From positions 620,001-684,000 of the forward strand of contig NZ_CP024996.1 in the NCBI RefSeq assembly GCF_003719195.1: 64,000 nt of DNA. Direction: 5' to 3'. Below the pieces are notes generated by a model. It saw only the letters and a program-made list of their open reading frames with translations. It had not been told where the DNA came from and did no database searches. Numbering within the stretch: the stretch's first letter is position 1; every line of letters begins with the position of its first letter. This stretch comes from Herbaspirillum rubrisubalbicans (lineage in GTDB: Bacteria; Pseudomonadota; Gammaproteobacteria; Burkholderiales; Burkholderiaceae_D). Below are positions 1 through 64,000 of this stretch, one piece after another. A program made the translations under genes and the position numbers.

Positions 1-1
1 G

Positions 2-475
2 GGCTTGAGCGTGGCGCTCACGCTGCCCACGCCGGAAGGCCCGACCATCGTGCATTACGCCCATGCCGGCAAGCCCTTGCATGTGAACCTGCACGTGGGC
101 ACGGTGATGGCCCTCTCGGAGACGGCCACCGGACGCACCTATTGCGCCTATACCGACCCCGCCGCCTGGCAGGGCTTGTGGGAAGCCCAGCATCCCGGCC
201 AGTCCAGGGCGCGCCTGAAAGCCTTCCATGAAGAACTGGAGACCATTCGCAAGCGTGGCATGGAGCGCGCCGTGGACTTGCCCAGCCCGGGCGTGACCAG
301 CCTCTGTATGCCACTGCTGGAAGAGACGCAGCAATTGCTGCTGCTGGTGACGGTGATCGGTTCGAGCGGCGTGATCGATCCGGCTTGGCGCGGGTCGCTG
401 GCGCGGCAGTTGCGCGAGTGCATCGAGGCCATCGCTACCACCCTGGCGACTAAGCGCGAGGAGTGCCGCACATGA
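2..475 (+). CDS. IclR-family regulator, C-terminal part (5' end outside window)
   Basis: The reading frame is open from the first bases, so the N-terminal winged-helix domain lies upstream of the window and only about 157 residues of the effector-binding domain are visible. The segment HVGTVMALSETATGRTYCAY, followed by a late VTVIGSSGVID stretch, is typical of the IclR ligand-binding domain. Its TGA overlaps the ATG of the next gene (ATGA), and that gene is a second IclR-type protein with closely similar C-terminal motifs, so the two are probably paralogues co-translated from one transcript. The ligand and target genes cannot be told from here. Confidence 0.85.
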   Translation, partial: GLSVALTLPTPEGPTIVHYAHAGKPLHVNLHVGTVMALSETATGRTYCAYTDPAAWQGLWEAQHPGQSRARLKAFHEELETIRKRGMERAVDLPSPGVTSLCMPLLEETQQLLLLVTVIGSSGVIDPAWRGSLARQLRECIEAIATTLATKREECRT

Positions 476-1332
476 AAGCCTGCAAGGATCTGCCGCTGCC
501 GGAGGCAGCGGACCCAGAAGGCGCGCGCAGCCAGCGCGGCATCCAGTCGCTCGACAGCAGCGGCGCCTTGCTCGATGCCCTGCTGGAAGCGGCGTGCCCC
601 TTGCCGCTGGGCGACCTGGCCCGGCTGGCCGGGATGCCGGCGGCCAAGGCCTTTCCGCATCTGGTGAGTCTGCAGAAGATCGGCCTGCTCGCACGCGATG
701 CCCAGGGCAACTTCTTCCCCGGCCCGCTCAGTCTGGAGCTGGGGCTGGCGGCCTTGCAGCGCCTGTCGCCCCTGCGCGAAGCCGAGGCCGAGGTGGCCAC
801 GCTGGCCCAGGCCACCGGCTTGTCGGTGGCGCTGGCGGTGTTCGGTCCGCTGGGACCGACCGTGGTGCGCTTGGAAGAATCCTCGCGGCCGCAGCACGTG
901 AGCCTGCGCATCGGCACCGTGCTCTCGATGGTGCACACCGCCATCGGTCGCGTATGCGCCGCCTACCTGCCCGCGGACATGCTGGCCGGCGCCCTGGCCA
1001 TGGATGCGATCCGCATGGAAGGTGCGCAGCCCGACAGCGTCAGTCATCCCGATGGCAGCCTGCGCCACGACTATGCGCAACGGCTGGAGCAGGTCCGCAC
1101 CCAACGGCTGGACCAGGCGCTGGGCCGTCCGGTGCCCGGCATCAACACGTTGGCCGCGCCGGTGTTCAATCACACCGGTCAACTGGCCTTGGTGATGGCG
1201 GTCATGGGCAGCAGCGGCAGTTACGATCCTCGGTACGAGGGGGACGTGGCGCAATTGCTGCGCGCGGCAGCGCATACGGTGTCGTGGCGGCTGGGGGCTT
1301 TCGATGACACCGGCTCGGGCATCCCGGAATAA
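472..1332 (+). CDS. IclR-family transcriptional regulator
   Basis: A 286-residue protein of usual IclR length. Residues about 25-85 hold the winged helix (SLDSSGALLDALLEAACPLPLGDLARL...), and residues about 105-275 the effector domain with SLRIGTVLSMVHTAIGRV and MGSSGSYDP. I take the ATG at 472 because GAGGAG lies 8 bases upstream and the ATG overlaps the preceding stop. A GTG at 463 would add three residues. IclR proteins usually control catabolic genes. No obvious catabolic target is next to it: downstream lies a convergent sensor kinase. The regulated pathway is unknown. Confidence 0.85.
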   Translation: MKACKDLPLPEAADPEGARSQRGIQSLDSSGALLDALLEAACPLPLGDLARLAGMPAAKAFPHLVSLQKIGLLARDAQGNFFPGPLSLELGLAALQRLSPLREAEAEVATLAQATGLSVALAVFGPLGPTVVRLEESSRPQHVSLRIGTVLSMVHTAIGRVCAAYLPADMLAGALAMDAIRMEGAQPDSVSHPDGSLRHDYAQRLEQVRTQRLDQALGRPVPGINTLAAPVFNHTGQLALVMAVMGSSGSYDPRYEGDVAQLLRAAAHTVSWRLGAFDDTGSGIPE

Positions 1333-1347
1333 TCCGTCATAGCGCTC

Positions 1348-3840
1348 TCAAGCCCGCTTGCCACGGCTGTCCAGGATCGCCTGTACACGCTGGCTCAGGG
1401 TGTCCATCTTGAAGGGCTTGGTCAATACCTGCATACCGGGCTGCAGATGGCCATTGCCGAGTGCCGCGTTTTCCGCATAGCCGGTAATGAACAAGACCTG
1501 CAGCTCGGGCCGCGCCGTGCGGGCGGCATCGGCCACCTGGCGACCGTTGAGCCCGCCCGGCAAGCCCACATCGGTGATGAGCAAGTCGATCTGCGTGGCC
1601 GATTGCAGGATGCGTAGCGCCGCCGGCCCATCCTCGGCCTGCAGCGTGGTGTAGCCGGCTTCGCTCAGTACTTCGACCAGCAACAGGCGGATGGACGCTT
1701 CGTCGTCCACCACCAGCACCACTTCACCGCGACCGGCTGCGGAGGGCAGGTGGGCGGGTTCGCATTCTTCAGCCTGGGCAGCGTGCTGATGGCGCGGCAG
1801 GTAGAGCGATACCGTGCTGCCCTGGCCGAGTTCCGAATACAGCCGCACCTGTCCCCCCGACTGGCGCGCAAAGCCATAGACCATCGATAGTCCCAGCCCG
1901 GTACCTTCGCCGATGGGCTTGGTGGTGAAGAAAGGATCGAAGGCGCGGGCCATGACCTCGGGCGTCATGCCGGTGCCATTGTCGGTGACGGCGATGCAGA
2001 CATACTGGCCCACCGGCAGGTCGCGTTCCTGGGCCCATTTGTCGTCCAGCCACTTGTTGGTGGTCTCGATGGTCAGGCGTCCGCCATCGGGCATGGCGTC
2101 GCGGGCATTGATGCACAGGTTCAAGAGGGCGCTTTCCAGTTGCGGTCCATCCACGAAGGTCGGCCACAGGCCGACCGCACTGATCACTTCCAGCGTGATG
2201 GCCGGGCCGATGGTGCGACGGATCAACTCTTCCATGCCGCCGATGAGCGTATTGACGTTGGTCGGGCGCGGCGCCAGCGTCTGCCGGCGCGCAAAGGCCA
2301 GCAAGCGTTGCGTGAGCGCAGCGGCGCGTTGCGTGCTGCGTGCGGCCAGGTCGATGTAGCGCAACAGTTCCTCGGCCCGCCCCTGCACCAGGCGCACCCG
2401 CATCAGGTCCAGGCTGCCGGAAATGCCGCCCAGCAGGTTGTTGAAGTCATGCGCCAGGCCCCCGGTCAACTGACCGATGGCTTCGATCTTCTGCGAATGG
2501 CGCAGCGCCTCTTCGGTGGCCATCAATTCGCGGGTGCGGGCGCTGACTTCGGCTTCCAGCGATTCATTGATCTGGCGCAGCCGCGCTTCGCTGGCTGCCA
2601 GCGCCTGCTGGTTGCGGATGCGTTCGAAGGCCGCGCGGGTTTGCTGGCTGACTTCGCGCACGATGGCCAGTTCATTGTCGGTCCAGGTGCGCGGCACATT
2701 GCTGCTGACGTGGACGATGCCAACCAGTTCTCCCTCGTCGATGAGCGGCACGTCCATGAAGGAGGCCACGCCCAGCGCCAGGTGTTGCTGCCGCAACGCT
2801 GCCGTGCGGGCGTCGCTGGCCACATCACCCACCAGCACCACGCTGCCGCTGCGCACGGCCTGCGCCAGGCGCCGTTGGTCGTGCAGGTCCAGCGGGGTGT
2901 AAGCCGCTACGGCATCGAGGCTGCCGTGGAAGCTCCACTGTCCCAGTTGCTCCACCTGTTGCTGCGGCCCCAGCGTCTTGTAGCTGACCCAGCGCGCCGT
3001 GAGGGCCTCGCCGATGACGTGGGCTGCCGCAGTGGCGATGGCCTCCAGCGATTCAGCGGCACGGACCGCCTCGGCCAGGCGGAACAGGGCGTGCTGTCGC
3101 GCTTCGCTGTTCTTGCGTTCGGTCACGTCGCGGGTGGTGCCGGCGACCGCCTCGACTTCGCCATCGGGGCCGAGCACCGGGAAGATGATGTAGTCATAGA
3201 TGCGCCGGCCGAAGGTGCCGTTGAAGGGCACGTCGCCCCGCACCGGCCGCTTGGTGGCGCGCACCTGTTCGATCTCGCGACTGTGCATCTCGGCGTGCCA
3301 GGGCTCGTAGCCCAGCTCCAGGCACGTCTTGCCGATGGCTTCGTCCCAGGTCTTGCCCCACATCTGCAGCAGCACCCGGTTGGCATAGGTGAAGCGGTGT
3401 TGCAGATCCCAGGCGTAGGCCAGGTCGGGCGTGGTGGAGAGGAAGGTTTCGTAGAAGCGGCGGCGCTGCTCGGAGGCGCGCGTGAGACCCGCCACCTCGG
3501 CCCGCAGGCTCACCGACAGCCCCTGGGTGCTGGCATAGCAGATCACCTCGTAGGCGTAGGGCTGACCGGGGGGCAGGTAGCGGCATTGCCGGCTTTGACC
3601 ATCGGCCAGGGTGGCGCGCATGGATTCTTCCAGCGCGCTGCCGGCCAGCGCCGGGCACGCTTGCCACACGGATTGGCCCGCTGCTGCGTGGCTGGCCTGT
3701 AGCAGCACCTGGGCTACCTCATCCAGGTAGAGCAGGCGCCATTGCGCATCGAGAGCGAGGAAAGCCGCCGGCAAGGCGACGGCGCTACCCGGCCCGGCGA
3801 ATGGTCGCATGGGCGGGGCGCTGGGAGAAAGCTTGGACAT
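1348..3840 (-). CDS. Hybrid sensor histidine kinase (PAS-PAS-GAF-HisKA-HATPase-receiver)
   Basis: An 830-residue cytoplasmic-type kinase without clear membrane segments. Order: weak PAS (about 20-115), PAS (about 130-240), GAF (about 265-410), a short coiled coil, then HisKA with phospho-acceptor His464 in GLAHDFNNLLG. The ATPase domain has an N-box near residue 574 (NLCINARDAMPDGG), a G1 box at 620 (DNGTGM) and GEGTGLGLSM. A C-terminal receiver carries Asp757 in LLITDVGLPGG and a late Lys in LTKPF. I start at MSKLS, preceded by AAGGTG, rather than at an upstream in-frame ATG with no ribosome site. It probably autophosphorylates on an intracellular signal and relays to its own receiver. The output partner is not adjacent. 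Confidence 0.85.
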   Translation of the reverse strand: MSKLSPSAPPMRPFAGPGSAVALPAAFLALDAQWRLLYLDEVAQVLLQASHAAAGQSVWQACPALAGSALEESMRATLADGQSRQCRYLPPGQPYAYEVICYASTQGLSVSLRAEVAGLTRASEQRRRFYETFLSTTPDLAYAWDLQHRFTYANRVLLQMWGKTWDEAIGKTCLELGYEPWHAEMHSREIEQVRATKRPVRGDVPFNGTFGRRIYDYIIFPVLGPDGEVEAVAGTTRDVTERKNSEARQHALFRLAEAVRAAESLEAIATAAAHVIGEALTARWVSYKTLGPQQQVEQLGQWSFHGSLDAVAAYTPLDLHDQRRLAQAVRSGSVVLVGDVASDARTAALRQQHLALGVASFMDVPLIDEGELVGIVHVSSNVPRTWTDNELAIVREVSQQTRAAFERIRNQQALAASEARLRQINESLEAEVSARTRELMATEEALRHSQKIEAIGQLTGGLAHDFNNLLGGISGSLDLMRVRLVQGRAEELLRYIDLAARSTQRAAALTQRLLAFARRQTLAPRPTNVNTLIGGMEELIRRTIGPAITLEVISAVGLWPTFVDGPQLESALLNLCINARDAMPDGGRLTIETTNKWLDDKWAQERDLPVGQYVCIAVTDNGTGMTPEVMARAFDPFFTTKPIGEGTGLGLSMVYGFARQSGGQVRLYSELGQGSTVSLYLPRHQHAAQAEECEPAHLPSAAGRGEVVLVVDDEASIRLLLVEVLSEAGYTTLQAEDGPAALRILQSATQIDLLITDVGLPGGLNGRQVADAARTARPELQVLFITGYAENAALGNGHLQPGMQVLTKPFKMDTLSQRVQAILDSRGKRA

Positions 3841-4153
3841 GGCGCACCTTGATTGCTGGTTACGCCAGATTGTAGATGAGCCTTTTCTCTGCGGCTGTAG
3901 GACAAGCAGCCGACTTGCTGCGTTGGCCCGCAAAACGCATCAAAAGTCTGCCGCGTTTTCCGCGACCCGCATCAAGCCTTGCCAGGCGGCATCGTTTTGC
4001 GCCGGAAAGCGGCATTCCATCAGGCTTTTCCTGACTTTGACCAGGCTCCTGCACCGCTATAATGAGGCCGGGTTACCAGCACACCATGGCGGCTCACCAC
4101 CCCAGCAAGACCGAGCTGGCATGGCGCACTCCCGAACAAGTACAGGGCACAGG

Positions 4154-6115
4154 ATGGCTCCTTCCGCATTGATGAGCATGGTGCGCCGCTATTGGCGCGT
4201 GAACGTCGACCAGCCTGAATTGCTGATCGCGCAGTACCGGGCATTTGCCGGCAAGATGCCCATGATGTACCTGATCCTGCTCATCAATACCTGGGGTCTG
4301 GCCTATACCTACCTGGGTCTGGTCCCACTCTGGCTGGGGCTGTATTTCCCGGTGCTGCTCACGGTGCTATGCGTGATCCGCATCAGTTTCTGGTGGCGCG
4401 GTCGCCACGTCGATCCTACCCCCGGCATGGCCGCCGCCGCCTTGAAGCGCACCAATCTGTTGGCGCCACCGATTGCCTTGAGTTTCTCGCTATGGTCGGT
4501 ACTGCTGTTTCCCTACGGCGATAGTTATGCCCAGGCCCACGTGGCGTTCTACATGGGCATCACCGTCATCTGCTGCATCTTCTGCCTGATGTACCTGCGC
4601 TCGGCGGCCTTGTCGGTGGCGCTGATCGTCAATGGCATCTTTACCCTGTTTTTCCTGGCCACCCACATTCCAACTTTCGTGGCCGCGGCTATGAACGTGG
4701 TGTTGGTGACCCTGGGGATGTTGGCCATCGTCAATAGTCATTACAACGACTTCAGGCGTCTCATCGATGCCCAGGTCAAGACCACGCTCCTGGGTAATGA
4801 GAACCTGCGATTGGCCAACCTGGATTCGCTGACGCAGATTCCCAACCGCCGCAAATTCTTCGCCCAGCTCGACCAGATCTGCAGCCGCGCCACCGCCAAC
4901 GGCCAGCGCTTTGCGGTCGCCATCCTGGACCTGGATGGCTTCAAGGCCGTCAACGATCTCTATGGGCATACCCATGGCGACCAGTTGCTGGTCGAAGTGG
5001 GGCAGCGACTCTCGGCGCTATGCGGCGAAGAGTACCTGCACCTGGCGCGCCTGGGGGGCGATGAATTTGCCATCATCATCGACGCCGGCCAGAGCGACGA
5101 TGTCTTGCAGCAGTTTGGCGCACGCATCTGCGATGCCCTGCGTCGGCCCTTCGTGCTGTACAAGGCGACGGTGCAGATTGCGGCCTCGGTGGGGGTGGCC
5201 ACCTTTCCCGACATGGCCGTCGATGCCAGTTCGCTCTATGAGCACGCCGACTATGCGCTGTACCAGGGCAAGCGCGAACGGCGCGGTACCGTCACGCTCT
5301 TTTCCGCGCAGGACAAGGCCCAGATCCAGCGTAATGCCAACGTCGAACAAGCCTTGCGACGGGCTGACTTCGAGCGTGAATTATCGGTGGTCTTCCAGCC
5401 CATCGTGCGTCTGGACGACTGCCAGCCGGTCGCCTTCGAAGCCTTGGCGCGCTGGCACAGTGCCACCAAGGGCGTGGTGGCGCCGATGGAATTCATCCCG
5501 GCTGCCGAACGCATGGGCATCATCAACCAGTTGAGCGTGACGCTGTTGAAGAAGGCGCTGCAGGCCGCAGCCGCCTGGCCCCCCGACATGCGCCTATCCT
5601 TCAATCTTTCGGCCAATGACATCAACACCAGTGAAGGCATGAGCGAGATCGTCAAGGTCATCACCGGCTCGGGTTTCTGTGCTTCGCGCCTGGATCTGGA
5701 AATCACCGAAACGGCGGTGCTGCAGGATCTGGAAAAATCACGCCAGTTGGTCACCTCCCTGCGCCAGCTCGGCTGTGGCATCACGCTCGACGACTTCGGC
5801 ACCGGCTATGCCAGCTTGAGCCATCTGCACGCGCTGCCGCTGACCCGCATCAAGATCGACAAGAGCTTCGTGGCCGACATCGAACATGATGCCGTGAGCC
5901 ACAAGATCATCAAGTCCCTGCTGGCCCTGAGCCATGACATGCAACTGGCCTGTGTGGTGGAAGGGGTGGAAACGCCCCAGCATCTGCAAAGCCTGCGCGA
6001 ACTGGGGGCGGTCTACGGTCAGGGCTATCTGTTCTCGGTGCCGCTGGCCGCCGAGCAGGTCCAGTCCTGGCTGGAGCGCCAGGGTCAGTGCGGCTGTATG
6101 GGCCTTACTGCCTAG
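4154..6115 (+). CDS. Membrane GGDEF-EAL protein (c-di-GMP turnover)
   Basis: About 653 residues. The N-terminal 200 contain roughly six hydrophobic segments (for example MMYLILLINTWGLAYTYLGL and the stretch after it). Next comes a GGDEF domain with an intact LGGDEFAIII motif and an EAL domain with intact FEALARW, DDFGTGYASLSH and VVEGVET. Both diguanylate cyclase and phosphodiesterase motifs look catalytically complete, so the direction of activity cannot be predicted. The start is uncertain: ATGs at 4121, 4154 and 4172 are in frame and none has a strong ribosome site. It is divergent from the hybrid kinase. Its TAG shares the palindrome CTAG with the stop of the convergent small gene. Confidence 0.85.
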   Translation: MAPSALMSMVRRYWRVNVDQPELLIAQYRAFAGKMPMMYLILLINTWGLAYTYLGLVPLWLGLYFPVLLTVLCVIRISFWWRGRHVDPTPGMAAAALKRTNLLAPPIALSFSLWSVLLFPYGDSYAQAHVAFYMGITVICCIFCLMYLRSAALSVALIVNGIFTLFFLATHIPTFVAAAMNVVLVTLGMLAIVNSHYNDFRRLIDAQVKTTLLGNENLRLANLDSLTQIPNRRKFFAQLDQICSRATANGQRFAVAILDLDGFKAVNDLYGHTHGDQLLVEVGQRLSALCGEEYLHLARLGGDEFAIIIDAGQSDDVLQQFGARICDALRRPFVLYKATVQIAASVGVATFPDMAVDASSLYEHADYALYQGKRERRGTVTLFSAQDKAQIQRNANVEQALRRADFERELSVVFQPIVRLDDCQPVAFEALARWHSATKGVVAPMEFIPAAERMGIINQLSVTLLKKALQAAAAWPPDMRLSFNLSANDINTSEGMSEIVKVITGSGFCASRLDLEITETAVLQDLEKSRQLVTSLRQLGCGITLDDFGTGYASLSHLHALPLTRIKIDKSFVADIEHDAVSHKIIKSLLALSHDMQLACVVEGVETPQHLQSLRELGAVYGQGYLFSVPLAAEQVQSWLERQGQCGCMGLTA

Positions 6116-6345
6116 GCCTTGCGCCCATGGCGCGCGGCATTGAAGTCCATGCCGCTGGAGGGGCCGGCCTCATCATCCATCACCCGCAACTCCAGTTGCT
6201 CGGCTGCCAGGCCCCGCTCGCGCAGGGCATCGTAGGCTTGCTGGGCGGCCACCAGGGTGGGGAAGGGGTAGGCCGCTACCGCCGGCTGCGGCGTATTTTC
6301 CATTCCACTTTTTGTCCCATTGGTCCCATTCATCCCATTCATCAT
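6112..6345 (-). CDS. Small hypothetical protein, coupled to yciE-like gene
   Basis: A protein of about 77 residues with no family I recognise. The N-terminus is a short Asn-Gly-Met repeat (MMNGMNGTNGTKSG), matching a near-repeat of ATGGGA/ATGGGACC in the DNA. The remainder (FPTLVAAQQAYDALRERGLAAEQLELRV) resembles small bacterial proteins with a spore-coat/FAD-like helix and strand, but I would not name a fold. AAGGTG lies 6-7 bases before the ATG, and the ATG overlaps the TGA of the upstream gene, so translation is likely coupled. It sits last in the stress cluster. Confidence 0.6.
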   Translation of the reverse strand: MMNGMNGTNGTKSGMENTPQPAVAAYPFPTLVAAQQAYDALRERGLAAEQLELRVMDDEAGPSSGMDFNAARHGRKA

Positions 6346-6857
6346 CACACCTTGGCCGCTTGACCGGGCGTAGCCGAGCGCACCAGGAAGTCGCGCGTGA
6401 CGGTGGGCAGGTGGTTGAGCATCCAGCTGCTCATGGCTTTTTCCTGTTCCAGGATGGCGCTGCAGATGCGTTCGGTTTCGCTGTCGCCGGCTTCTCGAGC
6501 GGCGGCGATGAGCGAGGTGTAGCAGGCGATCTCCAGGTTCTCGAACACATAGCCGGCGATGGCACCCTTGACCACTTCATCGTGCTGGGTCATGCCGCCC
6601 GCAGCCTGGGCAAAGGCCGTCATGCGCGCCGCCATGTCCTTGAGCAGGGAGGCGCTGCCATTCAAACGCTTGATGCAGGCTTCCACCTGTTGCTGCTGGC
6701 CCAGGGTCTCCTGCAGGTGCGATTCCAGGCGCGCTTTCAGTTCGGGATAGTGATCGATGCGGTTGGCTTGCGCCTTGAGCATCTGTTCGGCTTGCTGTTC
6801 CATGGCATGGGCATCCTTGAGCCAGGCCAGCAGGTTTTCGTTGACGTCGGTAGTCAT
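6345..6857 (-). CDS. yciE: YciE/YciF-family ferritin-like protein (DUF892)
   Basis: A 170-residue all-helical protein. The helices carry regularly spaced Glu/His expected of the DUF892 ferritin-like fold: NLLAWLKDAHAMEQQAEQML, ESHLQETLGQQQQVE, FENLEIACYTSLIAAARE. Strong ribosome site AAGGAG precedes the ATG. Family members are general-stress proteins whose biochemical role is poorly defined. It follows the manganese catalase and precedes a coupled small gene. In Salmonella the yciGFE-katN genes form a stationary-phase operon, and this cluster looks like a rearranged version of it. Confidence 0.8.
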   Translation of the reverse strand: MTTDVNENLLAWLKDAHAMEQQAEQMLKAQANRIDHYPELKARLESHLQETLGQQQQVEACIKRLNGSASLLKDMAARMTAFAQAAGGMTQHDEVVKGAIAGYVFENLEIACYTSLIAAAREAGDSETERICSAILEQEKAMSSWMLNHLPTVTRDFLVRSATPGQAAKV

Positions 6858-6935
6858 GCGATTCTCCTTGTGATTCTGGTAGAGGCCTGGCCCGTCACGT
6901 AGGGCTACGCGGGGCCAGGGAAGGCAGGGTCGACC

Positions 6936-7838
6936 TCAGGGTTGCTTGGCCTTGAGGTTCATCTCGGGATCGGCCGAGCCGATCTCGGCCCCGGTCAGCG
7001 GTTCGCCATCTTGGGCCGAGGCGGTGCGGGCGGCCATCTGGTCCAGCACGGCCTGCTCATCGGCGCTCAGTTCCACGCTGGCCTGGCCATCGCCGCCATC
7101 GACCGGAGTGAGGGCATCGGCGCCATCCAGGCGTTCCCATTGCTGGCCGTCATTCCAGGGGCCGGTCTGTTCGCCCACGCCTTGCGAGAGATTGACGTAG
7201 ACCTTGGAGAAGTGCGGATCGCCAGGCAGCTTTCCCGGCGGGAAATTGGGGCGGATCGCATAGAGCGCCTTCTCGAACGACTTCTGGTGCGCGATCTCGC
7301 GCGTCATCAGGAAGCCCAGCGCTTCCTTCACCCCGGGGTCGTCGGTGAGGTTGATGAGGCGTTCATAGACGATCTTGGCGCGGGCTTCGGCGGCGATGTT
7401 GGAGCGCAGGTCGGCGGTGGGTTCGCCGATGGTGTCGACGTAGGCTGCGCTCCAGGGAACGCCGGCCGAATTGACCAGCGGTGCGCCGGCGCCGTAGAGC
7501 ACTTGCGTGACGTGGCTGTCGTTGCCGGCACCGGTGATTTCCTTGTAGAGCAGGCCTTCTTCTTCCACGCCTTCGGCCAGCTTGCCCTTGGCGCCCTTGT
7601 TGAGCATGACCACGATATTGCCGATCACTTCCAGGTGGCTCAATTCTTCGGTGGCGATATCGAAGAGCATGTCCTTGCGCCCGGGATCATCCTCGGCAAT
7701 GGCTTGGGTGAAGTAGCGACAAGCGGCGGCCAGTTCGCCTTGCGGGCCGCCGAACTGTTCCAGCATCAGGTTGGCCAGCCCGGGATTGGGGCCGGCGACG
7801 CGTACCGTGTATTGCAGGCGTTTGTTGTGGGCAAACAT
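6936..7838 (-). CDS. katN: Manganese catalase
   Basis: A 300-residue non-heme catalase, usual length for the family, converting hydrogen peroxide to water and oxygen at a dimanganese site. Visible features are the N-terminal MFAHNKRLQYTVRV, ferritin-like helices with likely metal ligands in ATEELSHLEVIGNIV and in NIAAEARAKIVYERL, and REIAHQKSFEKALYAI with a conserved His. I start at MFAHN because AAGGAG lies 6 bases upstream. The longer frame upstream is low-complexity and unlikely. The C-terminus is rich in Asp/Gly/Gln, as is usual. It belongs to the same stress cluster as the YciG- and YciE-type genes. Confidence 0.92.
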   Translation of the reverse strand: MFAHNKRLQYTVRVAGPNPGLANLMLEQFGGPQGELAAACRYFTQAIAEDDPGRKDMLFDIATEELSHLEVIGNIVVMLNKGAKGKLAEGVEEEGLLYKEITGAGNDSHVTQVLYGAGAPLVNSAGVPWSAAYVDTIGEPTADLRSNIAAEARAKIVYERLINLTDDPGVKEALGFLMTREIAHQKSFEKALYAIRPNFPPGKLPGDPHFSKVYVNLSQGVGEQTGPWNDGQQWERLDGADALTPVDGGDGQASVELSADEQAVLDQMAARTASAQDGEPLTGAEIGSADPEMNLKAKQP

Positions 7839-8024
7839 ATCGGTCTCCTTGTGGGGGCGGGTGAAGTGAAGGAAAAGGCAAGCCATGCCCGGCGCACGAG
7901 CTGCGCCACGTGGGCTTGGTGCGATCAACTGAAGTTTCATGCTAGGAGGGAAGTGCTCTGCCATACCATCGGCAGCAGCGGAAATTGCGCGGTGATCGGT
8001 GACGCTCAAGCGTGTCGGACATCC

Positions 8025-8213
8025 TTAGCGCGACAAGGCGTGCACTGTGCGCAATGGCCGTGACCGTCGGACGACGACAGGGTAGAGATTCAGTGTTAGT
8101 CCGATGGGAGCCGCGCGGGCCAGTCGCGGCAGGGCGCGGGTGAGCTGCTTTTCGGCGCTGTAGACGTCGGAGAGGCTATGGATGAAGAGGTCTTTCAAGG
8201 TCTTGACGGTCAT
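8025..8213 (-). pseudogene. yciF: Truncated YciF-type (DUF892) gene remnant
   Basis: The first 35 codons read MTVKTLKDLFIHSLSDVYSA then EKQLTRALPRLARAA, which is the N-terminus of the roughly 165-residue YciF family. After that the similarity stops abruptly, and the frame runs on for 27 unrelated residues to a stop. The ribosome site AGGAGATC and ATG are still intact. I find no continuation of YciF in the other frames between here and the catalase start, so the rest seems deleted and not merely frameshifted. The position between a YciG-type and a catalase gene is where yciF would be expected. A short peptide could still be made. Confidence 0.75.
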
Positions 8214-8272
8214 GCTGATCTCCTGGAAATGAAATGAGTTCTAGGCAGTGGCGAAGGTTGCGGCGGCAGGCA

Positions 8273-8300
8273 ATCAAAAAGGGCCCCGCAGGGCCCTCTG
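8273..8300 (-). terminator. Rho-independent terminator after yciG-like gene
   Basis: On the minus strand a 7-bp stem (AGGGCCC / GGGCCCT, arms 8280-8286 and 8291-8297) with a 4-base loop is followed by a run of T. It directly follows the stop of the KGG-repeat gene and would separate it from the yciF remnant and catalase. Confidence 0.7.
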
Positions 8301-8322
8301 CCAACACACGGGGTGCCAGGTA

Positions 8323-8535
8323 TTAGCGGTTGTTGCCGCTATTGCCCTGGTTGCCGCCATGGCTGTTCTGCCCGCCCTTGCGGCCGGCTTCACGGGCTTC
8401 TTCGGACGTGAACTCGTGGGCCGTGCCCTTTTCGTGAGCGGCCTTGCCGCCCTGGCTGGCGATTTCGCGCTGCTTGTTTTCATCCATCGAAGCGAAGCCG
8501 CGGTTGCTGGTCGAGCCTTGGTTCTGGTTTGCCAT
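8323..8535 (-). CDS. yciG: KGG-repeat stress protein (YciG type)
   Basis: A 70-residue, very hydrophilic protein. The KGG-type repeats are visible as REIASQGGKAAHEKG and EEAREAGRKGGQNSHG, in the Con-10/KGG family that includes E. coli YciG. Low complexity, Gly/Asn-rich ends and no hydrophobic core suggest an intrinsically disordered general-stress protein. AAGGAG lies 8 bases before the chosen ATG. An upstream in-frame ATG (9 codons earlier) has no ribosome site. It heads the yciG - yciF remnant - katN - yciE cluster, but a hairpin terminator right after it suggests it is mainly expressed alone. Confidence 0.85.
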   Translation of the reverse strand: MANQNQGSTSNRGFASMDENKQREIASQGGKAAHEKGTAHEFTSEEAREAGRKGGQNSHGGNQGNSGNNR

Positions 8536-8791
8536 GGTGTATCTCCTTTTGAAGGTGAACAATTGCGCAGGGCTTGATCTGCCCTACGAGTCCTCATCTT
8601 AGGGAGGGCCGCATGTTAGCGATATCAGCGTAGCGCTCAACGAGGAGGTGAGACGTGCTGTCAGCGATGCCAGCATCCGTGAAGAAGAGCCTGAGCGCGA
8701 CGGAACGAATCGGCGGCCAGGCACTCAATGGCTTGTTCACCGTCACGCCAGCGTGACCGGCATAGCTAGCGAGCACAACAGGGACAGCATA

Positions 8792-9022
8792 ATGAAGAAG
8801 AAAGAAGCGCTGATTGAATCCGTGAACCGGCTCAAGGCCTCGCATGAACAGGCCGCCGGCATCCTGCAAGCCATCGTGCACGACGTGGTGCGGGTCAGCA
8901 AAGGCGGCAGCAACCTGCCCGAGCGCCGCGACTTTCGTCGTTATCGACGGGCAATCAAGGAATTGAAATTGCAGTGCCTGCAGGTGGAAATGATATTGGC
9001 TGAATTCGGCCGGGAGGAGTGA
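8792..9022 (+). CDS. Small hypothetical helical protein
   Basis: A 76-residue, charged, predicted helical protein beginning MKKKEALIESVNRLKASHEQ. I do not recognise a family. The frame continues upstream, but the ATG at 8792 fits a weak AGGGAC site and the upstream part is low-complexity. It is divergent from the YciG-type gene and precedes the alcohol dehydrogenase. It may be another stress-associated small protein by context only. Confidence 0.5.
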   Translation: MKKKEALIESVNRLKASHEQAAGILQAIVHDVVRVSKGGSNLPERRDFRRYRRAIKELKLQCLQVEMILAEFGREE

Positions 9023-9199
9023 GCTCTAAAGCAGATCAATCGTGTGCGATCGATCTGCTGCAGAGATGGAGTGGTCGCTCAGGAATCAGCGCTAGAGCTG
9101 CGGACTGTTTTCCCGCATGTCCTGATCGGAATAATTGTCGCCTTGCGGCTTGTTGCGCGAGCCGTACTGATCACTGTCGCCAGGGGGCCAGGAGATACC

Positions 9200-10360
9200 A
9201 TGCGTGCACTGCTCTATCATTCGGCCCACGACGTGCGGGTCGAATCCGTCCCCGACCCCATCATTCAGGAAGCCGACGACATCATCCTCAAGGTCAGCGC
9301 CACCGCCATCTGCGGTTCCGACCTGCACTTGTATCGCGGCAAGATCCCCGCCACCCAGGCCGGTGACATCCTCGGGCATGAATTCATGGGGGGCGTGGTG
9401 GAAGCCGGGCCGGCCGTCAAGCGCCTCAAGAAAGGCGACCGGGTGGTGGTCCCCTTCGTCATCGCCTGCGGCCAGTGCTTCTTCTGCGACCAACATCTTT
9501 ACGCGGCCTGCGAAACCACCAATCCCGACCGTGGCGCCATCATCAATGGCAAGGGTATCCGTTCCGGCGCAGCCATGTTCGGCTACAGCCATCTGTATGG
9601 CGGAATGCCGGGCGGTCAGGCGCAGTACGTGCGGGTGCCCAAGGCCGACGTGGGACCGATCCGCATCGACTCGGCGCTGGCCGATGAGCAGGTGCTATTC
9701 CTGAGCGATATCCTGCCCACCGGTTACCAGGCGGTGAAGAATGCCGGCGTGGGCGAAGGCAGCAGCGTGGCCATCTACGGCGCCGGGCCGGTGGGCCAGA
9801 TGGCGGCTGCTTGCGCGCGGATGCTGGGGGCGGAAAAAATCTTCATGGTGGACCACCATGATTACCGGCTGCGCTTCGCGGTGGAGCAGTATGACGTGCT
9901 GCCGGTGAACTTCGATCAGGTCGATCCGGCCGAATACATCATCGCCAATACCGCCGGCCGCGGAGTGGATGCGGTGATCGATGCGGTCGGTTTCGAAGCC
10001 AAGGGCAGCGCGCTGGAGACGGCGATGACCAACCTCAAGCTCGAAGGCAGCAGCGGTCAGGCGCTGCGTCACTGCATCGCCTCGGTGCGGCGCGGCGGTA
10101 CCCTGAGCGTGCCGGGGGTGTATGCCGGTTTCATCCACGGCTTCCTGTTCGGTGACATCTTCGAGAAGGGGCTCACCGTCAAGACCGGCCAGACCCACGT
10201 GCAACATTACATGCCCGAACTGCTGGCCAGCATCGAGGATGGCTGGCTACGCCCGGAAGCCATCATTACCCACCGCTTGCCGCTGGAAGAGGCGGCACGG
10301 GGGTATCGCATCTTCAATGAAAAGCAGGAGGAGTGTCGTAAGGTGGTCCTGACGGCGTGA
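9200..10360 (+). CDS. Zinc-dependent alcohol dehydrogenase (formaldehyde dehydrogenase-like)
   Basis: A 386-residue medium-chain dehydrogenase. It has catalytic-zinc residues in ICGSD and GHEFMG, the structural-zinc cysteine cluster in [16 protein letters not shown], and a Rossmann NAD(P) motif [11 protein letters not shown] at about 185. The insertion around residues 110-130 ([20 protein letters not shown]) and the long C-terminal half match the glutathione-independent formaldehyde dehydrogenase/threonine dehydrogenase-like branch. The true substrate is unknown. The start is set by AGGAGATACC before the ATG, not by the longer upstream frame. A clear terminator follows, so it is probably monocistronic. 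Confidence 0.87.
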
Positions 10361-10410
10361 CAGAAACAGGACGTCGCCTGAGTCGCTTTTTGCCTGCCCG
10401 TTGGGCGTGC

Positions 10411-10436
10411 CAAGCCACCTTTCGAGGTGGCTTTTG
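10411..10436 (+). terminator. Rho-independent terminator after alcohol dehydrogenase
   Basis: A perfect 9-bp stem (AAGCCACCT at 10412-10420, AGGTGGCTT at 10425-10433) closes a stable TTCG tetraloop and is followed by T-rich sequence. It lies 50 bases after the stop codon. Because the stem ends in AA/TT it could also work weakly on the other strand. Confidence 0.85.
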
Positions 10437-10650
10437 CATGGTTTTAGGCAATGCGGAATTGTGACCAGAAAATGAATGCGATTGTGATGTGATGCATAAA
10501 CGACAATATGCCAAGATTCCTTTGCTGGTAAGACCTTTGTGTGCGTAAATACCTGTCGATATGTAAAAAATGTGAATGAACGACCAGTACGGCCGTGCAC
10601 TTTCTGCATATTTCTTATTTTTATGCGGTTCGTATTCACGGGGAAAGCAG

Positions 10651-12219
10651 ATGAAGGGTTGGGCGGAAATGAGAATTGGCATGAAGTTGAGTCTGGGCTT
10701 TGCCAGCCTGTTGTTGATGACGCTGGCGCTGGTGGCGGTGGCGATCCTGGGGATCAATTCCCTGCGTAGCTCTATCGAGCGCGCCAATGATGTGCAAAAT
10801 GAAAAGCTGGAGCCGCTCTATGCGGCGCGCGAAGCCCTGGACCAGACCGGGATCGCGGCGCGCAATGCCTACGTGTTCCTGGAGGATGTCGACGCCCGGA
10901 AGGAATTGAAGATCGTCGACGAACAAAAGGCGATCTACTTGGCCGAGCTGCAGAAGTTGGAGCCCTTGCTGGCTGACAATCCCAATTTCAGCGCCGTGCG
11001 CGGCGGCCTGCTGCAGATGGCCGATGAGCTCCGGCTCCCGCGCCAATATCGCCAAAGCGGGGCGATGGAGGCCTATCGCGATTTCCTGGTCAATCGATGC
11101 AGCCCCTTGCGGCGCAAGATCGTCGAGGACATCAACCAGCTCATCGCCGAGATCGCCGGCCAGAGCAAGGCTGCCGGCGCTGCCAGCGAGAGTGCGGCCA
11201 AGGATGCCTTGCACCTGATTTCCTTGCTGGCCGTGGTGGTGACCCTGCTGGCGGTGACAGTGGCTTTTATCATCACTCGCGGCCTGCTGCGCCAGCTCGG
11301 CGGCGAGCCTGCCTATGCGATGGCCATCGCCCAGCAGATCGCGCATGGCGACCTGGCCGTGGAGGTGAGTATGCGCGCCGATGATCGCAGCAGCCTGCTG
11401 TACGCCATCAGGATGATGCGCGACAGCCTGGCGGCCATCGTCGGCCAGGTGCGGCAGGGGACCGATTCGATCGAGCGTGCTTCCACCGAGATCGCCAGCG
11501 GCAACGTCGACCTGTCGGCACGCACTGAACGCCAGGCCAGTTCTCTGGAGGAAACCGCCAGCGCCATGGAAGAGATTACCTCGGCGGTGCGCCACAATGC
11601 AGAGAATGCGGCCCAGGCCAGCGAACTGGCCGAATCGGCCTCGGTCATCGCGGTCAAGGGCGGTCAGTTGATGGGCGAGGTGGTGGCGACGATGGATGAT
11701 ATCAACCAGTCGTCCATCAAGGTGGTGGATATCATCAGCGTGATCGATGGCATCGCCTTCCAGACCAATATCCTGGCCCTGAACGCGGCAGTCGAAGCAG
11801 CACGGGCGGGCGAGGGCGGACGTGGCTTTGCTGTGGTGGCGAGCGAGGTGCGCACGCTGGCCCAGCGCAGCGCCGCCGCGGCCAAGGAGATCAAAGAATT
11901 GATCAGCGCTTCGGTGACCAAGGTCGAGGCCGGTAGCAGTCTGGTCAAGGGTGCAGGCGTGACCATGGAAGAGATCGTGGCCAGCGTGCGCAAGGTGACT
12001 GGCGTGATCGCCGACATCACCGTTTCCAGCCGTGAGCAGAGCGCGGGCATCGAGCAGGTCAATGACGCCATCACCCACATGGATGAAGCTACCCAGCAGA
12101 ATTCGGCACTGGTGGAACAGGCCGCTGCTGCTGCCCAGGCGCTGACTTCGCAGGCAGGGTCGCTGGCGCGCCTGGTATCCACCTTCAAGGTCGCGCCGAC
12201 GGCGGCCGTGCCGGGATAG
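10651..12219 (+). CDS. Methyl-accepting chemotaxis protein
   Basis: A 522-residue inner-membrane chemoreceptor. A first membrane segment (about 12-35, [20 protein letters not shown]), a periplasmic four-helix-type sensor (about 35-195), a second membrane segment (about 190-212), HAMP, and a cytoplasmic signalling domain follow in order. The hairpin tip [20 protein letters not shown] is conserved, with [14 protein letters not shown] after it. No C-terminal CheR/CheB pentapeptide is evident. The start at MKGWAEM follows GGGAAAG. The next gene begins 10 bases after its stop, so receptor and GAF-EAL protein may share a message. The ligand is unknown. Confidence 0.92.
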
Positions 12220-12229
12220 GGGGGCGCTG

Positions 12230-14020
12230 GTGCAGAGTTTGCAAACAGCAGAGTATCCGCTCACGGTGCCGTGTGAAGACGCCCGGCTGGCCGAGTTGCA
12301 GTCCTACTGTGTGCTCGATACCTTGCCCGACATGCTGTGCGACCAGGTCACGCAACTGGCCAGGTCGATGTTCGGGGTGGAGATCGCGCTGGTGTCCTTG
12401 ATCGATGAACATCGCCAGTGGTTCAAGTCGCGCATCGGACTGGAGGTGCGTGAGATGCCGCGTGCGGATTCCTTCTGCGCGCACGCCATCTACTCCAGCG
12501 GCAGCATGGTGGTGCTGGATGCCCGGCAAGATGAGCGTTTCGCCGACAACGTGCTGGTGACCGGTGCGCCATTCATTCGCTTCTACGCCGGCGTGCCGCT
12601 GGTCACGCCCCAGGGACAGCCGCTGGGAACGCTGTGCATCATCGATTCACAGGCGCGCAGTCATTTCAGCCAGGCCGAACAGGCGCAACTGGAGCAACTG
12701 GCGGCCATCGTCATGGAGCGCCTGGAGCAGTTACGCAACAGCGGCTACACCGATCATGTGACGGGTTTGCCCAATCGCGCCAGGCTCATGGAAGTGCTGC
12801 GTTCGCGTGCACAGGAGAGCGGCCCGGTGAGCCGCTCGTGTGCAGCGCTGGCGGTGGATATCTGTCCACGTGAATATTTGTTCGACATGGTCAAGGCACT
12901 CGGCTGGGATTATGCCGAGGCTTTTCTGGTCGAGGTCTGTCGCACGCTGCAGCGCGCATTGGGAACCACCCAGGTGTACCGGGTGGCGACCACCACCTTC
13001 GTCTACCTGGATGATGGTGATGCGCAGCAGCGCCAACAGCGGCAGGCGTCGCTGCAGCGTCATTTTGCCCATGCGCTGGAGATCCATGGCATTCCGCACC
13101 AGCTCGACATCGCCGTCGGCATACTGCCACAGGTCGATGAACTTGATGGCGGCGACGTGGTGCGTGCATTGCTGACGGTGATCGACGTGAGTCGCGAGGA
13201 AGGCGTCTCGCCGCGCATCTTCGAGCCGGCTCATGCAGAAAACCAGCGCTATGCCTTCTGGGTACTGTCGGCTTTGCCGGTGGCTTTCAACACACCGGGC
13301 GAACTGAGCCTGTATTACCAGCCCAAGGTCAGGTTACAGGATGGTGCCTGCATCGGGGTCGAAGCGCTGATCCGCTGGCAGCACCCCATCCTGGGCAATA
13401 TCTCGCCGGAGGTGTTCATCAGCCTGGCGGAAAAGACCGCCCAGATCCGCCAGATCACCACCTGGGTAGTCCGCCAGGCGGTGGAACAGGCAGCGCACTG
13501 GGCGCAGCGCGGACGCGCCACGCCGGTGGCTATCAATACCTCGGCCAGGGATTTCGAGGCGGATGACTTGCAGTGCCTGCTGGCGCAGTTGTTGATGCAG
13601 CACATGGTGCCGCCGGGATTGATCGAGATCGAATTTACCGAGAGCGCCATGGCCAGCAATCCCGAGGTGGTACGCCAGCGCGTGCAGGCCATCCGCGAAC
13701 TGGGGGTGAAGGTGGCCATCGATGATTTCGGTGCGGGTTTCAGCAATCTAAGCTACCTCAAGAGCATCCCGGCCGACGTCATGAAGATCGATCGTTCCTT
13801 CATTCGTGGCCTGGTCGATGACGAGGCCGACCAGGTGATCGTGCCGTCCATCATCCACCTGGCGCACCAGCTTGGCTTTGGCGTGGTGGCCGAAGGCGTG
13901 GAGTGTGAACGCACGGTGCGCCTGTTGCAACATCTCGGCTGCGATTATGCCCAGGGCTATGCCATCGCCCGGCCGATGCCGGCCGAGGAACTGGAAGAGT
14001 GGATGGGAATGTCCCGCTGA
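12230..14020 (+). CDS. GAF / degenerate GGDEF / EAL protein (probable c-di-GMP phosphodiesterase)
   Basis: A 596-residue soluble protein. A GAF domain (about 20-165) contains IRFYAGVPLVTPQGQPLGTL. The GGDEF-like domain (about 175-310) begins TDHVTGLPNRARL, but the signature position reads YRVATTTFVYL instead of GGDEF, so cyclase activity is unlikely. The EAL domain (about 330-590) keeps VEALIRW, a Glu in EIEFTES, DDFGAGFSNLSYL and VVAEGVE. It is therefore likely a phosphodiesterase or c-di-GMP sensor tuned by GAF. Start is GTG at 12230 with a preceding AGGGGGG. It lies just downstream of the chemoreceptor and is convergent with an HTH-GAF protein carrying a related GAF domain. Confidence 0.87.
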   Translation: MQSLQTAEYPLTVPCEDARLAELQSYCVLDTLPDMLCDQVTQLARSMFGVEIALVSLIDEHRQWFKSRIGLEVREMPRADSFCAHAIYSSGSMVVLDARQDERFADNVLVTGAPFIRFYAGVPLVTPQGQPLGTLCIIDSQARSHFSQAEQAQLEQLAAIVMERLEQLRNSGYTDHVTGLPNRARLMEVLRSRAQESGPVSRSCAALAVDICPREYLFDMVKALGWDYAEAFLVEVCRTLQRALGTTQVYRVATTTFVYLDDGDAQQRQQRQASLQRHFAHALEIHGIPHQLDIAVGILPQVDELDGGDVVRALLTVIDVSREEGVSPRIFEPAHAENQRYAFWVLSALPVAFNTPGELSLYYQPKVRLQDGACIGVEALIRWQHPILGNISPEVFISLAEKTAQIRQITTWVVRQAVEQAAHWAQRGRATPVAINTSARDFEADDLQCLLAQLLMQHMVPPGLIEIEFTESAMASNPEVVRQRVQAIRELGVKVAIDDFGAGFSNLSYLKSIPADVMKIDRSFIRGLVDDEADQVIVPSIIHLAHQLGFGVVAEGVECERTVRLLQHLGCDYAQGYAIARPMPAEELEEWMGMSR

Positions 14021-14033
14021 GCAGCAGCGCGTC

Positions 14034-14786
14034 TTACTGATGCCGCGTTTCGAGGATTTGCAGCGAGAGAATGTCGGTGGCCATGACCGCCAGTTCTTCC
14101 AGCGCCTGCCGCTCATGCGCACGCAGGATGCGCGGTTCGGTATCGATCACGCACAGCGAGCCAAAGGCCTTGCCCTGGTGCATCAGGCGGATGCCGGCGT
14201 AGAAGCGGATGTAGGGATCCGAGGTGACCATGGGATTGTTGACGAAGCGCGCATCCCGGGTGGCATCGGGGACGGTGAAGATATCTTCCTGCATGACGGC
14301 GTAATTGCAGAAGGCCCAGGAGCGCGGCGTGGAACTGATGTTCAAGCCGTGTGCAGCGCGGAAGATCTGTAGTTCCGAGGTCAGGAAGGTGACCAGGGCG
14401 ATGGGCACGTCCAGCAATTCGCTGGCGAGCCATGTCAGGCGTTGAAAGCGGGCCTCGCAATGTACGTCTTCCATGATCTGTTCAACAAAGCGCGCACGTT
14501 CAGGCTCGTTCTGGCTGACCGGATAAGGAACCTCGATCGGTGGCGCAGACGGACCGGCGGTGGGCTCGGGTTGTTTCACTTCGCGGTGGCCGAGCAAGGT
14601 CATGACCGAACTCAACCGGGTACGCCGGTGACCGCCTGGTGTCTTCCAGGAGGCCAGCATTCCGCTTTCCATCCACATCTGGGCGGTCGTGATCGAAACA
14701 CCCAGCATCTTGGCGGCTTCCCGTGAGGTCATCGCAGGGTCGCTGGGCGGCATGTCGTTGTCATCAGATGGTACTGCGCGTCCCAT
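14034..14786 (-). CDS. HTH (excisionase/MerR-like) - GAF fusion protein
   Basis: A 250-residue protein. Residues about 18-65 (MTSREAAKMLGVSITTAQMW, then ESGMLASWKTPGGHRR) form a winged-helix module of the excisionase/BldC kind. Residues about 95-245 form a GAF domain with DPYIRFYAGIRL and AFGSLCVIDTEPR, close in type to the GAF of the convergent EAL protein. It is probably a small-molecule or redox-responsive DNA-binding protein. I cannot name the ligand. The ATG at 14786 follows AAGGATC. Its promoter lies in a strikingly AT-rich stretch. Confidence 0.75.
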   Translation of the reverse strand: MGRAVPSDDNDMPPSDPAMTSREAAKMLGVSITTAQMWMESGMLASWKTPGGHRRTRLSSVMTLLGHREVKQPEPTAGPSAPPIEVPYPVSQNEPERARFVEQIMEDVHCEARFQRLTWLASELLDVPIALVTFLTSELQIFRAAHGLNISSTPRSWAFCNYAVMQEDIFTVPDATRDARFVNNPMVTSDPYIRFYAGIRLMHQGKAFGSLCVIDTEPRILRAHERQALEELAVMATDILSLQILETRHQ

Positions 14787-15174
14787 TTGATTGATCCTTG
14801 TAAAAGTATAACTGTGCTAGATAAAATTTGAATATTTCGCATATTTAATATTTTATGGATGGCAGAAATACAACAAAAGAAAAATACTTTAATATTTTTC
14901 ACTTCTAGTTAGCGCTGCCATAAGCAAAAATGCGAAATAAACAAATTTCCATACTGTAGAGGCAAGAACTTACGTGTTCCTTGTGGCGGACTTTTTCCTA
15001 TGGGGCAGGAATTTTTATTGACCCACGGAGTTTTTATGATGTTCGTGCCAATGGGGCATTGTAGTGCTCAATGCAAAATGATGTCGGACAAGTCCCCTCG
15101 TTCTGCCCCGAAGCTGACTTGGGTCAAGCCCTGCAGGCCGGTTTGTGTAGACACGAGGAAACACAGAGGGAGCC
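14787..15174. other. AT-rich intergenic region
   Basis: Of these 388 bases, about 14800-14960 is far richer in A and T than the surroundings, with many AATATT and TTTAAT runs. Such sequence is typical of foreign or silenced DNA, or of a strong upstream promoter region. A short open frame at 15000-15191 has no convincing ribosome site or protein character, and I do not call it a gene. Confidence 0.6.
14805..14832 (-). promoter_or_regulatory. Possible sigma-70 promoter of the HTH-GAF gene
   Basis: On the minus strand TTCAAA (14832-14827) and TATACT (14810-14805) are separated by 16 bases and lie about 20-45 bases before the ATG. The -10 is good and the -35 is moderate (4 of 6). Confidence 0.4.
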
Positions 15175-15384
15175 ATGAGTCAGCAAGATGAGGTCGGCAT
15201 GGATTCCCATCGGATGAAAATCTGCATCGGCGGGACGACTTACGTCATCGAGAGCCGGGCGCTGGACCTGTCGGAGGGGGAGCGGTTTTATGAATACCGT
15301 GTCTGGTGTGAGGACCAGGTAGTGAAGGATTGGACGCAGGGCAACATGGCTGATTTTTTCGCGCCCGGTCTGCGGCAAGGATAG
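15175..15384 (+). CDS. Small hypothetical protein
   Basis: A 69-residue protein starting MSQQDEVGMDSHRMKICIGG with GAGGGAG 4-5 bases before the ATG. No family is recognised. The sequence alternates strands and charges (TTYVIESRALDLSEGERFYE), suggesting a small folded beta-rich protein. Two hairpins follow, the second with a T-run, so the unit appears monocistronic. It sits at the left edge of the accessory island. Confidence 0.55.
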   Translation: MSQQDEVGMDSHRMKICIGGTTYVIESRALDLSEGERFYEYRVWCEDQVVKDWTQGNMADFFAPGLRQG

Positions 15385-15459
15385 ATAGGAAGGTCATGGC
15401 GGCGGGCGTATGCCGCGCCGCAAAGCTGTCCCGCCTCCTCATCCCCCCGAGGAGGCGTT

Positions 15460-15493
15460 AAGCCCTGCTCCGTGAGGAGTGGGGCTTTTTTTA
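15460..15493 (+). terminator. Rho-independent terminator after the small hypothetical gene
   Basis: Arms 15460-15471 and 15476-15487 pair (AAGCCC and CTCC blocks with a two-base mismatch) and are followed by seven T. Just before it a perfect 9-bp hairpin without T-run occupies 15432-15457 (CGCCTCCTC / GAGGAGGCG). Confidence 0.7.
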
Positions 15494-15576
15494 TCCTGCG
15501 CAAAGACCAAAGCCACCGTGCGGGTGGCTTTCTAAGGTCCGCCTAGATACGTTCGCTCCGGGTCTCTACGATGCGG
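15488..15576. repeat. Direct repeat, left copy, flanking the Septu locus
   Basis: This block recurs on the far side of ptuAB in two pieces. Its first half (TATCCTGCGCAAAGACCAAA onward, ending in GGCTTT) matches 18149-18192 with two differences. Its second half (CTAAGGTCCGCCTAGATACG onward, ending in GATGCGG) matches 18291-18335 with two differences. In this copy the halves are adjacent, whereas in the right copy 98 bases separate them. A hairpin AAGCCACC / GGTGGCTT lies inside the first half. It could be an attachment-site duplication, a recombination scar or ends of a non-autonomous element. Confidence 0.7.
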
Positions 15577-15765
15577 TCCATGCACAACATGACAACGTTG
15601 AATCAAGCCGATAAACTCATGCCGACTATTGCGGATGGGGATAGCGTTGAAGGCCCCGCACTATGTGCCCAATCCGTTCCCCAGGGCAGCCGATTTCGGG
15701 GTGGCCAGTGTTAACTACGAATTGAGTGACTTGCTTTTGCGAGCGATTACTCTGGAGCAATCTGT

Positions 15766-17169
15766 ATGCGTCTAGATAGGTTACGTCTCAAAAACTTCCG
15801 CTGTTTCGGCGATTTTGAGCTCTTGTTCAATACCTCTTCACGGCTGACTGTGCTAGTTGCTGAAAATGGGCAGGGAAAGTCGACTGTGCTGGATGCAATC
15901 CGCATTGGTGTTTGGCCCTTTATCAAGAGTTTTGATCTGGCCAAGTCATCTACTTTTAATGACCCATCCAACAGCATTTCTGTTGATGATGCGCGACTGA
16001 TCCAAGGCCATACCAGCGGAACCATGGTCCGTCTGTTACCGGTTGAGGTCGAGCTGACGGGGGACTGGGGAACTGATACTGCCAAGACGTGGCGTCGCTT
16101 TCGTGAAAAGGAAGATCGGAAGACGAAGACGCTTGACGATGACAACACCAAACTCATGAAGCAGTGGGCTGAGGCGGTCCAGAAGCAGGTGCAAAGCGAG
16201 AGCCCAAACCAGCGTGATTTGCCCGTCTTCGGTTATTACGGCACTGGTCGTCTGTGGGCCCAAAAGCACCTGCGAGACGCAGACAAGCTTAGTAAAGCTG
16301 AAGAGGCAGATCTGCCGATTCGTACCTTCGGCTACCGCAACTGCATGGATCCAGCTTCATCCTATAAGCATTTCCGCGAATGGTTTATCTGGGCCTGGGA
16401 AAGCCGCAGCAATATGCGCGAGCGTCAGCATGTGACCGATGAGGAGCGAAGCAACGCGGATCATCGCATCAAGGTTATTCAGGAGGTCGTGGATATCTTC
16501 CTGAAGGAAACTAGCGGATGGCATACCTTGGAATACAGCGTGGAGGATCAGAAGTCCATCATTCTGTACCACGACGCACATGGACGGATGAAAGTGGATG
16601 ACCTCAGTGATGGCATTCGCAGCATGTTGGCGATGGTGGGAGATGTTGCCTATCGTTGTATCAAACTCAATCCACATTTGGGCGGGCTTGCTGCAAAGGA
16701 AACCTATGGTGTTGTCCTCATTGACGAAGTGGACATGCACCTTCATCCACGCTGGCAGCAACTGGTGCTTGGACAGCTACAGAAGGCGTTCCCAAAAATC
16801 CAGTTCATCGTCACAACACATAGTCCGCAGGTGCTTAGCACAGTGAGGCAGGAGTGTATTCGCGTCATCGGTATCGATCCTACCGGCAACTTGATTGCTG
16901 AACCGCCGTTGGCACGAACTTACGGTGAACCAAGCGGCACAGTAATGTATGCCGTGATGCAGGTTGATCCACAGCCTCCTGTGAGCGAAAAGCCCCAGTT
17001 ACAACGTCTGACCGAACTGGTCGATCAAGGTCAGTATGAAAGTGACGACGCAGTTCGTCTACTTGACGAACTCTTAGCTTTGCTAGGTGAGACACACCCT
17101 CAACTTCAGCGCATACAACGCAGCATTGCTCGCCAAAAAACACTAGGACCAAAGGTACTGAAAGGATGA
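15766..17169 (+). CDS. ptuA: Septu system ATPase PtuA
   Basis: A 467-residue ABC/SMC-like ATPase of the AAA_15/OLD group, soluble. Walker A is AENGQGKST (residues 32-40) after the typical N-terminal RLKNFRCFGDFEL. A signature-like LSDGIRSML starts at 280, Walker B is VVLIDEVDMHLHPRW (316-330), and the switch His is in VTTHSPQVLS (about 349-358). The C-terminal tail is helical. Paired with an HNH-type gene overlapping by ATGA, it matches the two-gene Septu anti-phage system, in which PtuA and PtuB form a complex that cleaves nucleic acid on infection. A GGAG site precedes the ATG. Base composition is more AT-rich than its neighbours, fitting acquisition by transfer. Naming is from motif and pairing, not from a search. 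Confidence 0.82.
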   Translation: MRLDRLRLKNFRCFGDFELLFNTSSRLTVLVAENGQGKSTVLDAIRIGVWPFIKSFDLAKSSTFNDPSNSISVDDARLIQGHTSGTMVRLLPVEVELTGDWGTDTAKTWRRFREKEDRKTKTLDDDNTKLMKQWAEAVQKQVQSESPNQRDLPVFGYYGTGRLWAQKHLRDADKLSKAEEADLPIRTFGYRNCMDPASSYKHFREWFIWAWESRSNMRERQHVTDEERSNADHRIKVIQEVVDIFLKETSGWHTLEYSVEDQKSIILYHDAHGRMKVDDLSDGIRSMLAMVGDVAYRCIKLNPHLGGLAAKETYGVVLIDEVDMHLHPRWQQLVLGQLQKAFPKIQFIVTTHSPQVLSTVRQECIRVIGIDPTGNLIAEPPLARTYGEPSGTVMYAVMQVDPQPPVSEKPQLQRLTELVDQGQYESDDAVRLLDELLALLGETHPQLQRIQRSIARQKTLGPKVLKG

Positions 17170-17891
17170 GGTCAATTCAAAAGATTGGCGGTGGCGGCTA
17201 TCACTTGGCGCAGGCTCATGCCAACCCGCCGCAAACGCATACCCAGGCAACCACCAGATGGACTAGCTTTGGCCACAAAGCTGCGGTGAGGCAATCTCTA
17301 CAGCATGAGCAATACCAGCTTTGTTGCTACAGCGAGATCCGCGCCGATCAATTGGGGCATGGCTACCATATTGAGCATGTGGAGAACAAAAGCCAAAATC
17401 CGGTACGAACCTTTGACTATACAAACCTCGCAGCCAGCGCTTTGGATAGTGCCAATGATCTTGGTCGGTTCAAGCAGCTAGGCAGGGCCACCTTTGGCGG
17501 CCACGCTCCTGGCAAGCAGGCTTCATGCGATATGGCACGCTTTGTTACGTGCCATCAACCGGACTGTGCTCGCTTTTTTGCTTACCTGTCGGATGGTCGT
17601 GTTGTGCCGGCCAATAATTTAACGGCCGCAGATCGAGACCGCGCTCAATACACGATTGATCTACTCAATCTTAATAGTCCGTACCTCATCACGCTACGCC
17701 AGAGCTGGTGGGAGGAGTTGGACAAGCTGTATGCCCAACACCAACAGCAAGGCTGGAGCCTGTCGCATCTGGTTGCGATCGATCTCGTTCCGCACCAGCA
17801 CGCACTCAGTCCTTTTTTCAGCATGACGCGACAGTTTTTTGGCCCAGTGGCCGAAACTGTCTTGCAGCAACAAGCGCCATCATTGCTATGA
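17166..17891 (+). CDS. ptuB: Septu system HNH nuclease PtuB
   Basis: A 241-residue HNH-type endonuclease of the TIGR02646/PtuB family. The core is visible as CCYSEIRAD (53-61), GYHIEHVENKS (66-76) and FDYTNLAAS (83-91), followed by a second Cys/His group (FVTCHQPDCARFF) and a family-typical TIDLLNLNSPYL near residue 160. The ATG overlaps the TGA of ptuA, so the two are translationally coupled and probably made in fixed ratio. It is the likely effector nuclease; PtuA would regulate it with ATP. A nest of inverted repeats begins about 55 bases after the stop. Confidence 0.82.
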   Translation: MRSIQKIGGGGYHLAQAHANPPQTHTQATTRWTSFGHKAAVRQSLQHEQYQLCCYSEIRADQLGHGYHIEHVENKSQNPVRTFDYTNLAASALDSANDLGRFKQLGRATFGGHAPGKQASCDMARFVTCHQPDCARFFAYLSDGRVVPANNLTAADRDRAQYTIDLLNLNSPYLITLRQSWWEELDKLYAQHQQQGWSLSHLVAIDLVPHQHALSPFFSMTRQFFGPVAETVLQQQAPSLL

Positions 17892-17947
17892 CTCATCCAA
17901 CCAAGATTCCCAAAAGCTGATCGAAACCACCAGAACTCATTTCATCA

Positions 17948-18149
17948 ATAGGCGTGAGATGCGTTCTGCCCAGAAAGGGCGCTGGCAAGGCGCGCAACGC
18001 GGCCAGCGCCCTTTCTGAGCATAACCCGAAGGGAGCGGCCCGTTTGGGCGAATTGCTGCGTTACGAATTTGGGTCAAGACGCCCAGTCTTGACCCAAATT
18101 CGCGCCTTGCACTTCATCCCAAACGGGACTCGCTCGCACTCACGCCTAT
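17948..18149. repeat. Nested inverted-repeat (cloverleaf-like) element downstream of ptuB
   Basis: Four inverted repeats are nested in 202 bases. The outer pair is ATAGGCGTGAG (17948-17958) and CTCACGCCTAT (18139-18149). Inside is a perfect 16-bp stem (17971-17986 with 18002-18017, CAGAAAGGGCGCTGGC). A second branch has a 10-bp stem CCCGTTTGGG (18039-18048 with 18118-18127) enclosing a perfect 17-bp stem (18064-18080 with 18086-18102, CGAATTTGGGTCAAGAC). The first loop also holds GCAAGGCGCG (17985/6-17995), fully complementary to CGCGCCTTGC at 18101-18110, allowing an alternative or pseudoknot pairing. There is no T-run, so this is not a simple terminator. The right end abuts the direct repeat. 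Confidence 0.8.
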
Positions 18150-18335
18150 TTTTATCCTGCGCAAAGACCAAAGCCACCGTGTGGGCGGCTTTCATGGAGT
18201 GTGTCAATGTAGCGTATTGAGCTTGGTACAGTTACGCAATTGTAGTTTTTCTCAGAACGATTTCTTTACAGATCGCCCCACCTCACCCAACTAAGGTCCG
18301 CCTAGATACGCTCGCTCCGGGTCTCTTCGATGCGG
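18149..18335. repeat. Direct repeat, right copy, split by 98 bases
   Basis: The pieces at 18149-18192 and 18291-18335 match the left copy at 15488-15576 with about two differences each. The 98 bases between them are absent from the left copy. Together the two copies bracket ptuAB and the inverted-repeat element, a unit of about 2.8 kb. Confidence 0.7.
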
Positions 18336-18494
18336 CAACAGGCCTTAAGACGCGCTCCAGTTAGAAGCGTCAAGCTAGTATTTAACTGGCAAATTGTGAA
18401 TGGACCAGGCCCGACTCCGGCCAACCATCTTTCCACCTCGCTGCCCTTACTGGAGCCCTGCTCCAGTAATTGTCAAATTCGCCAAAAGTTGAAT

Positions 18495-18689
18495 CTATTC
18501 AAAAGCTGCTAAGGGTCTTGTTGCCTGAAATTGCTCGACAAACCCCAGCCCCCCCTTCCGAATAAATTCGAAATTCACCAGGTTTTCCTTGTTGTTCCAT
18601 CCCTCCCTTGCGGAGCCCACAGCATTTTCTGATGCGGTCGAAATATCATCCAGCGACCACGAGTCCCCCCCCTTGCGATGCTTGCCCAC
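18495..18689 (-). pseudogene. Possible gene fragment, protein-like, unknown
   Basis: A 64-codon minus-strand frame with a GTG and no clear ribosome site. The part SWSLDDISTASENAVGSARE, then GWNNKENLVNFEFIRKGG, looks like real protein sequence and not random translation, but I do not recognise a family. G-homopolymer runs in the DNA on both sides suggest frameshifts. It may be the tail of a lost gene from the accessory island. Weak call. Confidence 0.3.
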
Positions 18690-18791
18690 TCAATATTCAC
18701 GACGGGCATCGCCCGGTTCTTTAACGAGGCTCGTCGAAGCGTTCATGCAGAGCATTTGGAAATACTTGATTAATTCATTCGTGGAGTAGCG

Positions 18792-20012
18792 ATGGCGGAT
18801 ATCAAAAAAGTTTCGTATTACCACCTAAAGAAAGGTCTGTTCGGATGGGAGTTGAAAGAGTTCAAGGCAGCTCAAGGATGCATTCCCTTGGACACGCAAA
18901 AAAGTGTCTCGTTTGATAGGCCAGCACCCGGCGAAAAACCATCGCCCCCCAAGCCAACTATGGAGGTGCCAAAGGCTCAGAGGCAAACTGAAGCGCCGCA
19001 AGCTAGAAAAAATCCCAAAGCGAATCAACCAAAGGCCAAAGAGACTCCTAAACAACTGGAAGCAGAGGTTTGCGAGAATCCGCCTAATTTCGATCTTCAG
19101 GATGTGCCAGTTGCAATGGCTAATCTGGGCTGGACGGTCTCGGCCAAACTGGCTCTAAGGTGGTTCACCGGTTCTGCCCACGTCTATGACAACAATCCCA
19201 CGTCGGTCCAGCCGATTAATGATACCGACGTGACTCTTGATTGGGCGCTGAAGTTTGGGGGCGTCAGGAAAAAATATGAAAAGCTTTTGGCCAAGGATGT
19301 CTACAATGATGTCGCCGTTGATTTCGCAAAAAAGAAAATTCTGAACAGAATAAAAAAACGATTTTCCGAGGAGCGGACAACCAATCTTAGCTTCAACACA
19401 TCAGAGTCCTTATCAGATCTTCTGCAATTTCATGTTGATTGGCAGTTTCAGCTCGTATCAATACGTGATGGAGACACCTTTGATGGTCTGACTTTGACCG
19501 ATCTCACTGGGTCGTTGGCAAACTTCAACATCTATATCGCGGTGGGCAATGTCGAGATATCCGGCGAGAAATATTTTAGATACGAAAAATCAAAGAACTT
19601 TTACTGTGTCGACGCCATCGGGAAAATTACACATGTCTACGCCTATGTGAAAGACAACTATTCATTCAACGGAGAACAGTATTTGGGGCATTGGAATAAG
19701 CATGGAATTATTATTGCGCCGGGTACCTGGTTGACGGGATCTGGACAACGAAAGAGCGATTCAGATATCGACATATGGGTAAAGGCCATCAACAAGCCGG
19801 TAGACACTCGCAAGAGTTTCTTTGGCAAATTTAGAGAGCCAGACGTTTACTTCCCGGTGTTTAACGCTGACTACAATCGATGGCGAGAAAAGCATCAACG
19901 AGGGGAAGACTTCATGGTCTATTCAAAGCCTGTTTACCTCAAACTCAAAAAACCTATCACCTTCAAACTTGGTGAAATATGCAGATTAGAGCCATTAAAT
20001 TCATTGGCATAG
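18792..20012 (+). CDS. DUF6402-like protein, possible secretion-associated effector
   Basis: A 406-residue protein. The N-terminal 30 residues are followed by a Pro/Lys-rich disordered linker (about 40-90). A folded domain starts near 97 with FDLQDVPVAMANLGWTVSAK, then DVTLDWALKFGGVRKKYEKL. I associate this with DUF6402, a family found near type VI secretion and PAAR genes in Burkholderiales. That link is from memory and unverified. There is no signal peptide. Codon use is AT-rich compared with neighbours. GGAG lies 9 bases before the ATG. The next gene overlaps its 3' end by 34 bases, an arrangement common for effector-immunity pairs, but toxicity is not demonstrated by anything in the sequence. 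Confidence 0.6.
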   Translation: MADIKKVSYYHLKKGLFGWELKEFKAAQGCIPLDTQKSVSFDRPAPGEKPSPPKPTMEVPKAQRQTEAPQARKNPKANQPKAKETPKQLEAEVCENPPNFDLQDVPVAMANLGWTVSAKLALRWFTGSAHVYDNNPTSVQPINDTDVTLDWALKFGGVRKKYEKLLAKDVYNDVAVDFAKKKILNRIKKRFSEERTTNLSFNTSESLSDLLQFHVDWQFQLVSIRDGDTFDGLTLTDLTGSLANFNIYIAVGNVEISGEKYFRYEKSKNFYCVDAIGKITHVYAYVKDNYSFNGEQYLGHWNKHGIIIAPGTWLTGSGQRKSDSDIDIWVKAINKPVDTRKSFFGKFREPDVYFPVFNADYNRWREKHQRGEDFMVYSKPVYLKLKKPITFKLGEICRLEPLNSLA

Positions 20013-20383
20013 CTTTTGTGGTTGCTATGGCAGTTGGTCTTTTCACTTACTTTAATCAACCCACCTATGGACGCTGCGAATCTTTCACGAAGGATCTGAG
20101 GGGAGGCAAGAAAGATTTTCATGGCGCAGTGTATGAGGTCAAGCTGTGTGGTGCGGATATTACCAACGGCACCAAGATCAGGCTTCAGGTTTTTGATCGT
20201 TCCGGCGATCTCGTAGCCCAGCGCTATTTTTCTTACTACCTGAATTCGGCGACCGAGCGAGACCTGGCTGAAGGCACGGATTCCATCATCTACTTCGATA
20301 GCGCAAGAGAAAGTCCCATGCAGTCGATATCGATGCCGCCGACCAAATGGGATTGGATCAGTGCAAGGTTGCCCTTGTTTTGA
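19979..20383 (+). CDS. Small membrane-anchored/periplasmic protein, possible immunity partner
   Basis: A 134-residue protein with an N-terminal hydrophobic anchor or signal (IKFIGIAFVVAMAVGLFTYF, residues about 6-25) and a soluble remainder with two Cys (YGRCESF, VKLCGAD) that could form a disulfide outside the cytoplasm. The family is not recognised. It overlaps the preceding gene by 34 bases in another frame, with GGTGA before its ATG. Position and topology would suit an immunity or accessory protein for the DUF6402-like product; this is inference only. Confidence 0.55.
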   Translation: MQIRAIKFIGIAFVVAMAVGLFTYFNQPTYGRCESFTKDLRGGKKDFHGAVYEVKLCGADITNGTKIRLQVFDRSGDLVAQRYFSYYLNSATERDLAEGTDSIIYFDSARESPMQSISMPPTKWDWISARLPLF

Positions 20384-20389
20384 GTCTGT

Positions 20390-20416
20390 GGATGTACCGT
20401 CGCGGACGGTACATCC
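20390..20416. terminator. Perfect 12-bp hairpin between convergent genes
   Basis: GGATGTACCGTC (20390-20401) and GACGGTACATCC (20405-20416) are perfect complements around a 3-base loop, between the end of the small membrane protein gene (+) and the end of the ammonium transporter (-). No T-run on either side, so termination is only probable. Confidence 0.45.
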
Positions 20417-20453
20417 ATCAGTTAGTCGGCGCAAGGAATCAACCCGCGAGAAC

Positions 20454-21656
20454 TTACCAACTGGTCTCCCTCTCCGCCGTCGAAGAAATCTTGTGAATGG
20501 CCAGGTCAGCCCCTTCGAATTCCTGCTCAGGATCGAGACGGATGCCGACCGCCTTCTTGAGCAAGCCATACACGATCCATCCCCCCAGCGCCGCAATGGC
20601 GATGCCCATGAGGCTGCCGATCAACTGCGCCATGAAGGACACGCCACCGCGCCCCCCCAGCGCCTGCAGGCCGAAGATGCCGGCCGCCAGGCCGCCCCAC
20701 AGGCCGCACAGGCCGTGCAGCGGCCACACGCCCAGCACGTCGTCGATCTTCCATTTGTTCTGGGTACGCGTGAACATCCAGACGAAGATGGCGCCGGCGA
20801 TGCCGCCTGTGATCAGTGCGCCCAGCGGGTGCATCAGGTCCGAGCCTGCGCACACGGCCACCAGGCCGGCCAGCGGGCCGTTGTAGGCGAAGCCGGGATC
20901 GTTGCGGCCCATCAGCAGCGCTACCAGGGTGCCGCCGGCCATGGCCATGAGCGAATTCATCGCCACCAGCCCGTTCATCTTCTCCAGCGTCTGCGCGCTC
21001 ATGACGTTGAAGCCGAACCAACCCACCGTGAGGATCCACGCGCCCAGCGCCAGGAAGGGGATGTTGGAGGGCGGGTGCGCCGCCACAGCGCCTTCCTTGC
21101 TGTAGCGGCCACGGCGCGCGCCCAGCAGCAGTACCGCCGGCAACGCGATCCAGCCGCCCACGGCATGGACCACGATGGAACCGGCGAAGTCATGGAATTG
21201 GGCGCCGAAGCGGGCTGCTAGCCAGGCCTGCACACCCAGGTGCTGGTTCCAGGCGATACCCTCGAAGAAGGGATACACCAGACCGACCAGCACGGCTGTT
21301 GCCACCAGTTGAGGATTGAACTTGGAACGCTCGGCAATGCCGCCCGAGATGATGGCCGGGATGGCCGCCGCAAAGGTCAGCAGGAAGAAGAACTTGACCA
21401 GTTCGAAGCCGCTTTTCTGGGCCAGTGTCTCGGCGCCGGCAAAGAAGCTCACGCCATAGGCCACGTAATAGCCGATGAAGAAATAGACGATGGTCGAGAC
21501 CGCAAAGTCGGCCAGGATCTTGACCAGGGCATTGACCTGGTTTTTCTTGCGCACCGTGCCCAGTTCAAGGAAGGCGAAGCCGGCGTGCATGGCCAGGATC
21601 ATGATCGCCCCCAGCAGGATGAAGAGGGCGTCTGCGCCGTTTTTGTGATCGTCCAC
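20454..21656 (-). CDS. amtB: Ammonium transporter (Amt family)
   Basis: About 400 residues with 11 hydrophobic segments, forming a trimeric inner-membrane channel for ammonium/ammonia. Twin pore histidines are visible in IVVHAVGGWIALPA and in WPLHGLCGLWGG, and the family motif DFAGSIVVHAVGG is intact. I choose GTG at 21656 because GGAG lies 8 bases upstream. A TTG five codons earlier has no ribosome site. No glnK gene is adjacent. A canonical sigma-54 promoter and NtrC-like sites upstream point to induction by nitrogen limitation. Confidence 0.9.
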   Translation of the reverse strand: MDDHKNGADALFILLGAIMILAMHAGFAFLELGTVRKKNQVNALVKILADFAVSTIVYFFIGYYVAYGVSFFAGAETLAQKSGFELVKFFFLLTFAAAIPAIISGGIAERSKFNPQLVATAVLVGLVYPFFEGIAWNQHLGVQAWLAARFGAQFHDFAGSIVVHAVGGWIALPAVLLLGARRGRYSKEGAVAAHPPSNIPFLALGAWILTVGWFGFNVMSAQTLEKMNGLVAMNSLMAMAGGTLVALLMGRNDPGFAYNGPLAGLVAVCAGSDLMHPLGALITGGIAGAIFVWMFTRTQNKWKIDDVLGVWPLHGLCGLWGGLAAGIFGLQALGGRGGVSFMAQLIGSLMGIAIAALGGWIVYGLLKKAVGIRLDPEQEFEGADLAIHKISSTAERETSW

Positions 21657-21707
21657 CAGAAAATCTCCCAAAAATTGTGCAATGAAAGAATGGAAAGCCT
21701 GGATTCA

Positions 21708-21723
21708 AGCAATTTCCGTTCCA
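21708..21723 (-). promoter_or_regulatory. Sigma-54 (RpoN) promoter of the ammonium transporter
   Basis: On the minus strand TGGAACGGAAATTGCT matches TGGCACG-N4-TTGCW with one change, with GG and GC exactly 10 bases apart. It would place the transcript start about 40 bases before the GTG. Confidence 0.75.
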
Positions 21724-21758
21724 TTTTGGTGATTTTTCGGCAGTGGTTTGATTTTTAA

Positions 21759-21813
21759 GGACTTTTTCGGTGCGCATCCATTCTGGATATGAAGTTTTGC
21801 ACGAATTTCGTGC
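21759..21813 (-). promoter_or_regulatory. Two NtrC-like enhancer sites
   Basis: GCAC-N7-GTGC at 21799-21813 is a perfect 7-bp-arm palindrome (GCACGAATTTCGTGC) with NtrC spacing. A second, weaker site GGAC-N7-GTGC lies at 21759-21773, 40 bases away. Both are about 60-115 bases upstream of the predicted sigma-54 start, in the usual enhancer range. Confidence 0.6.
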
Positions 21814-21936
21814 GATCGCGCCGAGACCCCCGCATTGAAGCTGTATTTTGGTGCGCGTTGTCAGCTAGCCCTTGGTGGTCCCGAAATTTTGTGAAAATCG
21901 CATCATTTTGCATTTTCCAGACCCTCAGGTCAGCCT

Positions 21937-21965
21937 TGGTCATCCTGCTTTCATGGAACGGTCAT
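21937..21965 (+). promoter_or_regulatory. Three-unit Pho-box-like direct repeat upstream of phoD
   Basis: TGGTCAT (21937), CTTTCAT (21948) and CGGTCAT (21959) repeat with an exact 11-base period. Each matches CTGTCAT in 5-6 of 7 positions, as expected for PhoB binding. They end 56 bases before the phoD ATG. Confidence 0.65.
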
Positions 21966-22021
21966 ACTGGATCGCTACATTGCAACTCCCCCTCTGTTTC
22001 CTCACCCTCACAGGAGTTGCC

Positions 22022-23647
22022 ATGCCCGACCAGAATTCGCCAGCCGACCACAGCCGTCGCCGTTTCCTGCGCGACAGTGCCGCCACCGCCGTGGGCAGTG
22101 CGGCCGTGATCGCCAGCCCCGCCTCCTTGGCGGTGGCGCCGGCCATCGTCACTTCCGAACGCCTGCGTCCGCAGTTGCCCAGCGGCATCATGAGCGGCGA
22201 CGTCACCCGCGATAGCGCCATGGTCTGGGCGCGTAGTGATCGCACGGCGCGCATCCTGGTCGAGTATTCCACCAGCGAGCATTTCGCCAATCCCATCCGT
22301 ATCGCCGGCCCCACCGCGCTGGCCCGTGACGACTACAGTGCCCGCGTGGATCTGCGCGGCCTGCCGGCTGGCCAGCGTGTCTACTACCGTGTGCGCTTCC
22401 AGGACCTGGTGCATGAGTCGGCCTTGAGCGAACCGCTGACCGGCAGCCTCATGGTGCCGGCCGCGATTCAGCACGGCCAGGTGCGCGACATCACCTTTGC
22501 CTTCTCGGGCGATGAAGCCGGCCAGGGATGGGGCATCAACGAGCAGTGGGGCGGTTATCGGGTATATGAATCAATGCGCCGTTTCCGTCCAGATTTCTTC
22601 ATCCACTCGGGCGACCAGATCTATGCCGATGGCCCGATCCAGGCCGAAGTGAAGCTGGACGACGGCAGCCTGTGGCGCAACGTGGTCACCGAAGCCAAGT
22701 CCAAGGTGGCGCAGACGCTGGACGACTATCGCGGCAACTTCGCCTACAACATGCTGGACGCCAACAAGCGCCGCTTCGCCGCCGAGGTGCCGTTCCTGGT
22801 GCAATGGGACGATCACGAGGTGCGCAACAACTGGTATCCCACCCAGGTGATCGGTCCCCAGGAAAAACGCTACGACGAACGCAACATCGACGTGCTGGCC
22901 GCGCGTGCGCGCCAGGCCATGTTCGAGCACAACCCGTTCCGCATCGATAGCGCCGATCCGTTCCGCATCTATCGTGCCTTCAACCATGGGCCGCTGCTGG
23001 AAGTGTTCATGCTGGACGAACGCAGTTATCGCGGCAGGAACTCGCCCAATCGCCAAAAGGGGGGACATGATGCCGACTTCCTCGGTCCCGAGCAGATGCG
23101 CTGGATCAAGCAAGCCCTGCTGCGCTCGCGCTCGACCTGGAAGCTGATCGCCAGCGATATGCCGCTGTCCATCGTGGTGCCGGACCTGAACCCGGACGTG
23201 CCCAAAGGCACTTTCGAAGCCTGGGCCAATGCCGACAATGGCAAACCTTCCGGGCGCGAGCTGGAAGTGGCCGAGCTGCTGCGCTTCATCAAGCAGCACG
23301 ACATCAAGAACGTGGTCTGGGTGACGGCCGACGTGCACTACGCCTCGGCCACGCATTACTCGCCCGAACGCGCCCAGTTCACCGACTTCAAGCCCTTCTG
23401 GGAATTCGTCGGCGGGCCGATCAATGCGGGCACCTTCGGTCCCGGCGAGATCGACCGTACCTTTGGCCCGGACGTGCGTTTCGTCAGCATCCCGGCCGAC
23501 ATGAAGCAGAATCGCTCACCGGCCGACCTGTTGCAGTTCTTCGGTATTGGCAAGATTGATGCGAAGAGCAAGACGCTCACCGTCACGCTGCACAACACCG
23601 GCGGTAAGGAAATCTACAAGGTCGAACTGCCGCCCGAGCAGGCTTGA
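22022..23647 (+). CDS. phoD: PhoD-type alkaline phosphatase/phosphodiesterase
   Basis: A 541-residue secreted metallophosphoesterase. The twin-arginine signal SRRRFLRDSAATAVGSAA spans residues about 13-30. A PhoD N-terminal domain (SGDVTRDSAMVWARSD) follows, then metal-site motifs FFIHSGDQIYADGP, VQWDDHEVRNNW and VTADVHYASATHY. It hydrolyses phosphomono- or diesters outside the cytoplasm with Fe/Ca cofactors in characterised homologues. AGGAGTTGCC precedes the ATG; the upstream extension of the frame would put residues before the Tat signal and is rejected. Upstream PhoB-type repeats suggest induction in phosphate starvation. Confidence 0.9.
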   Translation: MPDQNSPADHSRRRFLRDSAATAVGSAAVIASPASLAVAPAIVTSERLRPQLPSGIMSGDVTRDSAMVWARSDRTARILVEYSTSEHFANPIRIAGPTALARDDYSARVDLRGLPAGQRVYYRVRFQDLVHESALSEPLTGSLMVPAAIQHGQVRDITFAFSGDEAGQGWGINEQWGGYRVYESMRRFRPDFFIHSGDQIYADGPIQAEVKLDDGSLWRNVVTEAKSKVAQTLDDYRGNFAYNMLDANKRRFAAEVPFLVQWDDHEVRNNWYPTQVIGPQEKRYDERNIDVLAARARQAMFEHNPFRIDSADPFRIYRAFNHGPLLEVFMLDERSYRGRNSPNRQKGGHDADFLGPEQMRWIKQALLRSRSTWKLIASDMPLSIVVPDLNPDVPKGTFEAWANADNGKPSGRELEVAELLRFIKQHDIKNVVWVTADVHYASATHYSPERAQFTDFKPFWEFVGGPINAGTFGPGEIDRTFGPDVRFVSIPADMKQNRSPADLLQFFGIGKIDAKSKTLTVTLHNTGGKEIYKVELPPEQA

Positions 23648-23669
23648 TTGAGGCCGGGGCGGCGCTGCA

Positions 23670-24293
23670 TCAGAAGCCACTGTCGGTGCTGAAGCTGCCG
23701 CCGCCCATACCACCACCCATACCACCACCCCCGCCGCCCATGCCGCCGGCACCGCTCCCCATGCCACGCCCCATGCCACCACGACTACCACTGGTCCCAC
23801 CGGAGCGGGCGTGTCCTTGCTCGTCTTGAGCAGGACCATCGGCCACGCGCTGCATGCGGTCCAGAATGTAATCCTGGACCTGCTTGCGCTGACCGTCATC
23901 GAGTGCATCGGCCATCTCAAACCAGATTTCACGCAACTGGTGCGCTTCCTCTTCGGCGGCGTGAGCATCGGCGTCATAGTCGGCGGCCAGCTCACGGAAG
24001 TCGCCGCCTGGTTTGTGCAAGACCTGATCCGTATGCGCTTGCAGGCTGGCACGCCGCTGTTGGCGTTGGGCCAGGATGGCGCGGGTCTTTTGCTCCGTCT
24101 GGCGCCATAGGATCTGCTGGTTGGGGTTGAGGTTGAGGTCACTCTTGAGCGGTTCGGTCATGGGCAGGATGTCGCTGGCGATCAGATCGACCAGTGGCGT
24201 GGCCATGGCCGGCAGCGCCGTGGCCAACATCAGGGCCGATGCCGCAGCACACAGCAGTGACTTGGGAAAGGAGGGCAGAGCAAAGCCGGGCAT
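23670..24293 (-). CDS. Periplasmic Spy/LTXXQ-like protein with Gly/Met-rich tail
   Basis: A 207-residue protein with a signal peptide (SLLCAAASALMLATALPAMA, residues about 12-31). A helical domain follows (LNLNPNQQILWRQTEQKTRA), resembling the Spy/CpxP/heavy-metal-sensor group. The last 45 residues are almost only Gly, Met and Ser (GGMGGGGGGMGGGMGGG). It could bind unfolded proteins or metal in the periplasm; neither is proved. The start at MPGFALP has GGAG 9 bases upstream. It is convergent with phoD, 22 bases apart. Confidence 0.65.
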   Translation of the reverse strand: MPGFALPSFPKSLLCAAASALMLATALPAMATPLVDLIASDILPMTEPLKSDLNLNPNQQILWRQTEQKTRAILAQRQQRRASLQAHTDQVLHKPGGDFRELAADYDADAHAAEEEAHQLREIWFEMADALDDGQRKQVQDYILDRMQRVADGPAQDEQGHARSGGTSGSRGGMGRGMGSGAGGMGGGGGGMGGGMGGGSFSTDSGF

Positions 24294-24424
24294 GAACAAC
24301 TCCGCAAAATGAAAGCCCAGATTTAAGCAGGCGTAGCCCCACCTGTGGCAAAGCGAAGCATCCGGTAACACTTCATTGATGTCTGGCCGGCAGGGCTCGA
24401 TGTGGTCTTGCGGCTTGTGCGCAG

Positions 24425-25324
24425 TCAATCGCTCCAGTGCACCTGGGCGAAGGCGTCGGCCAGGAAATCCAGCATGGCCCTGACCTTGGCCGGCAGATGG
24501 GCACGACTGGGATAGACGGCATAGATGCCCAGGTCGGGCGCGGGGAAGTCAGTGAGCAGGGGAACCAGTTGGCCGCTGCGCAGGTACTGGTCGATCATGA
24601 AAGTCGGCTGGCGCGTGATACCGATGCCACCCAATGCTGCCTGCACGCAGCTATCGCCATTATTGACATGCATCCGCGCGTTGACCCGCACGCTGACCGG
24701 TCCCTCGGGGCCGTTGAATTGCCATTCATCCTTGCCGTGGTTATAGCTGTAGCTGATGATCTGGTGCTGTGCCAGTTCGTGCGGATGGCGCGGCGTGCCG
24801 TGTTTTTCCAGGTAAGCGGGCGAGGCGCAGATCGGCAGACTGGTGCTGGTGAGCTTGCGATGCACCAGCGTCGAATCCGACAGGCGGGCGATGCGGATGG
24901 CCAGGTCGTAGCCTTCATCGATGATGTCGATGATGCGGTCCGACAAGGTGATGTCCAGCTCGACCTCTGGATAGCGCTCCAGGAACATCGGCCACAGCGG
25001 TGCCAGGTGCAGCACGCCGAAGGTGAGCGGGGCATTGATGCGCAACAGGCCGGTGGGTTTGGTGCTGCCTGCGGCCAGCAGGTCGTCGGCTTCTTCCAGG
25101 GCTGCGACGATCTGCTTGCAGCGCTCCAGGTAGAGCGCGCCGGCTTCGGTGAGGGATAGTCGCCGCGTGGTTCTTTGCATCAGGCGTGAACCGAGGCGGG
25201 CTTCCAGTTCCAGCACCGTGCGCGAGACCGCTGCCTTGGAAATGCCCAGCGCATCGGCGGCCTTGACGAAGCTGCCGAGGTCGGCCACGGCGATGAAGCA
25301 TTCGATTTCGCGCAGTTTGTTCAA
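24425..25324 (-). CDS. LysR-family transcriptional regulator
   Basis: About 299 residues. The winged helix at the N-terminus (LREIECFIAVADLGSFVKAA, then ALGISKAAVSRTV) and a substrate-binding domain from about residue 90 (GLLRINAPLTFGVLHLAPLW) are standard. I take TTG at 25324, which follows GGGGGGA at good distance and gives the usual length. An ATG at 25360 in frame has no ribosome site. It is last in a run with YgiD-type dioxygenase and DoxX genes on the same strand and may regulate them. The signal is unknown. Confidence 0.85.
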   Translation of the reverse strand: MNKLREIECFIAVADLGSFVKAADALGISKAAVSRTVLELEARLGSRLMQRTTRRLSLTEAGALYLERCKQIVAALEEADDLLAAGSTKPTGLLRINAPLTFGVLHLAPLWPMFLERYPEVELDITLSDRIIDIIDEGYDLAIRIARLSDSTLVHRKLTSTSLPICASPAYLEKHGTPRHPHELAQHQIISYSYNHGKDEWQFNGPEGPVSVRVNARMHVNNGDSCVQAALGGIGITRQPTFMIDQYLRSGQLVPLLTDFPAPDLGIYAVYPSRAHLPAKVRAMLDFLADAFAQVHWSD

Positions 25325-25377
25325 ATCGTTTCCCCCCGAGATGGCGCCGCGCTGGCGCATCGCGGGAAGACGGCGGC

Positions 25378-26217
25378 TCAGGCGGCTGCCGGTAGTTGTG
25401 CCAGCAGGCTGGAGGCGGTGCCGAAGGCGAAGGCATCCATGCGCAGGCTATGATACGTCGAACCGCTGTCCAGGTGTACCAGCCGGGTCCAGTCATCGGC
25501 CGCGCCCATGGCGAAGAACAGACTCAACAAATGCTCATCGCTGGGGTGGGTGCGCACCGCGTGCGGGGCGGTGGTCCGGTAGCCGAACAGGGCTTGCAGG
25601 TCGCCGGCCTGCATCCGGTCCAAGAACCATTGCAGGAATTCGAGCGCATGTGGCGCATCGCTGCCCGCGCTGTCAGTGCGGCGCAGCTCGCGCAGGTTGT
25701 GGGTGAAACTGCCCGAACCGATTAAGAGGATGCCTTCCCTGGCCAGCGGTGCGAGCAACTGCCCGACCTGGAAGTGATAGGCCGGTGGCTGCTGCGATTG
25801 CAGTGACAACTGGATCACCGGCACATCGGCCTGGGGATACAGGTAGCGCAGCGGCACCCAGGCGCCGTGGTCCAGTCCCCAACCGCCATCGGTATGGGCC
25901 GGCAGACCGCCATCGCGCAGACGCTGCGCCACGTGTTCGGCCAGGGCCGGCGCACCAGGGGCGGGATAGTCCAGTTCATACAGAGCAGGCGGGAAACCAC
26001 CGAAGTCATGGATCACCCGCGGCTGGGCCTGGCTGCCCACGCGCGGGGTGAACGTCTCCCAATGCGGCGACATCACCACGATGCCGCGCGGGCGTGGCAG
26101 CGCCGCGCCGATGCCGGCCAGCAGCGGACCGGTGCGGCCGGGTTCCACGGCCAGCATGGGCGAGCCGTGCGAGACGAACAACGAGGGCAGATGGAGGCTA
26201 TCGGAGCTGGTAGACAT
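25378..26217 (-). CDS. ygiD: YgiD/DODA-type extradiol ring-cleavage dioxygenase
   Basis: A 279-residue class III extradiol dioxygenase (LigB fold). Metal-site regions are visible as FVSHGSPMLAVE, IHDFGGFPPALYELDYPAPG, WGLDHGAWVPLRYLYP and GSGSFTHNLRELR. The family includes E. coli YgiD (zinc/iron 4,5-DOPA dioxygenase), but the physiological substrate is generally unknown. AAGGAAAG precedes the ATG. It stands between a DoxX membrane protein gene and a LysR regulator, a frequently seen trio. Confidence 0.87.
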   Translation of the reverse strand: MSTSSDSLHLPSLFVSHGSPMLAVEPGRTGPLLAGIGAALPRPRGIVVMSPHWETFTPRVGSQAQPRVIHDFGGFPPALYELDYPAPGAPALAEHVAQRLRDGGLPAHTDGGWGLDHGAWVPLRYLYPQADVPVIQLSLQSQQPPAYHFQVGQLLAPLAREGILLIGSGSFTHNLRELRRTDSAGSDAPHALEFLQWFLDRMQAGDLQALFGYRTTAPHAVRTHPSDEHLLSLFFAMGAADDWTRLVHLDSGSTYHSLRMDAFAFGTASSLLAQLPAAA

Positions 26218-26315
26218 GATGCTTTCCTTGCAAAAACGAATTATCCAAAACATCGAGACCGGGCGCATGGCCCGGCTGCTTGCGTGGTCAGAGCTCTGAT
26301 GTCAGAGCTTTATTA

Positions 26316-26729
26316 TCAGCGTGGCTCTTCACGCTTCATGGCAAAGGCGCCATCGCCCAGCAGGAACACGGCAATCAGGCCGACGATCCACAGCGCCAGG
26401 TATTCCCAGCCGCCCTTGGGATTGGTGAAGAAGAAGCCGGCCTTGCCATGCACCAACACGATGGCGCCCAGCAGGTCCGCCGCCAGGGGCAGGGCCAGCC
26501 AGCGGCCATAGTAGCCCAGTACCAGCGCGAGGCCACCCACCACTTCCAGTGCCATGACCGGATAGGCGAACCAGCCGGGCACACCCAGCGAGGCGAAGAA
26601 GCCGACCGTGCCAGCCGGGGTGAAGACGAAGATTTTCAGTCCGGCGTGGACCAGGAAGAAGACGCCCATGGTGACGCGCAGCAGGAAGGCGGCGTAGTCG
26701 GCGCGGGTGTTGACGGTAACGGTGGTCAT
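26316..26729 (-). CDS. DoxX-family membrane protein
   Basis: A 137-residue protein with four hydrophobic segments (AAFLLRVTMGVFFLVHAGLK, FAYPVMALEVVGGLALVLGY, LALPLAADLLGAIVLVHG, YLALWIVGLIAVFLLG). It has the DoxX/YphA architecture. Members occur in redox or detoxification settings, with no single function established. It is upstream of the YgiD-type gene with 98 bases between. Confidence 0.8.
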   Translation of the reverse strand: MTTVTVNTRADYAAFLLRVTMGVFFLVHAGLKIFVFTPAGTVGFFASLGVPGWFAYPVMALEVVGGLALVLGYYGRWLALPLAADLLGAIVLVHGKAGFFFTNPKGGWEYLALWIVGLIAVFLLGDGAFAMKREEPR

Positions 26730-26905
26730 GATGATCCCGGAAAGTGTGGAGTGGAGGAAGGCAGGTCAGCCCTTGCGCGTTTTTGCTTGCGGGTGCATCG
26801 AGGCTGGCCATGTCCACACTGTAGGGAAGAATGCGAGCCGGATAAACCGGCCGCGGCGGGAAGGATTGTCTTGTAGAAGTTGACAATCCATCCATGCCAG
26901 AACGA

Positions 26906-28162
26906 TCAGTCTTCGCTGTTGCGCGACACCGGCTTGGCTTCCTCGCGGCGGTTGTAGCCGGCCACCATGTCGAAGCGGAACAGGCGGCACTCCAGTGCGC
27001 CATTGAAGAACGGCGTCTTGCGCGACTCCTTCAGGCGCATCAGCTTGGGCAGGCCGAGGTCGGCCGAGAACAGGAACACGCGCCAGCCGGCAAAGCGTTG
27101 CTTCAAGGTGCTGGAGAAGGCGCTGAAGAATTGCGTAAACAATTCCTCGGTAGGCAGGGCGCGATCACCACGCACGCCGATCCGTTCGCCGTAAGGCGGG
27201 TTGGAGAGGATGATGCCGACCAGCGGCTGGCCTTCGGCGTCCAGTGGCGGCTTGATTTCCTGCGCCTCGATCTGCTTCAAGGGCACTTCGAAATGCACGC
27301 CTGCGCGCAGCAGGTTCTTGCGGGTCAGTTCTACCATGTCGCCGGAGATATCGCTGCCGAAGAGCGTGGGGGTGGTCGGGATCGGATTGGGCTTGAAGTC
27401 TCCCTTGATGCCGAACCAGGCATCGGCATCGAAGTTGCTGAACTTCTCGAAGGCAAAGCGACGGCGCGCACCCGGCGGCACGCCGGCGATGATTTGCGCA
27501 GCCTCGGCCAGGATGGTGCCGGAACCGCACATGGGATCGAACAGCGGCACGCCCGGCTTCCAGCCGGCGGTGCGCAACAGGCCTGCGGCCAGGTTTTCGC
27601 GCAGCGGCGCGTCACCGGTTTCTTCACGCCAGCCGCGCTTGAACAGAGCCTCGCCCGAGGTATCCAGGTAGACCGTGAAATTGTGGGCATCGACGAAGCC
27701 GGCGATGCGCATGTCGGGGGTGCGGGTGTTGACCGAGGGACGCAGCTTGAACTGGTCGAGGAAGCGGTCACAGATGGCATCCTTGATCTTGAGCGTGGTG
27801 AATTCCAGGCTGCGCAAGGGCGACTTCACGGCGGTCAGGTCCACGCGGATGGTGTGCGAGACCTTGAACCAGTCTTCCCAGGCTTGTGCCAGGGTGAGGT
27901 CGTAGATGTCGTTTTCGTTCTTGTAGGAACCATGGCCCATGCGCAAGAGGACGCGGCTGGCGATGCGCGAGTGCAGGTTCATCTGGTAGGCCGCCAGGAG
28001 CGTACCGGAGCAATGCACGCCACCGGGCACCTGGTTGTGCACCTTGAGGTTGGCGGCGGTGCCGGCGTGCTGGGCGATCTCGTTGAGTTCCTCGGCCAGG
28101 GCCACCTCCAGGCCGCGCGGGCAGGGGCAGAAGTAAGAGTAGTGAGTGTCGGGGGATTGCAT
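26906..28162 (-). CDS. THUMP-domain class I RNA methyltransferase (RlmL N-half type)
   Basis: A 418-residue cytoplasmic enzyme. It has an N-terminal ferredoxin-like and THUMP region (about 10-165) and a Rossmann methyltransferase with FDPMCGSGTILAEAA (SAM motif I) and LSNPPYGERIG (catalytic NPPY). It corresponds to the N-terminal, guanine-N2-methylating half of E. coli RlmL; the RlmK half is missing, as is common outside gammaproteobacteria. The likely substrate is 23S rRNA. Gene symbol left open because single-domain homologues vary. Confidence 0.82.
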   Translation of the reverse strand: MQSPDTHYSYFCPCPRGLEVALAEELNEIAQHAGTAANLKVHNQVPGGVHCSGTLLAAYQMNLHSRIASRVLLRMGHGSYKNENDIYDLTLAQAWEDWFKVSHTIRVDLTAVKSPLRSLEFTTLKIKDAICDRFLDQFKLRPSVNTRTPDMRIAGFVDAHNFTVYLDTSGEALFKRGWREETGDAPLRENLAAGLLRTAGWKPGVPLFDPMCGSGTILAEAAQIIAGVPPGARRRFAFEKFSNFDADAWFGIKGDFKPNPIPTTPTLFGSDISGDMVELTRKNLLRAGVHFEVPLKQIEAQEIKPPLDAEGQPLVGIILSNPPYGERIGVRGDRALPTEELFTQFFSAFSSTLKQRFAGWRVFLFSADLGLPKLMRLKESRKTPFFNGALECRLFRFDMVAGYNRREEAKPVSRNSED

Positions 28163-28204
28163 GGGAGTACCTTTTATCCGTTGGAAAACAGGGTTTCAGA
28201 AATG

Positions 28205-28240
28205 AAAACGCCGGACTGCAAGGGCGCAGTCCGGCGTCAT
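28205..28240 (-). terminator. Strong hairpin terminator between DsbA-like gene and methyltransferase gene
   Basis: A perfect 12-bp stem (ACGCCGGACTGC at 28208-28219, GCAGTCCGGCGT at 28226-28237), followed on the minus strand by TTTTC, lies just after the stop of the DsbA-like gene. Confidence 0.75.
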
Positions 28241-28255
28241 TGTACGCTGGCCGCG

Positions 28256-28861
28256 TCAGCCTTTGGCGAAGGCGCGCTCGACGAAGTCCAGGCGATCCTG
28301 GCCCCAGTAGCCTTCACCCTGGTAGATGTACCACGGTGCGCCAAAGACGCTGGCGGCATTGGCTTCATCGGTGAAGCGGTCGAATTCGGCCTGCACGCTG
28401 GCGGTCTCGGCCGACTTCAGCAGCGCCGCGCCATCGTGCTCCAGCGCGTTGGCGATGGCCACCAGGGTATCGGTATCGGCGATGTTCCTCTGTTCTTCCC
28501 ACACTGCGCGCATGATGGCGCCGGTCAGGCGCAGCGCGGCGGCGGTGCCGTGGGCCAGCTGGGTGGCGATGATCAGGCGCGCCGCGGTGTCGCTGTTGAC
28601 CGGGAAATAGGTCGGCTGCAACACCATGGGTTTACCCAGGAATTCGCTCCAGCGCGCCAGTTCCTTCAAGCGATAGGCTTGGCGTTGCGGTGCGCGTTTG
28701 GCCAGCGGCAGGCCGCCCGAGACACCGAAGATCTTGGACAGGTCGAAGGGCTTGGGCAGGATCTGCACCTGGTATTTTTCGGCGAGGGCGACGAAACGCT
28801 CGTGGCCCAGGTAGGCGAAGGGGGAATGTGGCGCGAAGAAGTACTCACAGACTTTGCTCAT
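28256..28861 (-). CDS. 2-hydroxychromene-2-carboxylate isomerase family protein (DsbA fold)
   Basis: A 201-residue protein of the DsbA/kappa-GST fold. The N-terminal CEYFFAPHSPFAYLGHERF has Ser in the position where the thiol-disulfide oxidoreductases have CxxC, and VFGAPWYIYQGEGYWGQDRL is the family C-terminal motif. The reaction is probably glutathione-dependent isomerisation, as in naphthalene-type aromatic degradation, but no aromatic pathway lies nearby. A general glutathione-linked role is equally possible. Confidence 0.82.
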   Translation of the reverse strand: MSKVCEYFFAPHSPFAYLGHERFVALAEKYQVQILPKPFDLSKIFGVSGGLPLAKRAPQRQAYRLKELARWSEFLGKPMVLQPTYFPVNSDTAARLIIATQLAHGTAAALRLTGAIMRAVWEEQRNIADTDTLVAIANALEHDGAALLKSAETASVQAEFDRFTDEANAASVFGAPWYIYQGEGYWGQDRLDFVERAFAKG

Positions 28862-28913
28862 GACCGGCTCCGGAATGGATGAGGGTGTGGGGAATCGTGC
28901 GTGGATACAGCAA

Positions 28914-29339
28914 TCAGAATGGCTTGACGACCACCAGGATCACGATGGCCAGCATCAGCAGCACCGGCACTTCGTTGAACCAGCGGAACCAGAGGTGGCT
29001 GCGGGTGTTCTTGCCGTGCTCGAATTTCTTGAGCAGGGAGCCGCAGGCGTGCTGGTAGCCGATCACCAGTACCACCAGCAACAGCTTGGCGTGCAGCCAG
29101 CCGTTGCCCGGCCCCTTCCAGAACTGCCAGGTGATGACCAGCAGCCACACGCCCAGCGCCAGCGCCACCAGCGAGATCATGCCGGTGAAGCGATACAGCC
29201 GGCGCGCCATGCCCAGCAGGCGCTCACGGGCGACCAGGTCGGTTTCCTGCGCCAGGTTCACGAAGATGCGCGGCAGGTAGAACAGACCGGCGAACCAGGA
29301 GGCGATGAAGACGATGTGCAGGGCTTTGATCCAGAGCAT
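28914..29339 (-). CDS. hemJ: Protoporphyrinogen oxidase HemJ
   Basis: A 141-residue integral membrane protein with four hydrophobic segments. The essential N-terminal His lies in WIKALHIVFIASWFAGLFYL, and a Lys/His-containing WLHAKLLLVVLVIGY occurs in the middle, both conserved in HemJ. It oxidises protoporphyrinogen IX to protoporphyrin IX, the step before ferrochelatase (hemH, 20 kb away here). It is close to proA on the same strand, with 56 bases between. Confidence 0.87.
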   Translation of the reverse strand: MLWIKALHIVFIASWFAGLFYLPRIFVNLAQETDLVARERLLGMARRLYRFTGMISLVALALGVWLLVITWQFWKGPGNGWLHAKLLLVVLVIGYQHACGSLLKKFEHGKNTRSHLWFRWFNEVPVLLMLAIVILVVVKPF

Positions 29340-29395
29340 GACGGTCCTTGTCGATGAGGTTGATGTGACGTTGGCGCTGACGGGTGCTCAGAGAT

Positions 29396-30664
29396 TTATT
29401 GACGCACTTGCCCCTGGCCCAGCACCACATACTTCAGCGAGGTCAAGCCTTCCAGCCCCACCGGGCCGCGCGCGTGCAGCTTGTCGTTGGAGATGCCGAT
29501 TTCCGCCCCGAGGCCATATTCAAAACCATCGGCAAAGCGGGTGGAGGCATTGACCATGACCGAGGCCGAATCGACTTCGCGCAGGAAGCGCATGGCGCGG
29601 GTGTAGTCCTCGGTGACGATGCTGTCGGTGTGCTGGGAAGAGTGACGATTGATGTGCTCGATGGCTTCTTCGACGTCGGCCACCACCTTCACGGCCAGGA
29701 TCGGGGCCAGGTATTCGGTGTCCCAGTCTTCGTCGGTGGCCGCCTTCAGGAACGGGTAGTCGGCCAGGATCTCGGCGGCTTCGGCGTCGCAGCGCAATTC
29801 CACTTCCTTGACGCGATACAGCTCGGACAGCGGTGGCAGTATGGCCGCGGCAATGTTGCGCGAGACCAGCAGGGTTTCCATGGTGTTGCAGGTGCCGTAG
29901 CGATGGCACTTGGCGTTGAAGGCCACGTCCAGCGCCTTGCGGGTGTCGGCACGGTCATCGATGTAGACATGGCAGATGCCGTCGAGGTGCTTGATCATCG
30001 GCACCTTGGCTTCCTTCATCAGGCGCTCGATCAAGCCCTTGCCGCCGCGCGGCACGATCACGTCCACGTACTCCTGCATGGTGATGAGCGCACCCACGGC
30101 GGCACGGTCGGTGGTCTCGACCACTTGCACTGCTTCCTCAGGCAGGCCGGCACCGGCCAGGCCTTCCTTGACCAGCTTGGCCAGGGCCTGGTTGCAATGG
30201 ATGGCTTCGGAACCACCGCGCAGGATGGTAGCGTTGCCACTCTTGATGCACAGGCCGGCAGCATCCACCGTCACGTTGGGGCGGGCTTCGTAGATGATGC
30301 CGATCACGCCCAGTGGCACACGCATCTGGCCGACCTGAATGCCGGTGGGGCGGTACTTCATGTTGCTGATCTCGCCGATGGGATCGGGCAGGGAGGCGAT
30401 CTGCTCCAGGCCTTCGGCCATGGTGGCGATGGCCTTGTCCGACAGCGTGAGGCGGTCCAGCATGGCTTCGGCCAGGCCATTGGCGCGGGCCGCATCGAGG
30501 TCCAGCGCATTGGCCGCACGCAGCAGCTCGGCGTCGCGCCGGATGGCGGCGGCAATCAGCAGCAGGGCCTGGTTCTTGGAGGCGGTATCGGCACGGGCCA
30601 TGGCGCGCGAGGCGGCACGGGCCTGTTGGCCGATGCGGTTCATGTAGAGTTCGATGTTTTCCAT
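29396..30664 (-). CDS. proA: Gamma-glutamyl phosphate reductase
   Basis: A 422-residue aldehyde-dehydrogenase-fold enzyme. It reduces gamma-glutamyl phosphate with NADPH to glutamate-5-semialdehyde in proline synthesis. The catalytic Cys is in [13 protein letters not shown], and the N-terminal nucleotide region includes [20 protein letters not shown]. Length is standard. proB is not in the window. It lies 68 bases downstream of holA, in a minus-strand run with leuS, lptE and holA. Confidence 0.95.
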
Positions 30665-30732
30665 TCGGGTTCCTGCTTGGCGCGGTCAATGAGCGCGTCG
30701 GGTTCGATATCGATGTGGGTTCTCGGTGCTGG

Positions 30733-31752
30733 TCAGCGTCCGCGTGCCAGTTTCAGGCCCAATTGCAGCAAGGCGTCCCATGGGTCGCCAGCAAAGGCGC
30801 GGGCACGCAGGCCCTTGACCATGCGGTCCACCAGGGCCGCCTCCTGCAAGGCCTGTTCCAGCGTGGCCAGGTTGATGCGGCGCAGGGCCGGTTCCATCAG
30901 CCGCTCGCGCGGGCCCCAGATGCGGTATTCCTTGAGCAAGGCGCCCACGGGTTTGCCCTGGGCCATGCCGGACTTCAGCTTGAGCAAAGTGCGGATTTCT
31001 TCGGTGACAGCCCACAGCACCAGCGGCAGCGCTTCGCCTTCCCCCTTCAAGCCTTCCATCATGCGCGTCAGGCGTGCGATGTCGCCGGAGAGCATGGCTT
31101 CGTTGAGCTTGAAGACATCGTAGCGGGCCACGTTCAGGACCGCATCCTGCACCTGCTCGAAACTGAGTTGCCCGGCCGGATAGAGCAGGGCCAGCTTCTG
31201 GATTTCCTGGTGCGCGGCCAGCAGGTTGCCTTCCACGCGATCGGCGATGAAGTCCAGGCAGGGCCGCTCGGCGCTCTGCTGCTGGGCGGCCAGCCGGTTG
31301 CCGATCCAGCCCGGCAACTGGGCGCGCTCCACCAGCGGGATGTCGATATAGACCGCAGCCTGTTGCAGCGCGCCGACCCAGGCCGCCTTTTGCGTGGCCC
31401 AGTCCAGTTTGGGCAGGCTGATGATGGTGAGATTGTCGGGTGAAAGATTGGCCGCGTAATCCTGCAGCGCCTGGCCGCCATCCTTGCCTGGCTTGCCGGC
31501 GGGGATGCGCAGTTCGATGAGCTTCTTGTCGCCGAACAGCGATTGCGACTGGTTGGCTGCCAGCAGTTCGCCCCACTTGAAGCTGCGCTCCACCACCAGC
31601 ACTTCGCGCTCGGTATAGCCTTGGGCACGAGCACTGCGGCGGATCTTGTCGGCAGCCTCCAGCGCCAGCAGGTGCTCATCGCTGGCGATCACGTACAGTG
31701 GTGCCAGCGATTTGCCGAGATGGGCGTCCAGAGAGTCGTGGCGCAGTTGCAT
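30733..31752 (-). CDS. holA: DNA polymerase III subunit delta
   Basis: A 339-residue clamp-loader subunit that opens the beta clamp. The N-terminal segment LAPLYVIASDEHLLALEAAD is the delta-type nucleotide-binding-like fold with no working Walker motif, followed by helices and the collar domain (RYDVFKLNEAMLSGD). The start at MQLRHDS is chosen because it lies 19 bases after the lptE stop. The longer frame would run through lptE. lptE-holA is a conserved pair. Confidence 0.92.
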   Translation of the reverse strand: MQLRHDSLDAHLGKSLAPLYVIASDEHLLALEAADKIRRSARAQGYTEREVLVVERSFKWGELLAANQSQSLFGDKKLIELRIPAGKPGKDGGQALQDYAANLSPDNLTIISLPKLDWATQKAAWVGALQQAAVYIDIPLVERAQLPGWIGNRLAAQQQSAERPCLDFIADRVEGNLLAAHQEIQKLALLYPAGQLSFEQVQDAVLNVARYDVFKLNEAMLSGDIARLTRMMEGLKGEGEALPLVLWAVTEEIRTLLKLKSGMAQGKPVGALLKEYRIWGPRERLMEPALRRINLATLEQALQEAALVDRMVKGLRARAFAGDPWDALLQLGLKLARGR

Positions 31753-31771
31753 GGCAGTCCGGGTGCGCCGA

Positions 31772-32317
31772 TCAGGAATCCGAATCGGCCGCAGCCTTTT
31801 CGTTGTGGATGGCGTTCTTGGAGGCCGACAGGCGGCGCAGGATCTGCTGCACCAGGTCGGACTGCATGTCACGATAGAGCAGCACTTCTTCGGCTTGCTT
31901 GGCCAGTTCCTGGTTTTCGTCATAGGTGATGACGCGGCGCAGGGTGATGGCCGTGGGCGGGATCACGATCACACCCTTGGCATCGGTGACCGAGAAGGTG
32001 AAGCGCTGGAACAGTGCATATTCACGCACGCGGCCGTCGGTGTTCAAGGTCAGCACCTGGCGGTCGCGGGTGTCGGCCAGCACCTTCAGGTTGACTTCCG
32101 CTTCCTTGGGATCTCTGAGTACCTTGGCGCCGCTGGCTTCGAGGTTGCGCTTCAGTTCCACGCCTACCGGCGAATTGGGCCCGAAGCCCAGGTAGATGGT
32201 CTTGAAGGGCAGGTCGACCGCGCCGCGCAGATGGAAGCCGCAGGCCGTGAGCACCACGGCTGCGGCCACCAGCAGCAGCCATTGCGAGAAACGCTTGATT
32301 TGGAGTTGAGCGCGCAT
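31772..32317 (-). CDS. lptE: LPS-assembly lipoprotein LptE
   Basis: A 181-residue lipoprotein. The signal and lipobox (LLLVAAAVVLTAC, Cys26) are followed by GFHLRGAVDLPFKTIYLGF, typical of LptE. It is the outer-membrane plug of LptD and needed for LPS export. Gene order leuS-lptE-holA is conserved in betaproteobacteria. The leuS stop is 28 bases upstream, so they are probably cotranscribed. Confidence 0.93.
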   Translation of the reverse strand: MRAQLQIKRFSQWLLLVAAAVVLTACGFHLRGAVDLPFKTIYLGFGPNSPVGVELKRNLEASGAKVLRDPKEAEVNLKVLADTRDRQVLTLNTDGRVREYALFQRFTFSVTDAKGVIVIPPTAITLRRVITYDENQELAKQAEEVLLYRDMQSDLVQQILRRLSASKNAIHNEKAAADSDS

Positions 32318-32345
32318 GGAGTTCCGTCGTTAAAGTTGGGCCGGA

Positions 32346-35502
<3,157 letters not shown>

Positions 35503-36609
35503 ATGAAATCGTTTTCATTTGCCCCCGGTACCGCCGTGCGTCCCTCCATCAAACAAGTTGCCCATCTGGCTGGCGTCTCCATTGCCACTGTTTCCCGCCT
35601 GCTCAACAAGCCCGGCTCGGTGAGCGCGGAGACGGCCGAGAAGATCCATCGCAGCATCGCCGAGCTGGGTTTTCGTCCCAATTTCACCGGCCGCAACCTG
35701 CGTGCCGGCAACTCGCGCACCGTGGGCGTGGTGCTGCCCACCTTGTCCAACACGGTGTTCGCCCAGTGCCTGCAAGGCATAGAGCTGGCCGCCCGGGCGC
35801 TGGATTACTCGGTCATGTTCACCACCACCGAATACCTGCCGGAAGAGGAGTCGGCCGCCGTCGAGCTGCTGCTGGGCCATCGGGTGGACGGGGTGATCCT
35901 GACGGTGGCCGATGCCGGCGCAAATGCCACGCTGGACTTGCTGGAGCGCGAGCGCATTCCCTTCGTGCTGACCTACAACCAGTTGGCGGGCGTGGAGACG
36001 GTGGCGCATCGCGCCTCGGTCTCGGTCGATAACCGCGCCGCCGCCTGTGACGCGGTGGCCTACCTGATCGGGCTGGGACATCGCCGCATCCAGATGCTCT
36101 CGGGCCGCTTCACCGCCTCCGACCGCGCCATGCAACGCTATTACGGCTACCTCGACGCCATGCGCGCGGCCGGCCTGGCGCCGCTGCCGGCCATTGAGGT
36201 AGAGCGCCACACCCTCACCGCCGCCGCCGACTACCAGCAGATGATGGCCGATCCGCAGCAGCGCCCCACGGCCTTGTTCTGCTCCAACGACCTGTTGGCC
36301 TTGAGCGCCATGCGCGATTTGCGCGCGCTGGGATTGCAGGTGCCGGGCGATATCTCGGTGATGGGCTTCGACGGCATTCCGGTCGGCGCCCTGGTGCAGC
36401 CGGTGCTGGCCAGCGTGGTCCAGCCCTCGGAACAGATCGGCGAGGTGGCTCTGCGTACCTTGGTCGATGCCATCGAGCGCGCCGTGCCGGCGGTGGCCGA
36501 TGTCGAGGGCGCCGCTCCGGTGGCTGCCGCCGCCGAGGTGCGTCACATCCTGCCGCATGTGTTGCGCCAGGGTGGATCGGTGGCGGCGGTGTCGTCTTCG
36601 AGTTTGTAG
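35503..36609 (+). CDS. LacI-family transcriptional regulator
   Basis: A 368-residue repressor. The HTH is SIKQVAHLAGVSIATVSRLL (residues 15-34), followed by the hinge helix with LRAGNSRTVGVVLPTLSNTV and a periplasmic-binding-like effector domain with DGIPVGALVQPVLASVVQP. Length is slightly above usual because of an Ala/Val-rich C-terminal segment. It is upstream of an ABC importer operon on the same strand and probably regulates it, perhaps through the 14-base repeats in between. The ligand is unknown. Confidence 0.87.
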   Translation: MKSFSFAPGTAVRPSIKQVAHLAGVSIATVSRLLNKPGSVSAETAEKIHRSIAELGFRPNFTGRNLRAGNSRTVGVVLPTLSNTVFAQCLQGIELAARALDYSVMFTTTEYLPEEESAAVELLLGHRVDGVILTVADAGANATLDLLERERIPFVLTYNQLAGVETVAHRASVSVDNRAAACDAVAYLIGLGHRRIQMLSGRFTASDRAMQRYYGYLDAMRAAGLAPLPAIEVERHTLTAAADYQQMMADPQQRPTALFCSNDLLALSAMRDLRALGLQVPGDISVMGFDGIPVGALVQPVLASVVQPSEQIGEVALRTLVDAIERAVPAVADVEGAAPVAAAAEVRHILPHVLRQGGSVAAVSSSSL

Positions 36610-36646
36610 TGGGTGTCTTTTTTTTACGTCGCGGATGTTCCTGATT

Positions 36647-36702
36647 CCTGATGTCTGTCGTTTGACATCTGTCCTTTGACATCTGTCCTCTATCGTTTGT
36701 CG
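36647..36702 (+). repeat. Degenerate 14-bp tandem repeats upstream of the ABC operon
   Basis: TTTGACATCTGTCC occurs twice head to tail (36661-36674, 36675-36688). Related 14-mers lie on each side (36647-36660, 9 of 14 identical; 36689-36702, 8 of 14). GATGTC...GACATC also forms a small inverted repeat. Position just before the importer start suggests an operator, though a simple repeat is possible. Confidence 0.5.
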
Positions 36703-36738
36703 TCCCTGTGTTATTCAACCTATTGGAAAGGATCTGAC

Positions 36739-37746
36739 ATGTTCCTGAAACGTGTTATTCAAACCGCTGCCGGCGCACTGTTGCTGTCGGCTTCCCTGGC
36801 CGCATCGGCCCAAACCGCGATCTGCTACAACTGCCCGCCGGAGTGGGCTGACTGGGCCGCCCAGATCAAGGCGATCAAGGACAAGACCGGCATCACCGTG
36901 CCGCCCGACAACAAGAACAGTGGCCAGGCCCTGGCCCAGTTGACTGCCGAGAAGGCCAGCCCGGTGGCTGACTTCACCTATCTCGGCGTGTCCTTCGGTA
37001 TCGAAGCCAAGAACAAGGATCTGGTGGCCGCCTACAAGCCGGCGCACTGGAACGATATTCCAAATGGTCTGAAGGACCCGGACGGTTACTGGTTCACCAT
37101 CCACTCCGGCACCATGGGCATCATGGTCAACGTCGATGCCTTGAAGGGTAAGCCGGTTCCCAAGTCCTGGGCTGACCTGCAAAAGCCGGAATACAAGGGC
37201 TTGATCGGTTACCTGGACCCGGCCTCGGCCTTCGTCGGCTATGTCGGCGCGGTGGCGATCAACCAGGCACTGGGTGGTACGCTGGATGATTTCTCGCCGG
37301 CCATCACCTACTTCAAGAACCTGCAGAAGAACCAGCCCATCGTCCCCAAGCAGACTTCCTACGCCCGTCTGATCTCGGGTGAAATCCCCATCCTGCTGGG
37401 CTATGACTTCGACGCCTATCGCGCCAAGTACAAGGACCACGCCAACGTGGCCTTCGTGATCCCCAGCGAAGGTACCGTCACCGTGCCCTACGTGGTGTCG
37501 CTGGTGAAGAATGCCCCGCACCAGGCCGAAGCCAAGAAGGTGCTGGACTTCCTGCTGTCCGACCAGGGCCAGGCCATCTGGGCCAATGCCTATCTGCGTC
37601 CGGTGCGTGCCTCGGCCATGTCCAAGGAAGCTGAGTCGCGCTTCCTGCCGGCTACCGAATACGCCCGTGCCAAGTCGGTCGATTACGGCAAGATGGCCGA
37701 AGTCCAGCGCAAGTTCGGCGAGCGCTACCTGGCGGAAGTTCGCTAA
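36739..37746 (+). CDS. ABC importer periplasmic substrate-binding protein
   Basis: A 335-residue protein of the extracellular solute-binding family 1/iron-spermidine type. The signal peptide (about 1-25, QTAAGALLLSASLAASAQ) is cleaved probably after ASA. AICYNCPPEWADWAAQIKAI starts the mature part, and an ALNQAL-like core and C-terminal LDFLLSDQGQAIWANAYLRP are typical. AAGGATCTG precedes the ATG. First gene of an operon with two permeases, an ATPase and a phosphodiesterase; the last suggests a phosphodiester or phosphonate-like substrate. Confidence 0.85.
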   Translation: MFLKRVIQTAAGALLLSASLAASAQTAICYNCPPEWADWAAQIKAIKDKTGITVPPDNKNSGQALAQLTAEKASPVADFTYLGVSFGIEAKNKDLVAAYKPAHWNDIPNGLKDPDGYWFTIHSGTMGIMVNVDALKGKPVPKSWADLQKPEYKGLIGYLDPASAFVGYVGAVAINQALGGTLDDFSPAITYFKNLQKNQPIVPKQTSYARLISGEIPILLGYDFDAYRAKYKDHANVAFVIPSEGTVTVPYVVSLVKNAPHQAEAKKVLDFLLSDQGQAIWANAYLRPVRASAMSKEAESRFLPATEYARAKSVDYGKMAEVQRKFGERYLAEVR

Positions 37747-37767
37747 ATGCAGGCCGCAGGAGCAAGC

Positions 37768-38652
37768 ATGAAAACCGTGATTTCCACTGCCAGTCCGGCC
37801 GCGCCGCCAAAGCAGCCGGCCAATCCCCGTCCGCGTGCGGCCGGCAATGGCGTGTGGCTGTGTTTCGCCGTGCCGGGGCTGACGCTGTTCTGCGCCTTCT
37901 GGCTGCTGCCCATGGTGCGGCTGGTGGGGGTGGGCGCGTCCGGCCCGGAGGGGGCCATGGCCTACCTGTCGGTGCTGACCAACCGCCATTACTTTGCCAG
38001 CCTGGTCTCCACCCTGGTGCTGTCGGCGGTGGTCACCGCAGCGACCCTGGCCATCTCGGTCTTCGTTGGCTTGTTCCTGCAACGTCATCGTTTTCCTGGT
38101 CAGTCGTTGTTGCTGGCCATGCTGACCTTCCCGCTGGCATTCCCCGGCGTGGTGGTCGGCTTCATGGTCATCATGCTGGCCGGGCGCCAGGGCTTGATCG
38201 GCGCCTTGAGCAACTGGCTCTTCGGTGAATCGCTGGTGTTTGCGTATTCGCTGGCGGGGCTGTTTTTGGGGTACCTGTATTTCTCGATTCCGCGCGTGAT
38301 CTTGACCGTGGTGGCCGCAGCCGAGAAGCTCGATCCCTCGCTGGAAGAGGCCGCCCGTTCGCTCGGTGCGCGCCCCTGGCAGGTGTTGCTGCACGTGGTG
38401 TTGCCCGCCTTGCTGCCGGCCTTGATCTCATCGGGCGCGATCTGCTTTGCCACCAGTGTGGGTGCCTTCGGTACTGCTTTCACGCTGGCGGCCAATATCG
38501 ATGTGCTGCCCATGACCATCTATAACGAATTCACCGGCTACGCCAACTTTGCCACGGCCGCTTCGCTGTCCATCGTGCTGGGGGTGATCACCTGGGCCAT
38601 GCTGGCACTGGCGCGCTCGCTCACTGGCAGCGGTGTCGCGGCGGCGGCATAA
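37768..38652 (+). CDS. ABC importer permease 1
   Basis: A 294-residue inner-membrane protein with six hydrophobic segments. The binding-protein-dependent transport EAA-like loop reads EEAARSLGARPWQVLLHVVLP. The start at MKTVIS follows GCAGGAGC. An ATG seven codons earlier is less well placed. It forms the translocation path with the second permease. Confidence 0.87.
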   Translation: MKTVISTASPAAPPKQPANPRPRAAGNGVWLCFAVPGLTLFCAFWLLPMVRLVGVGASGPEGAMAYLSVLTNRHYFASLVSTLVLSAVVTAATLAISVFVGLFLQRHRFPGQSLLLAMLTFPLAFPGVVVGFMVIMLAGRQGLIGALSNWLFGESLVFAYSLAGLFLGYLYFSIPRVILTVVAAAEKLDPSLEEAARSLGARPWQVLLHVVLPALLPALISSGAICFATSVGAFGTAFTLAANIDVLPMTIYNEFTGYANFATAASLSIVLGVITWAMLALARSLTGSGVAAAA

Positions 38653-38662
38653 GGAGCAGCTC

Positions 38663-39466
38663 ATGCAGAATCGTTTCCGTTTTTATGTGCAACTGGCCTT
38701 CACGCTGCTGGTGTGCGCCTTCCTGGTGGTGCCGGTGGTGCTGTCGATGCTGGCCGGCGTGACCGAGAATTTCTTCGTCGGCTTGTCTAGTGGACTCACG
38801 CTGCGCTGGGTGGCCCAGGTGTGGGATATGTACCAGCCGACCATCTGGCGTTCGCTCATCATCGCCCTGGCTTGCCTGGTGGTGACGCTGGTGGCCGGGG
38901 TGCCGCTGGCCTACATGCTGGCGCGCTATCGCGGTGGTCACAGCCGCCTGGCGCGCGTGATCGAGGAATTGCTGATGATGCCGGTGGCCGTGCCGGGCCT
39001 GGCCACGGCGCTGGCGCTGATCATGGCCTATGGTCAGTGGCGTGATTTTCGCGCCAGCATCCTCTTCATCCTGGTGGGTCATGTGATCTTCACGCTGCCC
39101 TTCATGGTGCGTCCGGTACTGGCGGTGATGCAGTCTTCGCAACTGGCCCAATTGGAAGAGGCTGCCGCCAGCCTCGGCGCCGGACGGATGCGGCGTTTCT
39201 TCGGTATCGTCATTCCCAATTGCGCCTCGGGTATTTTGGCCGGTGCGCTGATGGTGGTGACGCTGTCGATCGGCGAATTCAACATCACCTGGATGCTGCA
39301 CACACCGCTGACCCAGACCTTGCCGGTGGGCCTGGCCGATGCCTATGCATCGATGCGGCTGGAGGTGGGATCGGCCTATACGCTGATCTTCTTTTTCATG
39401 ATCATCCCGCTCCTCATCGGTATGCAGTGGGTAACCCAGGCAACACGCAAGAAAGTCAGTCTATGA
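38663..39466 (+). CDS. ABC importer permease 2
   Basis: A 267-residue inner-membrane protein with six hydrophobic segments. The EAA-like loop reads LEEAAASLGAGRMRRFFGIV. AAGGAGCAGC precedes the ATG. The stop overlaps the ATG of the ATPase gene (ATGA), so translation is coupled. Confidence 0.87.
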   Translation: MQNRFRFYVQLAFTLLVCAFLVVPVVLSMLAGVTENFFVGLSSGLTLRWVAQVWDMYQPTIWRSLIIALACLVVTLVAGVPLAYMLARYRGGHSRLARVIEELLMMPVAVPGLATALALIMAYGQWRDFRASILFILVGHVIFTLPFMVRPVLAVMQSSQLAQLEEAAASLGAGRMRRFFGIVIPNCASGILAGALMVVTLSIGEFNITWMLHTPLTQTLPVGLADAYASMRLEVGSAYTLIFFFMIIPLLIGMQWVTQATRKKVSL

Positions 39467-40557
39467 AGTCGAACCAACAAGCCGTTTCCATCCGCCTGCA
39501 ACAATGCGCCAAGTCCTTTGCCAATGGCACGCGCGCCCTGCAGCCCCTGGACCTGGACATCCATCCCGGTGAAACCCTGGTCCTGCTGGGCCCCTCGGGC
39601 TGTGGCAAGACCACCACGCTGCGCATGATCGCCGGTCTCGAATTCCCCGACATGGGCGGGCGCGTGTTCTTCGGCGACGAAGACGTGACCGCGCTGCCCA
39701 TCGAAAAGCGCGGGGTGGGCATGGTGTTCCAGAACTATGCGTTGTTCCCCAACATGAGCGTGGGCGAGAACATCGCCTATGGCATGAAGATCCGCAAGAT
39801 CCCGGCGGCCGAACGTGCCGAGCGGGTTGAGAGTCTGTTGGAGATGGTGCATCTGCAGGGCCTGTCGCATCGTCGCGTGGACCAGCTCTCGGGCGGTCAG
39901 AAGCAGCGCGTGGCACTGGCGCGCGCACTGGCCATGGAGCCGCGCGTGCTGCTGCTGGATGAACCCTTGACGGCGCTGGACGCCAAGCTGCGCGAAGCGG
40001 TGCGCAGCGACCTCAACAAGCTCTTGCGTAGCCTGGGCATTACCGCCATCTATGTCACCCACGACCAGGGCGAGGCGATGGCGTTGGGTGATCGCATCGT
40101 GGTCATGGAGCGTGGCAAGATTTCGCAGATCGGCACGCCGCAAGAGATCTACTATCATCCGGCCAATGAGTTCGTGGCCGATTTCATCGGCGCGATGAAT
40201 CGCGTGCATGGCATCGTCTCGGGTGATCGTCTGCTGTTGCCCACCGGCAGCCTGCCGCTGGTCGATACGCTGGATGCAGCATTGCAAGGCCAGCCGGCCT
40301 GCGCCATGTTCCGTCCCGAGGATGTCGAGGTGGTGGACATCACCGAGGCCGATGCGCAATGCGTGCGCGGCAAGTTGATCAATACCTTTTTCCTGGGTGA
40401 CCGCACCCGTTTTGAAATCGAGATCGGCGTGGAGCGACCGGTCATCGCCGAGACCAGCCGCCGCGGCTGGTGGCAGGCGGGTCAGCAGATCGGCATCCGG
40501 GTCTCGGCCGAGGCCCTGGTCAAGCTGGCGCCGCGCGCCGAGAAGGAGAACGCATGA
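39463..40557 (+). CDS. ABC importer ATP-binding protein
   Basis: A 364-residue ATPase. Walker A GPSGCGKTTTLR, Q-loop VFQNYALFP, signature LSGGQKQRVALARAL, Walker B RVLLLDEPLTALD and H-loop THDQGEAM are all intact. The C-terminal TOBE domain (about 280-360) fits the spermidine/iron/phosphonate importer group. ATG overlaps the upstream stop, and its own stop overlaps the ATG of the phosphodiesterase gene. Confidence 0.93.
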   Translation: MKSNQQAVSIRLQQCAKSFANGTRALQPLDLDIHPGETLVLLGPSGCGKTTTLRMIAGLEFPDMGGRVFFGDEDVTALPIEKRGVGMVFQNYALFPNMSVGENIAYGMKIRKIPAAERAERVESLLEMVHLQGLSHRRVDQLSGGQKQRVALARALAMEPRVLLLDEPLTALDAKLREAVRSDLNKLLRSLGITAIYVTHDQGEAMALGDRIVVMERGKISQIGTPQEIYYHPANEFVADFIGAMNRVHGIVSGDRLLLPTGSLPLVDTLDAALQGQPACAMFRPEDVEVVDITEADAQCVRGKLINTFFLGDRTRFEIEIGVERPVIAETSRRGWWQAGQQIGIRVSAEALVKLAPRAEKENA

Positions 40558-41375
40558 TACTGGGACAGATTTCCGACCTGCACATCAAGACCGATGGCAA
40601 GAAATCCTATCGCGTGGTGGATACCGCCGAGAGCCTGCGTCGTTGCGTGGCGCAGGTCAACTCCTTGAAGCAGCGCCCCGACGTGCTCATCATCACCGGC
40701 GACCTGGTGGACTTCGGCAAGCCATCCGAATACGCCTGCCTGCGCGAACTGCTGGCGCCGCTGACCATGCCTTACTACCTGCTGCCGGGCAATCACGATG
40801 AGCGTAATGCCTTGCGCGCAGCCTTCCCGGAACATGCCTACCTGCAGCAAGGGGGCGAGCGTATCGAATACGTGATCGAGGATTATCCGGTGCGCCTCAT
40901 CGCGCTCGATAGCGTGATCCCGCGCGCCAGCGGCGGCGAGTTGTCAGCGGCCAGCCTGCTGTGGCTCGATGAGGTATTGGCGCAGCAGCCGCAGCGTCCC
41001 ACCGTGGTCGCCATGCACCATCCCCCCTTTACCACCGGCATCGGTCACATGGATGACATGGGCCTGGCCAATCCAGCGGCGCTGGAGGCGGTGGTGCGCA
41101 AGCATCCGCAGGTCGAGCGCATCCTGTGCGGTCACCTGCACCGCTCCATCCAGCGGCGCTTTGGCGGCACGCTGGCCAGCACCTGCCCGGGGGTATCGCA
41201 CCAGGTGCAGCTGGACCTGGACCCGCAGGCGCCGTCCTGCTTCGTCATGGAGCCACCCGGTTACCAGTTGCATTGGTGGGATGCGGCCACCAGCAGCCTG
41301 GTCAGCCATACGGCCTTCATCGGTCAATTCGATGGGCCCTATCCTTTTTACGATGGAGATGAATTAATCGACTGA
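40554..41375 (+). CDS. GpdQ-like cyclic/glycero-phosphodiesterase
   Basis: A 273-residue calcineurin-like metallophosphoesterase. Metal-binding motifs are ISDLHIK (residues 6-12), ITGDLVDFG, PGNHDE, VVAMHHPPF and CGHLHRS. It resembles class III cyclic-nucleotide and glycerophosphodiesterases (Icc/GpdQ). AGAAGGAG precedes the ATG, which overlaps the ATPase stop. There is no signal peptide, so it acts in the cytoplasm, presumably on the imported substrate. Confidence 0.88.
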   Translation: MILGQISDLHIKTDGKKSYRVVDTAESLRRCVAQVNSLKQRPDVLIITGDLVDFGKPSEYACLRELLAPLTMPYYLLPGNHDERNALRAAFPEHAYLQQGGERIEYVIEDYPVRLIALDSVIPRASGGELSAASLLWLDEVLAQQPQRPTVVAMHHPPFTTGIGHMDDMGLANPAALEAVVRKHPQVERILCGHLHRSIQRRFGGTLASTCPGVSHQVQLDLDPQAPSCFVMEPPGYQLHWWDAATSSLVSHTAFIGQFDGPYPFYDGDELID

Positions 41376-41446
41376 TCTGCCCGCCAGATCGGCCTGAGCC
41401 GCGGGATCGATGTGGACGATGTGAAGGGAAGTGAAAACAGGCAGGC

Positions 41447-41773
41447 TCACTTCCAGACCAGCTCGATCACCGGCGGCTCGCCATAATCCTCGCAGCGGTC
41501 ATTGATGGCCGTGCAGCAGAACTCCACATCTTCCACCAACTCCGGCAGGCGCTGGTGCAACTCGGCGCTGTGGCTGATCTCGATGGTCAGCACTTCCTTG
41601 GGCTTCAACCGGAACTTGCACATGCCATCCTCATCGCGCAGGTAGGACAGGCAATCGACCCAGGCATCCATGCTGCGGCCATAGAAATCCGGGAAGCCGA
41701 AGGCTTGCACACTCTCGGTGTGGAAGCTGTCCCAGTCGGTGATGCGGTCGCCCGCCAGTTGTACGGTGGCCAT
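41447..41773 (-). CDS. Barstar-family protein
   Basis: A 108-residue acidic protein. FHTESVQAFGFPDFYGRSMD, then AWVDCLSYLRD, is the barstar (RNase inhibitor) motif. No barnase-like gene is seen nearby, and homologues without a cognate nuclease are common. The gene is 30 bases after exbD on the same strand. Confidence 0.75.
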   Translation of the reverse strand: MATVQLAGDRITDWDSFHTESVQAFGFPDFYGRSMDAWVDCLSYLRDEDGMCKFRLKPKEVLTIEISHSAELHQRLPELVEDVEFCCTAINDRCEDYGEPPVIELVWK

Positions 41774-41803
41774 GTGGGTCTCTTCTTGCTCAATCAGTTT
41801 CAG

Positions 41804-42247
41804 TCAATTTGCTTTTGCTGGTGTTTTGCTGCTGGCCTGGGGATCGGTGACGAAGCCCAGCTTGGTCAGGCCGGCGCCCTGCGCAGCCGACATCAGCTCG
41901 GCGATGGTCTGGTAGCGGGTGGACTTGTCGGCGCGCAGTTGCAGCTCGGGCTGGGGTTTCTTTTCTGCAGCGGCCGCCAGGCGCGTATCCATCTCTGCTT
42001 GGCTGACCGGCTGGTCGTTCCAGTAGAGCTTGCCGGCGGCGTCGATGCCCAGGGTGATGGTTTCCGGTTTTTCCGGGGCTGGGCTGGATTGCGCCGTGGG
42101 CAGGTCCAGCTTCAGGGCGTGGGTGAACATGGGCGCGGTGATGATGAAGATCACCAGCAGCACCAGCATCACGTCGACCATGGGGGTGACGTTGATGTCG
42201 GCCATCGGGGCCGAGTTCTGGTTGTCGTTGAATCCGCCGAAACTCAT
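41804..42247 (-). CDS. exbD: ExbD/TolR-type biopolymer transport protein
   Basis: A 147-residue inner-membrane protein with one N-terminal hydrophobic segment. The proton-coupling Asp lies in ADINVTPMVDVMLVLLVIFI, and the rest is periplasmic. It works with ExbB to energise a TonB-type or similar system. tonB is not in the window. Confidence 0.9.
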   Translation of the reverse strand: MSFGGFNDNQNSAPMADINVTPMVDVMLVLLVIFIITAPMFTHALKLDLPTAQSSPAPEKPETITLGIDAAGKLYWNDQPVSQAEMDTRLAAAAEKKPQPELQLRADKSTRYQTIAELMSAAQGAGLTKLGFVTDPQASSKTPAKAN

Positions 42248-42280
42248 GATTGCCTCCTGTGGATGACAGTGGAGAAGGAA

Positions 42281-42976
42281 TTACTTGCGCATCCCGCCGA
42301 CGCGTTCGCCGGTGGTGAGATAGGCGTGCAGGTCGTGAGCGAAGCCATCCAGTTCAGCCAGCACCACGCGGTTGATGCGGGTGAAGGCGTTGTAGGCCAG
42401 CACCGCGGGAATGGCCACCAACAGGCCCAGCGCGGTCATGATCAGGGCTTCGCCCACGGGGCCGGCGACCTTGTCGATCTGCACCGTGCCGCTGGCCGAG
42501 ACCGCCACCAGGGCGTGGTAGATGCCCCAGACGGTACCGAACAGGCCGACGAAGGGCGCCGTCGAGCCGACCGAGGCCAACAGTGTCAGGCCACGTTCCA
42601 GGCGCGCCGAGACGCGGTTGATTTCGCGGCGCAGGGTGCGCGTGATCAGTTCGCTGGGATCGGTGGCGGCATTGAGCGACGGCGCGCCCTGTTGGCGACT
42701 GCCGATGTCGGCGGCTTCGGCCGCGCGTTCAGCCATGGGGGTGTAGATCTGCTCACTGTCCAGGCGCTGCATGGCGGCGCTGGCGTCGGCCAGGGTCGGG
42801 GCTTGCCAGAACTGCTCCAGGGCATTGCTGCCGCGGCGGATGCGCAAGGCGGTCCAGGCCTTGGAGAGAATGTAGTACCAGCTGGCGATGGACATGATCA
42901 ACAGCAGATAGGCGACGGAGTGGGAAACGGCATCGCCTTGCGCCCAGTAGTGGGCAAATCCAACGTTCGGTTCCAT
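42281..42976 (-). CDS. exbB: ExbB/TolQ/MotA-type proton channel protein
   Basis: A 231-residue inner-membrane protein with three hydrophobic segments. The conserved GLTLLASVGSTAPFVGLFGT, then VWGIYHALVAVS, is the MotA/TolQ/ExbB core. It is 33 bases before exbD and cotranscribed. TolQ versus ExbB cannot be fully told apart, but lack of a tol cluster favours ExbB. Confidence 0.9.
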   Translation of the reverse strand: MEPNVGFAHYWAQGDAVSHSVAYLLLIMSIASWYYILSKAWTALRIRRGSNALEQFWQAPTLADASAAMQRLDSEQIYTPMAERAAEAADIGSRQQGAPSLNAATDPSELITRTLRREINRVSARLERGLTLLASVGSTAPFVGLFGTVWGIYHALVAVSASGTVQIDKVAGPVGEALIMTALGLLVAIPAVLAYNAFTRINRVVLAELDGFAHDLHAYLTTGERVGGMRK

Positions 42977-43112
42977 GGTGCGTGCTTTCGGTCTAGGGGG
43001 AGGAAGATCAGGGAATAGGGTCGCGTTAAGCGGCCGGCCTTAAAAAAATTCGCTGCCGGACCTGGTGGGGCGCGGCAGCGTCGGGCATCTCTTGGGCTGG
43101 CTACGGCCTGGC

Positions 43113-43919
43113 TTACTTGAAGCCCAGCACGTCCTGCATGTCGTACAGGCCGCTTGGCTTGTCGGCCAAGAAGCGGGCGGCGCGCAGGCTGCCCATGGCG
43201 TACGAGACGCGGCTGGAGGACTTGTGCGAGATCTCGATGCGCTCGCCGATGCCGGCGAAGAGCACCGTGTGGTCGCCGATGATGTCGCCGCCGCGCACGG
43301 TGGCAAAGCCGATCGAGGAGGGATCACGCTCGCCGGTGACGCCTTCGCGGGCATACACGGCGACGTCGTCGAGTTTCTTGCCCAGCGCATCGGCGATCAC
43401 TTCGCCCATCTTCAGGGCGGTGCCGGAGGGGGCATCGACCTTGTGGCGGTGGTGCGCTTCGATGATCTCGATGTCATAGCCATGCGAGAAATTCTTGGCC
43501 GCCATTTCCAGCAGCTTCATGGTCACGTTCACGCCCACGCTCATGTTGGGCGCGGCCATGATGGCGATGCGCTTGGCGAATTCGGCGATGGCGGTCTTGC
43601 CTTCGGGTTCAAAACCGGTGGTGCCGATGACCACCTTCACGCCATGTTCGGCGCAGTATTGCAGGTGCTTCAAGGTCCCTTCAGGACGGGTGAAGTCGAT
43701 CAGCACATCGGCGCCGGCCAGGCCACGGGCCAGGTCGGACTCGATGATCACACCGGTGGTCTTGCCCAGGAACAGGCCGACATCGCTGCCCAGGGTGGGT
43801 GCGGAGGGGGTGTCCAGGGCGCCGGAGAGCTTCAGGTCGTCGGCGTTGAGGATGGCTTCGATCAACATGCGGCCCATGCGCCCGGAGGCGCCGGCTACGG
43901 CGATATTCAATGCAGTCAT
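43113..43919 (-). CDS. dapB: 4-hydroxy-tetrahydrodipicolinate reductase
   Basis: A 268-residue enzyme of lysine/diaminopimelate synthesis. NAD(P)-binding [17 protein letters not shown] is at the N-terminus. The catalytic His/Lys segment is [20 protein letters not shown], and the N-terminal-domain loop [11 protein letters not shown] is present. It supplies the cell wall and lysine. It is the gene downstream of bamE. Confidence 0.95.
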
Positions 43920-43995
43920 GGAAAACTCGAAATGACGGGGCAGGTCAGAGGTCTTAGGTCAGAGATCTGATATCAGTGGTCTAAGGTCAGCGGTA

Positions 43996-44562
43996 TTACT
44001 TGTTGGTGGCCGAGGAGGGCGCCACCGGCGAGGCCGGTTTGATCTCGCTGTCGTCCTTGGGTTTGTCGCCAAAGCTGGCCTTGGAGCCGACCTTGGCATC
44101 GGTGATCAGGGTCAGGTATTCGCTTTCGGTGGGCAGGTCCTGGCCGCCCTGGACGTGATCGAGCAGGTCATCCTTGAAGAACACGGTGACGCGGCTGGTC
44201 ATGATCTCGCCATTGCCCTTGGCCAGGCGGAAATCGTAGTCCCAGCGGTTGGAGTGGAACATGTCGGTCAGCAGCGGCGTACCCAGCACGAAGCGCACCT
44301 GGTCGCGGGTCAGGCCGGGACGCAGTTGCGCCACCATTTCCTTGGACACGAAGTTGCCTTGCTGGATGTCGATGCGATAGGGCCGCAAAAAGCCGAACAG
44401 GCTCGAGCTCTTGCCGGTCACCTTCACGCCCGAGGTGTCGGCCGAGGCGGCCTGGTCCGGGGCCTTGGTCGAGGAACAGCCGGTCAGGGAGACGGCCAGC
44501 GCCGCAAACAGGCCGATTGCGGCGGTGTGATGACGGGACTTCATTCGGGAAAGCATACGCAT
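43996..44562 (-). CDS. bamE: Outer-membrane assembly lipoprotein BamE (OmlA)
   Basis: A 188-residue lipoprotein. Lipobox LAVSLTGC is in the signal peptide, followed by a SmpA/OmlA domain with LRPYRIDIQQGNFVSKEMVA and VRFVLGTPLLTDMFHSNRWD. A longer, acidic C-terminal tail follows the usual domain. Three in-frame ATGs (44562, 44556, 44544) are possible starts. It is part of the BAM complex. Divergent from fur, an arrangement conserved in beta- and gammaproteobacteria. Confidence 0.9.
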   Translation of the reverse strand: MRMLSRMKSRHHTAAIGLFAALAVSLTGCSSTKAPDQAASADTSGVKVTGKSSSLFGFLRPYRIDIQQGNFVSKEMVAQLRPGLTRDQVRFVLGTPLLTDMFHSNRWDYDFRLAKGNGEIMTSRVTVFFKDDLLDHVQGGQDLPTESEYLTLITDAKVGSKASFGDKPKDDSEIKPASPVAPSSATNK

Positions 44563-44753
44563 AAAGATTTCAACCGGGTTGAGCCATGAGCCTAAAGCAC
44601 TATATGATAAGCTAGAACTTACTTCTTAAATAGGCATGAGTGCGTTCCGGTCGTAAAAGGCTCTCCCCACGGCCTCCCCGGAACGGTCCCAGGTCTTCCC
44701 AGTGGACCGCCGCGCCTGTTTGAGACCAGTAAACCCCGGGAACCCACTCTACC

Positions 44754-45179
44754 ATGCCGAACAATCCATCCGAACTGAAGGCCAGCGGCCTGAAGGCCAC
44801 CCTGCCGCGCCTGAAGATTCTTGAAATCTTCCAGAACACCACCGTGCGCCACCTGAGCGCCGAAGACGTCTATAAACAATTGCTGTCGGACAACCTGGAC
44901 GTAGGCCTGGCCACCGTCTACCGGGTGCTGACCCAGTTCGAGCAGGCCGGCCTGCTGCAGCGTAATCACTTCGAGACCGGCAAGGCCGTCTTCGAATTGA
45001 ACGAAGGCTCGCACCATGACCACCTGGTCTGCCTGGATTGCGGCAAGGTCGAGGAATTCTTCGACGCCGAGATCGAGAAGCGCCAGTTGAAGATTGCTCA
45101 GGAGCATGGTTTCGAGATCGCCGACCATGCTCTGGCGCTGTACGGTCATTGCAAGAACTGCAAGAAAGTGAAGAAATAA
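44754..45179 (+). CDS. fur: Ferric uptake regulator Fur
   Basis: A 141-residue iron-responsive repressor. The winged helix (about 1-85) includes [12 protein letters not shown] and [19 protein letters not shown]. The metal sites include [20 protein letters not shown] and the C-terminal CKNCKK. It binds iron and represses iron uptake and related genes. Divergent from bamE, and followed by a bidirectional hairpin before convergent hrcA. Confidence 0.95.
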
Positions 45180-45223
45180 GTCCAACTCGGCTTGCCTGGA
45201 TTTACTCTGGCAATGCTTTGTGA

Positions 45224-45258
45224 AGAAAAAGCCACGGGATGTAACGCGTGGCTTTTTT
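45224..45258. terminator. Bidirectional terminator between fur and hrcA
   Basis: AAAAAGCCACG (45226-45236) and CGTGGCTTTTT (45247-45257) form an 11-bp stem with A- and T-runs that serve both convergent genes. Confidence 0.8.
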
Positions 45259-45279
45259 GCGTTCATCGGGGGCGCTTCT

Positions 45280-46308
45280 TCAGTGCTGGCTCAAGGCGCT
45301 GGAGAGCAGTTTGGCGGTGATGTCGACAATGGGGATGACGCGCTCGTAGGCCATGCGGGTTGGCCCGATCACGCCCAGGGTGCCGACGATGCGGCCGTTG
45401 ACTTCATAGGGAGCGGTGACGATGCTCATGTCATCCATGGGCACCAGTTGCGATTCGCCGCCGATGAAGATCTGCACCCCGGTGGCCTTGCTGGAGACAT
45501 CCAGCAACTGTAACAGGCCGGTCTTCTGCTCGAACATGTCGAACAGGCGCCGCAGCGAATTCATGTTGGAGGACAGGTCGGTCACCGATAGCAAGTTGCG
45601 CTCGCCGGAGATGACCACGTTGTTGTCGGCCTCTTCGCTCATGGCGTCACTGCCGGCTTCGACCGCGGCCTGCATCAAGACGGTCATGTCGTCGCGCAAC
45701 TGGCGCAGCTCGCCTTGCAGATGCAGACGCACCTGGTCGAAGGACTGGCCGGCGTAGTGCTGGTTGATGTAGTTGGCGGCCTGGGTCAGCTGGCTGGGGG
45801 TGTAATCGACCTCGGTCAACAGCATCCGGTTCTGCACGTCGCCGCCCTGGTCGACGATGACCAGCAGGATGCGCTTTTCCGACAGGCGCAGAAATTCGAT
45901 CTGCTGGAACGCCGATTCGCGCTTGGGTGTCATCACCACGCCGGCGAACTGCGATAGCGAGGACAGCACCTGGGCCGCATTGGTGATGATCTTCTGGGAT
46001 GAGCCGCTGTGCTGCATTCGAGCCTGCAGCCGGCCTTCGAGGGCGCTTTCGTCGATGGCTTCGACGGTGAGCAGGGTATCGACGAACATGCGGTAGCCGC
46101 GTGGCGTCGGCACCCGTCCGGCCGAGGTGTGCGGGCTGGCGACGAAGCCCATCTCTTCGAGATCGGCCATGATGTTGCGGATCGTGGCCGGCGACAGTTC
46201 CAGGCCGGACAGTTTCGACAGGGCGCGCGAACCCACCGGCTGGCCGTCGGCGATGTAGCGTTCGACCAGGGCTTTCAGGAGAGTGCGGGCGCGGTTATCG
46301 AGTTGCAT
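45280..46308 (-). CDS. hrcA: Heat-inducible transcription repressor HrcA
   Basis: A 342-residue repressor. The winged helix has [20 protein letters not shown], and [15 protein letters not shown] follows. GAF-like domain with [19 protein letters not shown] in between. In other bacteria it binds CIRCE sites and needs GroEL. I found no perfect CIRCE (TTAGCACTC-N9-GAGTGCTAA) in this window. It is divergent from and 5 kb before grpE. Confidence 0.93.
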
Positions 46309-46379
46309 GGGGCATATTCTAGCGGCTTATCAGGCAAATGTGACACGCGCGTCAGCCTGGCCTCGATTTGGGCGAAGGA

Positions 46380-47117
46380 TCAGGCTTGCGCCTGCAGCCA
46401 GTCGTGCAGCTCATGCAGGTCGCGGCAGATGGCATCGGGAAGGATGCCTGCGGGCAGGGTACGGTCGAAACGGTTCATCCACACCGCCCGCAGACCGGCC
46501 TGTTGCGCGCCTTGTACGTCCAGCAGCGGATCGTCGCCCACGTAGACAGTGGCTGCCGGGGCAGCCTGCAGCGCTGCGCAGGCAGCGTGGAAGATGGCCG
46601 GGTCCGGCTTGGCGCGGCCGAAGCGGTGCGCGGCAATCGAGACGCCGAAGTGGCCGGCCAGCCCGATGCGTTCCAGATCGGCAAAACCGTTGGAGACCGA
46701 GCCCAGGGTCAGCCGCCCCTTCATGCGCAGCAGAGCCGGTTCCACGTCGTCGAACAGCGCCACCGTGCTGCGCGCTTCCGAGAACAGCGCCATGGCCGGG
46801 TCCACCAGCGCCAGGTCGACGTCATGCTCGCGAAACACTTGCGACAGCGCCGTATGGCGCAACTTCCACAGATCGATGCGGTAGGCCGGATCGGTCTGCA
46901 TCAATGCCATGCGGCGTTCGCGCAGGCTGGCAATGGTATGGGCTGCTACCACGGCGGGAGCGTGCTCGCGCAGCCAGTCATAGAGCAGGCCTTCGGCACG
47001 CACCAGCACCGGTTCGATGGCCCACAGGGTATCGTCGAGGTCGAACAGCACGGCCTGGATGGGGGCAGGGGCTGCTGGGGCAGTGGAGGGCGGCAGGGAG
47101 GAAGCGCTTGGTTTCAT
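46380..47117 (-). CDS. HAD-superfamily hydrolase
   Basis: A 245-residue HAD phosphatase. The nucleophile motif [15 protein letters not shown] (Asp25) and motif II (GSVSNG), Lys in [10 protein letters not shown], and motif [15 protein letters not shown] are present. The N-terminal 18 residues are a Ala/Pro-rich leader. Substrate unknown. Divergent from nadK, with 36 bases between starts. Confidence 0.87.
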
Positions 47118-47153
47118 TACAATGTCATCTCAAATTATGGTCTAATCCGCAGC

Positions 47154-48071
47154 ATGTGGCCCATCAAATTACCCGTTCAGGCAGCCGTACCCAAAACCGT
47201 CGCCATCGTCGGCAAGTTCCAGGCCGTCGGCATCGCGCAGATCCTCTCAGACATCGCCGTGTTCCTGGAGTCGCATGGCCACACCGTGGTCTTCGAAACC
47301 GAAACGGCCGACAACATCGCCCTGCAAGGCTATGACAGCATGACGCCCGAGCAGATCGGCCAACATGCGGACGTGGCCATCGTGGTCGGCGGCGATGGCA
47401 CCATGCTGGGCATTGCGCGCCAGCTCGCGCCCTACAACGTGCCGCTGATCGGCATCAACCAGGGGCGCCTGGGCTTCATCACCGACATCGCGCAAGACCG
47501 CATGATACCGGCTCTGGGCGAAATGCTGGAAGGCAAGGTCGAGGCCGAGTCGCGCTCGCTGCTGGAAGCGCGGGTCTATCGCGAGGGCGGCGAGATCTTC
47601 CGCGCCCTGGCCTTGAATGACGTGGTGGTGGCGCGCGGTTCCACCTCCGGCATGGTCGAGCTGCGGGTGGAAGTCGATGGCCGCTTCATGTACAACCAGC
47701 GTTCCGATGGTCTCATCGTGGCCACCCCGACCGGTTCTACCGCGTATGCCTTGTCGGCGGGCGGTCCTATTCTCCACCCCAGCCTGCATGGCATCGTGAT
47801 GGTGCCGATCTCGCCGCATTCGTTGTCCAACCGTCCCATCACGCTGTCGGATTCCTGCGAGATTGTCATCCAGGTGGTGGCCGGGCGCGAGGTCAGCGCC
47901 AACTTCGACATGCAATCCTTGACCAGCGTGCTGCATGGCGACCGCATCGTGATCCGCCGTTCGGCGCACAAGATCACCTTCCTGCATCCCGAGGGCTGGA
48001 GCTATTTCGATACCCTGCGCGAGAAGCTGCACTGGAATGAATACCCCTCCATAGAAGGCCGATTACAATAA
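47154..48071 (+). CDS. nadK: NAD kinase
   Basis: A 305-residue enzyme. The GGDG motif lies in [17 protein letters not shown], and the NE/D-type segment [19 protein letters not shown] and [19 protein letters not shown] are conserved. It phosphorylates NAD to NADP using ATP or polyphosphate. The start MWPIKLP is chosen because further upstream the frame is antisense to the HAD gene. It is followed by recN after 79 bases. Confidence 0.95.
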
Positions 48072-48150
48072 GCGCGCATCAAGCCCGGCCATCGCGTGCC
48101 GGCTCGCTTGAGAACACTGGCCCGTCCGTCCAACCCGCTGCGAGACCACC

Positions 48151-49797
48151 ATGCTGCGTACCTTAACGATTCGCGACTTCGTGATTGTCGATGCCATCGA
48201 GCTCGAATTTGCGCGCGGATTTTCCGTCTTCACCGGCGAAACCGGCGCCGGCAAATCCATCCTGATCGATGCCCTGGCGCTGGCCATGGGCGGGCGCGGC
48301 GACCCCAGCGTGGTGCGCGAGGGGGCGGCCAAGGCCGATGTGAGCGCCGATTTCACCGCCACCCCGGAAGTGATGGCCTGGTTGCAGGAGCAGGAATTGG
48401 CCGCTGAACACGATGGCGTGCTGCTGCGCCGGGTGATCGACAATGCTGGCCGCAGCAAGGCCTACATCAATGGCAGCGCCGCCACCGCCGCGCAATTGCG
48501 CCAGGTGGGCGAGATGCTGGTGGATATCCACGGCCAGCACGCGCACCAGTCGCTGATGAAGGCCGATGCCCAGCGTCAGTTGTTGGATAGCCAGGCCGGC
48601 CTGCTGGAGCAGGCGCGCGAGGTGGCGGCATCCTACAAGACTTGGCGCGCCCTGGCCCGCCAGCGCGAACAGTTCGAGCAAGATGCGCGCAACGTATTGC
48701 TGGAGCGCGAGCGTCTCGAATGGCAAGTGGCCGAGCTGCACAAGCTGGCCGTGAAGCCCGGTGAATGGGCCGAGATCAGCACCGAGCACAGCCGCCTGTC
48801 GCACGCTGCCGCCCTGATCGGCGGCGCGCAGGAAGCGCTGGGCGTGATCTCCGAATCGGAGTCGCCCATTCTCTCGCAACTGTCTTCGATTACGCAGAAG
48901 CTGAGCAAGCTGGTCGATGTCGATACCGCCCTGAAGCCCGTGCTCGATGCGCTGGAACCGGCGCAGATCCAGTTGCAGGAAGCGGTGTATGCCTTGAATG
49001 ATTACCTGGGTCGGGTTGAGCTTGATCCGGCGCGCTTGCAGGAAGTGGAAGAGCGCCTCGAAGCCATCCATTCCACCGCCCGCAAATTCCATGTGCAGCC
49101 CGATGAACTGCCCGAGGAGTATCGCAAGCTTTCCGAACAATTGAAGCAACTGGCCGACGCCAGCGACCTCGATGCCCTGCGCGTACAGGAAGAAAAGCTC
49201 AAGGCAGCTTATCTGACCTTGGCGCAGAAACTCTCCAAGGCCCGCGCCAAGGCCGCAGCCTCGTTGGGTGAGGCGGTCACGGCGGCGATGCAGGATTTGT
49301 CGATGGCGGGCGGGCGCTTCGAGATCGCCCTCAATGAAGTGGAGCCGGCGGCGTATGGCCTGGAGCAGGTGGAATTCCTGGTGGCCGGTCATGCCGGCGT
49401 GGCCCCGCGTGCGCTGGCCAAGGTCGCCTCCGGTGGTGAGTTGGCGCGCATCTCGCTGGCCATCTCGGTGATCGCATCGGCGGCCGCCACGGTGCCTACG
49501 CTGATCTTCGACGAAGTCGATAGCGGCATCGGCGGCGCCGTCGCCGAAGTGGTGGGACGCCTGTTGAAGCGCCTGGGCCAGGAACGCCAAGTGCTGTGCG
49601 TGACCCACTTGCCGCAGGTGGCCAGCCAGGCCAACCAGCATTACCAGGTCAAGAAACGCAGCGAGGGCGGCAAGACCCTGTCCGACATCGATGGCCTGGA
49701 TGCCAAGGCGCGCGTGGAAGAAATCGCGCGCATGTTGGGCGGCCTGGAAATCACCGCCACCACGCGCAAACATGCGCGCGAGTTGCTGGCCTCTTGA
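48151..49797 (+). CDS. recN: DNA repair protein RecN
   Basis: A 548-residue SMC-like protein. Walker A TGETGAGKSILIDAL is at about 30-44. The ABC signature (KVASGGELARISLAISV), Walker B (TLIFDEVDSGIGG) and H-loop-like VLCVTHLPQVASQ lie in the C-terminal lobe, separated by a coiled-coil arm. It acts in double-strand break repair. No clear LexA box was found upstream. Confidence 0.95.
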   Translation: MLRTLTIRDFVIVDAIELEFARGFSVFTGETGAGKSILIDALALAMGGRGDPSVVREGAAKADVSADFTATPEVMAWLQEQELAAEHDGVLLRRVIDNAGRSKAYINGSAATAAQLRQVGEMLVDIHGQHAHQSLMKADAQRQLLDSQAGLLEQAREVAASYKTWRALARQREQFEQDARNVLLERERLEWQVAELHKLAVKPGEWAEISTEHSRLSHAAALIGGAQEALGVISESESPILSQLSSITQKLSKLVDVDTALKPVLDALEPAQIQLQEAVYALNDYLGRVELDPARLQEVEERLEAIHSTARKFHVQPDELPEEYRKLSEQLKQLADASDLDALRVQEEKLKAAYLTLAQKLSKARAKAAASLGEAVTAAMQDLSMAGGRFEIALNEVEPAAYGLEQVEFLVAGHAGVAPRALAKVASGGELARISLAISVIASAAATVPTLIFDEVDSGIGGAVAEVVGRLLKRLGQERQVLCVTHLPQVASQANQHYQVKKRSEGGKTLSDIDGLDAKARVEEIARMLGGLEITATTRKHARELLAS

Positions 49798-49853
49798 GTT
49801 CTGGCTCTGCGCAACCGTCACTACCACACCAACAAACCTGAGCCGAATCAACC

Positions 49854-50963
49854 ATGGCCTTTCGCAAAGAACCTCCCTATACCCATGGCAGCCCGGCCTC
49901 CACCGCCGTGGTGCTGGTCAACCTGGGCACGCCCGATGCGCCCCATGCCGGCGCCTTGCGCCGCTACCTGAAGCAATTTCTGTCTGACCCGCGCGTGGTG
50001 GAAATCCCGCGGGCGGTATGGTGGGTCATCCTCAACGGCATCATCCTGCCGTTTCGTTCTTCCAAGTCGGCCGAGAAATATGCCAGCATCTGGACCGCAG
50101 AGGGTTCGCCGCTGCGCGTGCATACCCAGCGCCAAGCGGCCGCCCTGGGCGTGCAACTGGCCGCACGCGGCCATCATCAATTGCAGGTGGTCTATGCGAT
50201 GCGCTATGGCACGCCCTCGCTGCCGCAGGTGCTGGACCAACTGAAGGAACAGGGCTGCAGCCGCATCCTGGTGTTGCCGGCCTATCCGCAGTATTCGGGC
50301 ACCACCACGGCGTCGATTTTCGATGCGGTCTTCGATCATTACCGCCAGGTACGCAATATTCCCGAGCTGCGCCTGATCCGCAACTATCACGACCAGGATG
50401 GCTATCTCCAGGCGCTGCGCCAGTCGGTGCTGGATCACTGGGAGATCAACGGCCGGCCGGACAAGTTGCTGATGAGTTTCCATGGTGTGCCCAAGCGCAC
50501 GCTGATGCTGGGCGATCCCTACCATTGCGAGTGCTACAAGACCGCGCGCCTGCTGGCGCAAGCGCTGGGCCTGAACGAGGACCAGTACATGGTCACCTTC
50601 CAGTCGCGCTTCGGCAAGGCCGAATGGTTGCAGCCCTACACCGCGCCCACCGCCCAGGAACTGGGCCGCCAGGGGGTGCGCCGCATCGATGTGATGTGCC
50701 CCGGCTTCACCAGCGATTGTCTGGAGACGCTGGAAGAGATCGCCATGGAGGTCAAGCAAGACTTCCTCCATGCCGGTGGTAAGGAGTTTCACTTCATCCC
50801 TTGCCTGAATGAATCCCCAGCTTGGATCGCCGGCATGGTCGAGTTGGTCGAGCAGCACCTGGCCGGCTGGCCGACCATGAGCAACGCCGCCGCTCGCGAA
50901 GAGATGGCGCGCCAGGCCGTCATTGCGGCCGAGCGCGCCAAGGCGCTGGGCGCAGCTCGGTAA
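49854..50963 (+). CDS. hemH: Ferrochelatase
   Basis: A 369-residue enzyme that inserts ferrous iron into protoporphyrin IX, the last step of heme synthesis. Conserved [20 protein letters not shown] is at the N-terminus, the catalytic His is in [12 protein letters not shown], and the C-terminal [17 protein letters not shown] is conserved. It is somewhat longer at the C-terminus than usual (ALGAAR tail). The start ATG has no strong ribosome site, yet is the only sensible one. Confidence 0.95.
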
Positions 50964-50985
50964 TTTTTCCTAAAGCTTCATATTG

Positions 50986-51036
50986 CCGCCGGGAATCGGC
51001 GGTTTGCCCAGCTCGGCCTGCTAAAATAGCAGGCTG
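50986..51036 (+). terminator. Two hairpins after hemH
   Basis: CCGCCG/CGGCGG (50987-51003) is followed by TTT, and 14 bases later a perfect 8-bp hairpin GCCTGCTA/TAGCAGGC (51017-51035). Both are modest as terminators. Confidence 0.35.
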
Positions 51037-51136
51037 GAAGCCTTGTGTTGCCTGCTTGGCAAAATTTCAGCCGTGGCGAGGCACGCCAATCCGTTCATAT
51101 AAGCATAAATCCGGGTTGGCATGAGGCCAGATCCGG

Positions 51137-51241
51137 TCAGAGCGTGTATTGACCGACCAGGTGCGTATAGCTGATCCATGCGGTAGCCAGCAGGCTGTAG
51201 AGGGCGACGAGGACAGTGGCCGCAATCAGTGGCAGTTTCAT
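51137..51241 (-). CDS. Possible 34-residue single-span membrane peptide
   Basis: MKLPLIAATVLVALYSLLAT, then AWISYTHLVGQYTL, is a small hydrophobic protein. AAGGTG lies 6-7 bases before the ATG. It sits alone between hemH and grpE on the opposite strand. No family is recognised; call rests on ribosome site and composition. Confidence 0.4.
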   Translation of the reverse strand: MKLPLIAATVLVALYSLLATAWISYTHLVGQYTL

Positions 51242-51305
51242 GATGACACCTTGTTGGCGCGACAAGAATGAGGGGAAGGGGAAACCGGGAAGCCGGCCCA
51301 CGGCG

Positions 51306-51338
51306 GGGCTCGAATTCATATTAGGTCGGGCTCGAATT
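51306..51338. repeat. Two 11-bp direct repeats 22 bp apart upstream of grpE
   Basis: GGGCTCGAATT occurs at 51306-51316 and 51328-51338, exactly two helical turns apart, 65 bases before the small peptide gene (-) and 190 before grpE (+). Spacing suits side-by-side protein binding. Confidence 0.5.
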
Positions 51339-51528
51339 AACTTGAAGCCAAGCCCAGTAATTTTTGTAAGCGCGCGTAACAATTTTCCTCTTGAAATGGC
51401 AGAAATAGGCAAAAAGCCCTTGAAAAAGCAGGGAGATGCCTTACTTGAGCCGCATCGATCGACGCCAGTGTGCGGCAAGTGTCTGCCGCACGCACGTAAC
51501 CAATTGATTTGTTGGAGGTAATTCAGGA

Positions 51529-52113
51529 ATGCAAGACATCGAAAAACAGGAAGCCCAATCCGTCCAGCAAGAGCCCCAGGCTGCTGACACCGCCGCTGCT
51601 GCCACCGGAGCGGCCAATGCCGCCGAGCAAGCCGCTGCAGCCGCACCGGCCGAGCCCACCCTGGAAGAGAAGCTGGCCGCTGCCGAAGCCAAGGCTGCCG
51701 AGATGCAGGATGCTTTCCTGCGCGCCCGTGCCGAAGGCGAGAACATCCGCCGCCGTGCCCAGGAAGACATCGCCAAGGCCCACAAGTTCGCCATCGAAGG
51801 CTTTGCCGAATCCCTGCTGGCCGTCAAGGACAGCCTGGAAATGGCCCTGAAGATCGAAAACGCCTCGTTGGAGTCGCTCAAGGAAGGCGTGGACATGACC
51901 TTGAAGCAACTCACCTCGGCCTTCGAAAAGAACAAGCTGCAGGAAGTCAGCCCGCAAGCCGGCGAGAAGCTGGACCCGATGAAGCACCAGGCCGTATCGG
52001 CCGTGCCGGCCGAGCAGGAAGCCAACACCGTGGTTGCCGTACTGCAAAAAGGCTATATGATTTCCGAACGTCTGCTGCGCCCGGCGCTGGTGACGGTGGC
52101 CCAGGGAAAGTAA
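51529..52113 (+). CDS. grpE: Nucleotide-exchange factor GrpE
   Basis: A 194-residue co-chaperone. A disordered Ala/Gln/Glu-rich N-terminus is followed by a long coiled coil ([20 protein letters not shown]) and the beta-wing domain with [20 protein letters not shown]. It releases ADP from DnaK. A GGAGG lies 10 bases before the ATG. CTTGAA elements at 51341, 51389 and 51419 look like heat-shock -35 boxes, but none has a clear -10. Confidence 0.95.
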
Positions 52114-52180
52114 GTGGACCGGCGTCGGAGGGGGAAGTCGGCAAAAGGCATCATTTTTGCTTATTCCGGTGGTTCCGGCG

Positions 52181-52208
52181 CTTGAAAGTCCATCTTTCCT
52201 CCACATAT
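52181..52208 (+). promoter_or_regulatory. Sigma-32 heat-shock promoter of dnaK
   Basis: CTTGAAA (52181-52187), 13 bases, then CCACATAT (52201-52208) matches the sigma-32 consensus CTTGAAA-N13-CCCCATnT with one change. It is 60 bases before the dnaK ATG. Confidence 0.7.
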
Positions 52209-52267
52209 TCAAACCATTCAAAACACCTGTAGCCCGACATCCAGGGCTGAAAGAACGAGGAAAAATC

Positions 52268-54211
<1,944 letters not shown>

Positions 54212-54252
54212 TCCGGGACTGACGCGTCGTTTCACCTGACGTCAGCGCTCGC

Positions 54253-54289
54253 GCCCGGGTGCGGTTTTCCGCAGCCCGGGCGGATTTTT
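54253..54289 (+). terminator. Terminator after dnaK
   Basis: A 12-bp GC-rich stem with one mismatch (54253-54264 with 54269-54281) closes a TTTT loop and is followed by GGATTTTT. It lies about 40 bases after the dnaK stop, so dnaJ may also rely on readthrough or its own promoter. Confidence 0.75.
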
Positions 54290-54461
54290 GAGAAGCATCC
54301 ACCCGGCCGGGTTGTCTTTCGGCCAGGCCGGTACGCCGAGTCCGCAGTCAAAAGCTGAGCTCGGCTTTTTCACATTGTTGGTTTCCGGTCGTGCTTGCGC
54401 GGCCGCGGATGCAGGCCATCGCAGCAGCGACGGAACACAATAACAAGGTGGGTTATACAAC

Positions 54462-55592
54462 ATGGCAAAACGCGATTTTTACGAAGTGCTCGGACTGGCC
54501 AAGAACGCCAGTGACGACGAGATCAAGAAGGCTTATCGCAAGCTGGCGATGAAGTACCATCCTGACCGCAACCCCGACAGCAAGGGCGCGGAAGACAAGT
54601 TCAAGGAGGTCAAGGAAGCCTACGAGATGCTGTCGGACCCGCAGAAACGCGAGGCCTACGACCGTTACGGTCATGCCGGCGTCGATCCCAACATGGGAGC
54701 CGGCGGCGCTGCCGGTGCGGGCGGCTTTGCCGATGCTTTCGGCGACATCTTCGGTGACATCTTCGGTGGCGGCGGTGGTGGTCGTGGCCGCAACGCCGGC
54801 CCGCAGGTCTACCGCGGCGCCGACCTGCGCTACAACCTGGAAATCACGCTGGAACAAGCGGCGCATGGTTTCGACACCACCATCCGCGTACCTTCCTGGG
54901 ACCAGTGCGATACCTGCCACGGCAGCGGCGCCAAGCCCGGCACCTCGCCGGTCACGTGCACCACCTGCGGCGGTCATGGCCAGGTGCGGATGCAGCAGGG
55001 CTTCTTCAGCATCCAGCAGACCTGCCCCAAGTGCCACGGCAGCGGCAAGATCATTCCCGAACCCTGCACCACTTGTGCCGGCGCCGGTCGCATCAAGCGC
55101 AACAAGACGCTGGAGGTGAAGATCCCCGAAGGCATCGACGATGGCATGCGCATTCGTTCATCCGGCAATGGTGAGCCGGGCGTCAACGGTGGTCCCCCGG
55201 GCGACCTGTACGTGGAAATTCACATCAAGCCGCATGATGTGTTCCAGCGCGATGGTGACGACCTGCATTGCGAGATGCCGATCTCCTTCGCCAAGGCGGC
55301 ATTGGGTGGCGAGATCGAAGCCCCCACGCTCAATGGCAAGGCATCCTTCTCCATTCCCGAAGGCACCCAGAGCGGCAAGACCTTCCGTCTGCGCGGCAAG
55401 GGCATCAAGGGCGTGCGTTCCGGCTATCCGGGCGACCTGTTCTGCCACGTCGTGGTGGAAACCCCGGTCAAGCTGACCGAACGCCAGAAGGAACTGCTGC
55501 GCGAGTTCGAGCAGCTCACCACCGAAGGCGGCGCCAAGCACAGCCCGCAGACCAAGACCTGGAAGGACAAGGTCAAGGAATTCTTCGAGTAA
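54462..55592 (+). CDS. dnaJ: Co-chaperone DnaJ (Hsp40)
   Basis: A 376-residue type I DnaJ. The J domain has [18 protein letters not shown] with HPD. A Gly-rich linker follows, then four CxxCxGxG zinc motifs ([32 protein letters not shown]), and the C-terminal substrate domains. It delivers substrates and stimulates DnaK ATPase. AAGGTGGG lies before the ATG. Confidence 0.97.
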
Positions 55593-55623
55593 GCAGTAGC
55601 ATCAGTCTGCGTATCAGCAGCAA

Positions 55624-55662
55624 AGCAAAAGGCCAGCGTGATGTTCCGCTGGCCTTTTGCTT
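55624..55662. terminator. Bidirectional terminator between dnaJ and panB
   Basis: GCAAAAGGCCAGCG (55625-55638) and CGCTGGCCTTTTGC (55647-55660) form a perfect 14-bp stem with A and T runs on both sides, serving convergent dnaJ and panB. Confidence 0.85.
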
Positions 55663-55685
55663 GTGCGCAGCTGAAGGGCAAGCGA

Positions 55686-56513
55686 TCAGAAGCAATGCTC
55701 CTGCGCCGGGAAGCTGCCGTCTTTGACAGCGGCGACATAGCGGCGCACTGCATCCTCGATGCCACTGGCCCCTTCCATGAAGTTGCGCACGAAGCGGCTC
55801 TTGTGACCCGGGAACACCCCCAGCATGTCATGCATCACCAGCACCTGGCCCGAGCAATCGGGACCGGCGCCGATGCCGATGGTAGGTACTGCCAGGCGAT
55901 CGGTCACTTCTTTGCCCAGCGCCGCCGGCACCGCCTCGATCACCACCAGCGAAGCGCCAGCCTGCTGCACGGCCAGGGCATCGGCGTGCAATTGGGTGGC
56001 GCCATCGCTGGTCTTGCCCTGTACCTTGAAGCCGCCCAACTGGTGCACCGATTGCGGCGTCAGGCCGATGTGCGCGCACACCGGGATGCCGCGCTCGGTG
56101 AGGAACTTGATGGTATCGGCCAACCACACGCCGCCTTCGAGCTTGATCATCTGCGCACCAGCCTGCATCAGCAGCGCGGCATTGCGGAAGGCGTCCTCGC
56201 GGCTGGGATAGGTGCCGAAGGGCAGGTCGGCGATGATCAGCATGGTGCGCGTGCCGCGCGCCACGGCGGCGGTGTGGTAGGCCATGTCCTGGATGGTTAC
56301 CGGCAGGGTCGAATCGTGGCCCTGGCTGACCATGCCCAGCGAGTCGCCGATCAAGACCGTCTCCAGCCCGGCGCGCTCCATGAGGGTGGCGAAGCTGGCG
56401 TCATAACAGGTCAGCATGGTGATCTTCTCACCCTTGGCGCGCAGCGCCTGCAGGGTGTGCGTGGTCACCGGCTTGGCGCGCACCGCGCCCGATTCCTGAA
56501 GATAGCCTGCCAT
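55686..56513 (-). CDS. panB: 3-methyl-2-oxobutanoate hydroxymethyltransferase
   Basis: A 275-residue enzyme that makes ketopantoate in pantothenate/CoA synthesis. Magnesium/substrate residues lie in [36 protein letters not shown] and [15 protein letters not shown]. The start MAGYLQES has a GGAGG about 11 bases upstream. panC is not in the window. Confidence 0.93.
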
Positions 56514-57044
56514 GGAAAATTCAACCTCCGTAATTGAGAAAGGTGAGAAAGGCGCGCTGGCCGTGCATCTCTGCCTCTGCAATAGGCAGCAGGATCGCCG
56601 GATGGGCATCCTGGTGGGCGGTCAGTACCGGCGCCTCTACGTAGTGATAGAAAAAATGACTGTAGCACTCCGGCGGCGGTTGCCGCTGATCCAGAGCCTA
56701 AGGGGTGCGGCATTGTAGTTGATTTCACCTCGGCCAGAGAGAGCTGGTGGTGGATGATTTGATTGTTTCTTTTGTAACATTCTCATCATGGCAGCCCGGT
56801 GCGACTACAACTCAGCGGGAATTCGGCCTTTATTCCACGCAAGGCCGGCCCCTGGCAGCCCGCAAAATAGATCGTGGGTTGGTGCGCGCAGGATGGACCA
56901 AGTCTCTTTGCAGCCGTAAAAAAATGGCAAGCATGGCGACTTTGGCAAAAGATGCGCCCTTTCCTGCCGTAAACAACGTCAAGCCCGCGCTGTGCAACGC
57001 CTACCAGGCGGTCTGACCCGAGCTGACAACAACCAACAGGGATC
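56514..57044. other. Intergenic region between panB and the chemosensory operon
   Basis: These 531 bases contain no gene I can support. On the minus strand a stop-bounded frame of about 58 codons (56521-56697, ending ...[10 protein letters not shown]) has protein-like composition but no start codon and no known family. It may be a gene remnant. The promoter of the chemosensory operon should be in the right half; I see no convincing sigma-28 site. Confidence 0.45.
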
Positions 57045-58127
57045 GTGGCTGTGAAATCGCTTCGCAATATCTTGCCGGTGCTGTGCCTGGTGAACCTGCT
57101 GCTGTACATGATGCTGGCCCAGCACTGGTGGCTGGGTGCGCTGGTGGGCTTGCTCATCGGTGGCGCCTTCTACCTGACCTGCCTGCCCGCTCCTGCCCCG
57201 GCCTCTACCGCGGCATCGCAACCAGCGTCGCCGCTGTCGGCGCCTGCCGCCGTTGCGTCCGCGCAGCCAGAAGCACTGGCCGGTTTGCTGGGCGAAGTCC
57301 TGCCGGTGTGGCAGGGCAATGTGCAGTTGGCGCGGGCGCAGACGCAATCGGCCATCGATAGCCTCACCGCTCGCTTCGTGGGCATCCACGAACGCCTGGG
57401 CGGCGCGCTGGCCCCGGCCAGCCACGCTAGCAATGGCGAAATCCTGCAGACCGTGCAGCACGCAGCTGAACAATTGGGGGCCATTGCCTCGGTGCTGGAA
57501 GGCATGTTGGCCTCGCGCCAGGTACTGGTGACCAAGTTCGACAGCCTGATGGCGGCCAATGACGACATCCGCCGCCTGGCCCAGCAGAATGAACAACTGG
57601 CCGGTCAGACTGGCGTGACCGACCTGTTGAGTGACACCCAGAGCTGGCAGGAACTGGCCGAACGCTCGGCCGAAAACAGTCGCCAGATCGCCGCCCGCGC
57701 CAAGAGTGCGCGCCAGCAGATCCTGGCGGCCATTGGCGCCACCGGCGAGGCCGTCGCCGGGGCCGATGAGATCGTGGAAAACTCGCGCGCCGTGATCGAC
57801 CAGATCATTGCCGACTTCCGCCAGTCGGCCATGAAGCTCAGTACCACGGTGGAGCAACTGGAAGACGAAGGACGCGAAGTCGATCGCGAGGTCTGCGACA
57901 TCCTGGTGCACCTGCAATTCCAAGATCGGATCAGCCAGATTCTGGATCATGTACAGCAAGACATCGTGCGCCTGCGCAGCGCCGCCGAGGCCGGCCCATC
58001 CGCGCTGCCCACGCCGCAACAATGGCTGGCCGATCTCGAAAAAACCTATACCACCCAGGAGCAGCGCCAGGTCCACGCGGGCCAGCAAGGCCATCCTGCG
58101 GTGCCATCCCAAGTCGATTTCTTTTGA
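57045..58127 (+). CDS. Membrane-anchored chemotaxis-associated protein with CheZ-like DxxxQ motif
   Basis: A 360-residue protein. Two close hydrophobic segments near the N-terminus (about 9-25 and 29-48) form a hairpin anchor. A Pro/Ala-rich linker and a long helical cytoplasmic region without the usual receptor hairpin tip follow. At 290-300 the sequence LQFQDRISQIL has Asp294 and Gln298 in the arrangement used by the CheY-P phosphatase CheZ (FQDxxxQ). The last residues PSQVDFF resemble a C-terminal CheY-binding peptide. GTG start follows AGGGATC. It is directly followed by cheY and so is a candidate membrane-bound CheY-P phosphatase. This is inference from motif and position. Confidence 0.65.
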   Translation: MAVKSLRNILPVLCLVNLLLYMMLAQHWWLGALVGLLIGGAFYLTCLPAPAPASTAASQPASPLSAPAAVASAQPEALAGLLGEVLPVWQGNVQLARAQTQSAIDSLTARFVGIHERLGGALAPASHASNGEILQTVQHAAEQLGAIASVLEGMLASRQVLVTKFDSLMAANDDIRRLAQQNEQLAGQTGVTDLLSDTQSWQELAERSAENSRQIAARAKSARQQILAAIGATGEAVAGADEIVENSRAVIDQIIADFRQSAMKLSTTVEQLEDEGREVDREVCDILVHLQFQDRISQILDHVQQDIVRLRSAAEAGPSALPTPQQWLADLEKTYTTQEQRQVHAGQQGHPAVPSQVDFF

Positions 58128-58144
58128 TCCAGCGAGCCCGCGAG

Positions 58145-58513
58145 ATGGAAAAGAGCATATTGATCGTCGATGATTCCTTCAGCCTGCGGCAGACCATCTC
58201 GGCTGCCTTGAAGAGTGCCGGTTACCACGTGGAAGAAGCCACCGATGGTCGGCAGGCCTTGAGCAAGTTGGACGGTCGCAAGTTCAACCTGGTCATCTCC
58301 GACCTCAATATGCCGCATCTCGATGGCCTGTCCTTCGTGCGCGAGATGAAACAGATGCCCGCCTACAAATTCACTCCCGTCATCATGCTGACCACCGAAA
58401 GCAGTGAAGCGCGCAAACAGGAAGGCAAGGCCGCAGGCATTCGCGCCTGGGTCCACAAACCGTTCCAGCCGCCGGTGCTGCTCGATGCCGTGGCCAAGCT
58501 GGTGCAGCCCTGA
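58145..58513 (+). CDS. cheY: CheY-type single-domain response regulator
   Basis: A 122-residue receiver. Acidic pair VDDS is at about 10-11, phospho-acceptor Asp is in VISDLNMPHLDG, Thr in MLTTES, and Lys in VHKPF. No output domain. It should carry phosphate from the CheA in this operon to a target that is probably the flagellar or pilus motor or another output. The start is set at MEKSIL, 18 bases after the upstream stop. Confidence 0.93.
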   Translation: MEKSILIVDDSFSLRQTISAALKSAGYHVEEATDGRQALSKLDGRKFNLVISDLNMPHLDGLSFVREMKQMPAYKFTPVIMLTTESSEARKQEGKAAGIRAWVHKPFQPPVLLDAVAKLVQP

Positions 58514-58551
58514 CGTAACGGGAACAGAAAGAGAAAGCCGAGACCGAGACC

Positions 58552-58866
58552 ATGCCGCTGACGTATTCCGTGCTAGAGGACAGGGTGCTGCTCACCGTGA
58601 GCGGCGGCCTGACCATTTTCCAGGCGGCCGAGCGCAAGCCCGAACTGCTGCACGCACTGACGCTGGCGCAGTCACACGTGGTGCTGGATCTGTCCGGCGT
58701 GGATGAGCTCGACACGGCCGGCATCCAGTTACTGCTGCTCTTGCGGCGCGAGCTGCACAACAGTGGACGCCAGCTGGAAATCGGCGCCTACAGTCCGGCC
58801 GTCCTGGCTGCGCTGGACCTGTTGCAATTGCACGAGCGTTTCAGCCCGCTGTTGGAGGTCGCATGA
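58552..58866 (+). CDS. STAS-domain protein
   Basis: A 104-residue STAS (anti-sigma antagonist-like) domain, with the segment VVLDLSGVDELDTAGIQLLL. The phosphorylation position has Thr (DTAG) where SpoIIAA has Ser. It lies between cheY and cheA, and its stop overlaps the cheA ATG (ATGA). It may be a phosphoacceptor or scaffold in the chemosensory system. Function unproved. Confidence 0.8.
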   Translation: MPLTYSVLEDRVLLTVSGGLTIFQAAERKPELLHALTLAQSHVVLDLSGVDELDTAGIQLLLLLRRELHNSGRQLEIGAYSPAVLAALDLLQLHERFSPLLEVA

Positions 58867-61058
58867 AAAAGGATAGCGCCCGCGACGCCGTGGTCCAGGA
58901 AGCCCGCGAACTGCTGGTGGCCATGGAGTCGGCGCTGCTGCAGATCGAGGTAGAAGGCCCCAGCCGCGATCGCATCAACGCCATCTTCCGCGCTGCCCAC
59001 ACCATCAAGGGCTCGGCAGGCTTGTTTGCCTTCGATAGCATCGTGCAATTCACCCACCAGGTCGAGCATGTGCTGGACTTGGTGCGCGAAGAAAGGCTGG
59101 CCTTGAATGGTCCCCTGATGTCGCTGCTTCTGCAGTGCGGCGACTACATTGGCGAACTGGTCGATGCCATCGAGCGCGGCCAGGAAGCCGAGGAGCCCAA
59201 TGCCCAACGCCGGGCCGCGCTGCTGGCCGAGCTGGAACAGGTGGCCCTGTCAGCCCCGGCGCAGGCTGTGACCAGAGTCGATCCACAGATGGCCGTTGCG
59301 GTAGCCGTCCAAGGCCCATCGGCGACCTTGGCGCCCGAGCTGGAGGCCAGTGCCCAACTGTCGGTGGATTGCCCTTACTGGCATTTGTCGCTGCAGTTCA
59401 ACCAGAACGTGCTGCGCGATGGACTCGATCCGCTGTCTTTCCTGCACTACCTGCGCTCGCTGGGCCGCATCGTCGCCATCCTGCCGGTGGAGTCGAGCAT
59501 TCCCGAGGCCGCCGCCATGGATGCCGAGAGTTGCTACCTGGGCGTGGAAATCTGCCTGGCATCGGACTCCACCCGGCAGACGCTGGAAGATGTGTTCGAA
59601 TTCGTGCGCGATGACAGCCGCATCGACATCCTGCCGCCGCACAGCCGCCTGGCCGATTACGCCACCGTGCTGCAACGCCTGGCGCCGGAGGAGGCGGTGC
59701 GCCTGGCCAGTCTGTGGCGTGGCCTGGGTCTGTTCGACGACGCACAGTGGCGCTGCCTGGGGGCAATCGGCCTCAAGGACAGTGCTGCGCCGCCGTTGCT
59801 CTCCTCTGCCATTGCCGATGTGGTACAGCGCCCGCGTCCGCTGGAGGAACGGCGCGCGCAAGAACAGAAGTTCATCAAGATCGAAGTCTCCAAGCTGGAT
59901 CAGTTGATCGACCTGGTGGGTGAGCTGGTCATTGCCGGTGCCAGCGCCCGGCTGATCGCACGGCGCCGCAAGGATAGTCAGTTCGAGGAAGCTACCCAGG
60001 CCATCGACACCTTGATGGAACAGATCCGCGATGCCGCGCTGACCCTGCGCATGGTGCAGATCAACGAAGTGTTCCAGCGCTTCCCGCGTATCGTGCGCGA
60101 CATTGCACGTGACCTCGACAAGGACATCGAACTGAGCATGACCGGCTCCGACACCGAACTGGATAAATCCATGGTCGAGCGCCTGGCCGATCCCCTGATG
60201 CACATCGTGCGCAACGCCATCGATCATGGCATCGAACCGGCCGCCGAACGCATCGCCGCCGGCAAGCCGGCCAAGGCCACGCTGCGCTTGAACGCCATGC
60301 ATGAGTCCGGCAGCGTGGTGGTGGAGGTGATGGATGATGGCCGCGGCATGGACCGCGATCGCATCCTGGAAAAGGCCGTGGCCCAGGGCTTGGTCGCACC
60401 CGATGCCGAGCTCACCGATGCCGAGATCTATCGCTGCGTGTTCGAACCCGGGTTTTCCACCGCGCAGCAGGTCACCGAACTATCGGGACGTGGGGTGGGC
60501 ATGGATGTGGTCAAGCGCAACATCGACGCCCTGCATGGCGAGGTCGCCATCGATACCGAACGCGGACGCGGCACCGTGGTGCGTCTGCGCTTGCCGTTGA
60601 CGCTGGCCATCATCTCGGGCTTCCAGGTGGTGGTGGGTAATGCGGTGTTCGTGATCCCGCTGGACATGGTGGTCGAATGCATCGACATGCCACCCCAGCA
60701 CAATGGTACCCACATCGTCTCGGTGCGCGGCGAGCCCTTGCCTTTCGTACCGCTACGCGAACTGTTCGACCTGCCTGCACGCGAGCAGGGCCGGGCCCGC
60801 AAGAGCCTGGTGATCGTACAGTACGGTCAATTACGCGCTGGCCTGCTGGTCGATGGCCTGCTGGGCGAATGCCAGGCCGTGATCAAGCCGCTGGGGAGAC
60901 TGTTCGGCAAGGTCAAGGGATTGTCAGGCTCGACCATCCTCGGCGATGGCCGCGTGGCGTTGATCCTGGATATCCCGCACCTGGTGCATCACACCCAGCA
61001 GCAGGAACAAGGCAATACGGCGGCCTACGCCGAACGCGGCGTGGCGTCCGCGCAATGA
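58863..61058 (+). CDS. cheA: Chemotaxis histidine kinase CheA
   Basis: A 731-residue kinase. P1/Hpt with His46 in [19 protein letters not shown]2-like middle region (about 155-270) has [20 protein letters not shown]. Dimerisation domain starts at [20 protein letters not shown], ATPase has [22 protein letters not shown] and [11 protein letters not shown], and a CheW-like domain ends it. It phosphorylates CheY (and CheB). ATG overlaps the STAS stop. Its own stop overlaps an in-frame ATG of the next gene, though that gene probably starts 30 bases later. Confidence 0.95.
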
Positions 61059-61084
61059 AGAGTGCAGCCCAAGGGGGAGCGACC

Positions 61085-62863
61085 ATGCAAGAATCGATGA
61101 GCAACAGGATCAGCATCAAGCAGATATTCATCTGGCTGGCGGCGGGGCTGTCGGTCCTGGTGGCGGTGGTGATTGGCCTCACCGATATGCTCAAGCAAGC
61201 CAATGTCGCGCTGGAGGACGCGCACCAATCGCGCTATGCCTCTACGGCCCTGGCCAACGAGTTGCGCCGTACGACCGAGGATATGACGAAATTTGCACGC
61301 GCCTACGTCACCACGGGCGATCCCAACGATGAGGATCGCTACTATATGATCCTCGACATCCGTAATGGCAAGCGTCCCCGTCCGGCCAACTATGATCGCT
61401 TCAACTGGGATCTGGTCAGCGCGCGCAAGCTGGCTGCGGAAGGTTCTGCCCAGGCGGTACCGCTGAGCGAACTGATGAAGCGCGCCGGCTTCCCCGAACC
61501 GGAACTGGCCAAGATGCAGGAAGCCTTGAAACTGGCCGATCAACTTTCCCGCATCGAGATCACCGCCTTCCATGCGGTCAAGGGCGAGTTCGATGATGGC
61601 GAGGGCAAGTTCACCGTGGTGGGTGCGCCCAACCAGGCCATGGCCCAGGAACTGGTCTTCGATCAGACCTACCGCACCCTGTTCGGCCGCGTGATGGCCC
61701 CGATCAACGATTTCCTGCGCCAGGTCGATGAACGCACCCAGGCCCGGGTCATCCAGGCTGGTACCGAATATACCCGGCTGGAGCAAAAGATATTCTGGCT
61801 GCTGACGGCTTCGATGGTGGTGTTGTTCGTCTGCCTGGGCTTTGCCTATCGCACCATCCGCTCGCAGATCGGCGGCGAGCCGCGCGAGGCCATGAGCGTC
61901 TTGCGGCGCGTGGCCGAGGGCGATCTCACGGTCACGGTGCCGCTGCGCAAGCGCGACAAGATCAGCGTGCTCTACAGCACCCAGCAGATGGTCAACAAGT
62001 GGACCGACGTCATCGGTGACGTCAGCGGTACCGCCAGTGCCCTGGCCTCGGCTTCGGAACAGATTTCCTCCTCTTCCCAGGCGCTGTCGCACAATTCCTC
62101 GCAGCAAGCCGCCAACGTCGAGGAAACCAGTGCCTCGGTGGAAGAAATCACCGCCACCATCGCGCAGAACGCCGACAACGCTCGCACCACCGATGGCATC
62201 GCCAGCCTCTCGGCCAGTGCCGCCACCGAAGGTGGCGAAGCGGTACGCGAGACGGTGGCGGCGATGAAGCAGATTGCCAGCAAGATCGGCATCATCGATG
62301 ACATCGCCTACCAGACCAACCTGCTGGCCTTGAACGCGGCCATCGAAGCAGCCCGCGCCGGTGAGCATGGCAAGGGCTTTGCCGTGGTTGCCGCCGAAGT
62401 GCGCAAGCTGGCCGAGCGCGCCCAGACCGCCGCCCAGGAAATCATTGCGGTGGCCGAGAACAGTGTGGGCCTGGCCGAGAAAGCCGGTGGCCTGTTGAAC
62501 CAGATGGTGCCGTCCATCCGCAAGACCGCCGACCTAGTGCAGGAAATCGCCGCCGCCTCGGCCGAGCAATCCACCGGCCTGGAACAGATCAACAATGCCG
62601 TGCACCAGATGGCGCAGACTACGCAGATGACGGCGGCGGCCTCGGAAGAATTGTCGGCCACCTCCGAAGAGATGAGCGCCCAGGCCATCCATCTGCAAGA
62701 CCTGATGCGATTTTTCCGCGTGGGCGAGATGCAGAAGCTGCCCGCTCGCGGACGCAGCAACAATGGGCGCGCTCCCAAGCAGGAGCCGCCACGCCGGCTT
62801 TCGATGCTGGATGTGGAGGACGATGAGCCGGGCGTGGATGAATCCGCGTTCAAGCGTTTCTGA
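61085..62863 (+). CDS. Methyl-accepting chemotaxis protein
   Basis: A 592-residue receptor. First membrane segment (about 15-33, [20 protein letters not shown]), periplasmic helical sensor (about 35-235), second segment (about 236-258), HAMP, and signalling domain with tip [20 protein letters not shown]. The start ATG at 61085 follows AAGGGGGAG. An ATG at 61055 that overlaps the cheA stop is an alternative. The tail has no classical pentapeptide. It is likely the dedicated receptor of this system. Ligand unknown. Confidence 0.93.
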
Positions 62864-62968
62864 TGCCTCGCCCATGCCGGTGACGAACTTACATAGACCA
62901 TGGTGGCCAGCACGCCGCACACGCAACAACCCGCCCGGCACTGTCCGTGGCAGCAAGGAGAGCAGGTC

Positions 62969-63544
62969 ATGCCCAGCGTATCGTTGAATGGCGAATCGGC
63001 CAGAAAGCGGCAGCAGGAAGAAGTCATCGAGACGCGCCAGTTCCTGACCTTCCTGGTCGGTACCGAGAGCTTTGCCATGCCCATCGCCAGTATCCGCGAA
63101 ATCATCGAATTCGGTGGTCTTACCGAAGTGCCGCTGATGCCGCAATTCCTGCGCGGCGTCATCAACCTGCGCGGATCGGTGGTGCCGGTGATCGATCTGT
63201 CGGTGCGCTTTGGGCGTGCGCCTACGGTACCGAGCAAGCGCACCTGCGTCATCATCATGGAACTGATGCAGGAGGATCAATTGCTGCTGCTGGGGGTGAT
63301 GGTCGACGCGGTCAGCGCGGTACTGGGCATCGGGGTGGACCAGATCGAACCGCGTCCTTCCTTCGGTGCCGGCATCCGAGCCGATTTCATCGCTGGCATG
63401 ATCAACGTCAATGAGCGTTTCATCGTAGTGCTGGACGTGCCGCGCGTGTTATCGGTCGATGAACTGGCCAGCCTGCTGGGCATGAGTGCCGAGGATGCGC
63501 TAGGGGGCGTGCCGGTGCTGTCATCCGACGCCCAGCGGGAGTAG
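62969..63544 (+). CDS. cheW: CheW-type coupling protein
   Basis: A 191-residue CheW. RQFLTFLVGTESFAMPIASI, IREIIEFGGLTEVPLMPQFL and GVINLRGSVVPVIDLSVRFG are characteristic. It links receptor and CheA. AAGGAG lies 9 bases before the ATG. Short N- and C-terminal extensions are present compared with E. coli CheW. Confidence 0.93.
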   Translation: MPSVSLNGESARKRQQEEVIETRQFLTFLVGTESFAMPIASIREIIEFGGLTEVPLMPQFLRGVINLRGSVVPVIDLSVRFGRAPTVPSKRTCVIIMELMQEDQLLLLGVMVDAVSAVLGIGVDQIEPRPSFGAGIRADFIAGMINVNERFIVVLDVPRVLSVDELASLLGMSAEDALGGVPVLSSDAQRE

Positions 63545-63549
63545 CGATC

Positions 63550-64000
63550 ATGGCCAGCATCGGCAAGCTGGAGGGGCCTGGCAGCACCAACACTGACGGG
63601 GCTGGCGCCACTGCTGCGGCTGCTGCGGCTGCCGCGGTTGGGGCGCATGGTGGTGATGAGATCAGTGATCACGACATGCTGCTTTTCCAGCAATTGTTCA
63701 AGCGGCACATCGGACTGCATCTGCCGCTGTCCAAGAAAGCCTTGCTGCAAAGCCGCCTCAACCATCGCCTGCACGAACTTGGTTTGCGCGATCTGACCCA
63801 GTATTTCCGCCGGATCAGCGGCGAGCACGACGTCGAGGAGCGCCAGCGCGCCATCGACCTGATCACCACCAACGAAACCTATTTCTTCCGCGAGCAGGGC
63901 CATTTCGATTTCCTCAAGCAGGAGCTGCTACCGCAATGGGAGCAACACAAGAGCCTGCGCGTCTGGAGCGCGGCCTGCGCCACCGGTGAAGAAGCCTATA
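63550..64000 (+). CDS. cheR: Chemotaxis methyltransferase CheR (3' end outside window)
   Basis: Only the first 150 codons are in the window. After an Ala/Gly-rich N-terminal tail (residues about 1-38), DHDMLLFQQLFKRHIGLHL and LITTNETYFFREQGHFDFLK are the CheR N-terminal and central motifs, and VWSAACATGEEAY is the SAM-binding motif at the window edge. It methylates receptor glutamates. It begins 5 bases after the cheW stop. Confidence 0.9.
   Translation, partial: MASIGKLEGPGSTNTDGAGATAAAAAAAAVGAHGGDEISDHDMLLFQQLFKRHIGLHLPLSKKALLQSRLNHRLHELGLRDLTQYFRRISGEHDVEERQRAIDLITTNETYFFREQGHFDFLKQELLPQWEQHKSLRVWSAACATGEEAY

Follow-up and report, generated by a model that had tools for sequence, protein, structure and literature searches.

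A stand-alone type I Septu pair of Herbaspirillum rubrisubalbicans and the joint evolution of PtuA tail and PtuB among its relatives

A two-gene locus at 15766 to 17891 of the window (the whole stretch of 64,000 nucleotides analysed, positions 620,001 to 684,000 of contig NZ_CP024996.1 of Herbaspirillum rubrisubalbicans) raises the question of whether it is a Septu system in its own right or what is left of a related one, and what its nuclease would cut. The pair is a complete stand-alone type I Septu, one more ordinary locus of a known kind. In related loci PtuB and the tail of PtuA form a single evolutionary unit, largely apart from the ATPase core. The locus matters as an entry to the DNA-versus-tRNA question for PtuAB, for which the available portions of PMC11555353 and PMC13096335 give no rule.

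Identity of the gene pair

The genes and their motifs, with the evidence for each, are as follows.

15766..17169, + strand: ptuA, an SMC/RecF-like ABC ATPase of 467 aa (ORF list)
15868..15885, + strand: Walker A GQGKST with K38 (G-x-[GA]-K-[ST] in 78/78 PtuAs)
16711..16728, + strand: Walker B VVLIDE with D320/E321 (both invariant in 35/35 aligned PtuAs)
16819..16821, + strand: switch (H-loop) histidine H352 (invariant in 35/35 aligned PtuAs)
16837..17166, + strand: putatively exchangeable PtuA tail, residues 358-467, the candidate PtuB-docking part (change points, PtuB covariation, structure ranges)
17166..17169, + strand: ATGA shared by the stop of ptuA and the start of ptuB (ORF coordinates)
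17166..17891, + strand: ptuB, an HNH nuclease of 241 aa (PDLC00357, TIGR02646, 8ee7, 8eea_G)
17322..17336, + strand: CCYSE motif of PtuB, residues 53-57, Ser replacing the second Cys (motif scan)
17367..17378, + strand: HIEH of the HNH site, residues 68-71 (H68 and H71, both invariant, 30/30)
17424..17426, + strand: N87 of the HNH site, within DYTNL (invariant, 30/30)

The preliminary description read the locus as a Septu PtuA-PtuB pair from an ATPase with intact Walker A, Walker B and switch histidine whose gene overlaps, by ATGA, that of a small protein with CCYSE, HIEH and DYTNL. Each of these elements was located, and the PtuA, PtuB and TIGR02646 models it had named all match: PADLOC PDLC00310 (PtuA) at 558 bits (E 4.5e-168) over residues 1-459, PDLC00357 (PtuB) at 418 bits (E 2.4e-126) and TIGR02646 at 91.6 bits, above its cut-off of 52.15. 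The nearest structures are those of E. coli Septu; 8ee4 matches PtuA at 399 bits, 8ee7 matches PtuB at 283 bits (the Ec78 retron PtuB, 36 bits), and comparison with 8eea_G (TM 0.93, 56% identity) bears out the proposed HNH-nuclease fold. The window locus resembles E. coli Septu (8ee4, 8ee7, 8eea, 8sux) in having two genes, full-length matches and the same class of tail and PtuB, but the whole PtuA is at most 45% identical (39-45% over full length).

The catalytic elements are widely kept among the relatives described below. The strict Walker B pattern matched in 49/78 PtuAs by motif scan, and T-[TSA]-H-S-[PA] around the switch histidine in 76/78. All 35 PtuBs of the window's class carry C-x-Y-[S/T]-E, in which Ser or Thr replaces the second Cys of C-x-Y-C, whereas those of the other classes have C-x-[Y/F]-C (43/43, with E next in 42).

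Other ATPase families fit less well. The OLD structure 6p74 reached 45 bits against 399 for 8ee4, the RecF model TIGR00611 scored 37 bits for a cut-off of 172, and no Gabija name stood among the best 25 of 150 PADLOC families. A better match to an OLD or Gabija family, which the preliminary description had named as a refutation, thus did not appear in these comparisons. PARIS (AriA) was not a better fold match than PtuA.

The locus combines a PtuA ATPase, an adjoining PtuB HNH gene and intact Walker A/B and HNH residues with the absence of a reverse transcriptase, as expected of type I Septu; the presence of that enzyme is reported to mark type II (PMC8565338). Neither the window ORFs nor the genome hold a reverse transcriptase gene before ptuA, as in retron type I-A/Septu type II, and no PF00078 match was found in the genome at E ≤ 0.001, in line with the earlier account of a unit lacking this enzyme. 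The retron Ec78 equivalogs are not reached either (PtuA, NF041760, 270 of 500 bits; PtuB, NF041761, 82 of 150 bits).

That account had also seen no other recognisable defence gene, which is roughly true. For 49 other window ORFs (at least 120 aa, chosen by length and a codon-GC rule with no gene caller), PADLOC gave mad3 (2 members, best E 2.6e-33), mad8 (1 member, best E 4.1e-16) and no further family at E ≤ 1e-10. The source of these matches was not among the 20 of the 49 ORFs scanned singly or three more, and no MADS system was seen in the window despite them.

Genomic setting and occurrence

The pair lies within a stretch of atypical composition, with repeats on either side.

15493..20451, no strand: low-GC island, bounded by a terminator and by amtB, with ptuAB, the repeats and the DUF6402 pair
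15485..15576, no strand: left direct repeat in two adjoining parts of 48 and 45 nt (not found in the rest of the genome)
17940..18145, no strand: palindromic dispersed repeat behind ptuB, 206 bp (fold z -12.7)
18146..18335, no strand: right copies of the same direct repeat, 97 nt apart, at 18146-18193 (94%) and 18291-18335 (96%)

Island GC is 0.50 against 0.61-0.62 in the flanks. In two congeners (L085, L086) similarity stops at 15492, directly behind the terminator, and returns at amtB (20452/20456), and the 96-bp flanking repeat had no match in 25/25 congeners at E ≤ 0.001. The direct repeats around ptuAB may be a mark of how the cassette came in. The palindromic repeat has 5 more near-full-length copies in the genome, 82-99% identical. 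The island also carries, at 18792-20383, a DUF6402 protein (406 aa) with an overlapping 134-aa protein, and a second DUF6402 gene lies outside the window (G000:C1:598494). In a further congener, L088, whose genome (G019) lacks PtuB, the DUF6402 pair stands inverted near the same amtB gene; this pair is thus an independent passenger.

PtuB was found in none of 40 other genomes (24 congeners and 16 from the order), so that the host genome is the sole carrier of 41. PtuA at E ≤ 1e-60 occurs in 8/294 family genomes and, within the genus, in the host genome only. On mobile elements PtuB was found in 1 of 50,697 phage records and PtuA in 105 of 72,556 plasmid records, with none of these plasmid PtuAs reaching 60% identity.

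PtuA tail and PtuB among relatives

The 80 best PtuA relatives of 255 found were collected with the next ORF behind each ptuA. Three loci were dropped (L018, next ORF not PtuB; L025, PtuA running off the contig; L061, no downstream ORF found), and the remaining 77 plus the window gave 78 PtuA-PtuB pairs. PtuA was cut behind the switch histidine and core, tail and PtuB were compared separately. Because single linkage joined all tails into one family, the classes were drawn by average linkage, with 2 to 12 classes tried.

At the chosen cut-offs, four tail classes coincide with four PtuB classes in 78/78 pairs (35, 26, 15 and 2), and core clusters agree with PtuB class at an adjusted Rand index of 0.06. 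Tail-PtuB agreement depends on class number (-0.04 at 2, 0.41 at 3, 0.73-1.00 at 4-12); core-PtuB agreement never exceeds 0.20 for 2-12 classes. The Mantel correlation is 0.736 for tail and PtuB (0/500 permutations as high), 0.126 for core and PtuB (0/500) and 0.090 for core and tail (5/500). A weak core signal therefore exists, and the core-PtuB association is not random. Within the three larger classes the correlation is 0.76-0.81 for tail and PtuB and 0.15-0.25 for core and PtuB.

Individual pairs are discordant in both directions. L062 and L017 are 81% identical in the core, 28% in the tail and 23% in PtuB; for L033 and L020 the figures are 42%, 80% and 76%. For L012 and L007 identity is 78% in the core and 21% in the tail, the change falling 6 columns behind the switch histidine; across the six discordant pairs analysed, a single change point fits best 6-17 columns after that residue. 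PtuB class requires 19 changes on the tree of 78 cores (minimum 3, shuffled mean 35.4) and 3 on the tail tree. The core tree was built quickly and has five long terminal branches; on it the AU test rejects a single clade for the window's PtuB class (p 3e-7), and the rows nearest to the window by path (L005, L020, L009, L006, L004) span three PtuB classes.

Since the loci had been chosen by total score, under which a tail-less row needs a better core, a contrast in mean identity between PtuB classes was set aside as proof, and the core-only sample and the separate comparison of core and tail took its place. Selection by whole-protein score can make core and tail seem to trade off against each other, hence the sampling control by core alone. 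A search with PtuA residues 1-360 gave 6544 matches, of which the best 120 were taken; P0001 (nearest the window, 99%) and P0040 (a fragment) were dropped, leaving 118 plus the window. Each tail was given the class of the labelled tail that it matched best, and this sample holds all four classes (38, 32, 28 and 21). Tail class changes 47 times on the core tree of the 119 (minimum 3, shuffled mean 64.3), or 46 times without two rows whose class margin is below 20 bits. The 38-row class clusters no more than in shuffles (90/500 as low), the window's class is weakly clustered (21/500) and the other two are clustered (0/500). By core identity, the share of pairs with unlike tail classes is 0.71-0.80 in the bins between 50 and 85%, 0.48 (56 pairs) at 85-90%, 0.35 (23 pairs) at 90-95% and 0.19 (26 pairs) at 95% or above. 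In an indirect check outside the 78, five PtuBs listed for the L062 PtuB were linked to PtuAs of the core-only search by equal length of the longest contig, and these apparent partner PtuAs had a matching tail class in 5/5 cases.

The window itself has such a counterpart. Its PtuA and that of Herbaspirillum huttiense (P0002; 95% core identity in the core-only search) share 96% of residues as far as position 357 but 29% from there on. Residues 357-467 of the window protein match 8ee4 at 100.6 bits and retron PtuAs at 28 bits or less (9n69, 28.0), while the P0002 tail scores 62 bits with 9n69 (retron I-A), 38-41 with Ec78 and 28.5 with 8ee4. No PtuB labelled Herbaspirillum, and so no partner for P0002, appeared among the 120 listed of 767 matches, most of the matches being unlabelled. 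In P0003 and P0005 both core and tail are kept at 83-90% relative to the window.

The window's PtuB falls in the class of Septu 8ee7. The PtuB of L006 is closest to retron Ec78 (137 bits; 8ee7, 29.7) and that of L005 to retron Ec83 (110 bits; no match to 8ee7 at 0.01). The Ec83-like class comprises L005 and 14 more loci (L009, L012, L014, L016, L019 and others). Retron Ec83 PtuA-PtuB (9e8z, 9e90) shares the fold family of the window pair, but its PtuB class is that of L005, whose core (66%) is closer to the window's than that of any other of the loci. Scores with PDLC00310 are similar for the window, P0002, L006, L005 and L062 (517-603 bits), and typing by PtuA would therefore not predict the effector if tail and PtuB are swapped together.

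Solved structures point to what the tail may do. Alignments of structure models to the chains, with ranges taken as listed for one chain per entry rather than from coordinates, reach residue 460-467 where PtuB is present (8eea_C, 9e90_A, 9n69_A, 9n6b_A). They end at 406 (8ee4_F) and 383 (8sux_F) for PtuA alone, at 383 for the Ec83 PtuA dimer (9e91_A) and at 381 for a retron without HNH nuclease (9n6c_D). The tail is thus resolved further with PtuB in three solved systems, although map quality could be the cause of unresolved tails. In the Septu complex, chains C/D have 445/456 resolved residues and A/B 375/372, a difference that would follow if PtuB sits on some of the subunits but not on all. 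By this comparison the tail would be the dock of PtuB in the window's PtuA.

We infer from the sequence comparisons that tail and PtuB form one exchangeable effector cassette, which would have been swapped repeatedly between similar ATPases. Exchange of the PtuA tail with PtuB was not found in the literature on Septu, PtuA and PtuB as represented by titles and abstract openings, with the structural work partly covered. A broader proposal, which we favour at somewhat better than even odds, is that throughout the Septu/retron I-A group the cassette recombines almost freely with trigger-providing ATPase heads, at a junction closely following the switch histidine; Septu and retrons would share one cassette pool, the cassette setting the target (phage DNA, single-stranded DNA or tRNA) and the head the trigger. 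If so, the window and H. huttiense P0002 would amount to a near-isogenic pair made by nature, one head with two cassettes. Naturally occurring PtuAs whose heads are 95-99% identical but whose tails differ would allow a direct test of the cassette rule, and if the cassette is the swapped unit, the DNA-or-tRNA rule is probably the cassette.

Mechanism, target and competing explanations

We propose that a small acquired island here carries a complete type I Septu, with an oligomeric PtuA, a tail that holds PtuB and infection licensing PtuB to cut nucleic acid; we put the probability of this reading at roughly 0.87. By analogy with the solved systems, the SMC-head-like ATPase PtuA would form a higher oligomer whose C-terminal tails (residue 358 on) would hold the HNH nuclease. 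On phage infection PtuA would change in nucleotide state or in assembly, which would license PtuB, and cutting of nucleic acid would stop the phage or the infected cell. The window pair would accordingly be expected to function in defence. Its target may, as a guess, be phage DNA, because the tail and PtuB cassette are in the class of the E. coli Septu 8ee7/8eea, which we take to be that of strain ATCC25922. The ATCC25922 Septu is described, at second hand, as acting on nicked phage DNA (PMC11555353), a 6:2 PtuA-PtuB complex is reported to degrade phage DNA and retron Ec83 to degrade ssDNA after release (both PMC12948488).

The same system could instead cleave a host tRNA (tRNA-Tyr) with abortive infection as the outcome, a reading that we consider rather unlikely. 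Its precedents are retron-Eco7 (Ec78), whose PtuAB is reported to deplete tRNA-Tyr (PMC11555353), and Septu Ec B88, which reportedly cleaves tRNA-Tyr in the variable loop (PMC13096335); the window's cassette, however, lies outside the Ec78/Eco7 class. Septu Ec B88 is likewise a two-gene ptuA-ptuB system, in which the Walker and HNH motifs are reported to be essential, their mutants being dead. By its published residue numbers it has the same 16-residue H-to-N spacing in PtuB (H75/N91; window, H71/N87), and its K-to-D spacing in PtuA is 273 (K43/D316) against 282 (K38/D320) in the window, so that core lengths would differ (PMC13096335). That the pair is the effector of a retron which lost its reverse transcriptase and msr-msd seems the least probable of the alternatives. 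Type I-A retrons do contain PtuAB pairs (PMC8565338), the preliminary description had pointed to such effectors with retron Ec78, and the cassette classes of the relatives include those of retrons Ec78 and Ec83. Yet the genome has no RVT_1, ncRNA searches of 12000-24000 gave no Rfam match at gathering thresholds, both Ec78 equivalogs stay under their cut-offs, the nearest solved pair is a stand-alone Septu, and the 467-aa PtuA has no counterpart of the N-terminal extension found in retron PtuAs of 542-552 aa, whose aligned chain ranges begin at 45-64. The window's PtuB also belongs to a different subclass from that of Ec78/Eco7.

An island in decay with a silent pair is improbable; the flanking direct repeats and dispersed palindrome suggest a mobile history and promoter-like signal at 15300-18800 is not above chance (2 sites, 1.9 expected), but both frames and all catalytic motifs are intact, and P0003 and P0005 keep core and tail. 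It is very improbable that the tail pattern reflects fast tail divergence or chimeric contigs instead of exchange. Many relatives do come from metagenomes, and the junction lies behind the very conserved THSPQVL, where assemblers could switch. Fast divergence, however, cannot give the reverse discordance of L033 and L020, the window genome is a single contig, P0002 stands on a 751 kb contig, and L012 and L007 are both from named strains.

The proposed Septu relatives show one further arrangement. A helicase ORF precedes ptuA in 17/52 loci checked (L006:2453-6004, L007:2294-6004, L021:2414-6004 and 14 more), and RVT_1 is not among the 25 listed of 78 Pfam families for the 52 upstream genes. These helicase ORFs are at least 58% identical to that of L006, and the NOV_C domain occurs in 16/52 upstream genes. 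Helicase and ptuA overlap by 4 nt in 11/17 loci, with PtuBs of one class behind 11 of the helicases and of another behind 6. A three-gene helicase-PtuA-PtuB operon is possible, perhaps near PADLOC's Hma.
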